A stretch of DNA of 37,651 bases. It comes from Alphaproteobacteria bacterium. GTDB lineage: Bacteria; Pseudomonadota; Alphaproteobacteria; Reyranellales; Reyranellaceae. The stretch is from NCBI GenBank assembly GCA_947474005.1, contig CANJHI010000034.1, positions 1 to 37,651 on the forward strand, read 5' to 3'. This document shows positions 1 to 37,651 of this stretch, piece by piece. The position numbers were made by a program, and so were the translations under genes. Position 1 is the first letter of the stretch. Each line of letters starts with the position of its first letter. The notes under the pieces were generated by a model. It had not been told where the DNA came from. It made no database searches and saw only the letters and a program-made list of their open reading frames with translations.

Positions 1-884
1 CCGGGTCCGATACGGGTGGGTCGATCCGCGGACCGGCCGCATTGTGCGGCATCGCCGGCATCAAGCCGACCTATGGTCTGTCGAGCCGCGCCGGCATCCT
101 CCCGCTTGCCTTCACGCTCGATCATGCCGGTCCGATGGCTTGGACGGCCGAGGACTGCGCGTTGCTGCTGCAGGGCATGGCCGGCCATGATCCGGAAGAC
201 CCGGCCAGCGTCAACCGCCCGGTACCGGATTTCACAGCCGAGCTTGGCAAGAGCGTGAAGGGACTACGTATCGGGGTGGTCCGACACTTTTTCGAATTAG
301 ATCATCGCGCATCGGACGCCACGCGTGCCGGAATCAACGCGGCGATGGATTTCTTCCGGAAGGAAGGGGCCTCGGTCCGTGACATCACGCTATCTCCGGC
401 GGCCGATTACCACGCAGTTGGTTATCTGATCATGATTACCGAGGCTTTTACTCTGCACGCACCATGGATGCGCGAGCGTTTCATGGACTACGGCGAATTG
501 TTCCGCGACCGTGTCTCACTCGCGGTCACCGTAAGCGGGCCGGACATAATCCAAACCACCCGCCGCCGCCGCATGCTTTGTCACGAAATGGCGGCTGCGA
601 TGGAAAATCTCGACATCATCGTCAGCGCGTCTCAGCCTGGTGAGGCGCCGCGCATCGACAGCGTCCCGAAATGGGCCAATATGGAGAAGCCATCCTTCAC
701 CATGCCGTTTAACGTAACCGGCTTTCCGGCCATCAGTATTTGCACAGGTTTCGGCGAGGGAGGCCTTCCGGTTGCGATGCAAATGGCCGGCAAACCGTTC
801 ACCGAGCCAACACTGTTGCGGGCGGCAAATGCCTATGAAACTGCGATGCCGTGGCGCACACGGCGCCCAGCAATGGCTGAGTGA
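1..884 (+). CDS. Amidase signature family protein, 3' part only
   Basis: The reading frame is open from base 3, so the gene begins before the window. The first visible codons spell GSDTGGSIRGPAALCG, the core of the amidase signature; the Ser codon at 21-23 (in GGSIR) matches the nucleophile of the Ser-cisSer-Lys triad in this family, and the catalytic Lys would lie upstream. The C-terminal part has the usual MPFNVTGFPAISI segment and a GLPVAMQ-type strand near the end. Family members hydrolyse amides in the cytoplasm (GatA, AtzF, aryl-acylamidases and others); the substrate cannot be told from this fragment. No partner gene follows. About 293 residues are visible, consistent with the last 60 percent of a 450-500 residue enzyme. 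Confidence 0.9.
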   Translation, partial: GSDTGGSIRGPAALCGIAGIKPTYGLSSRAGILPLAFTLDHAGPMAWTAEDCALLLQGMAGHDPEDPASVNRPVPDFTAELGKSVKGLRIGVVRHFFELDHRASDATRAGINAAMDFFRKEGASVRDITLSPAADYHAVGYLIMITEAFTLHAPWMRERFMDYGELFRDRVSLAVTVSGPDIIQTTRRRRMLCHEMAAAMENLDIIVSASQPGEAPRIDSVPKWANMEKPSFTMPFNVTGFPAISICTGFGEGGLPVAMQMAGKPFTEPTLLRAANAYETAMPWRTRRPAMAE

Positions 885-1288
885 GGCGGCATAACGGGCG
901 AGGCGGCATTGTCACGGCGATCCGAGTGTAGCGGTTGTCCCTGCTCAAAAATCTATCCGGCCATGAAATCGGTGTGCCGATGAAGGCCTCGGTTGGTGAT
1001 GTTCGGTGATCGAAGAGCGCGACGCTCGCTCGCGATGAGGACTCCACGCGTTTGTTCTGCGCGCGCCTGCATCCGAGCGATCCAATGGCCGACGGCGACG
1101 GCGGCGGGGTTCGGTCAGCGCAAACAGTTCAGGCCGCGCGACGCTCGTAGCGATGGTGCAGGCCGCCGACCTGCGGGAAGGCGATGACAGTGCCTGCGGA
1201 GGGCGGCTGTATGGACCGCGGCTCCGGACAATCTTTCGCTCGGCACTTCACCATCCGCAAGCACGGCGGCCGCTAGTAGGCGATACCT
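885..1288. other. Intergenic stretch without a recognisable intact gene
   Basis: Only short open frames occur here and none has convincing family features. One minus-strand frame at 1129-1254 (41 codons) ends in PQVGGLHHRYERRAA. That tail vaguely recalls the ends of short transposon-associated or hypothetical proteins, but I cannot verify this. The stretch lies between a catabolic gene and a degraded restriction gene, so it may be old mobile-element debris. Confidence 0.4.
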
Positions 1289-1510
1289 CTAAAGTCCTGG
1301 TAGATTTTTCAACTCATCGAAGATTTTTTTCCACGACCGCGGTGGCGTCAGGCACATACCGTCCGATCGAACAAACGCGCACTGCCCCTCAGTGCTGTTG
1401 TTTTTGCAGATATCCGGGTTCGAATGACGGCACCCCAGCGTCTTGAGCGGCGTATCTTGCTCGGTAAGCGGCCGCCGTTGATCGATCTTCCCTCTACGGG
1501 TTTTCATCAT
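1289..1510 (-). CDS. Small Cys-rich protein, ORF overlapping the end of the hsdR remnant
   Basis: This 73-codon frame starts with ATG at 1510-1508, overlapping the TGA (1509-1507) of the hsdR remnant in an ATGA arrangement typical of translational coupling. The product is basic at the N-terminus ([13 protein letters not shown]) and has four cysteines and a histidine spread over its middle and C-terminal half (GCRH, DICK, QCAF, GMCL), which could bind a metal. The end reads [17 protein letters not shown] do not recognise a named family. The coupling suggests it was a companion of the restriction gene. It looks intact although hsdR is not; whether it is still expressed is unknown. Confidence 0.5.
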
Positions 1511-1730
1511 GCCGCCCACTCCGCCGACAACGCCTCCGCCTGCTGAAGTACGTTGTGCACCGCCGCGTCCTGCAGGTCGGGCGGGTAGCCGTACCTGCGC
1601 AGAATGCGCTTCACCAGAACGCGAATTTGAGCGCGCGCGCTCTCGCGGTGCATCCCGTATGCATACGGGGAAGATGGTGGAGAGGGATTCGAGGGGCGTC
1701 TTAGCGAGGCCGAGATCGAGGAAGGGCAGT
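1507..1730 (-). pseudogene. hsdR: Remnant of type I restriction enzyme R subunit (C-terminal end)
   Basis: On the minus strand the frame ending at 1507 reads [17 protein letters not shown], then [19 protein letters not shown] and a short QQAEAL-containing tail before TGA. This matches the extreme C-terminus of HsdR subunits, where a VKRILRKYGYPPD-like motif is typical. Just upstream (about 1665-1730) the likely continuation ([17 protein letters not shown]) is in another frame, so there is a frameshift near 1650-1670. The ATPase/translocase and nuclease domains are absent and no hsdM or hsdS lies nearby. It is a dead fragment of a restriction-modification locus. Confidence 0.7.
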
Positions 1731-1776
1731 AGTTACCCGGCTATTTCGCCGACACGAATGCCGCCACCTCTGTGAG

Positions 1777-2976
1777 TTAGCCCGTAACAAAATCCCGTAC
1801 CGCGTGGACCCACCGCGAGGTGAGCGCCATCTTCTCGGCGTCGAGGCCGATGGACTGTGAGGAAAACTTGGCGATCACCAGTTCGCGCCGCCGATCGACA
1901 AACAGATTCTGTCCGTGAATGCCGAGACAGAACAGCAGCGGTCCACGGGGTCCGTGATCCGCATACCACTTTGCGCGATACGTCATCGGTGCGCCCGGAA
2001 AGTAAGGAGCGAGAGTGCCCTTGTCCCAAGCATCGCGGTCGCCGCCCTGCTCGAGATCTGCGATCCAGGATTCCGGCACGATCTGCCGCGTGCTTCGTGC
2101 GCCGCCCTCCACCAACAGCTGCCCGACGCGCGCGAGGTCTCGCGTTGCCATACACATTCCGCCGGCCGCACGCGGCGCACCCAATCGGTCGACGGTGATG
2201 TCGGCACTGCGCTCGGCCCCGAGCGGTTGCCATAAGAGTTCCGAGAACACATCTACATAGCGCTGTCCCGTCGCGCGCTCTATCGCCCAGCCCAGCAGGT
2301 CGGTTCCAGGCGACACGTAATTGGTGGGGCCGCCGTGCGGTCGAGACGGCTCATTGAGTGTGGCGAGGAATGATCGAACATCTGCCGGTCGATCGTTCGG
2401 CTCGACCGGATTCCAACCCATCGCTTTGCGGTATTCGACGATGGGACCGCCCGTCTCCGCGTAGTTCTCGTCGTAGACGATGCCCGCGCGCATATCCAAA
2501 AGATGGCGGATGGAAATGCCCGCGTAGGAGCCCTTCCCCACTTCCGGAACCAGATCGGTCACCGGTCGCTCCGGGCGCAACTCTTTCTGAACCTCCCGGA
2601 CGCCAGCCAGCAGGCCGACCATCGATTTCGAAACGGACATCAAAATGTGCGGCGAGCAGCCCGTCATACCATTGGCGTACTGCTCAGCAATGATCCGGCC
2701 GCGATGCAAAATGACGAGACCATCCGCATCCGATGCCAACAGAAACTCGGTATGCGTCATTGTGCGTCCAGACGCATCTGCAAGCTTGACCGCAGCCAGG
2801 CTACGTGGGGCGCTGGCCAAGGCGCGCATGCTGGTCGGATCGTGGGCGATCTCAGCTGTTGGAATGAACTCGCGGACATGGTGGAAGGCCCAGCGGCTGT
2901 ACGGAGACGTCCGCCAGTTCGCCAGCGTCACCTGCTGAGCTTCAGGTGCTGGGAATGTGTCCATCATGCCAGACAT
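1777..2976 (-). CDS. Serine hydrolase, beta-lactamase/6-aminohexanoate-dimer hydrolase type
   Basis: This is a 399-residue protein of the class C beta-lactamase/penicillin-binding fold. The motif SVSK (residues 114-117) is the SxxK catalytic pair, Y220 in NYVSPGTDLLGW is at the place of the second-motif Tyr, and GIHGQNLFVD near the C-terminus replaces the KTG box. This set and the length resemble 6-aminohexanoate-dimer hydrolase NylB (392 aa, Ser112/Lys115/Tyr215) and EstB-type esterases. There is no signal peptide, so it is probably a cytoplasmic amide or ester hydrolase; the substrate is unknown. I chose ATG at 2976, preceded by GGAG seven bases away; a GTG at 2988 is the alternative. It stands alone between remnants of mobile or defence DNA. 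Confidence 0.85.
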   Translation of the reverse strand: MSGMMDTFPAPEAQQVTLANWRTSPYSRWAFHHVREFIPTAEIAHDPTSMRALASAPRSLAAVKLADASGRTMTHTEFLLASDADGLVILHRGRIIAEQYANGMTGCSPHILMSVSKSMVGLLAGVREVQKELRPERPVTDLVPEVGKGSYAGISIRHLLDMRAGIVYDENYAETGGPIVEYRKAMGWNPVEPNDRPADVRSFLATLNEPSRPHGGPTNYVSPGTDLLGWAIERATGQRYVDVFSELLWQPLGAERSADITVDRLGAPRAAGGMCMATRDLARVGQLLVEGGARSTRQIVPESWIADLEQGGDRDAWDKGTLAPYFPGAPMTYRAKWYADHGPRGPLLFCLGIHGQNLFVDRRRELVIAKFSSQSIGLDAEKMALTSRWVHAVRDFVTG

Positions 2977-3188
2977 CTCTATCTCCACCCTTGCCGCGAG
3001 TCCGCTTTAAACCTACTCGTCGATTCTTGCGGTAGCGACGATAGCAACAGTGGCCAGTTGGCGGAAGCCGATCGGCCCTGCGCGGTAGCTCGGCCTGCGC
3101 CCCTGAAACGAGATCAGACCGAGAGTTAGATATCTAGGCATTTTGAGTTCAAGACCCAGCACAAAATGGCACGTAGGGAGCACACGCC

Positions 3189-3425
3189 GGTCGCCTGGTT
3201 CTCGCAGCTCGTGCCCGTGGAGCCGATGGCATTCTCGTCCGGCGAGAGAAGGGCGGTGCCATCAAGAAGCCGTAAGCCGCTCTTGGTGTCGTCGCTGACG
3301 GCGACCTTGGGCCGGCCACCGAGCGGGCCCTCATTGCCTTCCAGAAGGCAAGGGGACTGGCCGCAGATGGCGTAGCTGGCCCGAAGACCCTCGCCGCGAT
3401 CGGCATCACTCTGGAGGCTGCATGA
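3189..3425 (+). pseudogene. Phage endolysin remnant with peptidoglycan-binding domain
   Basis: The frame from 3276 to the TGA at 3423-3425 encodes ALGVVADGDLGPATERALI, FQKARGLAADGVAGPKT and LAAIGI, a typical peptidoglycan-binding fold like that at the end of GH108-type phage muramidases. An in-frame TAA at 3273-3275 interrupts it right after GGAIKKP, where relatives usually have a GRAIKLLQ-like segment. A short stretch around 3226-3258 (FSSGERRAV) suggests a frameshift as well. The catalytic part is missing. The next frame, a holin start, overlaps the TGA by ATGA, as in phage or gene-transfer-agent lysis cassettes. The exact endolysin class is inference. Confidence 0.55.
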
Positions 3426-3515
3426 TGCCTCTTGTTCCCTTGCTGCTCGGCATCGCACCCACGGTCGCCAGCTGGATCCTGGGGGACAAGACCGGCGGCG
3501 CAGTTGAGAAGGTGA
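3422..3515 (+). pseudogene. Truncated phage holin (N-terminal part)
   Basis: Starting at ATG 3422, which overlaps the endolysin stop, the frame reads MMPLVPLLLGIAPTVASWI and then LGDKTGGAVEKVTR. A hydrophobic N-terminus followed by a DKTGGAVEKV-like segment resembles the three-TM holin family of prophages and gene transfer agents. After about base 3512 the frame continues into unrelated sequence (it is antisense to the neighbouring small exported protein), so the gene is cut off at the CTAGGGCCTGTCG junction. The product would be non-functional. Confidence 0.5.
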
Positions 3516-3734
3516 CTAGGGCCTGTCGTCAATTGAGCCAAATGGTTGCGGCAGGGACGGGTTGTCACGCACGCGCTCGGAACTGGACTGAGCGACAGTG
3601 GGTTGGTCGACACTGGGTTGGGCGACAGCGGGCTGAGCAACGTCAGGCGCGACCGCGACCGGCGTGGCCGTCTGCGCCCAGCAAGGCGCCGCGGCAAGAA
3701 ACACGAGAAAGGCAAAAGTTGCGGTCTTCGTCAT
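3516..3734 (-). CDS. Small exported protein with a VAQP-type repeat
   Basis: This 72-residue protein begins with a clear signal peptide, MTKTATFAFLVFLAAAPCWA, with probable cleavage before QTATP. The mature part is short and Pro/Ala/Val rich, with four five-residue repeats of the form xV(A/D)QP, encoded by 15-bp tandem repeats, then a polar tail (SSERVRDNPSLPQPFG). No family is recognised. It starts only 34 bp from the oppositely oriented hydrolase gene at 3769, so the promoters must overlap coding sequence. Its 3' end abuts the truncated holin. It could be a real periplasmic protein or a shortened relic. Confidence 0.5.
   Translation of the reverse strand: MTKTATFAFLVFLAAAPCWAQTATPVAVAPDVAQPAVAQPSVDQPTVAQSSSERVRDNPSLPQPFGSIDDRP
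3593..3637. repeat. Three 15-bp tandem repeats within a coding frame
   Basis: Units at 3593-3607, 3608-3622 and 3623-3637 share the pattern CGACAgTGGGtTGgg with one to three differences, and a weaker fourth copy follows. The period keeps the minus-strand frame intact and encodes the repeated xV(A/D)QP motif of the small exported protein. Confidence 0.75.
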
Positions 3735-3768
3735 GACTGGATGTTAACATGTCCGAGGAGGACAACGC

Positions 3769-4752
3769 ATGAAGGGCAGGGTGGTTGCGATCGCAGGGCT
3801 GGTCGCCGGATTGACCAGCGCAGCCTTCGCTCAAACGCTGGGTGCAGAGGCTGCTCGCACCTACGCCGACTTCCAGAATCTGGGACCCCATCGTGCCTTC
3901 GCGATCGCCGCCGACGGCAAGGGATATCTTTGGGCCGGTAGCGGGGGCGCCGATCCCGCGACCGCGGTTACGAGCGTGCTGAAATCCTGTGCCGATCGCA
4001 GCAAGTCGGTGTGCACGCTCTACGCCGTCAACAATATCGTCCTGAACGGCCGGGACTGGAAGACTGCCGCGCCACCGGCGCTGCCCCCGATCGGGCGTCT
4101 GCGGCCTGAGCCCTATTGGGAAAACAAGGGCCCGCAAGCTGCAGCCGGATTGATCGTCTGGAGCCATGGTTACATGTCCGGCAAGAACGCCACCGAGAGC
4201 GCACCGCAAGGCTGGGTCGGTCGCTTCACCCAGGCGGACTACGATCTCTATCGCTTCGACCGCGAGTGGATCCGCGATTGGCCGGGCGACGCGACCCAAC
4301 TCGCCGACGCCGTGCGGCAGGCCAAGGCGATGGGATATCGTCGTGTGATCCTTGCAGGACAGTCCGCCGGCGCCTGGGTCTCTCTTGCCGCCACGATGCG
4401 CGGCGCTCCCGTCGATGGCGTGATATCGGTGTCCGCCGCTCACCATGGAGAGGTCAAGGACATGCGCGACGTCTCGGTGGCGCGTTCGGAGTGGCAGCAG
4501 GTCGTCAAAGGCCTCAAGCCCGGACCGCGACTGGTCGTCGTAAATTTTGTCGGCGACAGCTACGATGTGGGTGGACGCATGGACGATGCCCGGGCGGCAT
4601 TCGCGGCATCCGGCGCACAAGGTCTCGTCATCTCAGACCCGGAAGGCTTCAAGGGCCACGGTGCGGGATACGACAATTCTTTCGCCCGCAAGTTCGGCCC
4701 CTGCATCCAAGCCTTCATCGAGAAGGGTGTGCGGCAGGCGCCGTGCGGTTGA
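3769..4752 (+). CDS. Exported alpha/beta hydrolase
   Basis: The 327-residue product has an N-terminal signal peptide (MKGRVVAIAGLVAGLTSAAFA, cleavage before QTL). An alpha/beta hydrolase core follows: the oxyanion-hole segment SHGYMSG at 132-138, the nucleophile elbow GQSAG at 197-201 (Ser199), and a late His in KGHGAGYDN. Cysteines 74/82 and two near the C-terminus could form disulphides, in line with a periplasmic location. It looks like a dienelactone-hydrolase-like esterase of unknown substrate. A good ribosome site (GAGGAGG) precedes the ATG. It is probably monocistronic: a divergent small gene lies upstream and a convergent SDR gene follows. Confidence 0.85.
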   Translation: MKGRVVAIAGLVAGLTSAAFAQTLGAEAARTYADFQNLGPHRAFAIAADGKGYLWAGSGGADPATAVTSVLKSCADRSKSVCTLYAVNNIVLNGRDWKTAAPPALPPIGRLRPEPYWENKGPQAAAGLIVWSHGYMSGKNATESAPQGWVGRFTQADYDLYRFDREWIRDWPGDATQLADAVRQAKAMGYRRVILAGQSAGAWVSLAATMRGAPVDGVISVSAAHHGEVKDMRDVSVARSEWQQVVKGLKPGPRLVVVNFVGDSYDVGGRMDDARAAFAASGAQGLVISDPEGFKGHGAGYDNSFARKFGPCIQAFIEKGVRQAPCG

Positions 4753-4783
4753 CGGCCCACAATCAGGTCGTCTTGCTCGAGCC

Positions 4784-5542
4784 TCAGGGCATATAGGAGC
4801 CACCGTTGACGTGCAGCACCTGGCCGGTCGTGGCGTTCGCCTCGTCGGAAGCGAGGAACACCGCGGTGCGCGCAATCTGTTCGGGCGTCAGCAGCCGGCC
4901 GCCGAGCGGAATGGTGATGCGCGCCATCTCGACTAGTTCATCGTCGCTGTTGCCATAGCGCGGCTGGGCGGTGTCGGTGAGGCCGGGCGCGATGGCGTTG
5001 ACCCGGATGTTGTAGGGCGCAAGTTCAAGCGCCAACGCCCGCGTCATCGACACCACGCCGCCCTTGCTGGCGCTGTAGTGCACGCCGCGCACCGCGCCAC
5101 GGATCGCCGACGAGGAAAGATTGATCACCGACCCGCCAGGCCGGCCCGCCGCGATCAGCGCCTTGGCCACCGCGATGGTGGCAAAGCAGCCCGCCTTCAG
5201 ATTGATGTCGAGCACATGGTCCCAGTCGCTCTCGCGCATCTCGAGCAACGGCACCCGGGGATAGACGCCGGCGTTGTTCACCAGGATGTCGGGGGCGCCG
5301 AGCGCGCGGACGGTCTCGGCCACCATCGCCTCGACCTCGGGAAGCCGGGCGACGTCTGCCCTGATGAGGTGCGCGCGGCGGCCGGCGGCCCGGATCCTGG
5401 CGGCCACGGCCTCGGCAGCGGCCTGATTGTCGAGCCAACTCAGGGCCACGTCGGCGCCCTCCCCAGCCAGCGCCACCGCGATGGCCGCCCCGATGCCCTG
5501 CTGAGCGCCCGTCACCAACGCCACCTTGCCTGCCAGTTTCAT
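4784..5542 (-). CDS. SDR-family NAD(P)-dependent oxidoreductase
   Basis: This is a classical short-chain dehydrogenase of 252 residues. It has the cofactor motif TGAQQGIG at 11-18, NNAG at 89-92, catalytic Ser near 143-145, YSASK with Tyr156 and Lys160, and the C-terminal GQVLHVNGG typical of FabG-like enzymes. It should reduce a ketone or oxidise an alcohol in the cytoplasm with NAD(P)H; the substrate is not readable from sequence. The start at 5542 (MKLAGKVALVTG) is chosen because the family begins right before the first beta strand, and the frame upstream has no domain character. It is transcribed away from rpmI and convergently with the exported hydrolase. Confidence 0.9.
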   Translation of the reverse strand: MKLAGKVALVTGAQQGIGAAIAVALAGEGADVALSWLDNQAAAEAVAARIRAAGRRAHLIRADVARLPEVEAMVAETVRALGAPDILVNNAGVYPRVPLLEMRESDWDHVLDINLKAGCFATIAVAKALIAAGRPGGSVINLSSSAIRGAVRGVHYSASKGGVVSMTRALALELAPYNIRVNAIAPGLTDTAQPRYGNSDDELVEMARITIPLGGRLLTPEQIARTAVFLASDEANATTGQVLHVNGGSYMP

Positions 5543-5734
5543 GCGAAAATCCCCATCCGATGGCCATTCTGTCCGATCCCGGCACGCTTGCACGGACTGG
5601 GCCGCGTCGCTATAAGCCCCGTTCCTTCGAGTGGCCTGGCCAATAAGGGCATTGCCTCGGCTGCTTTGTAAGGACTTTTCGGCTTTCGGGCCGGGACCTG
5701 CGCTCCGGCGCTAACCCTTTGAAAAGGAACAAAA

Positions 5735-5938
5735 ATGCCCAAGATGAAGACCAAGAGCGGGGCCAAAAAGCGTTTTCGCTTCACGGCCACCGGCAAAGTA
5801 AAGCATGGCGTCGTCGGCAAGCGGCACGGCATGAGCAAGCGGGGCAACCGCTTCCTGCGCCAGGCGACTGGGATGGCCATCGTGTCCGATCCGGACACGC
5901 GGATCATCAAGCGCAACTTCTTTCCGTACGAGAGGTAG
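5735..5938 (+). CDS. rpmI: 50S ribosomal protein L35
   Basis: The 67-residue, very basic protein [20 protein letters not shown]... has the full L35 pattern, ending in RNFFPYER. The start is preceded by a purine-rich ribosome site (AAAAGGAAC). It lies four bases upstream of rplT as in most bacteria. infC, often the first gene of this operon, is not present here; the upstream gene is an unrelated SDR on the other strand, so transcription should start in the roughly 190 bp leader. Confidence 0.98.
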
Positions 5939-5941
5939 ACC

Positions 5942-6298
5942 ATGTCACGCGTTAAGCGGGGCGTGCCTGCACACGCTCGTCACAAGAAAGTCCTCAAGCT
6001 CGCCAAGGGCTATCGCGGCCGTTCCAATGCGGCATTCCGCGTCGCCATCGAGAAGGTCGAGAAGGGTCTGCAGTACGCCTATCGCGATCGCCGCAACAAG
6101 AAGCGCGCGTTCCGTGGCCTGTGGATCCAGCGCATCAACGCCGCGACCCGCGAGCATGGCCTCACCTACTCGCAGTTCATGAACGGCATCCTGAAGGCCG
6201 GGATCGAGGTCGACCGCAAGGTCATGGCCGATCTCGCCGTGCGGGAGCCGGCGGCGTTTAAGGCCCTGGTCGACCAGGCCCAGGCCGCCCTCAAGTAA
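5942..6298 (+). CDS. rplT: 50S ribosomal protein L20
   Basis: The 118-residue protein has the L20 signature ([40 protein letters not shown]) and normal length. L20 binds 23S rRNA early in 50S assembly and in several bacteria represses its own operon by binding the leader. It directly follows rpmI, and a strong intrinsic terminator separates it from pheS. Confidence 0.98.
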
Positions 6299-6343
6299 GT
6301 TCGCGGCGCCGTACAACGGCGCAACGAATGGAGATCTCAAAGA

Positions 6344-6371
6344 GGGAGCCTGGACCGCAGGCTCCCTTTTT
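6344..6371 (+). terminator. Intrinsic terminator between rplT and pheS
   Basis: A perfect 8-bp stem GGGAGCCT (6344-6351) / AGGCTCCC (6359-6366) with a 7-nt loop is followed by five T. It lies 46 bp after rplT and 26 bp before the pheS start. It can end the ribosomal transcript or, by analogy with the enterobacterial pheST operon, act as an attenuator before pheS. A 20-codon frame (6328-6390) containing three Phe codons runs through the hairpin; see the separate finding. Confidence 0.85.
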
Positions 6372-6397
6372 CGTGTTCGGTTCGGAGTGAGCGACGG

Positions 6398-7477
6398 ATG
6401 AGTGATCTTTCGACCATACGCAACGAGGCACTGGACGCCGTATCGGCCGCCGCCGATCTTGGCGCGCTCGAAGCCGCGCGCGTGGCCGTGCTCGGCAAGA
6501 AGGGCAGCGTCACCGGCCTGATGAAGACCCTGGGCGCGATGGCGCCCGAACAGCGGAAAGAATTCGGCGCGAAAGTCAACGAGCTGAAGGGCGAGGTCGA
6601 AGCGGCGCTCGAAGCCCGCAAGGGAACGCTCGGTGCATCGGCACTGACGGCGCGGCTCGCGTCGGAGAAGATCGACGTCAGTCTGCCGCCGCGGCCAGCC
6701 CGCGAAGGAACACTGCACCCAATCGGTCAGGTGATGGACGAACTCGGCATCATCTTCGGAGAGATGGGTTTCACCTGGGCCGACGGCCCCGACATCGAGG
6801 ACGACTGGCACAACTTCACCGCGCTCAACATCCCCCCCGACCATCCGGCGCGGCAGATGCAGGACACGTTCTATCTGCCGCCGCGCGCCGACGGCACGCC
6901 CGTCGTGCTGCGCACGCACACGTCGCCAGTGCAGGCGCGGACCATGTTGAGCAAGGACGTACAGAAGATGCTGGCCGACGGCGGATCTCTCCGCATCATC
7001 GTGCCCGGCCGCACCTTCCGCATCGATAGCGACGCCACGCACACGCCGATGTTCCACCAGGTCGAGGGCCTGGTGATCGACCGCACGACGCACATGGGCC
7101 ACCTCAAGGGCTGCCTGGTCGATTTCTGCCGCGCCTTCTTCGAGATCGACGACCTGCCGCTGCGCTTCCGCCCCTCCTACTTCCCCTTCACCGAGCCCTC
7201 GGCCGAAGTCGACATCGGCTGCTCGTGGAAGGACGGCGAACTCAAGATCGGCGCCGGCGATTCGTGGCTAGAGATCCTGGGCTCCGGCATGGTCCATCCC
7301 AACGTGATCCGGAATTGCGGGCTCGATCCCGCCGTCTACCAGGGCTTCGCCTTCGGCATGGGCATCGATCGCATCGCCATGCTCAAGTACGGCATCCCCG
7401 ACCTGCGCTCGTTCTTCGACGCCGACCTGCGCTGGCTGCGTCACTACGGTTTCTCCGCGCTGGAGGCCGTACGATGA
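6398..7477 (+). CDS. pheS: Phenylalanyl-tRNA synthetase alpha subunit
   Basis: The 359-residue protein is a class II aminoacyl-tRNA synthetase catalytic subunit. It has the N-terminal coiled-coil region (about 1-85), the [19 protein letters not shown] segment, motif 2 ([20 protein letters not shown]) and motif 3 ([18 protein letters not shown]) near the C-terminus. It activates phenylalanine and, as an alpha2-beta2 tetramer with PheT, charges tRNA-Phe. Length is normal. Its TGA overlaps the ATG of pheT by ATGA, so the two subunits are translationally coupled. Confidence 0.98.
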
Positions 7478-9873
7478 AGTTCACGCTCTCCTGGCTGAAG
7501 GAACATCTCGACACCAAGGCGACGCTCGCCGAGGTGCGCGACACGCTGACCATGCTCGGCCTCGAGGTCGAGGGCATCACCAATCCGGCCGAGGCGCTAA
7601 AAGGCTTCGTGGTCGGCTACGTCGTCGAGGCGGTCCAGCATCCCAACGCCGACCGGCTGCGCGTCTGCAAGGTCGACACCGGCGCCGGCACCATCGTCCA
7701 GGTCGTGTGCGGCGCGCCCAACGCGCGGACCGGCATGAAGGGCATCTTCGCGCCAGCCGGCAGCTATATCCCCGGCACCAACATGCTGCTGAAGGCGAGC
7801 AAGATCCGCGGCGAGGAATCGAACGGCATGCTCTGCTCCTCGCGCGAGCTGCAGCTGGGCGACGACCACAGCGGCATCATCGACCTGGCGCCCGAGGCGG
7901 TGATCGGCCAGCCGGCGGCGGAAGCGCTCGGCCTCGACGATGCCGTGATCGAGATCAAGGCGACACCCAACCGCGGCGATTGCCTGGGCGTGCACGGCAT
8001 CGCACGCGATCTCGCAGCCGCCGGCCTCGGCACGCTGAAGCCCCTGAAGGCCGACAAGATCAAGGGCGGCTACGCGAGCCCGATCAAGTGGACGCACGGC
8101 TACGAGGCCACGCCCGACAGCCCCTGCCCGATCGTGGTCGGCCGGCATTTCCGCGGCATCAAGAACGGCCCGTCGCCGGACTGGCTGCAGCGCCGGCTGA
8201 AGGCGATCGGCCTCAGGCCGATCTCGGCGCTGGTCGACATCACCAACCTGGTGACGTTCGACCTCAACCGGCCGCTACATGTGTTCGACGCCGGCAAGCT
8301 CGTGGGCGATCTCGTCATGCGCCAGGCGCGCGAGGGCGAGCAGATCCTGGCGCTCGACGGCAAGACTTATACGCTCGATCCAACGATGGCCGTCATCGCC
8401 GACTCCAAGGGCGTGCATGGCATCGGCGGCATCATGGGCGGCGAGGATACCGGTGTGCGCGACGATACGACGGAAGTCTTCCTCGAAGTCGCCTACTTCG
8501 ATCCCATCCGCACCGCCGCCTCGGGCCGCAAGCTCGGTGTCCAGTCGGACGCGCGCTACCGCTTCGAGCGCGGCATCGATCCCGAGTCGGTGTGGTGGGG
8601 CGCCGAGGTAGCGGCCCGGCTGATCCTGGAACTGTGCGGCGGCGAGGCGAGCGAAACCGTGTCGAGCGGCGTCATGCCGACCTGGCCGCGGAGTTTTACC
8701 CTGCGCCCCGATCGCGTGAAGACTCTCACCGGCATCTACGTGCCGAGCACCGAGACCGCCGCCATCCTCGGCAAGCTCGGCTTCAAGGTCGACGGCCAAG
8801 GCCCGTGGACGGCGGCCGTTCCCTCGTGGCGTCCCGACATCGTGGGCGAGGCCGATCTGGTGGAAGAAGTGACCCGCGTCTGGGGCTTCGACAAGATCCC
8901 GACGACCTCGCTGCCGCGGCTGTCGGCGACCTCCAAGCCGGTGCGCGATCCGATGCAGCGCCGCGTGCCGCAGGCCCGCCGGGCGCTGGGCGCGCGCGGC
9001 ATGAACGAGGCTGTCACCTGGTCGTTCCTGCCGTACAAGAAGGCGGAGCGCTTCGGCGGTGGTCAGCCCGACCTGCGCCTGCTGAACTCGATCGACGCCA
9101 CGCTCGACACCATGCGGCCCTCGATCCTGCCCAACCTGATCGAGGCGGCGACGCGCAACGAGGCGCGCGGCCTTTCCGACCCGGCACTGTTCGAAGTCGG
9201 CCCACAGTACAAGGACGCGAGCCCCACCGGGCAGCGCACCGTGGCAGCGGGGCTGCGCCACAACATGGCCGTGCCGCGCAACTGGGCAGGCCCCGCCCGC
9301 ACGGTCGACGCCTTCGACGCCAAGGCCGACGCACTCGCGGTGCTGGCCGGCATCGGTGCGCCGGTCGAGAACATGTCGACTCAGGCAGGTGCGCCCGACT
9401 GGTATCACCCCGGCCGCTCCGGCGCGATCAAGCTTGGCGACCGCGTGATGGCGCATTTCGGCGAGCTGCATCCCGAGATCGCCGCCGCCGCTGACCTCAA
9501 AGCCGTTGCGGTCTTCGAGGTGTTCCTCGACGCCCCGCCACCGCCCAAGGCGAAAGCCAGCAAGGCGCGGCCCAAGCTCGTGCTCTCGCCCTTCCAGCCG
9601 GTCGAGCGCGACTTCGCCTTCCTGGTCGATGCCGCCGTCGAGGCGGAGAAAATCGTCCGCGCCGCGCGCAATGCCGACAAGGCGCTGATCACCGGCGCGC
9701 GGGCCTTCGACCTCTACGCCGGCAAGGGCGTGCCCGAGGGCAAGAAATCCATCGCCATCGCCGTCACCCTGCAGCCGGTCGAGCGCACGCTCACCGATGC
9801 GGAGATCGAGGCGGTGTCGGCCAAGATCGTCGCCGCCGTCACCAAGGCGACCGGCGCCCAATTACGTGGTTAA
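7474..9873 (+). CDS. pheT: Phenylalanyl-tRNA synthetase beta subunit
   Basis: The 799-residue protein begins [18 protein letters not shown], the standard PheT start. In order it contains a tRNA-binding (EMAP-like) domain at about 39-150, the B3/B4 editing region after residue 210, the B5 domain with [17 protein letters not shown] nearby, the inactive synthetase-like core and a C-terminal anticodon-binding FDX-ACB domain (from [18 protein letters not shown]). It supports tRNA binding and edits mischarged Tyr-tRNA-Phe. The start is fixed by the four-base overlap with pheS. Confidence 0.98.
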
Positions 9874-9898
9874 GCTGCGTGGGTAGAGTTCAAGTGAA

Positions 9899-11701
<1,803 letters not shown>

Positions 11702-11718
11702 TTTTCTGAGCGCGCTGA

Positions 11719-12078
11719 CTAGCTGAGCCCGCGGCTGCGCCGGCGCCGGGGCGGGCGCGAGCCGATGAAGAAGCCGGGCTCGCGTTGACGGCCGCCCTGC
11801 TCGCCCAGCCACAGGCAGACGAGACCCACGATCAGGACGGCCGGCAGGACCGGCACCATCAGGATGGGCCGCACGATCCAGTTCCACAGCGCCGCCGAGA
11901 GATGCCTCTGGACGACGCTTTTGGTATCGGCCAGCGAGCGGGCATCGAGGTGCGACCACAGGTCGCCGAACCCCAGCAGATGGAAAGACCCTTCCGCCCA
12001 CCAGGCGAGGCCGTCATGCACCACCGCCGCAACGGCTATCGCCAGCAGCAGCCACCCCAATACGCGAAACACCACCAT
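11719..12078 (-). CDS. Small two-TM membrane protein of unknown function
   Basis: From ATG 12078 (MVVFRVLGWLLLAIAVAAVV), preceded by a GGGGGA ribosome site, the 119-residue product has a first membrane helix at about 5-22, a hydrophilic loop, a second helix at about 71-91 and a strongly basic tail (SRPPRRRRSRG). Short inner-membrane proteins of this layout are common in alphaproteobacteria but have no assigned role that I know. The gene is convergent with lepA and divergent from the tRNA-Ser gene. The longer frame upstream lacks membrane character and is not used. Confidence 0.7.
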   Translation of the reverse strand: MVVFRVLGWLLLAIAVAAVVHDGLAWWAEGSFHLLGFGDLWSHLDARSLADTKSVVQRHLSAALWNWIVRPILMVPVLPAVLIVGLVCLWLGEQGGRQREPGFFIGSRPPRRRRSRGLS

Positions 12079-12185
12079 CGATCCCCCAAATGGCGGCTGG
12101 CACCCTAGCCAAGGCGACCGTCCGGGGGAAGATGCCGTTGCCCACGGCGACGGTCGCGCTATAAGAGCGGCCGACCGCACTCCCC

Positions 12186-12275
12186 GGACAGGTGGCCGAG
12201 CGGTTTAAGGCACACGCTTGGAAAGCGTGCGTGGTGTAACAGCCACCGCGGGTTCGAATCCCGCCCTGTCCGCCA
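12186..12275 (+). tRNA. tRNA-Ser (anticodon GGA)
   Basis: A 90-nt cloverleaf with acceptor stem GGACAGG/CCTGTCC, discriminator G and encoded CCA. The anticodon arm is CACGC-TTGGAAA-GCGTG with GGA at 12220-12222, a long serine-type variable arm follows, and the T arm carries GGTTCGAATCC. It reads UCC/UCU serine codons. I saw no duplicated tRNA 3' end downstream, so there is no sign of an integrated element at this site. Confidence 0.97.
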
Positions 12276-12418
12276 GAGAGTCTTTCACGAGACTTTCAAC
12301 TTGGGCACGTATTCCCAAACACCCTGGATTCCCCCTCGGCGAGGGGAGCCATCGAGGTGGTGGACGTCCCGCGCCTCCGCTATGCTTCTCCATCGACAAG
12401 CATCAGGGAGGCGTTGTT

Positions 12419-13708
12419 ATGCGCGTTTCTTCCCGTCAGTCGCGTCGAGTATTCCTTCAGCGTACAGCGCTCGGCACCGCCGGCGCCCTGCTCAGCCCGG
12501 CCATCGCACGGGCCCAGCCGAAAAGCCTCACGATGATGCACGAGAGCTCGTTCGTGCCGCCCTATGACGCCTTCTTCAAGAACAAGCTTGCGGCCGCCTA
12601 TGAGAAGTTGACCGGCATCAAGGTGAACTACGATGTGGTCAGCGTCGGCAGCCTGCTGACCCGCGTCACCACCGCGGCGGAGAATTCCAGCGGTCCCGAC
12701 ATGACCGCGATCGGCTTCAACTGGGCCTTCCTGTTCGACGACAAGTTCCTCGACGTGAGCGACATCGCGGCGGAAATCGGCAAGGAATCCGGCGGCTGGT
12801 ACGACTCGGCGCAGGAATCGGTGGTGGTCAACGGCAAGTGGAAGGCGATCCCGTTCGGCAACATCGGCCAGCTGATGAACTGGCGCACCGACTGGTTCAA
12901 GCAGGCCGGCTACGACAAGTTCCCCGATACCTGGGACGAGTTGCTGGAGGCCGGCATCAAGCTGAAGAAGGCCGGCCATCCGTTCGGCTTCGAACTCGGT
13001 CACGGCTTCGGCGACAATCACGGCTGGCTCTATCCGCTGCTGTGGTCCTACGGCGGCCGCGAGGTCGAGGCCGACGGCAAGACCATCGTGATCGATTCCG
13101 ACGAGACCGCGCGGGCGATCGACTTCTGCCGCAAGTTCTTCAAGGAGACCATGTTCGAGGACGTGCTCGGCTGGACCGACGTCAACAACAACAAGGCCTT
13201 CCTGTCGGAGCAGATCTCCTGCACCAACAATGCCGAATCGATCCTGTGGTCGGCCAAGAAGGACTTTCCGGACATGGCCAAGGTGATCGACCAGTCGGAG
13301 AATCCGAAGGGGCCGAAGGGCCGCTTCCACATGCTGAACCCGCTGTGCCACTCGATCTTCACGCATACCAAGGACCAGAAGGCGGCCAAGGACTTCCTGC
13401 GCTGGCTGATGGCGCCGCCGCAGGCCGGTGCCTGGTACGATGTGGCGGTCACCTACTACCAGCCGTTCCTGCATGCCTATGACGACGCGCCGATGTGGAA
13501 GGTCGAGCCGCGCAACCTGCCCTACCGCGACGCGCTCAAAACAGCGCATCTGCCGGGGTGGCCGGCGCCGCTCAGCCGGGCGCAGTCGGAGAGCGTGGCG
13601 AAATTCGTCGTGGTCGACATGTTCGCCAAGGCCTGCGCCGGTAAATCGACCAAGGACGTTATCGCCGACGCCCAGGCGCAGCTGAAGCAGATCTACAAGC
13701 AGGCGTAA
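12419..13708 (+). CDS. ABC transporter solute-binding protein, sugar type, Tat-exported
   Basis: This is a 429-residue family 1 solute-binding protein (MalE/UgpB type). The N-terminus has a twin-arginine signal (SRRVFLQR at 8-15, then a hydrophobic stretch ending AIARA), so it is probably exported folded. The body has typical features: the NAFPFGN-like IPFGNIGQLMNWRTDWF hinge region, WDELLEAG and late ligand-cleft strands. It delivers a carbohydrate-like ligand to the two permeases that follow at 4 bp and in overlap. AGGGAGG seven bases before ATG 12419 decides the start; the frame upstream runs back through the tRNA gene and is not coding. Confidence 0.92.
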   Translation: MRVSSRQSRRVFLQRTALGTAGALLSPAIARAQPKSLTMMHESSFVPPYDAFFKNKLAAAYEKLTGIKVNYDVVSVGSLLTRVTTAAENSSGPDMTAIGFNWAFLFDDKFLDVSDIAAEIGKESGGWYDSAQESVVVNGKWKAIPFGNIGQLMNWRTDWFKQAGYDKFPDTWDELLEAGIKLKKAGHPFGFELGHGFGDNHGWLYPLLWSYGGREVEADGKTIVIDSDETARAIDFCRKFFKETMFEDVLGWTDVNNNKAFLSEQISCTNNAESILWSAKKDFPDMAKVIDQSENPKGPKGRFHMLNPLCHSIFTHTKDQKAAKDFLRWLMAPPQAGAWYDVAVTYYQPFLHAYDDAPMWKVEPRNLPYRDALKTAHLPGWPAPLSRAQSESVAKFVVVDMFAKACAGKSTKDVIADAQAQLKQIYKQA

Positions 13709-13712
13709 GCGG

Positions 13713-14642
13713 ATGACGGCAGTGTTCGCGCCGGCGGAGGTGCGTCGGCGCCCGGCGTTCTCGTTGGGACGCTGGCTGGAGCGCGAGGGCGTTTTCAGCT
13801 GGCTGATGGTGGCGCTGCCGGTCGCCTTCCTGGTGTTGATGGTCGGCTATCCGTTCTTCTACGGCATTTGGCTCAGCCTGCAGGACCGGCCAGTGGCCAA
13901 GCCCGGCGTGTTCATCGGCCTGGCCAATTTCGTCAACGATTGGCACGACCCGGTGTTCCGGCAGGTCGTGGTCAACACCTTCGTCTACACCATCGCCGCG
14001 ACGCTCCTGAAGATGGTGGGCGGCCTCGGGCTTGCCCTGGTGATGAACCAGGATTTCCGCTTCAAGAACCTGACGCGCGCGCTCCTGCTGCTGCCGTTCA
14101 TCGTGCCGACCGTGCTGTCGACCATCGCCTGGCAGTGGATCCTCGATCCCGCCTTCAGCGTGATCAACTGGGCGCTGAAGGTGGCCGACATCGCCGACCC
14201 CGGCCCAAGCTGGCTCGGCAACCCGCACCTGGCGATGTTCTCGCTGATCATGGTCAACACCTGGCGCGGCCTGCCGTTCTACGCCATCACCCTGCTGGCC
14301 GGCCTGCAGACCATCTCGCCCGAGCTCTATGAGGCCGCGACCATCGACGGCGCTGGCCGCTGGACCCGCTTCCGCTACGTCACCCTGCCGCTGCTCAAGC
14401 CAGTGATCTTCATCGTCACCATGTTCTCGGTAATCTTCACCTTCTCCGATTTCCAGCTGATCTACGTGCTGACGCGCGGCGGGCCGGCCAACGCCACCCA
14501 TGTCTTCGCCACCTATGCCTTCGACGTGGCCATGGGCGCGGGCCAGTTCGGCCAGGGCGCGTCGATCGCGCTCTCCATGGTGCCGCCGCTGGCGCTGATC
14601 ATCCTCGCCATGGCGATCTACATGCGTTCGGAGAAGTCATGA
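13713..14642 (+). CDS. ABC transporter permease, MalF/UgpA type
   Basis: The 309-residue inner-membrane protein has about six helices and the EAA loop YEAATIDGAGRWTRFRYVTLP, which docks the ATPase. It lies 4 bp after the binding protein and overlaps the second permease by ATGA. With its partner it forms the channel for a sugar or sugar-like solute. The matching MalK/UgpC-type ATPase is not in the window. Confidence 0.92.
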   Translation: MTAVFAPAEVRRRPAFSLGRWLEREGVFSWLMVALPVAFLVLMVGYPFFYGIWLSLQDRPVAKPGVFIGLANFVNDWHDPVFRQVVVNTFVYTIAATLLKMVGGLGLALVMNQDFRFKNLTRALLLLPFIVPTVLSTIAWQWILDPAFSVINWALKVADIADPGPSWLGNPHLAMFSLIMVNTWRGLPFYAITLLAGLQTISPELYEAATIDGAGRWTRFRYVTLPLLKPVIFIVTMFSVIFTFSDFQLIYVLTRGGPANATHVFATYAFDVAMGAGQFGQGASIALSMVPPLALIILAMAIYMRSEKS

Positions 14643-15487
14643 CGGTCGAGCACCGCGGCTGGCGGACGCGCCTGCTGACACTGTGGCTGCCGCTCGGCGT
14701 CTCGTTGGTGTTCGCGCTGTTCCCGTTCTACTGGATGGCGATCACCTCGCTGAAATCCAACCAGGAACTCTACAACCGCAAGGTCATGCCGCTGATCGTG
14801 CATCACCCGACGCTGAAGCACTATGTCGACCTGCTGACCGAGACCAGCTTCCTGGAGTGGACCTGGAACACCTTCCTGGTGGCGGTTGTATCGACGGCGA
14901 TCTCGCTGGTGTTCGGCGCCATGCTGGCCTATCCGCTGGCGCGCATGCGCTTCGCCGGCGCGACCATGGTTTCCTTCGCCATCGCCGCGACCTACCTGGT
15001 GCCACAGCCGCTGCTGTTCGTGCCGCTGGCCGACCTGATCAACCGGCTCGGCCTCGGCGATACGCTGACCTCGGTGATGCTGACCTACCCGACCTTGCTG
15101 ATACCGTTCTGCGCCTGGCTGCTGATGGGCTATTTCCGCACCGTGCCGATCGAGCTCGAGGATGCCGCCCGGATCGACGGCGCCAGTCGGCTGCAGACGC
15201 TGACCAAGATCGTCCTGCCGCTGTGCGGCCCGGGCTTCATCTCTGCCGGGATTTTCGCCTTCACCCTGGCGCAGAACGAGTTCCTCTACGCGTTGATCTT
15301 CCTGACCAAGACCGAGGTCCGCACGGTTCCGGTCGGCGCCATCGCCGAGCTGGTGAAGGGCGACGTGTTCTACTGGGGCCAGCTGATGGCAGCGGCCCTG
15401 CTCGGCTCGATTCCCGTGGCGATCATCTATTCGTTCTTCGTCGAGCACTACGTCGCGGGACTGACGGCCGGTTCGGTCAAGGGCTGA
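14639..15487 (+). CDS. ABC transporter permease, MalG/UgpE type
   Basis: The 282-residue permease has six predicted helices and the EAA loop LEDAARIDGASRLQTL, typical for the second permease of sugar importers. Its ATG overlaps the stop of the first permease. It completes the membrane part of the importer; the energising ATPase must come from elsewhere, perhaps a shared MalK-like protein. Confidence 0.92.
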   Translation: MTVEHRGWRTRLLTLWLPLGVSLVFALFPFYWMAITSLKSNQELYNRKVMPLIVHHPTLKHYVDLLTETSFLEWTWNTFLVAVVSTAISLVFGAMLAYPLARMRFAGATMVSFAIAATYLVPQPLLFVPLADLINRLGLGDTLTSVMLTYPTLLIPFCAWLLMGYFRTVPIELEDAARIDGASRLQTLTKIVLPLCGPGFISAGIFAFTLAQNEFLYALIFLTKTEVRTVPVGAIAELVKGDVFYWGQLMAAALLGSIPVAIIYSFFVEHYVAGLTAGSVKG

Positions 15488-15621
15488 AAGGCTTCCTTGG
15501 TCCCGCGACCACGCGCCGAAAATATTTTTTCTGTTGGCAAAGAATTTACCGTGGAGAATGGTTCGCGCAGCACCTCGCACGCCGCGCGGCAATGCTTGCG
15601 CCATCTGCCCGGGAGGAAGGA

Positions 15622-16122
15622 ATGACGAGCGTACTCGACGACTACCTGGTGGATCCCGAGCTATCCCTCTTGGACAAGACGCGGATACAGGCCCAGGTGC
15701 TGCTGCCGGTGCTGCGCGCGTTGCGGGCCGAGCTGGGCAAGAACAAGGCCGACGCCCTCGTGAAGCAGGCCCTGCGCGACTGGTCGAAGCAGCTGTTCGG
15801 AGCCATTGGAGATGGCATAGAAGGCAGCCCGCGGCGCAAATGGGCGGCCATCCAAAGCGTCTGAGGCGAGGTCTCCGGGCGGGAAGTCGAGGTCGAGGTT
15901 CTACGCCAGGACAAAGAGGCGATGGACATCGACGTGACGCGCTGCCGCTTCGCCGGGTTCTTCCGCACCCTCGGCGAACCCGCACTGGGCGCGCTGCTGA
16001 TATGCGAGGCCGATTTCGACATCGCCGCAGCCGGCGATGGCGAGGTGAGCCTGGAGCGCGCCCAGACGATCATGCAGGGCGCACCGAGCTGTACCTTCCG
16101 CTACAGGTTTGCGCCGCGCTGA
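15622..16122 (+). pseudogene. ATC-hydrolase-family gene interrupted by one in-frame stop
   Basis: A frame starts at ATG 15622 behind a strong GGGAGGAAGG ribosome site, runs 80 codons to TGA at 15862-15864, and then continues in the same frame for 85 more codons to TGA at 16120-16122. The whole reads as one protein of about 165 residues. Its ending (ALGALLICEADFDIAA ... RAQTIMQGAPSCTFRYRF) matches the C-terminus of the L-2-amino-thiazoline-4-carboxylic acid hydrolase-like family, where a C-FRY motif is usual. The internal stop could come from a TGG codon. Residual translation could give an 80-residue fragment, and ATG 15922 could restart the rest. It lies just downstream of the sugar importer. 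Confidence 0.65.
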
Positions 16123-16133
16123 CGCTCGCCGAT

Positions 16134-16787
16134 TCAGCCTGGCGGCTTGCTCGTCCACCGGGGCGGCAGCAGCCGTGTATTGAGGAAGAAGCGAGCGCTG
16201 TTGTCGGTGATCCGGAAGCTGCCCAGCAGCGGCAGGTCGTACGTGCCGCGGAAGTAGATTTCCGACCGCTGGGCGACGCCCGAATCATCGTTGACCGCAT
16301 GCCCGATCAGCGTCCGGTAAGGACAGGTGAAGGTCGCGGACTCGCCTGGTTCGAGCCCCGAGGCGCCAGCCGGAAACCGTACGTCGTTTGCGCCGATCAT
16401 GGTCGGCTCCATCCCCGAGGCGCGGACATGCGCCAGGACGCAGCTGATTTTCAGGTTCGCCAGTGCGAACCAGGGGTTCTTGTTCTCGACCTGGAACGTC
16501 ACGTCGAAAGGCGAGCCTGCCGTCACATCGCCTGACGCGTAGCTCGGTGTCGGCCGCAGCGACCATGCGCCAAAACCGATGCCGGCGAGCAGCCCGATGA
16601 CGAGCAGAGCCAAGAACGCCTGCTGAACCGACCGCGCGCCGCCCTGCGCAAGCAACATCAGTTCCTGCTGAAGCGTCAGCGGTGGCGGCCTGGGTGCCCG
16701 GGCGCGCGGTTGCCGTCGCGGCCCCGGCTTGGCGCGCGCGGCGCTGCTTTCCCCGGGCTTTCTTCTCGACTTCTGCTTGGCAGCCAT
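16134..16787 (-). CDS. Uncharacterised single-pass membrane protein
   Basis: Starting at ATG 16787 (MAAKQKSRRKPGESS) the 217-residue product has a basic, Pro/Arg-rich cytoplasmic N-terminus, one membrane helix at about 57-77 (AFLALLVIGLLAGIGFGAW) and a periplasmic beta-rich domain. That domain includes VENKNPWFALANLKISC, a GLEPGESATFTCPY strand and a conserved-looking pair of cysteines. The C-terminal domain looks like an immunoglobulin-like module, but I recognise no named family. It lies 8 bp after the 99-residue gene and probably belongs to its transcript. Confidence 0.75.
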   Translation of the reverse strand: MAAKQKSRRKPGESSAARAKPGPRRQPRARAPRPPPLTLQQELMLLAQGGARSVQQAFLALLVIGLLAGIGFGAWSLRPTPSYASGDVTAGSPFDVTFQVENKNPWFALANLKISCVLAHVRASGMEPTMIGANDVRFPAGASGLEPGESATFTCPYRTLIGHAVNDDSGVAQRSEIYFRGTYDLPLLGSFRITDNSARFFLNTRLLPPRWTSKPPG

Positions 16788-16795
16788 TCCGCCGC

Positions 16796-17095
16796 CTACC
16801 GTCGCGCCAGCATCTCGGTCGCCAGAAGCTCCCATTCTTCTTCGAGCGTCGACTTCGACGGCGTTACACCGGCCTGCCGGTACCAGTAGCCCGCATTCGC
16901 CAGATCGCCCTCCTGGCGATGCAGGTGCGCATGCACCCTGTCGCAATCCGGCTCGCCTTCGTGCTGCTGGACGCACTCATGGGCGCGCGCCCAATCGCCA
17001 CGCAGGAGCCACCACAGCGCCTGCAGGGAAGGCGCCACGTCGGATGGAGGCTGCTCCGCCGAGACGCTCTTCCGGAATGAATCGATCATTGTCAT
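16796..17095 (-). CDS. Conserved-looking small protein, TPR-like
   Basis: This 99-residue acidic protein contains LQALWWLLRGDWARAHECVQ, CDRVHAHLHRQEGDLANAGY and WYRQAG segments. Their spacing resembles helical tetratricopeptide repeats, and proteins with this look are widespread in proteobacteria without an assigned role. ATG 17095 or 17089 are both possible starts. It lies 21 bp after the dioxygenase gene and 8 bp before the membrane protein, so the three are likely co-transcribed. Confidence 0.75.
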   Translation of the reverse strand: MTMIDSFRKSVSAEQPPSDVAPSLQALWWLLRGDWARAHECVQQHEGEPDCDRVHAHLHRQEGDLANAGYWYRQAGVTPSKSTLEEEWELLATEMLARR

Positions 17096-17116
17096 GGCCG
17101 AAGTATAGCTTGAATT

Positions 17117-17989
17117 TCAGCCGGCGAGGACCGGCTCGCTCCCCACGATGGTCGTCCGGTGCATCACGCGGCGTTCGGCGGGATCGTGCGGCGTGACGGC
17201 GTGGACGGTGCAACGGTTGTCCCACATCAGCACGTCGTCCGGTTCCCAGCTGTGCCGGTACATGTACTTCGGCTGGGAGGAGAACTCCGTCAGTTCCTCG
17301 ATCAGCTTGGCCGCGGCGCCATCGTCCAGGCCTTCGATGGCATCGTTGTAGATCGAGCTGATGTAGAGCGACTTGGCGCCGGTGACGGGATGGCGTCGCA
17401 CCATCGGATGCCAGACCGGCGGCATTGCCGCCTGTTCTTCCGGCGTCGGCGGCGGCGAGCCCACCAGCCTCGCCAACATGCCGAAGTCGTGTCGTGCCTT
17501 CCGGCCTTCGACCTGCCGGCGCAGGCTCTCCGGCAGATCATCGTAGACCATGTACATGTTGATGAACTGCGTGATGCCGCCGGTCCGGCTGATCTCGATG
17601 CCATGCAGCAGAGATCCCACGCTCGGTGTCGGCCGGTAGCTCGAATCGGTGTGCCACATGCGCGACGAGGAGAGTTGCTTTTGCGACGGCTCGGAGGGGC
17701 GCATGACGCGATCCTGATCGTCGACGTTCGAGACGAGGAAGATTTCCCTCACCCTGTCCGACCGGAGATGAAGGGAGGTCTGATGGAAGATCTCCGGAGC
17801 CCCGAAGTGGCGGGTGAACGCCACATGCTCCTGGTCGGTGATACGCTGGCCGGGAAACACCACGACCAGATGCTTCATCCAGGCGTCGCTGACCGCCTGC
17901 AGCGTTTCGGCATCCATCGGCCGACGCATGTCGACGCCGCAGATTTCCGCACCAAGAGCGGGATGTCTCGGGATGACGGTGATGGTCAT
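17117..17989 (-). CDS. TauD/TfdA-family Fe(II)/2-oxoglutarate dioxygenase
   Basis: The 290-residue protein carries the facial triad of this family: His113 and Asp115 in MWHTDSSY and distal His263 in WDNRCTVHAV, followed by Arg278 in HRTTI for 2-oxoglutarate binding. Relatives hydroxylate taurine, alkyl sulfates, 2,4-D and similar compounds, releasing the leaving group; the substrate here is open. ATG 17989 (MTITVIPRHP) matches the family's usual beginning. It diverges from an SDR gene with only 52 bp between the starts, so the two may share control and act in one catabolic route. Confidence 0.9.
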   Translation of the reverse strand: MTITVIPRHPALGAEICGVDMRRPMDAETLQAVSDAWMKHLVVVFPGQRITDQEHVAFTRHFGAPEIFHQTSLHLRSDRVREIFLVSNVDDQDRVMRPSEPSQKQLSSSRMWHTDSSYRPTPSVGSLLHGIEISRTGGITQFINMYMVYDDLPESLRRQVEGRKARHDFGMLARLVGSPPPTPEEQAAMPPVWHPMVRRHPVTGAKSLYISSIYNDAIEGLDDGAAAKLIEELTEFSSQPKYMYRHSWEPDDVLMWDNRCTVHAVTPHDPAERRVMHRTTIVGSEPVLAG

Positions 17990-18041
17990 GACGGTTGTCG
18001 ATGGTAGACTTCCCCAAATATTGAGCAAGGGGACGGACAAG

Positions 18042-18842
18042 ATGGATTTCACCGGAAAAGTTGCCCTGATCACGGGCGGTGGCAACGGGATCGGCCGCGC
18101 GACCGCCGTGGGTTTCGCCCAGCGAGGCGCCAAGGTCGTGGTGGTGGACCGCGACGGCACGGCGGCAGAGGCGACCACCGGCATCATCCGCCAAAAGGGC
18201 GGCGAGGCGATCGCCGTCACCGCAGACGTCACGAAGTCGGACGAGGTGAAGGCCTATGTGAAGGCCACCATCGACAAGTTCGGGCGGATCGACTGCTTTT
18301 TCAACAACGCCGGCATCGAGGGCAAACTGGCCCCGACGGCGGAATATGACGAGGCAATGTTCGATGCCGTGATCGGCGTCAATGTGAAGGGCGTGTTCCT
18401 GGGGCTGCGCCACGTCCTGCCGGAGATGATCCGCCAGGGCAGCGGCGCGGTGGTCAACACGGCCTCGGTCGCGGGCCTGGTCGGCTCGCCCGGCATGCCG
18501 GCCTATGTGGCGTCCAAGCATGCCGTGATCGGCCTCACCAAGGTCGCGGCCGGCGATGTCGGGCGCCAAGGCATACGGGTGAACGCGGTGTGCCCCGGAC
18601 CGGTCGACACGCGCATGATCCACGATCTGGAAAAGCAGATCGATCCCGCGAACCCCGAGGCGGTCGGCGCACGCTACCAGGCGGCCCTGCCGAGCGGGCG
18701 CTACACGACACCGGAGGAAATCGCCAACATGGTCCTGTTCCTCTGCTCGGACCTCGCCGCCAACACGACCGGCGGCCAGTTCGTGGTCGACGGCGGCCGC
18801 ACCGCGACCGGCGGCGCGGTGACCAACCCGACAACGCGCTGA
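18042..18842 (+). CDS. SDR-family oxidoreductase, probably NAD-dependent
   Basis: This 266-residue classical SDR has TGGGNGIG at 11-18, Asp36 at the end of the second strand (VVVVDRD), which favours NAD(H), NNAG at 88-91, Ser142, Tyr155 and Lys159 (YVASK), and a C-terminal GGQFVVDGG. It is probably an alcohol or steroid-type dehydrogenase of unknown substrate. The start (MDFTGKVALITGG) is fixed by homology and by AAGGGGACGG upstream. It is divergent from the dioxygenase gene and convergent with htpG, 12 bp from its end. Confidence 0.9.
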   Translation: MDFTGKVALITGGGNGIGRATAVGFAQRGAKVVVVDRDGTAAEATTGIIRQKGGEAIAVTADVTKSDEVKAYVKATIDKFGRIDCFFNNAGIEGKLAPTAEYDEAMFDAVIGVNVKGVFLGLRHVLPEMIRQGSGAVVNTASVAGLVGSPGMPAYVASKHAVIGLTKVAAGDVGRQGIRVNAVCPGPVDTRMIHDLEKQIDPANPEAVGARYQAALPSGRYTTPEEIANMVLFLCSDLAANTTGGQFVVDGGRTATGGAVTNPTTR

Positions 18843-18854
18843 AGATCGGGCGTC

Positions 18855-20744
18855 TTAGGCCCGGAGCCCGCGAACGACGAAGGCATTGAGCCTTCTGGCG
18901 AAGGCCGCGGGATCCGACGGGACTTCGCCATCGAGGATATGCGCCTGGTCGAGGAGTAGGCAGGCCAGGTCTGTGACGTCCTCCGGCCGGCCGGCGCTCC
19001 GTGCAGCTCCCAGCGCCCGCACCAGATCGTGGCCCATGTTCAGTTCGAGGATGGGTTTGGCGCCGCTGCCGCGATCCTGGCGCGCCAGCAAGCGCTCCAG
19101 CTCGCGGTCTCGTCCCTGGGCGCTGGCGACCAGGCAAGAGGCGCTTTCCGTCAGCCGCTGCGAAGCGCGCACTTCCGAGACCTTGTCGCCGAGAGCTTCC
19201 TTCACGGCCGTGACGATGGCCTGCTCGTCCTCCGCGGTGGCCTTCTGCTCGGGCTTGCCGTCCGCATTGCCCAGTAACGGGATCAGCCCGAAGTCCACGT
19301 CGCCTTGGCTCAAGGACTTGAGCGGCTTGCCATCGAATTCCTGGGGCTGTGTCGTCCAAAAGGCATCGATCGGATCGGTCAGCAGCAGCACCTCGACGCC
19401 GCGGGCCCGCGCGGCTTCTAGCTTGGGATTGGACTTCAGCCGCTCGGCACCTTCACCCACGAGATAGTAGATCTCCGTCTGGTTGGGCTTGAAGTCAGCG
19501 ACATAGTCCTTGAGCGCGCGCAGACTATCCCCGTTGGTCGTGGCGAAGCGCGCCAGCGCCAGCAACTGGCCACGGCGCTCCTGATCTTCGTAGAGGCCCT
19601 CCTTGAGGACCGGACCGAACGCGGCCCAGATCTTGGCATAGGTCTCGGCATCCTTGGTGGCCGCCGTCTCCAGTTCGCCGATCACGCGGGTGGTGAGGCC
19701 GCTGCGGATCTGCACCACCTGCGGATTGTTCTGCAGCATCTCGCGAGAGAGATTGAGCGGCAGGTCTTCGCTGTCGACGACACCGCGCACGAACCGCAGA
19801 TAGGCTGGCAGCAGATCGGCATCGTCGGTGATGTAGACGCGACGGACATAAAGCTTCACGCGGCCCTTGCGGCCGGGATCCGACAGGTCGAACGGCGGGC
19901 TCGATGGCACGAACAGCAGGACGGCGTAGGACTGACGGCCTTCCACCTTGTAGTGCAGCGTCAGCGCCGGTTCATCGAAGGCCATGGCGATCGAGCGGTA
20001 GGCCTGCGTGTAGTCCTCAGGCTTGACCTCGGATTTCGAGCGCTGCCACAACGCGCTGGCGGCATTGACCTGGCGCGCTTCGCCCTTGTCGTCGACCAGC
20101 TCGATGGGAAACAGGATGTGGTCGGAATAGGTCCTGACGATGCGTTCGAGTTCGAACGGCTGAAGGTACTTGGCGGCCTCGTCCTTGATATGCAGGACGA
20201 TCTCGGTGCCCCGCGGCACACGCTTGGCCTGCTCGTCGCTGGCCGGCGCCATCTCGAAGCCGGCGCCCCCCGAAGAAGTCCAGACCCAGGCGTCCGGCGC
20301 ACCGGCCCGGCGGCTCGTCACGTCGATGCGATCGGCCACCATGAAGGCGGCGTAGAAGCCCACGCCAAACTGGCCGATGAGACCCAGGCCCTCCTTGGCG
20401 TCCTTGATCCCCTTCAGGAAGGCCTTCGTGCCCGAGCGCGCGACCGTACCGAGATTGTCGATCAGCTCCTGGCGATCCATCCCGATGCCAGAATCGGAGA
20501 TCGTGAGCGTCTTGGCCGCGGCGTCGGGCTTGAGGCGAATGGCGAGCTTCTCATCGCCGGCCAGCAGCTCCGGCTTGGCGATCGCCTCGTAGCGGACCTT
20601 GTCCAGGGCATCGGAAGCGTTGGAAATGAGCTCCCTCAGGAAAACATCGGTCTCGGAGTAGACCGAGTGGACCATCAGGTTCAGGAGTTCGGCGACCTCC
20701 GCCTGAAATTGATGTGCCTGAGCGCTACCGGCGTCGCCGTTCAT
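18855..20744 (-). CDS. htpG: Molecular chaperone HtpG (Hsp90)
   Basis: The 629-residue protein has the Hsp90 N-terminal ATPase motifs ([40 protein letters not shown]), the middle domain ([11 protein letters not shown]) and the C-terminal dimerisation domain with the loosely conserved [12 protein letters not shown]. It folds client proteins in the cytoplasm. ATG 20744 is used; GTG 20753 and TTG 20759 lie just upstream in frame. It appears monocistronic. Confidence 0.97.
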
Positions 20745-20842
20745 TTCTGCCACCCGCAAAGCATGACTTGAGCCGGCGTTGGATATAGGGCATCCGGCAG
20801 CGGGGACAAGGGCGACGACCTATCCAGCACGCTGGCGCCCGT

Positions 20843-21790
20843 CTATCCAGCGCGCCGCCGCGCGGTGCCTTGGGGCGTCACGTTCTCGAAGCGGCGCTGG
20901 CGCATGGCGACCCGCGGATCGTCCATCTCCTCCGCCGCCGCCCCTGGAATGAAGGCATCGTAGCCCGGCGCATAGTTCCTGTTGGTCTGCTCGGCGTTGC
21001 GGTTGACCAGCGGCCGGGCGTAGAGCGGGTGGCGCATGCTGCGCACCTCATGCTCGATCTGGATCAGCGGCTTGCCGTCTTTCAGATCGACAATGCTGTC
21101 GAAACGGTACTGGTGCTGGTTGCTTTCCTCGGTGATCAGGCCGCGCTCGAGCAGCTCACGATGCGGGCCTGAAAAGTTCGCGACATAGACCTGGATGTGA
21201 TGGCCGTCATAGGGCGCCAGCTTCGCCTTGGTCTCATGGAAGACCAGCTCCTGGTCCATGCCGACCGAAACCCGCGCAGCGGCGCCATCGACCTTCGTCG
21301 GCGTACCAAAGATGCGGCTGTAGAAGTCCGCAACACCTTTCGCCGCGCCGACGGGAACGTCGAATTCGACATAGGGCATGCCGAGATTGATGCGGCCGAA
21401 CTGCGGGGCCGGATCATGGCAGCGGAAGCGGTTGCCCCACGGGCAGATCGCCTCGACATGATCGCCGTGTTCGGTGAAATTGAACTTCGTTCCCTTGAGC
21501 GGCTTGCGGAGATTTTCCAGGCGCCGCAGCAGGCCCGCGCGATCCGGCACGACGAGACCGACCTGGCCGCGCAGGTTCTGCGGCGTTCCCGTGACGAGGT
21601 GGAACTGGCTGCGCCCGACATTGACCCACATATTGTCGATGCTGGTCATCATGAAGGGATCGCGCGTCAGGCCGAGCCCACTGATGTAGAAGAGCGTGGC
21701 GAGGCCCTGGTCCTCGATCTGCAGATTGACGTGCTCCAGCCCCACGATATTGCCGAGATCATCGGCGCCACGATCGTACTGCTTGTCCAT
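20843..21790 (-). CDS. VOC-family (glyoxalase/extradiol dioxygenase fold) protein
   Basis: The 315-residue product has two vicinal-oxygen-chelate modules: the first begins IVGLEHVNLQIEDQGLATLF, the second INLGMPYVEFDVPVGAAKGV. Segments like HHIQVYV and QIEHEVRSMRHP could supply metal ligands. The family includes ring-cleaving dioxygenases, glyoxalases and isomerases; I cannot choose among them. ATG 21790 has a good ribosome site (GGAGGCAGG). It is the last gene of the Liv operon, 20 bp after livF, which suggests that it acts on the imported compound. Confidence 0.82.
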   Translation of the reverse strand: MDKQYDRGADDLGNIVGLEHVNLQIEDQGLATLFYISGLGLTRDPFMMTSIDNMWVNVGRSQFHLVTGTPQNLRGQVGLVVPDRAGLLRRLENLRKPLKGTKFNFTEHGDHVEAICPWGNRFRCHDPAPQFGRINLGMPYVEFDVPVGAAKGVADFYSRIFGTPTKVDGAAARVSVGMDQELVFHETKAKLAPYDGHHIQVYVANFSGPHRELLERGLITEESNQHQYRFDSIVDLKDGKPLIQIEHEVRSMRHPLYARPLVNRNAEQTNRNYAPGYDAFIPGAAAEEMDDPRVAMRQRRFENVTPQGTARRRAG

Positions 21791-21810
21791 CGCCTGCCTC
21801 CTTCGATCGC

Positions 21811-22572
21811 TCACGACTCCAGTGGCGCGTGGGCGTCCTGACCGAAATACGCCCGTTCCAGCCGGTTCGGCAAATCATCTTCGTCGGTCGAAGCTTCCAG
21901 AACGATCGAGCCCCGCGCCAGGGCATAGACCCGGTCGGCCGCCGCCAGCGCCTTCTCGATCAACTGTTCGACCAGCAGGACCGCCGTGCCGCCTTCGCGC
22001 AGCCGCGCCACGGCGGCCAGCACGCGATCCACCAGCACGGGCGACAGCCCGGCGGACGGTTCGTCCAGCATCAGCAGGCGAGGCCGCCGCACCAGGCCCT
22101 GGGCAACGGCCAGCATCTGCTGCTGTCCGCCCGACAGCGTCACCGCGCGGTCGTTTCGTTTGGCGGCAATGTCGGGAAAGTAGGCCAGCGCTTCCTCGAC
22201 CTGCACCGCGCGCTTTTCGCGTGACAGGCCGTAGCCGGCCAGCATGACATTGTCGATCACCGAGAGCTGCGTGAACACGCGATGGCCTTCGACCACATGT
22301 ACCAGGCCCGCCCGGACCGTTTCACCGGGGTCGGCCTTGCTCATGTCCTGACCGCCGAAAGTGATTCTGCCGGTGCGCGGCAGCAGGCCGGAGATAGCCT
22401 TCAGCAGCGTGCTCTTGCCGGCGCCGTTGGGACCGAGCAGGGCCACGACCTCGCCCGCGCCGATGGTGAGGTCGACGCCGCTCAGCACGCCGATCTTGCC
22501 GTAGCCGGCCGACAGGCCACTCACCTGGAGCAGCGGTTCGTGGGTCCGAGATCTAGGCGCCGAGGTAGGCAC
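21811..22572 (-). CDS. livF: Branched-chain-amino-acid-type ABC transporter ATPase, LivF
   Basis: The 253-residue ATPase has Walker A GPNGAGKS at 47-54, signature LSGGQ at 146-150, Walker B RLLMLDE at 165-171, and VEQ (Gln203) instead of the H-loop His, as is usual for LivF. It energises the importer together with the LivG domain of the fused protein. The start appears to be GTG at 22572, inside the end of livMG (20-bp overlap). The product need not carry amino acids: Liv-type systems in alphaproteobacteria import many organic acids and amides. Confidence 0.93.
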   Translation of the reverse strand: MPTSAPRSRTHEPLLQVSGLSAGYGKIGVLSGVDLTIGAGEVVALLGPNGAGKSTLLKAISGLLPRTGRITFGGQDMSKADPGETVRAGLVHVVEGHRVFTQLSVIDNVMLAGYGLSREKRAVQVEEALAYFPDIAAKRNDRAVTLSGGQQQMLAVAQGLVRRPRLLMLDEPSAGLSPVLVDRVLAAVARLREGGTAVLLVEQLIEKALAAADRVYALARGSIVLEASTDEDDLPNRLERAYFGQDAHAPLES

Positions 22573-24358
22573 TGACCACCTCCCGATGCGAGCGAATCTC
22601 GGCCGGCGTCCCGGCCGCCAGCACCTTGCCGAGGTTGAGCACGGTCACGCGGTCGCAGATGTCGAAGATCAGGTCGGCATGGTGCTCGACCAGCAGGACG
22701 CCCGTGCCCTCGCGGCTGATCGCCTTGATCAGCGCGCCGAGCCGCCGGATCTCCTCCGCCGACAGGCCGGCTGCCGGCTCGTCGAGCAGCAGGAACGCAG
22801 GCCGCAGCATCAGTCCGCGGGCGATCTCCATGAAGCGGAGCTCGCTGTGCTGCAGGCGGTCGGCGCGCGCATTGGCGAGAGATTCGAGGCCGACGGTGGC
22901 GAGCGCCTGCATCGCCGCGTCCTTGAGCTGCTTTTCATCGCGATGGTGGCGCGGCAGCGACAGCATCGATTCGGCGAAGGTGCCGTGGCCGCGCACCGTG
23001 CCGCCGATCATGACGTTCTCCAGCACCGAGGCCGCGCCGACCAGCCGCGGAGTCTGGAAAGTGCGGGCGATGCGGTAGTGGGCGCGGGCGTGAGGCTTGT
23101 CGAACGGCAAGTCGGCACTGTTCAGCTTCATAGTGCCCGTGTTCGGCCTGTAGTAGCCTGAGATCACATTCAGCGTCGTGGTCTTGCCGCTTCCGTTGGG
23201 CCCGATCAGGCCGTGGACCTCGCCCGATCGGATCTCGAGATCGAGACCGTCGATCGCCCGAACGCCACCGAAATGCAGGGCAATACCGGTGAGCCTGATG
23301 GCGCTCGGCTCGCCGTTGGCGTCCAAGACCCGCGACAGCAGCTCGGGCCGCGGCACGATCTCGCGGTGTTGCTCGAGCGGCCGGCGGTTCTTGTAATCGA
23401 GAAGGTCGGCGATGCCGCCCGGAATCACCAGCACGATCACCAGCAGGAGGGCGGCGTAGAGGAATGTCGACCATTGCACCAGCGGCGCCGCGAACTCCGG
23501 CAGCACTGTCAGGATGATGGTGCCGAGCAAGGGCCCCAGGATCGAACCGCGCCCGCCGATCAGGATGCCGATGAAGAACAGCACCGACATCTCGAAGGTG
23601 AAGGCATCGGGCGTGATGTAGGACTGCAGCGAGGAGAACAGGCCGCCCGCGATGCCGCCCAACCCGCCCGCGAGCAGGAAGACCAGGATCAGGAGCTTCG
23701 GCTTGGCAATGCCCGATGCTTCGGCCGCGACCTCGGCGTCGCGGATCGCGACCAGCGCCCGGCCGTAGCGACTCGAGCCGATATTGGCGGTTATCCAGGT
23801 CGCGAGTGCCGCCAGGATGAAGCAGAAATAGTAGAAGCCCCAGCCCGGCTCGAACGGCCAGGGGAACACCGGTCCGGGCGTGCCGACGCCGCCGCCGGTG
23901 ACGTCCTTCCAGGCGAGCGCCACCTGCGTGACAATGGTGGCGAAGCCCAAGGTCGTCATGGCGAAGTAGAAGGTGCGCAGCCTGAGCGCCGGCAGGCCCA
24001 CGATCACGCCGAACACCGCGCCCATCGCGCCGCCCGCGATCAGGGCGAGATAGGGGTGCCACTCCACGCCGCCCACCCGGCCGGCGGCCAACGCCGCCGT
24101 GGTGTAGGCGCCGAGCGTCAGCATCGCCACCCAGCCGATGGCGATCTGGCCGGCGTAGCCCACCACCAGGTTCAGCCCGGCCGACAGGATCCAGTAGATG
24201 TAGGCGCGCTGGGCGATAACGCCGAAATAGGAATCGTCGAGCAGCGGCAGCAGCAGGCCGACCAACCCGAGCGCGATCCACGACCAGCTGCCTTCGAGCC
24301 TGCCGAGCAATCCGGCGGGCGCCTTGGCTGTCGTTATCGGAGACGCTGCGTCCGTCAT
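22553..24358 (-). CDS. LivM-LivG fusion: permease plus ATPase in one polypeptide
   Basis: One 601-residue frame joins a LivM permease (about 28-325, including the VGYAGQIAIG and GGRGSILGP motifs) to a LivG ATPase (about 353-601). The ATPase half has Walker A GPNGSGKT at 386-393, Q-loop Gln435, Walker B AFLLLDE at 521-527 and H-loop His559. Its ABC signature is unusual: LQHSE at 502-506 instead of LSGGQ or LSYGQ. No stop or start separates the halves, so the fusion is read directly. ATG 24358 lies 10 bp after livH. Such fusions are known in this transporter class. The protein works in the inner membrane with LivH, LivF and the binding protein. Confidence 0.93.
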   Translation of the reverse strand: MTDAASPITTAKAPAGLLGRLEGSWSWIALGLVGLLLPLLDDSYFGVIAQRAYIYWILSAGLNLVVGYAGQIAIGWVAMLTLGAYTTAALAAGRVGGVEWHPYLALIAGGAMGAVFGVIVGLPALRLRTFYFAMTTLGFATIVTQVALAWKDVTGGGVGTPGPVFPWPFEPGWGFYYFCFILAALATWITANIGSSRYGRALVAIRDAEVAAEASGIAKPKLLILVFLLAGGLGGIAGGLFSSLQSYITPDAFTFEMSVLFFIGILIGGRGSILGPLLGTIILTVLPEFAAPLVQWSTFLYAALLLVIVLVIPGGIADLLDYKNRRPLEQHREIVPRPELLSRVLDANGEPSAIRLTGIALHFGGVRAIDGLDLEIRSGEVHGLIGPNGSGKTTTLNVISGYYRPNTGTMKLNSADLPFDKPHARAHYRIARTFQTPRLVGAASVLENVMIGGTVRGHGTFAESMLSLPRHHRDEKQLKDAAMQALATVGLESLANARADRLQHSELRFMEIARGLMLRPAFLLLDEPAAGLSAEEIRRLGALIKAISREGTGVLLVEHHADLIFDICDRVTVLNLGKVLAAGTPAEIRSHREVVSAYLGA

Positions 24359-24368
24359 GCGCGCAGCC

Positions 24369-25238
24369 TCATACTCTTCTGGCCGTCGCCGCGCCCGCCA
24401 GTCCCTCGGGACGGAGCAGCAGGACGACGATGAAAACCGCGAACACCGCGACCGAGGCGAAGATGCCGCCGACCAGGAAGTTGGCCGCCTGCTGGAACAG
24501 GCCGAGCGCGATGCCACCGATGACGGCGCCTCGGTTGGAGCCCATGCCGCCCAGCGCTACCGGCACGAAGCCGTAGAAGTTCAGGATCGCCTGGTTGCCG
24601 ATGAAGGCGAGCAGCATCTGCGCGCCGGTGAAGCCCGCCAGCGCCCCGATGACACCGGCGATGGCGTAGCTCGCCATGCGCAGCCGCGTCTCGGGCAGGC
24701 CCAAGGCGCGCGCTGCGTAGCTATCCTCGGCGATCGCGAGGAAGGCGCGGCCAATCAGGGTGCGGCGGTAGAGAAACTCGAGGCCCAGGATGGTGACGAT
24801 GCAGGCGAGCACCGGCAGCCAGAATTTCTGGTCGACGATGCCCAACCATGAGTTGGGATCGATCGGGAAGAGCACCGGAAACGGCTGCGGCTCGGTGTTG
24901 TATTCGATTGCCGTCACCTGCTGGATCATCAACGCGAAAGCGAGCGTCGACAGCACGTAGAGATGCTGCTCGATGCTCTTCAGCACCGGCCGCACGGTCA
25001 GGATCTCGGTGACGATGCCCATCGCGGCACCGCATGCCAGTACCAGCATGAACGCCAATACGGCGTTCATGCCCATCTTGTTGATGAAGAGCGCGCCCAG
25101 CACACCGCCCAGCATTCCCAGCATGCCAGCGGTAAAGCTGAACACACGCGACGCGGAGAACATCACGTTGTACGTGATGCCGATCAGTGCGTAGACCGCT
25201 CCTACCGCGAGCCCGTAGGAGACGATCGATACGAACAT
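24369..25238 (-). CDS. livH: Branched-chain-amino-acid-type ABC transporter permease, LivH
   Basis: The 289-residue inner-membrane protein has about eight hydrophobic segments, an N-terminal GLAVGAVYALIGITYNVMF stretch typical of LivH, and the loop RAFLAIAEDSYAARALG used for contact with the ATPase. It follows the binding-protein gene by 3 bp and precedes livMG by 10 bp, so all are one operon. Confidence 0.93.
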   Translation of the reverse strand: MFVSIVSYGLAVGAVYALIGITYNVMFSASRVFSFTAGMLGMLGGVLGALFINKMGMNAVLAFMLVLACGAAMGIVTEILTVRPVLKSIEQHLYVLSTLAFALMIQQVTAIEYNTEPQPFPVLFPIDPNSWLGIVDQKFWLPVLACIVTILGLEFLYRRTLIGRAFLAIAEDSYAARALGLPETRLRMASYAIAGVIGALAGFTGAQMLLAFIGNQAILNFYGFVPVALGGMGSNRGAVIGGIALGLFQQAANFLVGGIFASVAVFAVFIVVLLLRPEGLAGAATARRV

Positions 25239-25241
25239 GGT

Positions 25242-26435
25242 CTAGGCGCTGTAGCCCGGGGCCAGATTGAAGGCGCCGTCCTTGAGCGAATTGACCTCGC
25301 ACATCACGACTTCCGAGTCCGGGAAGCCGTTGTGCTGCTCGGGCGTCCAGGTGACCGTGCCGTAGACACCCGGCCAATCCTTGACCTTGTTCATGTAGGC
25401 CACGATGTCGTCGTTCTTGGTGCCTGCGGCCTTGAAGACATTGGCCATCATCTGCGCGCTGTCCCAGCCGAGCGCGATCCACCACAGCAGCGTGTCGCCC
25501 ATTTCGATCTTGGACTTCTTCAGGCGTTCGACGAATTCCTGGGCGCGCGCCGGCAGCTTGCCGTTGGCGTAGCAGACCTGCCGGAAGTTGTTCGAGTAGA
25601 CCTTGTTCCAGTACTCGGGCTTCTCGAGCAGGGCCTTGGTCTGGCCGGAGCCGAGCGTGGTCTGGCCGACGATCGGCACATCCCAGCCCATCGCGCCGCG
25701 GGTGTTGCAGATGCGCGACAGGAAGCCGGCGTTGACGCTCCACGGCATGATCGCCTGCGCACCGGCGGCCTGCATACGCAGCATCTCGGGCTTGAGGTCG
25801 GGGTTCGCCGCGTCGATATGGTTCTGGTAGACGACCTCGGCACCCTTGGTCTTGAGCATCGGCACGTAGGTGTTGACCGAGGCGGTGCCGTAGCCGGTGG
25901 TGTCGCTGATCACCGCCACTTTCTTCAGCTTGAGCACGTCGACGACGTAATAGTTCGCGCCGGCGCCGACCTGGGTGTTGGTCGGCGCGATGCGGTACGC
26001 CATCGGGTACTTCTTGACGTCGATCAGCTCGTCGACCCAGCACGGGTGCATCATCGGCACCTTGTCGCGGGCGATCAGCGGCGTCGCCGCCAGCGCCTCG
26101 CCCGAATTGACCGGGCCGAAGATCATGCTGACCTTGGCACGCTGCGTGAGTTCGGCCACGGCGTTGACAGCCTTGGTCGGGTCGCTCTGCGTGTCGCGGC
26201 TGATCAGCTCGAGCTTGCGGCCGTTGACGCCGCCCGAGTTGTTGATCTCCTCGATACCAAGCTGGACACCACGATTGATGCCGACGCCGGTCGACGAGCT
26301 GGGGCCGGTCAACGCCGGCAGGTAGCCAATCTTGATCGGCTCGTTCTGTGCGATGGCTGGCGCCGGGAAACCCGAAGCCAGCGCGGCAGCGCTGACGGCG
26401 GATCCGGCCAAAACCTGGCGGCGACTAATCGGCAT
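25242..26435 (-). CDS. Periplasmic substrate-binding protein of the Liv-type importer
   Basis: The 397-residue protein starts with a Tat-like signal (MPISRRQVLAGSAVSAAALA, cleavage near AIAQ) and continues as a type I periplasmic binding protein (IKIGYLPALTGPSSSTGVGI, NNSGGVNGRKLELISRDTQS). It captures the solute for LivH-LivMG-LivF. Its ligand may be an amide, organic acid or aromatic compound rather than leucine; sequence alone does not decide. GGGAGGAAG lies just before ATG 26435. It is the first gene of the five-gene operon, with a 146-bp upstream gap that holds a palindrome. Confidence 0.92.
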   Translation of the reverse strand: MPISRRQVLAGSAVSAAALASGFPAPAIAQNEPIKIGYLPALTGPSSSTGVGINRGVQLGIEEINNSGGVNGRKLELISRDTQSDPTKAVNAVAELTQRAKVSMIFGPVNSGEALAATPLIARDKVPMMHPCWVDELIDVKKYPMAYRIAPTNTQVGAGANYYVVDVLKLKKVAVISDTTGYGTASVNTYVPMLKTKGAEVVYQNHIDAANPDLKPEMLRMQAAGAQAIMPWSVNAGFLSRICNTRGAMGWDVPIVGQTTLGSGQTKALLEKPEYWNKVYSNNFRQVCYANGKLPARAQEFVERLKKSKIEMGDTLLWWIALGWDSAQMMANVFKAAGTKNDDIVAYMNKVKDWPGVYGTVTWTPEQHNGFPDSEVVMCEVNSLKDGAFNLAPGYSA

Positions 26436-26478
26436 AATCTTCCTCCCACGACGAATGTTTTTTGAGTCTTAACGCTCC

Positions 26479-26492
26479 TGGTAACGCTACCA
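26479..26492. promoter_or_regulatory. Near-perfect 14-bp palindrome upstream of the Liv operon
   Basis: TGGTAACGCTACCA matches its reverse complement at 12 of 14 positions and has a central CG. Its shape resembles operators of LacI-family repressors. It lies 44 bp before the binding-protein ATG, where it could overlap the promoter. No LacI-type regulator gene is in the window, so the role is only inferred. Confidence 0.35.
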
Positions 26493-26581
26493 ATTCACGC
26501 ACACCCTATCGCCCGAAAGCGAGGCCGGTCAATGCGAAGACCGCCCCGCGACGCGGAACGGCCTTTCGCCCATGCACAATT

Positions 26582-27445
26582 TCAGGACGGCACGATGAAG
26601 GGCTTCGCCGCGGCATCGTAGTCCGCGTAGCCCAGCGTCGCGCGGAGTTCCGCCGGCGGCAGCGCGCTCTTTGCCTCCGCATCGCCCGCGACCAGCGCTG
26701 CGAGGCCCGCCTTCATCCCCGCGGTCGCGGGAGAAAGCATGCCCGTCGGATAGGTGCCGATCTTGAAGCCCAATGCTGCCGCCTCAGTCTGTGACGGTGT
26801 CGCCCGCGGCGCCCCCGGCGACAGCACGGCGAACGACGGCCGTCCCCCCGCCGCCGCAACGGCGCGACGGATCTCGCCATCATCGGCGGGAGAGTCGAGG
26901 AACAGGATGTCGGCGCCCTCCTTCACGTACATTTCGATCCGCGCCACCGCCTCGTCGATACCCTGGGTCGGCCGGCAATCGGTGCGCGCCAGGACCAGGA
27001 TGCCGGACTCCTTGGCGGCCTCGACCGCAGCACGGATCTTCATCCGCGCTTCCTCGCGCGGCAGGCAGGGCTTGCCTGCGGCCGTGAGCGCGCGCGGCGT
27101 GATCTTGTCCTCGATCAGGACGGCCGCCGCCCCGGCACGGCCATAGGCCCGCACCGTTCGCTGCACGTTCATGGGATTGCCGTAGCCGTGATCGCCATCG
27201 GCCAGCACCAGCATCTGCGGTGCCGCCGCATGAACCATGTTGAAGGAATCGAACATCTCGCCGAACGAGATCAGGTCGAGGTCGGGTCCACCCAACCGGC
27301 TGGCCGCGACGCAGGAGCCGGAGAGAAACGCCGTCTTGAACCCGGCACCGGCGGCCAGCTTGGCGCTCAGCCCGTCCCACACGGCGGGCATCACGACGAG
27401 GCCGGGCTCGGCCAGCAGGGCACGCAGACGATCGGGGCTATTCAT
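26582..27445 (-). CDS. Isocitrate lyase/PEP mutase superfamily protein
   Basis: The 287-residue TIM-barrel protein has the metal-binding segment DGDHGYGNPMNVQRT (Asp83/Asp85), VLIEDK at 110-114 and LARTDC at 152-157, all typical of the superfamily. The usual active-site loop K(K/R)CGH is altered to KPCLP at 125-129, so the Gly-His of lyase and mutase members is missing. It may be an oxaloacetate-decarboxylase-like or hydrolytic member with another substrate. ATG 27445 is used; the longer frame has no domain features. It follows the TctC gene by 28 bp and is probably co-transcribed, hinting at uptake and cleavage of a carboxylate. Confidence 0.85.
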   Translation of the reverse strand: MNSPDRLRALLAEPGLVVMPAVWDGLSAKLAAGAGFKTAFLSGSCVAASRLGGPDLDLISFGEMFDSFNMVHAAAPQMLVLADGDHGYGNPMNVQRTVRAYGRAGAAAVLIEDKITPRALTAAGKPCLPREEARMKIRAAVEAAKESGILVLARTDCRPTQGIDEAVARIEMYVKEGADILFLDSPADDGEIRRAVAAAGGRPSFAVLSPGAPRATPSQTEAAALGFKIGTYPTGMLSPATAGMKAGLAALVAGDAEAKSALPPAELRATLGYADYDAAAKPFIVPS

Positions 27446-27473
27446 GACGGCATCCTCGAGTGTGTGTTGAGAG

Positions 27474-28442
27474 CTAGTTCGACGGCTTGATGCCGGCGTC
27501 CTTGATGACCTTACCCCATTTCGGAATGTCACCGGCAATCGCGGCCTTGGTCTCCGCCGCCGTGCTGCCGACGATGTCGAGACCCATGATGGCGAATTTC
27601 TTCGCCATATCAGGATCGGCCAGCACCTTCAGCGACTCGGCACGGACCTTGTCGAGAATGGGCTGAGGCGTGCCGACCGGCGCCAGCAAGGCAAACCACG
27701 ACGTCGCCTCGAAGCCGGGGAAGCCCGCCTCCACGACCGTCGGCAGGTCCGGCGCATTGGGCGAACGCTTGAGCGAGGTGACGCCGATGCCGCGCACGCG
27801 GCCGTCGCGCACCATCGGCATCGCCGCACCGGCATTCTGGATGCCGACGGCGACGACGCCGCTCATCACGTCGGTGAGGTTGGCGCCGCGATAGGGGATG
27901 TGCTCCATCTTGATGCCGGCCAGGACGCAGAAAAGCTCGCCCGCGATGTGCTGCGGCGTGCCGACGCCGGGCGTGCCGTAGGAGAGCTTGCCGGGATTGG
28001 CCTTGGCATAGGCGATCAGGTCGGCCATCGACTTGATGGGCAGGTCGTTGTTGACTACGAAGACGGAAGGCATCGACAAAGAGGTCGAGATCGCCGCGAA
28101 ATCGCGGACCGGATCGAAGGGCAGCATCTGCAGGCTGGGCAGGATGGTGATGGCGGCATTGCCCGACCACATCAGCGTGTAGCCGTCGGGGGCAGCCTTG
28201 GCGACGCGGTCGACGCCGATGGCGCCCGAGTTGCCGGCGATGTTCTCGACAATGACGGGCTGGCCCCAGGCCTCGCTGAATTTTTGCGCGAATATGCGGG
28301 CGGTGACATCGGTGGCGCTGCCGGCCGTGAAGCCCACGACCAGCTTGACGGGCTTTTCCGGCCAATTGGTCTGCGCCGCGAGCGGCGAGGCCAGGCCCAA
28401 GGCGAGCAGGAACGCGGCGGCGGACCGAACGATCGGATGCAT
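27474..28442 (-). CDS. Tripartite tricarboxylate transporter substrate-binding protein (TctC/Bug family)
   Basis: The 322-residue protein begins with a Sec signal (MHPIVRSAAAFLLALGLASP, cleavage near LAAQ) and then the Bug family opening WPEKPVKLVVGFTAGSATD. Further marks are ENIAGNSGAIGVDRVAKA, GTPGVGTPQHIAGE and MEHIPYRG. Such proteins bind carboxylates in the periplasm. No tctA/tctB membrane genes are nearby, a common situation for this expanded family. A GGAGGAAG ribosome site supports ATG 28442. The PEP-mutase-like gene follows. Confidence 0.93.
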   Translation of the reverse strand: MHPIVRSAAAFLLALGLASPLAAQTNWPEKPVKLVVGFTAGSATDVTARIFAQKFSEAWGQPVIVENIAGNSGAIGVDRVAKAAPDGYTLMWSGNAAITILPSLQMLPFDPVRDFAAISTSLSMPSVFVVNNDLPIKSMADLIAYAKANPGKLSYGTPGVGTPQHIAGELFCVLAGIKMEHIPYRGANLTDVMSGVVAVGIQNAGAAMPMVRDGRVRGIGVTSLKRSPNAPDLPTVVEAGFPGFEATSWFALLAPVGTPQPILDKVRAESLKVLADPDMAKKFAIMGLDIVGSTAAETKAAIAGDIPKWGKVIKDAGIKPSN

Positions 28443-28485
28443 GGCTTCCTCCGGGAAGGCGATCTTCGTCGCCGTTTGCCGGAGG

Positions 28486-29034
28486 CTATGGGATTTGAGG
28501 GCCTGGCCGCAACCTCGAAGCCGTGCCGCTTTCGCGGGAGCGGAATTCGAGTTCGCGCGCGATCCTGTCGGCGATCTCGCCCGGCGCGCCGCCGACATCG
28601 ACGACGATCGCGCGTTCGTCGGGCGTCGGTTCCTGAAGCGTCGCGAACTGGCTGTCCAGCAGGGCAGTCGGCATGAAGTGTTCGTGACGGGCGGCCATGC
28701 GCCTGGCGATGAGGTCAGGCGATCCTTTGAGATAGACCAGCGCCACTTCGACCCGATCGCCGATGATGATGTCGCGATAGGACCGTTTTAGAGCCGAGCA
28801 GGTGACGACGCCGGACTCGCCTTGCGTTCGCCAGACGTCGATTTCCTGTGCGATCTTCTGCAACCAGGGTAGCCGATCGGAGTCAGTGAGCGGCGTGCCG
28901 CCGCCCATCTTCTCGACGTTCTCTTTGGGGTGCAGGTCATCGCCCTCGCGATAGCGCCAGCCGAGCCGGGCAGCGAGCAGCGCCGAGACCGTGGTCTTGC
29001 CGCATCCCGAGACGCCCATGACGACAACGATCAC
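28486..29034 (-). CDS. Gluconokinase
   Basis: This small P-loop kinase of 182 residues has GVSGCGKT at 7-14, REGDDLHPKENVEKMGGGTP, LTDSDRLPWL, TCSALKRSYRD and RRMAARHEHFMP, the complete pattern of GntK-type gluconokinases. It phosphorylates gluconate to 6-phosphogluconate with ATP. I chose GTG 29034 because GGGAAAGGA precedes it and the family begins two to six residues before the P-loop; ATG 29019 is the alternative. The longer frame is not supported. It diverges from the LLM gene at 29160. Because FGD in the same region makes 6-phosphogluconolactone, both feed the same sugar-phosphate pool; this link is inference. Confidence 0.9.
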   Translation of the reverse strand: MIVVVMGVSGCGKTTVSALLAARLGWRYREGDDLHPKENVEKMGGGTPLTDSDRLPWLQKIAQEIDVWRTQGESGVVTCSALKRSYRDIIIGDRVEVALVYLKGSPDLIARRMAARHEHFMPTALLDSQFATLQEPTPDERAIVVDVGGAPGEIADRIARELEFRSRESGTASRLRPGPQIP

Positions 29035-29159
29035 CGTCTTTTTTCCTTTCCCGTTCACCCCAGCCGGATCGCATTGCGGGACGGGGCAGCTTACCCGGGC
29101 AACCCCCGGTGCTAGGCTCACGGCCCGCGAGAAATCCGCATTCATCACCGAGCAGACAA

Positions 29160-30230
29160 GTGCTGTTAGAAACTCTTCTGCCCCTCGGCAAGGTCGATCC
29201 TGGCCTTCGCGCGCCGGAGGTGCCGTTCGACCTCGACAGCATCGGCGAGAACGCACGGCTGCTGGAAGAGATCGGCTACGACGGCCTGGTCGTCGAGGAG
29301 ACCAAGGACGATCCGTTCATCGTCATGGCGCTGGCGGCCCAGGCGACACGGACACTGAAGCTCGGCACCTCGGTCGCCATCGCCTTTCCGCGCAGCCCCA
29401 CCGTGACGGCGCTCAGCGCCTGGACGGTCCAGAAACTGTCGCGCGGCCGGTTCACCCTGGGCCTCGGCACGCAGGTGAAGGCGCACATCGAACGCCGCTA
29501 CGGCATGCCCTGGACGCCGGCGGGACCATGGATGCGCGAGTATGTCCACGCTGTGCGGGCGGTGTGGAACAATTGGCAGAATGGCACACCGCTCGACGTC
29601 AAGGGTGAGCACTACAACATCAATCTGATGGTGCCGCTGTTCAATCCCGGCCCGATCGAGCATCCGCACATTCCAATCCAGATTGCGGCAGTCAACACGG
29701 TGATGTGCCAGGTCGCCGGCGAAGTGGCCGACGGCATCCGCCCGCACCCGGTCTGCACCCCCTCCTACATCGAGCAGGTGATGATGCCGGCGGTCCGCGC
29801 CGGTGCGGCCAAGTCCGGTCGCTCGCTAAGGGATTTCCAGATCGGCATAAAGCCGCTGGTCGCGACGGCTGCCACCGAGGCCGAGCTCGCCTCCAAGGTG
29901 CGCGACGTGCGGGCGCGCGTCGCCTTCTACGCCTCGACGCCGCAGTATCGCGCCGCCTTCGACCATCTCGGCCTCGGCGATCTCGCCGACCGGCTGAAAC
30001 CGCTGTCGCGCGCCCAGCGCTGGGAGGAAATGCCGCAGCACATCTCCGATGACGTGCTGGAAGCCTTTGCCACCATCGGCACCTACGATACGATCGCGCG
30101 CAAGCTCTGCGATCGCTTCGGTCATGTGGTTACCCATTGCGAGTTCTCGATCGCGGTCAAGAACGACGCCGACCGGGAAATGCTGCGCAGCATCGCCAAA
30201 GACATTCAATCCGATGGAGCCAAGTCATGA
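29160..30230 (+). CDS. LLM oxidoreductase resembling TIGR03617 (predicted F420-dependent)
   Basis: The 356-residue luciferase-like TIM barrel has EEIGYDGLVVEETKDDPFI, the LGTSVAIAFPRSP strand, GRFTLGLGTQVKAHIERRYG and WNNWQNGTPLDVKGEHYN. These strongly recall the TIGR03617 subfamily, which is named as probably F420-dependent and best known from mycobacteria. It would transfer hydride between F420 (or FMN) and an unknown substrate. The start is uncertain: GTG 29160 fits the domain boundary, and GTG 29109 is in frame upstream. Its TGA overlaps the ATG of the next LLM gene by four bases. Confidence 0.85.
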   Translation: MLLETLLPLGKVDPGLRAPEVPFDLDSIGENARLLEEIGYDGLVVEETKDDPFIVMALAAQATRTLKLGTSVAIAFPRSPTVTALSAWTVQKLSRGRFTLGLGTQVKAHIERRYGMPWTPAGPWMREYVHAVRAVWNNWQNGTPLDVKGEHYNINLMVPLFNPGPIEHPHIPIQIAAVNTVMCQVAGEVADGIRPHPVCTPSYIEQVMMPAVRAGAAKSGRSLRDFQIGIKPLVATAATEAELASKVRDVRARVAFYASTPQYRAAFDHLGLGDLADRLKPLSRAQRWEEMPQHISDDVLEAFATIGTYDTIARKLCDRFGHVVTHCEFSIAVKNDADREMLRSIAKDIQSDGAKS

Positions 30231-31087
30231 AACTGGGACGCCTGGGAGTCTGGTACTCGACGGACAAGCTGAACGCAGCGCAACTCGCCGACATGATGCG
30301 AGTCGTCGAGGGCGCCGGCTATTCGGCGTTCTGGTATCCCGAGTCGCGCGGCTACGAATCGATGTCGCTGGCGGCCTATCTGCTGTCGAAGAGCAGCAAG
30401 CTGGTCGTCGGCAGTTCGATCGCCAACATCTACGCCCGCGACTCCTTCACCGCCCAGCGGGCCATGGTGTCGCTGAACAACTTTTACGGCGGCCGTTTCA
30501 TCCTGGGCCTGGGCGTCAGCCATATCCCGATGGTCGAAGGCCTGCGCGGCCATCGCTACGACAAGCCACTCGGTGCCATGCGCGCCTATCTCGACGGCAT
30601 CCACAAGGGCCTGCCCGCCGGCGAGGATGCGCCTGTGATGGTGGCGGCACTCGGGCCGAAGATGCTGGCGCTCAGCGCCGAGAAATCGATGGGCGCCGTG
30701 CCCTACAACGTGACGCCTGCGCACACGGCCAAGGCCGCCGCCATTCTCGGACCGAAGAAGTCCCTGGCCGTCGAGCAGAAGGTCACGCTGGAAACCGATC
30801 CCGTGCGCGCCCGCGCGCTCGGTCGCAAGGAGCTCTCGCGCTACATGGTGCTGCCGAACTATCGCAACAACTGGCTGCGCGAAGGTTTCAGCGAGGCCGA
30901 ACTGGCCGACGGCGGCAGCGACCGCTTCATTGACTCCATGGTCCTCTGGGGCGACGCCGCCACCATCAAGAAAGGCCTGCGGGCGCATTTCGAGGCAGGC
31001 GCCACCCACGTCTGCCTGCAACCCGTCCACGACGACGGAGACTTCGCCGCCCGCGACCGCATGCTGGCGGCGCTCGCCGACACCTGA
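30227..31087 (+). CDS. LLM oxidoreductase resembling TIGR03620 (predicted F420-dependent)
   Basis: The 286-residue LLM protein starts MKLGRLGVWYSTDKLNAAQL and carries GYSAFWYPESRGYE, the strand LVVGSSIANIYARD, and GGRFILGLGVSHIPMVEGLRG. The pattern is that of the TIGR03620 group of probable F420-dependent oxidoreductases. The start is fixed by ATGA overlap with the previous gene. It is the second of three LLM genes on the plus strand and ends 14 bp before the third. Substrate unknown; cofactor F420 is inferred from family and from cofE in the same region. Confidence 0.87.
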   Translation: MKLGRLGVWYSTDKLNAAQLADMMRVVEGAGYSAFWYPESRGYESMSLAAYLLSKSSKLVVGSSIANIYARDSFTAQRAMVSLNNFYGGRFILGLGVSHIPMVEGLRGHRYDKPLGAMRAYLDGIHKGLPAGEDAPVMVAALGPKMLALSAEKSMGAVPYNVTPAHTAKAAAILGPKKSLAVEQKVTLETDPVRARALGRKELSRYMVLPNYRNNWLREGFSEAELADGGSDRFIDSMVLWGDAATIKKGLRAHFEAGATHVCLQPVHDDGDFAARDRMLAALADT

Positions 31088-31101
31088 GACCGGAGAGAAA
31101 A

Positions 31102-32169
31102 ATGGAATTCGGCATTGCCCTGCCCACGGCGGCAGACTCCTGGAAGCACGTGCAGCGGGCCGAGGAACTGGGATTCAGCCACGCCTGGTTCTACGACACC
31201 CAGATGCTGAGCGCCGATTGCTTCGTCGCCATGGGCGCCGCTGCCGTCAAAACGAGCCGCATCCGTCTCGGTACCGGCGTGCTGGTGCCGTCCAACCGAA
31301 TCGCGCCGGTCACCGCCAATGCGCTGGCCTCGCTCAACAGCCTGGCGCCCGGCCGCATCGACTTCGGTGTCGGCACCGGCTTCACGGCGCGGCGCGCCAT
31401 GGGCTTCGGCGCCATCAAGATCAAGGACATGGAGACCTACATCCATCAGGTCTACGGCCTGCTCGCTGGCAAGACCGTCGACTTCGAGATGGAAGGCCAG
31501 AGCCGCAAGATCCGCTTCCTCAATCCCGAGCTCGATCTCTTCAACACGCGCGATCCGATCGCGCTCCACCTCTCGGCCTTCGGGCCGCGGACCCGCGCGC
31601 TGACGGCACGGCTGAAGGCCGGCTGGATCGACTTCGTCGGCAACGTCGAGGCGGGCGTCCTCGAGGTCGTGGCGATGCGCGAGGACTGGGGCAAGGCCGG
31701 CCACGCAATGGGCGATCTGAAAGCCACAGCCTTTGCGCTGGGCTGCGTGCTGCAGGATGGCGAACCCGCGGATTCCGAGCGCGCCATGGCACAGGCGGGA
31801 CCGCGCGCCGCCGTAATGCTGCACCGCGCTGCCGACGAAGCGATCATGAACCTGAAGGCGACACAGGCCGTGCTGTCGAACCGGCCGGAGATCGATGGCT
31901 ACGTCGCCCTGGCACGTACCTACGAGCCCAAGGATGCGCCCTACCTGGAAAACCACCGCGGCCACCTGATGTTCGTGAAGCCCGCGGAGAAGAAGTTCGT
32001 GACCGCAGACCTGATCCGCGCCACCTCGTTCACCGCAAGCGAAGGCGAGATCAAGCAGCGCATCGAAGCGCTGCGCGGTGCCGGGTACACCCAGTTCACG
32101 ATCCAGCTCGTGCCGGGCCAGGAAGCGGCGCTCGCCGACTGGGCCCGCATCGCCAAGGCCTTCGCCTAA
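31102..32169 (+). CDS. LLM-class oxidoreductase
   Basis: The 355-residue luciferase-like protein reads MEFGIALPTAADSWKHVQRA at the start, GFSHAWFYDTQMLSADCF, then RLGTGVLVPSNRIAP and RIDFGVGTGFTARRAMGFG. These are the canonical strands of F420- or FMN-binding LLM enzymes such as 5,10-methylenetetrahydromethanopterin-reductase-like proteins. The C-terminal region is longer than in its neighbours. GGAGAGAAAA precedes the ATG. Its TAA overlaps the TAG of the convergent LLM gene, so the two arms of the cluster meet tail to tail with a four-base overlap. Confidence 0.87.
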   Translation: MEFGIALPTAADSWKHVQRAEELGFSHAWFYDTQMLSADCFVAMGAAAVKTSRIRLGTGVLVPSNRIAPVTANALASLNSLAPGRIDFGVGTGFTARRAMGFGAIKIKDMETYIHQVYGLLAGKTVDFEMEGQSRKIRFLNPELDLFNTRDPIALHLSAFGPRTRALTARLKAGWIDFVGNVEAGVLEVVAMREDWGKAGHAMGDLKATAFALGCVLQDGEPADSERAMAQAGPRAAVMLHRAADEAIMNLKATQAVLSNRPEIDGYVALARTYEPKDAPYLENHRGHLMFVKPAEKKFVTADLIRATSFTASEGEIKQRIEALRGAGYTQFTIQLVPGQEAALADWARIAKAFA

Positions 32170-33044
32170 CTGAAGGGGCGAATGACCTTCTCACCGAAGC
32201 GCCCGAGACTCTCCTCGAGATCGCGCATGAAAGGGGTGGACGGCAGTACGATACGGCCGATGCCCTGCGCCGCACGTTCCTTGATGGCCGCTTCCGCATC
32301 CTTGCCCGAGCCAGGCAGAAGATCAGGACAGCCGGCCAGCATCTCGATCGCCGCGGGATCGCGGCCCGCCGCCTCGGCGGCGCGACGCGCGATGTCGATC
32401 AGGGGCATGGTATCGGCAGGCCGGCCGATCGACGGGAAGAAGCCGTTGCCGAGACGGCCGGCGCGCCGGGCTGCTGCTTCGGAGTGGCCGCCGACGATGA
32501 TCGGCACGCTGCCGGCCACCGGCTTGGGGTTGCAGCTGACTTCGTTGAATTTCACGAATTCACCGGCATAGCTCGCGCCATCGGCCGCCCACAGCGCCCG
32601 CATGGCCGCGATATATTCGTCGGCACGCTTGCCGCGCCTCTCGAACGGCACGCCGAGCGCCTCGAACTCCTCTTTCAGCCAGCCGACGCCGATGCCCAGC
32701 TCGATGCGCCCGCCGCTCAGATGGTCGAGCGTCGCCACCTGCTTGGCGAGCACCAGCGGATTGCGCTGCGGCAGGATGAGCACACCGGTCATGAAGCGCA
32801 GGCGCGTCGTGACCGCCGCGACAGAGGCCATCCAGATCAGGGGATCGGGGATCGATGCGGTGCGATCACCCGGCAGCCGGCCACTGGCCGCGTAAGGATA
32901 GGTCGAGCTGTAGGTGTCGGGCAGGACGACATGATCGACGGCAAAGACCGAATCGAAGCCGGCGGCCTCGGCCAGCCGCACCAGCCGATGCGCGCTGGCA
33001 AGGTCTGGGCAGGTGTTGTTGCCGAAGTGCAGGGCAAATTTCAT
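32166..33044 (-). CDS. LLM oxidoreductase resembling TIGR03619 (predicted F420-dependent)
   Basis: The 292-residue protein starts MKFALHFGNNTCPDLASAHR and has GFDSVFAVDHVVLPD, FMTGVLILPQRNPLVLAKQV, LDHLSGGRIELGIGVGW and VPIIVGGHSEAAARRAG. These features fit the TIGR03619-type LLM group, with the DH pair near residue 37 where FGD has its catalytic His. ATG 33044 overlaps the stop of the upstream LLM gene (ATGA). It is the last gene of the minus-strand arm. Substrate unknown. Confidence 0.87.
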   Translation of the reverse strand: MKFALHFGNNTCPDLASAHRLVRLAEAAGFDSVFAVDHVVLPDTYSSTYPYAASGRLPGDRTASIPDPLIWMASVAAVTTRLRFMTGVLILPQRNPLVLAKQVATLDHLSGGRIELGIGVGWLKEEFEALGVPFERRGKRADEYIAAMRALWAADGASYAGEFVKFNEVSCNPKPVAGSVPIIVGGHSEAAARRAGRLGNGFFPSIGRPADTMPLIDIARRAAEAAGRDPAAIEMLAGCPDLLPGSGKDAEAAIKERAAQGIGRIVLPSTPFMRDLEESLGRFGEKVIRPFS

Positions 33045-33940
33045 CACAGCAGGTCCGCGACGGCGGCGCGGTAGCGCGTGATCGCCGTCAGGTGGTCGTC
33101 GTAGCTCTTGCCTGCGATGCGCTTGTGGTGGGCGCTCACGTAAGAGGTGTGGGCGTTGACGTGGGTTACGCCGGCCTTTTTCCAGAAGCTGATTTCCTTG
33201 CGCCAATCCGCCTCGGCGCCGATGCCGGGCGAGACCCAGACCTCCAGGCCCACGAATGCTGGATCGCGTCCGGCGGCGCGGGTCATCGTGCGCAGCTTGT
33301 CGAAGGCTTTCAGCGCCTCGTCCCCCGCCGGATAGGCGAGTGGCATGAAGCCGTCGCCATATTGCGCGGCCCGCCGGAACGTCGCCTCGGCGTGGCCGCC
33401 GAACCAGATCGGCACGCGGCCGGATTTCGGGCGCGGATTGATGCCGCCGTCGTCGAGGCGGTGGAATTCACCCTTGAACGTGATGTGTGGCTCGGCCCAC
33501 AGCGCCTGCATGAAGCGCACCTGCTCCTCGGACCGCTTGCCGCGCGTCTTGAAATCCTCACCCAAGCCCTGGAACTCGATCTCGTTCCAGCCGACTCCGA
33601 CGCCGAGGCGGAAGCGCCCCTCGCTGAGTTCGTCAAGGCAAGCCGCCTGCTTGGCCACCAGCGCCGCCTGGCGCTGTGCCAGGATCAGCACGCCGGCAGC
33701 GAAGCCGACCTTCTTGGTGACGCCGGCCAGGAAGGCGAACAGCACGAAAGGATCGTGATAGGCCGTGGCGGTGGTGCCCATCCGCCGCCCGCCATGGTCG
33801 ACGTTGGGGTTGCCGCCCAGCACGTGATCGGGCGCCACGAGATAGTCGTAACCCAGTCCTTCGGCCGCCTGCGCATAGTCGCGCAAGACACTAGGGCCCG
33901 TGCCGATGTCACCGACCGGCAGAGATGCACCGAGTTTCAT
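33044..33940 (-). CDS. LLM oxidoreductase resembling TIGR03619 (predicted F420-dependent)
   Basis: The 298-residue protein begins MKLGASLPVGDIGTGPSVLR. Its features include GLGYDYLVAPDHVLGGNP, FAAGVLILAQRQAALVAKQ, GRFRLGVGVGWNEIEFQGLG and VPIWFGGHAEATFRRAAQYG. It clearly belongs to the same subgroup as the gene after it, from which it could have arisen by duplication, although they are well diverged. It starts 7 bp after the stop of the larger LLM gene and is probably in one operon with it and the hydrolase. Confidence 0.88.
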   Translation of the reverse strand: MKLGASLPVGDIGTGPSVLRDYAQAAEGLGYDYLVAPDHVLGGNPNVDHGGRRMGTTATAYHDPFVLFAFLAGVTKKVGFAAGVLILAQRQAALVAKQAACLDELSEGRFRLGVGVGWNEIEFQGLGEDFKTRGKRSEEQVRFMQALWAEPHITFKGEFHRLDDGGINPRPKSGRVPIWFGGHAEATFRRAAQYGDGFMPLAYPAGDEALKAFDKLRTMTRAAGRDPAFVGLEVWVSPGIGAEADWRKEISFWKKAGVTHVNAHTSYVSAHHKRIAGKSYDDHLTAITRYRAAVADLL

Positions 33941-33947
33941 GGTGTCC

Positions 33948-35192
33948 TTACTCCGCCGCGGCGGCCTTACGGGGTTTCAGGTCTGTCGAATACTTGAGGT
34001 GGACTGGCGCATTGGCCTCGAACGGGCTCTTGAGGTCGAGGCTTTTGGCGATCTCGCGGATCGCCGGGAACACTTCCTGGCCGATCAGCTTGATGCAGGT
34101 GAGCGAGTCAGCCTGGCTGACACGGCCATCGTTGCCCCACAGTGCCAGGATGCCCGGCCGCGTCTCCTCCAGGATGCGCTTCAGCTTGGCAACCACCGTC
34201 TTGGGCGTGCCGGCGATGATGCGGAGATCAGCCATCTGCTGCTCGAAGCTGGTCTCGCCGCGCGGATTGTTGGCGCGGCCGGAGGCGAACTCGACGAAGG
34301 CACGGCGGGCGGTCGGCGAGCCGTAGCCCGACGGCGTGCTCCACACCGGATGCGCAAGGCCAGTGAATTCGCCCTGCATCCAGCGGAACTGCCGGGCGTT
34401 CTCGATCGCCTTCTCCTCGTTGTCCGAGACATGGACCTGGATCAGGTAGCCGCGATTCTCGGGCCCACCGACGTAGCCGACATCGGCCGCCACGCTGTCG
34501 TAGAGCTCCCAGATCTTCTTGGTCTGCTCGATCGAAGTGTTGAGCGCGATGTAGGGATAGCGCTGCTGCGCGGCCCACACGATCGTCTCCTTGCTGATCA
34601 CGCCCGGAATCCAGACGCGAGGGTAGGGCTTCTGCAGCGGCACCGCCCATGGATTTACCACGCGGTGCTGATAGTGATTGCCTTCGAAGCGAAACGGACC
34701 GGTCTGCGTCCACGCCCTGGTGACCAGATCGTGCGCCTCCTCGAAGCGCTCGCGGTTGAACGCCGGATTGACGCCAGTGGCGAGCTGCTCCTGGCCGCCG
34801 CCGCGCACGAAGCCGGACACCAGCCGGCCCTTGGAGATCATGTCGATCATCGCCAGCTCTTCGGCCAGACGGATCGGGTTTTCCGCCAGCGGCAGCGGAT
34901 TGCCCAGCATGACGATCTTCACCTTCTTGGTCATGCCGGCCAGAAGGGCTGCAAAGATGTTGGCCTTGGCTTGCATGCAGAACGGCGCATTGTGGTGCTC
35001 GTTCAACATGATGCCGTCGACGCCGACCTCCTCGGCCAGCATGTATTGCTCGATGTAGTTGTTGTAGAGCCTGGAGCCTTCGACCGGATCGAAATGCTTG
35101 TTGGAGAGCATCAGCGCCGTGGCGCCGAAATCGCGGCCGGCCTGCTCCGGGTAGGCCGACATCGGTTGCTCGGTGAAATACATCAGGTGCAT
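33948..35192 (-). CDS. Large LLM-class monooxygenase-like protein
   Basis: At 414 residues this is longer than the other LLM proteins here and belongs to a different branch. It opens MHLMYFTEQPMSAYP and contains GVDGIMLNEHHNAPFCMQA, VKIVMLGNPLPLAENPIRLA, GRLVSGFVRGGGQEQ and a C-terminal GQEVFPAIREIAKSL. The NEHH motif is typical of FMN-dependent, luciferase-type monooxygenases, so this enzyme may use FMNH2 rather than F420. The start at 35192 fits the domain and lies 5 bp after the hydrolase stop. A monooxygenase-hydrolase pair suggests oxidation of a substrate followed by processing of the product. Confidence 0.87.
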   Translation of the reverse strand: MHLMYFTEQPMSAYPEQAGRDFGATALMLSNKHFDPVEGSRLYNNYIEQYMLAEEVGVDGIMLNEHHNAPFCMQAKANIFAALLAGMTKKVKIVMLGNPLPLAENPIRLAEELAMIDMISKGRLVSGFVRGGGQEQLATGVNPAFNRERFEEAHDLVTRAWTQTGPFRFEGNHYQHRVVNPWAVPLQKPYPRVWIPGVISKETIVWAAQQRYPYIALNTSIEQTKKIWELYDSVAADVGYVGGPENRGYLIQVHVSDNEEKAIENARQFRWMQGEFTGLAHPVWSTPSGYGSPTARRAFVEFASGRANNPRGETSFEQQMADLRIIAGTPKTVVAKLKRILEETRPGILALWGNDGRVSQADSLTCIKLIGQEVFPAIREIAKSLDLKSPFEANAPVHLKYSTDLKPRKAAAAE

Positions 35193-35197
35193 GGCAA

Positions 35198-35995
35198 CTA
35201 CTCCCGACCGATGAAGTCGACGATCAGCTTGGCGAGGGCGTCGGGCTGTTCCATGTCGACGCAATGGCCGCTCGCCTTGACGATTTCCAGCTTCGCGTTG
35301 GGCAGGGCCTCGACGTAGCGCGCGGCGGCACTCTGCGGCACCACCCGGTCGTCGTCGCCCCAGACCACCAGCGACGGCGCACGCACCGCGCCCAGCAGAT
35401 GCGGCAAGGTCTGGCTGTACATGTAGGGCTTCCAGGCGATGCGGAAGCTCATCTCGCGGCAGATGTCCCACATCTCGAGCTGGTCGATCGACGGCTCGGC
35501 GCCATAGACGCGGTCGAACGCTTTCTGGTCGTGGAAGCCGGCGCGGGCGTAGTCGATATAGCCGGTGATCGCGAGGTCGAGGATATCACCCTGCGGCGGC
35601 TTGATGCCCATGGCGCCGACCAGGACCAGGTGGGAAAGATCGTCCGGCGCCATGCTGGCCATTTCCGCCGCGATCCAGCCGCCGAAACCCAGGCCGACGA
35701 GGGCGGCGTCCTTGATCTTCAGGTCGCTCAAGAGACCGCGATGGATCACAGCAATATCGCGCACGCCGCGCATCCAGGCCGGCCGCTCCGACCGGCTGTA
35801 GCCGGGGTGATGCGGCACCAGCACATCGTAGTGCGCCGCCAGGGCGTCATAGAAAGGCAACTGATCCAGCGTGCCCGTCTCATGGTGCAGCACCATGACC
35901 GACCGCGACTTTTTGCCGGCCGGTCCGGCGCGCCTCAGATGCAACTTGATGCCGCCTGCTTCGACCGTAGAGTCGGTCCAGTCCACTCCCGCCAT
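35198..35995 (-). CDS. Alpha/beta-hydrolase-fold protein lacking the nucleophile serine
   Basis: The 265-residue protein has the full alpha/beta hydrolase layout, with an acid segment WGDDDRVVP (Asp214-216) and a late His244 in ASGHCVD. The nucleophile elbow, however, reads GLGFGG at 101-106, so Gly103 replaces the catalytic Ser of GxSxG. The oxyanion strand is VLHHETGT instead of HGxxG. It may therefore be a non-hydrolytic member (lyase, isomerase or binding protein), or use water activated by other residues. It is the first gene of the minus-strand arm, just upstream of the large LLM gene. Confidence 0.85.
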   Translation of the reverse strand: MAGVDWTDSTVEAGGIKLHLRRAGPAGKKSRSVMVLHHETGTLDQLPFYDALAAHYDVLVPHHPGYSRSERPAWMRGVRDIAVIHRGLLSDLKIKDAALVGLGFGGWIAAEMASMAPDDLSHLVLVGAMGIKPPQGDILDLAITGYIDYARAGFHDQKAFDRVYGAEPSIDQLEMWDICREMSFRIAWKPYMYSQTLPHLLGAVRAPSLVVWGDDDRVVPQSAAARYVEALPNAKLEIVKASGHCVDMEQPDALAKLIVDFIGRE

Positions 35996-36163
35996 TCCGG
36001 GTTTCCTTCCCTATTGGCGAGGATCGTTGCAACCGGGAACAGCAGAGTCAAACTTTCGACTGGCGATGCAACGTTCCGATGACGTCCGAGAGCCCGTCAA
36101 GTGGTTGTTCGCCGGTTGCCGGTCGATTAAGACTCCACTCTCGCCACAGAGAAAGATTCAACC
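35996..36163. promoter_or_regulatory. Divergent promoter region between the LLM/hydrolase arm and fgd-cofE
   Basis: The 168 bp between two divergent starts must hold the promoters of both transcription units. I see no confident -35/-10 boxes or clear operator; short motifs such as GTTGCAAC and GCAACGTT occur, but without convincing symmetry. No regulator gene lies nearby. Confidence 0.45.
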
Positions 36164-37171
36164 GTGCTCAAGCTCGGATACAAGGCGTCGGCCGAACAAT
36201 TCGCGCCGTCAAAGTTGCTCGACTTCGCATGCCTGGCCGAAACCGTCGGGTTCGAGTCGGTGTTCGTCAGCGATCACTTCCAGCCCTGGAAGCACATCGA
36301 TGGCCACGCGCCCTACTCGCTCGCCTGGCTGGGCGCGCTGGGCGCCCGCACGCAGCGGGTCGCGATCGGCACCAGCGTGCTCACCCCCACCTTCCGCTAT
36401 CATCCCTCGATCGTGGCCCAGGCCTTCGGCACGCTGGGCGCAATGTTCCCGGGACGGGTGATCCTGGGCATCGGCACCGGTGAATCGCTGAACGAGGTGC
36501 CCTCCACCGGCGCCCCCTGGCCCGACTTCAAGGAGCGCTTCGCGCGGCTGCGCGAGGCGGTGACACTGATCCGCACCCTGTGGCGCGGGGAGCGAATCAG
36601 CTTCGAGGGCGAATACTACAAGACCGAAAAGGCCACCATCTACGACCGACCTGACGTCGAGGTTCCGATCTACGTGGCTGCGGCGGGCGCGCTGGTCGCG
36701 CGCTACGCCGGTCGCTCGGGCGACGGCTTCATCTGCACCAGCGGCAAGAAGTGGGACCTCTACACCGACACCCTGCTGCCCAAGGTCGCCGAGGGCATCG
36801 CCGCCGCCGTTGAGCCCAAGAAACAGCCCTATGACCACATGATCGAGGTCAAGGTCTCCTTCGACACCGATGCCGACCGTGCACTTCAGGACACACGGCA
36901 CTGGGCGGCGCTGGCGCTGACGCCGGAGGAGAAGATGACGGTCGAGGATCCCGTCGAGATGCAGCGGCTGGCCGATGCCCTGCCGCTCGAGCGCGCGGCG
37001 TCACGCTGGATCGTCTCGAACGATCCCGACGAGCATGTCGAGAAGATCGGCGCCTACGTCGGTCTCGGATTCCACCACCTCGTGTTCCACGCCCCCGGCC
37101 CCGATCAGGAGCGGTTCCTGAAGCTCTACGGCGAGCAAGTGCTGCCGCGCCTGCGCAAGAAGTTCGGATGA
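36164..37171 (+). CDS. fgd: F420-dependent glucose-6-phosphate dehydrogenase homologue
   Basis: The 335-residue protein starts at GTG 36164 with [14 protein letters not shown], the opening of mycobacterial FGD1. The FGD active-site elements are kept: SDHFQPW (His38, Trp42; His40 and Trp44 in FGD1), GTGESLNE (Glu107; Glu109), and the three phosphate ligands as Lys195 (TSGK), Lys257 (EEKMTV) and Arg281 (SRWIV), matching Lys198, Lys259 and Arg283. It should oxidise glucose-6-phosphate to 6-phosphogluconolactone and reduce F420. Related F420 sugar-phosphate or hydroxymycolic-acid dehydrogenases are alternatives, but the kept phosphate site favours a sugar phosphate. Its stop overlaps cofE by four bases. 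Confidence 0.9.
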
Positions 37172-37651
37172 GCCGTACCACTGCTTTGGAGATCCTGGCG
37201 GTCCCCGGCATTCCCTTGATCGAGCCGGGTGACGATCTGGCGGCGCTGATCGCCCAAGGACTCTCACGCGCCAAACTTGAGCCGCGCGAGAACGACGTGA
37301 TCGTGATCGCCCAGAAGGTCGTCTCCAAGGCCGAAGGCCGCAGCGTCGATCTTGCGACAGTGGTTCCCTCGGCGCGCGCCATCGAGCTCGCGACGGAAGT
37401 CCAGAAGGATCCGCGACTGGTCGAACTGATCCTGTCGGAATCCGTGCGGGTGGTGCGGTCCAGGCCCAATGTCCTGATCGTCGAACACCGGCTGGGCTTC
37501 GTCATGGCCAATGCCGGCGTTGATCAATCCAATGTCGCAGCACCTGATGGCCCGCAGTTCGCCCTGCTGCTGCCGGTCGATCCCGACGGCAGCGCCGCTG
37601 CATTGCGCGAGCGGCTCGCCACCCTGTGCGGCGCCTCGCCCGCCGTCGTCA
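37168..37651 (+). CDS. cofE: Coenzyme F420-0:L-glutamate ligase, 5' part
   Basis: The frame opens at ATG 37168 and is still open at the window end (161 residues visible). It reads [54 protein letters not shown] and [20 protein letters not shown], the characteristic run of CofE/FbiB ligases, which add gamma-linked glutamate to F420-0 using GTP. Whether it ends as a stand-alone CofE or carries an FbiB-type nitroreductase domain lies outside the window. The four-base overlap with the FGD gene couples cofactor maturation to cofactor reduction. Confidence 0.93.

What the first reader, a model, noticed from the sequence alone, without database searches (positions are those of the whole stretch)
28486..37651. 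F420 redox island in a proteobacterium: cofE, FGD and six further LLM oxidoreductases
Sequence shows cofE overlapping an FGD homologue, with six more LLM genes, a gluconokinase and a hydrolase-fold gene packed around them. FGD and several LLM subfamilies (TIGR03617, 03619, 03620) are best known from actinobacteria. F420 genes have been reported in some proteobacteria, but a sugar-phosphate-driven F420H2 supply linked to a set of possible F420H2 users would be a little-described module. The housekeeping genes in the window argue that the host is an alphaproteobacterium.
Basis: partly seen in the sequence, partly recalled or inferred. Interest (0 to 1): 0.85.

Follow-up and report, generated by a model that had tools for sequence, protein, structure and literature searches.

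The report
Glucose-fed F420 island in Reyranella

Summary
[quoted passage not shown] 490 bits, cut-off 420) and 161 codons of cofE. The host is a Reyranella MAG. The end of contig C35 holds the rest of cofE, then cofD and cofC, with fbiC and 6-phosphogluconate dehydrogenase (gnd) further in; that C34 and C35 abut is inferred.

Fno passes its cut-off in 0 of 19 Reyranella genomes and 0 of 50 FGD-bearing genomes (9 shared); all 31 listed proteobacterial cofE plasmids carry Fno, none FGD. FGD precedes cofE where Fno does in 16 of those 31. One relative (G026) shows neither enzyme. (2) zwf was not found in the window's genome, in 3 of 14 FGD-bearing congeners, or in 16 of 49 FGD-bearing genomes, two of them isolates; there FGD is the only glucose-6-phosphate dehydrogenase found. 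The pgl lactonase is missing too, which counts against a complete pathway.

A second island on C109 is most likely a stray contig. Not every LLM looks F420-type. New variant of a known kind; nothing tested at the bench.

The parts
28486..29256 (-). gntK, gluconokinase (gluconate to 6-phosphogluconate); the true start is probably further in
   Evidence: TIGR01313 186.3 bits, cut-off 113.75. A gntK relative lies in 15 of 80 FGD loci; in G009 and G013 it adjoins FGD.
29109..30230 (+). LLM 1, TIGR03617 family
   Evidence: 373.1 bits, cut-off 278.15; nearest solved structures are F420-dependent Mer
30137..31087 (+). LLM 2, TIGR03620 family
   Evidence: 277 bits, cut-off 219.8; the only solved matches are four Mer sequences, at weak E-values; a relative in 48 of 80 FGD loci
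31102..32169 (+). LLM 3, no family over cut-off
   Evidence: PF00296 97.8 bits; best NCBIfam TIGR03842 85.3 against 295.45; nearest solved structures are F420 Mer
32166..33206 (-). LLM 4, TIGR03619 family; cofactor uncertain
   Evidence: 266.9 bits, cut-off 166.9; solved matches mixed, a luciferase-like monooxygenase first, an FMNH2 monooxygenase second, Mer close behind
33044..33940 (-). LLM 5, TIGR03619 family; cofactor uncertain
   Evidence: 246.6 bits, cut-off 166.9; solved matches mixed, FMNH2-dependent dimethylsulfone monooxygenase first
33948..35471 (-). LLM 6, long ORF; more likely an FMN-type monooxygenase
   Evidence: no NCBIfam family over cut-off; the best 13 of 16 solved matches are luciferases and monooxygenases
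35198..35995 (-). alpha/beta hydrolase, divergent from FGD
   Evidence: PF00561 70.3 bits; no NCBIfam family at 1e-20; nearest solved are BphD-type hydrolases; in 17 of 80 FGD loci
36164..37171 (+). [quoted passage not shown]
   Evidence: TIGR03554 489.7 bits, cut-off 420; best PDB matches are the FGDs of Rhodococcus and M. tuberculosis; phosphate-binding Lys198, Lys259, Arg283 and positions 40, 44 and 109 (roles of these three recalled) unchanged in 80 of 80 loci
37168..37650 (+). cofE, F420-0:gamma-glutamyl ligase, first 161 codons; cut by the contig end
   Evidence: PF01996 153.1 bits, profile 4-145; profile 157-218 lies at the right end of contig C35. Against the 257-residue CofE of C109 about 11 residues are missing between the two pieces (my count).

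Best explanation
The island is an F420 module that would reduce its own cofactor with glucose-6-phosphate: FGD, predicted to be co-transcribed with cofE, cofD and cofC, stands in front of cofE where many other proteobacteria keep the NADPH-dependent Fno. Shown: genes for making F420 (fbiC, cofC, cofD, cofE in two pieces) lie in the window and on contig C35; FGD passes the equivalog cut-off with its substrate residues intact; Fno is not found in the window's genome nor over cut-off in any FGD-bearing genome searched; zwf and pgl are not found in the window's genome; its only 6-phosphogluconate dehydrogenases are the one on C35 and the one on C109. Inferred: C34 and C35 abut inside cofE; FGD turns glucose-6-phosphate and F420 into 6-phosphogluconolactone and F420H2; the lactone opens by itself or through an unidentified lactonase; Gnd carries 6-phosphogluconate, also supplied by gluconokinase, on to ribulose-5-phosphate; F420H2 drives at least LLM 1-3 and some LLM genes on C35. 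In lineages that have lost zwf, FGD would be the only way from glucose-6-phosphate into the oxidative pentose phosphate pathway.
For: C35: cofE C-part, cofD (300 bits, cut-off 257) and cofC (129/105) with 4-base overlaps; fbiC (1130/1018, two CX3CX2C motifs); gnd TIGR00872 381/297. gnd-LLM-fbiC-cofC-cofD-cofE-FGD-gntK stand on one contig within about 12 kb in G009 and G013; L088 has gntK, LLM 1-5, FGD-cofE-cofD-cofC and the TRAP genes on one contig, without LLM 6 and the hydrolase. FGD and cofE are both present in 15 of 19 Reyranella genomes and both absent in the other 4. Of 51 plasmid records with cofE, 50 are listed and 31 are proteobacterial; the same 31 hold Fno and none holds FGD at E 1e-60. 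zwf absent in G000, G009, G013, G018, all FGD-bearing, and in 16 of 49. gnd in 19 of 19 Reyranella genomes; in G000 only on C35 and C109. Rhodococcus jostii has gnd-fgd-pgi side by side, and that FGD is active on G6P and needs F420 (PMC5352752, abstract and passages). FGD-profile (LLM) matches: 16-48 in F420+ against 5-15 in F420- congeners.
Against: pgl is absent wherever zwf is absent in the 31 genomes, so no lactonase is known for FGD's product. G000 is 93.8% complete, so one missing gene has about a 6% chance of being a gap. The genome with the closest FGD (L086, 98%) has zwf. Gnd persists in the 4 congeners without FGD or zwf, so it need not serve FGD. The either-or rule is not complete: G026 has cofD and cofE but neither FGD nor Fno over cut-off, its cofE cut at a contig end; one Rhodococcus opacus plasmid has both; the plasmid hosts' chromosomes were not searched for FGD. 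Of the 31 plasmids Fno stands just before cofE in 16, just after in 12, elsewhere in 3. cofE of the window is split over two contigs. CofE lacks the FbiB reductase domain, so how dehydro-F420 is reduced is open (recalled). LLM 6, and perhaps 4 and 5, look FMN-type. No F420 was measured.
Confidence: 0.7

Rival explanations
1. FGD only charges F420. The loss of zwf and pgl means that these strains have given up oxidative pentose phosphate flux from glucose-6-phosphate, and Gnd serves gluconate taken in through gluconokinase.
For: pgl is lost with zwf. Four congeners without FGD and zwf keep Gnd. gntK lies in the island.
Against: FGD's known product is 6-phosphogluconolactone (PMC5352752), which opens without an enzyme (general knowledge) to Gnd's substrate. 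gnd lies near FGD in Rhodococcus and in Reyranella islands.
Confidence: 0.35
2. The missing zwf, pgl and Fno are gaps or misbinning in metagenome-assembled genomes, and the organism has the ordinary set as well.
For: G000 has 316 contigs and probably holds a stray contig. zwf is present in 11 of 15 FGD-bearing Reyranella genomes and in the genome with the closest FGD. Completeness of the 49 genomes is not told.
Against: Completeness predicts 0.97 missing zwf among the 15 FGD-bearing Reyranella genomes; 4 were seen (P about 0.009, treating genomes as independent). Two records not marked as MAGs, Caldovatus sediminis and Belnapia mucosa, also lack it. Gaps cannot explain 0 of 50 for Fno.
Confidence: 0.2
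3. The LLM enzymes of the island are FMN-dependent catabolic monooxygenases that merely lie beside F420 genes; FGD serves enzymes elsewhere in the genome.
For: LLM 6 is nearest to FMN luciferases and LLM 5 to an FMNH2 monooxygenase. Islands vary in their LLM content.
Against: LLM 1, 2 and 3 are nearest to F420 enzymes. FGD-profile (LLM) matches are more numerous in each of the 15 F420+ than in each of the 4 F420- Reyranella genomes, though closely so at the edge (16 against 15).
Confidence: 0.15
4. The window's genome really carries two F420 islands (C34/C35 and C109) as paralogues.
For: Both are in the bin; they are 84-88% identical and largely in the same order.
Against: C109 is 99.0% identical over 17.3 kb to a contig of another bin (L092/G031), while the window's pheT region is 84% identical to that bin over 2.6 kb (with a further 0.2 kb at 90%). 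That is what a stray contig gives; a recent transfer is the alternative.
Confidence: 0.08

Closest known systems
fgd-gnd-pgi group of Rhodococcus jostii RHA1 plasmid pRHL3 (Rh-FGD1) and F420/pentose-phosphate genes of other Rhodococcus plasmids
   Same: FGD beside a NAD-type 6-phosphogluconate dehydrogenase; pgl between fbiC (annotated cofH) and cofC in pRZP2; fgd near tkt, tal, glpX and pgi in pDK1; FGD activity shown for Rh-FGD1 (PMC5352752)
   Different: Actinobacteria; in the three stretches read fgd is not the first gene of cofE-cofD-cofC; pgl is present in pRZP2
Proteobacterial Fno-type F420 loci (Aromatoleum EbN1 plasmid 2, Croceicoccus marinus, Paraburkholderia PGU19, Sinorhizobium meliloti pSymA, Leisingera, Paracoccus)
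   Same: Same biosynthesis genes; Fno-cofE-cofD-cofC order in Aromatoleum, Croceicoccus and Paraburkholderia; an LLM gene attached in Leisingera, Paracoccus and Croceicoccus
   Different: F420 reductase is npdG/Fno, with no FGD on the record (31 of 31 plasmids); in Leisingera and Paracoccus npdG follows cofE and cofG and cofH are separate
Mycobacterial FGD system
   Same: FGD as the sole cytoplasmic F420 reductase, Fno not used (review PMC8498797, passages)
   Different: Mycobacterium smegmatis also has an NADP-dependent glucose-6-phosphate dehydrogenase (PMC4518329, passages); here zwf is missing in some genomes
Alphaproteobacterial Fgd predicted by Ney et al. 2017 (as cited in PMC8498797; the paper itself is not held)
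   Same: Fgd in F420-making alphaproteobacteria
   Different: There 'in addition to Fno'; here no FGD-bearing alphaproteobacterial genome searched has Fno over cut-off

Membership tests
[quoted passage not shown]
   489.7 bits against 420; also L088, Caldovatus, Belnapia and Bradyrhizobium, 487-496 bits
[quoted passage not shown] tuberculosis; named in PMC5352752) | tested here: met
   Present in the window and in 80 of 80 loci. Position 260, His in M. tuberculosis, is Met in 74 of 80 and never His.
[quoted passage not shown]
   needs an enzyme assay
F420 biosynthesis pathway | fbiC (or cofG and cofH), cofC, cofD, cofE in one genome | tested here: met
   fbiC, cofC and cofD over cut-off on C35; cofE in two pieces at the ends of C34 and C35
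F420 biosynthesis pathway | A reductase for dehydro-F420 (FbiB C-terminal domain or a stand-alone enzyme; recalled) | tested here: inconclusive
   CofE of C109 is 257 residues with the ligase domain alone; a stand-alone enzyme was not sought
Fno/npdG (TIGR01915) | A gene over cut-off in the genome | tested here: not met
   No match in G000; 0 of 19 Reyranella over cut-off. The same profile passes for 5 of 5 proteobacterial Fno proteins tried.
F420-dependent LLM subfamilies | Score over an F420 LLM subfamily cut-off | tested here: inconclusive
   Met for 4 of 6 island genes (TIGR03617, 03620, 03619 twice), not for LLM 3 and LLM 6. The family names rest on annotation, not on assays.
Oxidative pentose phosphate pathway, complete | G6P dehydrogenase, lactonase and 6-phosphogluconate dehydrogenase | tested here: not met
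   FGD and gnd present; zwf and pgl not found in G000. Other lactonase families were not searched.

The most novel reading that the evidence does not exclude
In a line of alphaproteobacteria F420 has become the obligatory acceptor for glucose-6-phosphate oxidation. zwf and Fno are gone, FGD, gluconokinase and Gnd travel in one island with F420 biosynthesis, and the oxidative pentose phosphate pathway starts with F420H2 instead of NADPH.
Probability: 0.3. Interest if true: 0.75.

Novelty: new variant of a known kind. Interest (0 to 1): 0.5.

Why it matters
The 2021 review says that no F420-dependent reductase or F420-reducing dehydrogenase had been investigated experimentally in bacteria outside actinobacteria, and that experimental work is needed to establish the role of F420 there (PMC8498797, section 23). 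An either-or pattern between FGD and Fno would be a simple genomic marker for how a proteobacterium charges F420. The zwf-less Caldovatus sediminis and Belnapia mucosa would make the question of F420 in central metabolism directly testable in culture.

Tried and rejected
Two F420 islands in one genome: looked exciting, but C109 is 99.0% identical to another bin's contig against 84% for the pheT region, so most likely a stray contig; rejected as a claim. The hydrolase as the missing lactonase: its nearest solved relatives are BphD-type hydrolases, and it was not found in the island stretches of G009 and G013; not supported. One replacement of Fno by FGD or two: in a cofE+cofD tree of loci that I chose, FGD loci form two sets (26 and 4 rows in the careful tree, each fully supported) with two changes between Fno and FGD, but one clade is not rejected (p-AU 0.278); undecided. 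Actinobacterial origin of FGD: not tested; the protein search listed only its best 120, all near copies. F420 variant (3PG type) from CofC residues: the two papers listed were not used for it; dropped. No paper in the held library has both Reyranella and F420. PMC5623714 was looked at in passages and not used. Ney et al. 2017 is not held. Structure prediction and fold search were not used.

Rows left out: 50 of the 80 FGD loci (40 Reyranella-like, 10 others, chosen by me) were sent to the zwf search (limit 50 per call) and 49 were held. For Fno 50 of 80 were sent and searched, L142 in place of the L147 that is not held. The LLM counts are matches to the FGD profile, with at most 48 candidates scored per genome. 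In the careful tree 6 of 47 rows were dropped as half-empty or distant.
Full report
What is there. The window is the whole contig C34 (37651 bases) of a 5.68 Mb, 316-contig genome, 93.8% complete. Its right end reads: gntK(-), LLM 1, 2, 3 (+), LLM 4, 5, 6 (-), alpha/beta hydrolase(-), FGD(+), cofE(+, cut). FGD scores 489.7 bits against a cut-off of 420 and aligns nearly end to end with the solved FGDs of Rhodococcus and M. tuberculosis.

The other F420 genes. The genome holds two cofC and two cofD, on C35 and C109. The right end of contig C35, read on its minus strand, begins with the last 85 residues of a cofE, followed by cofD, cofC and a TRAP transporter (DctP, DctQ, DctM); in the other direction lie two caprolactamase-like genes, fbiC, more LLM genes and gnd. 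The two cofE pieces do not overlap; against the 257-residue CofE of C109 about 11 residues are missing between them. In relatives FGD-cofE-cofD-cofC run without a break on one contig, including L088, which also has the window's gntK, LLM 1-5 and the TRAP genes but not LLM 6 and the hydrolase. I therefore infer that C34 and C35 abut. Each junction FGD/cofE, cofE/cofD and cofD/cofC is a 4-base overlap.

Host.

A false lead. C109 carries a second island, 84-88% identical to the window's, without the TRAP and caprolactamase-like genes. It is 99.0% identical over 17.3 kb to a contig of another bin, G031, while the window's pheT is 84% identical to G031 over 2.6 kb, with a further 0.2 kb at 90%. The simplest reading is a stray contig in this bin; a recent transfer is possible.

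Spread. A scan of named genomes found 381 stretches encoding a relative of FGD; the best 80 (Reyranella, Bradyrhizobium, Roseomonadaceae/Acetobacteraceae, Vineibacter and others) were kept. Of these 80, cofE lies near FGD in 79, cofD in 70, cofC in 67, fbiC in 51, an LLM 2 relative in 48, gntK in 15 and gnd in 15; many stretches are short, so these are lower bounds. In Reyranella there are two layouts: the window's, and one with cofD-cofC-fbiC followed by an inverted FGD and then cofE (G001, G002, G003, G016); G005 and G011 are mosaics.

FGD in place of Fno. In the set of 31 relatives Fno passes its cut-off in 2, G019 and G030; both have cofD and cofE without FGD, and Fno stands just before cofE. 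It passes in 0 of 19 Reyranella genomes (15 with FGD) and in 0 of 50 FGD-bearing genomes, 9 of them shared. A third relative with cofD and cofE but no FGD, G026 (93% complete, 7% contamination), has no Fno either; its cofE is cut at a contig end. In the plasmid collection 51 records hold cofE; of the 50 listed, 31 are proteobacterial, and the same 31 accessions hold Fno. FGD at E 1e-60 was found only in 17 records of Rhodococcus and Nocardia, one of which (R. opacus NZ_CP130956) also holds Fno, so the pattern is not general in actinobacteria. Fno stands just before cofE in 16 of the 31, just after in 12, elsewhere in 3 (from the positions). In Aromatoleum and Croceicoccus the order is a long gene annotated cofH (2.3 kb, fbiC-sized), npdG, cofE, cofD, cofC: there FGD's place is npdG's place. 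The two sides are sampled differently (whole genomes chosen by FGD; plasmids chosen by cofE, chromosomes unsearched), so the contrast is strong but not a random survey. On a tree of cofE and cofD, FGD loci form two supported sets; one origin is not excluded.

zwf. Among the 19 Reyranella genomes it is absent in 4 of 15 with FGD (G000, G009, G013, G018) and in all 4 without FGD; none of the 19 has zwf without FGD, though G023, outside the genus, does. It is absent in 16 of 49 FGD-bearing genomes, among them Caldovatus sediminis and Belnapia mucosa, whose records are not marked as MAGs, but present in the genome with the closest FGD, L086. gnd is in 19 of 19 Reyranella genomes; in the window's genome only C35 and C109 have it, while in G001, G002, G003, G011 and G016 a gnd adjoins zwf. 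pgl, 11 of 31, follows zwf (10 of the 11 zwf-bearing Reyranella genomes plus G023) and is absent from the four FGD-only genomes. This last result weakens the picture of a complete pathway.

The users. LLM 1-3 are nearest to F420 enzymes in the PDB, LLM 4 and 5 mixed, LLM 6 nearest to FMN luciferases. Matches to the FGD profile number 16-48 in the 15 F420+ and 5-15 in the 4 F420- Reyranella genomes; genomes are related, up to 48 candidates were scored per genome, and G017 is only 77% complete, so the rank probability of 0.0003 is optimistic.

Literature. The review PMC8498797 (passages, and section 23 in full) lists Fgd in alphaproteobacteria with a question mark and says they encode it 'in addition to Fno'. 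PMC5352752 (passages, parts of the abstract) notes that Rh-FGD1 is flanked by putative 6-phosphogluconate dehydrogenase and G6P isomerase genes and is strictly F420-dependent. PMC4518329 (passages) describes both kinds of G6P dehydrogenase side by side in Mycobacterium smegmatis. No paper in the held library has both Reyranella and F420.

Verdict. What is added is that FGD appears to replace Fno rather than to join it, stands in the place before cofE that Fno holds in half of the plasmids compared, and in some genomes is the only glucose-6-phosphate dehydrogenase found.

Noticed in passing
L016 (G000:C109:1-18010): Second F420 island in the bin, 99.0% identical over 17.3 kb to L092 of another bin; most likely a stray contig or a recent transfer.
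   Followed up: yes
L015:7631-14637 (G000:C35): TRAP transporter genes (DctP, DctQ, DctM) and two caprolactamase/hydantoinase-like genes sit between cofC and fbiC in the window's island and are absent from the copy on C109; distant relatives of the pair (about 31-37% identity) also lie near cofE in three loci of the other layout (L039, L044, L050).
   Followed up: partly
L038, L055 (G011) and L045, L052 (G005): Mosaic F420 loci: cofE and FGD of the window's layout, cofD-cofC-fbiC of the other layout; in G011 about 20 kb apart on one contig.
   Followed up: partly
G026:C211 (L054): A relative of the same class with cofE (cut at the contig end), cofD, cofC and fbiC but neither FGD nor Fno over cut-off: how it would reduce F420 is open.
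   Followed up: no
window 36164-37171, residue 258: The His260 position of M. tuberculosis FGD is Met in 74 of 80 alphaproteobacterial loci and never His; effect unknown.
   Followed up: no
19 Reyranella genomes: zwf was never found without FGD (0 of 19); the 4 genomes without FGD also lack zwf and pgl but keep gnd.
   Followed up: partly
window 26582-28598: PEP mutase-like and TctC-like genes next to gntK also lie beside the island in L088, L091 and L093.
   Followed up: no
window 12186-12275: tRNA-Ser (gga), an ordinary gene upstream of the island.
   Followed up: no
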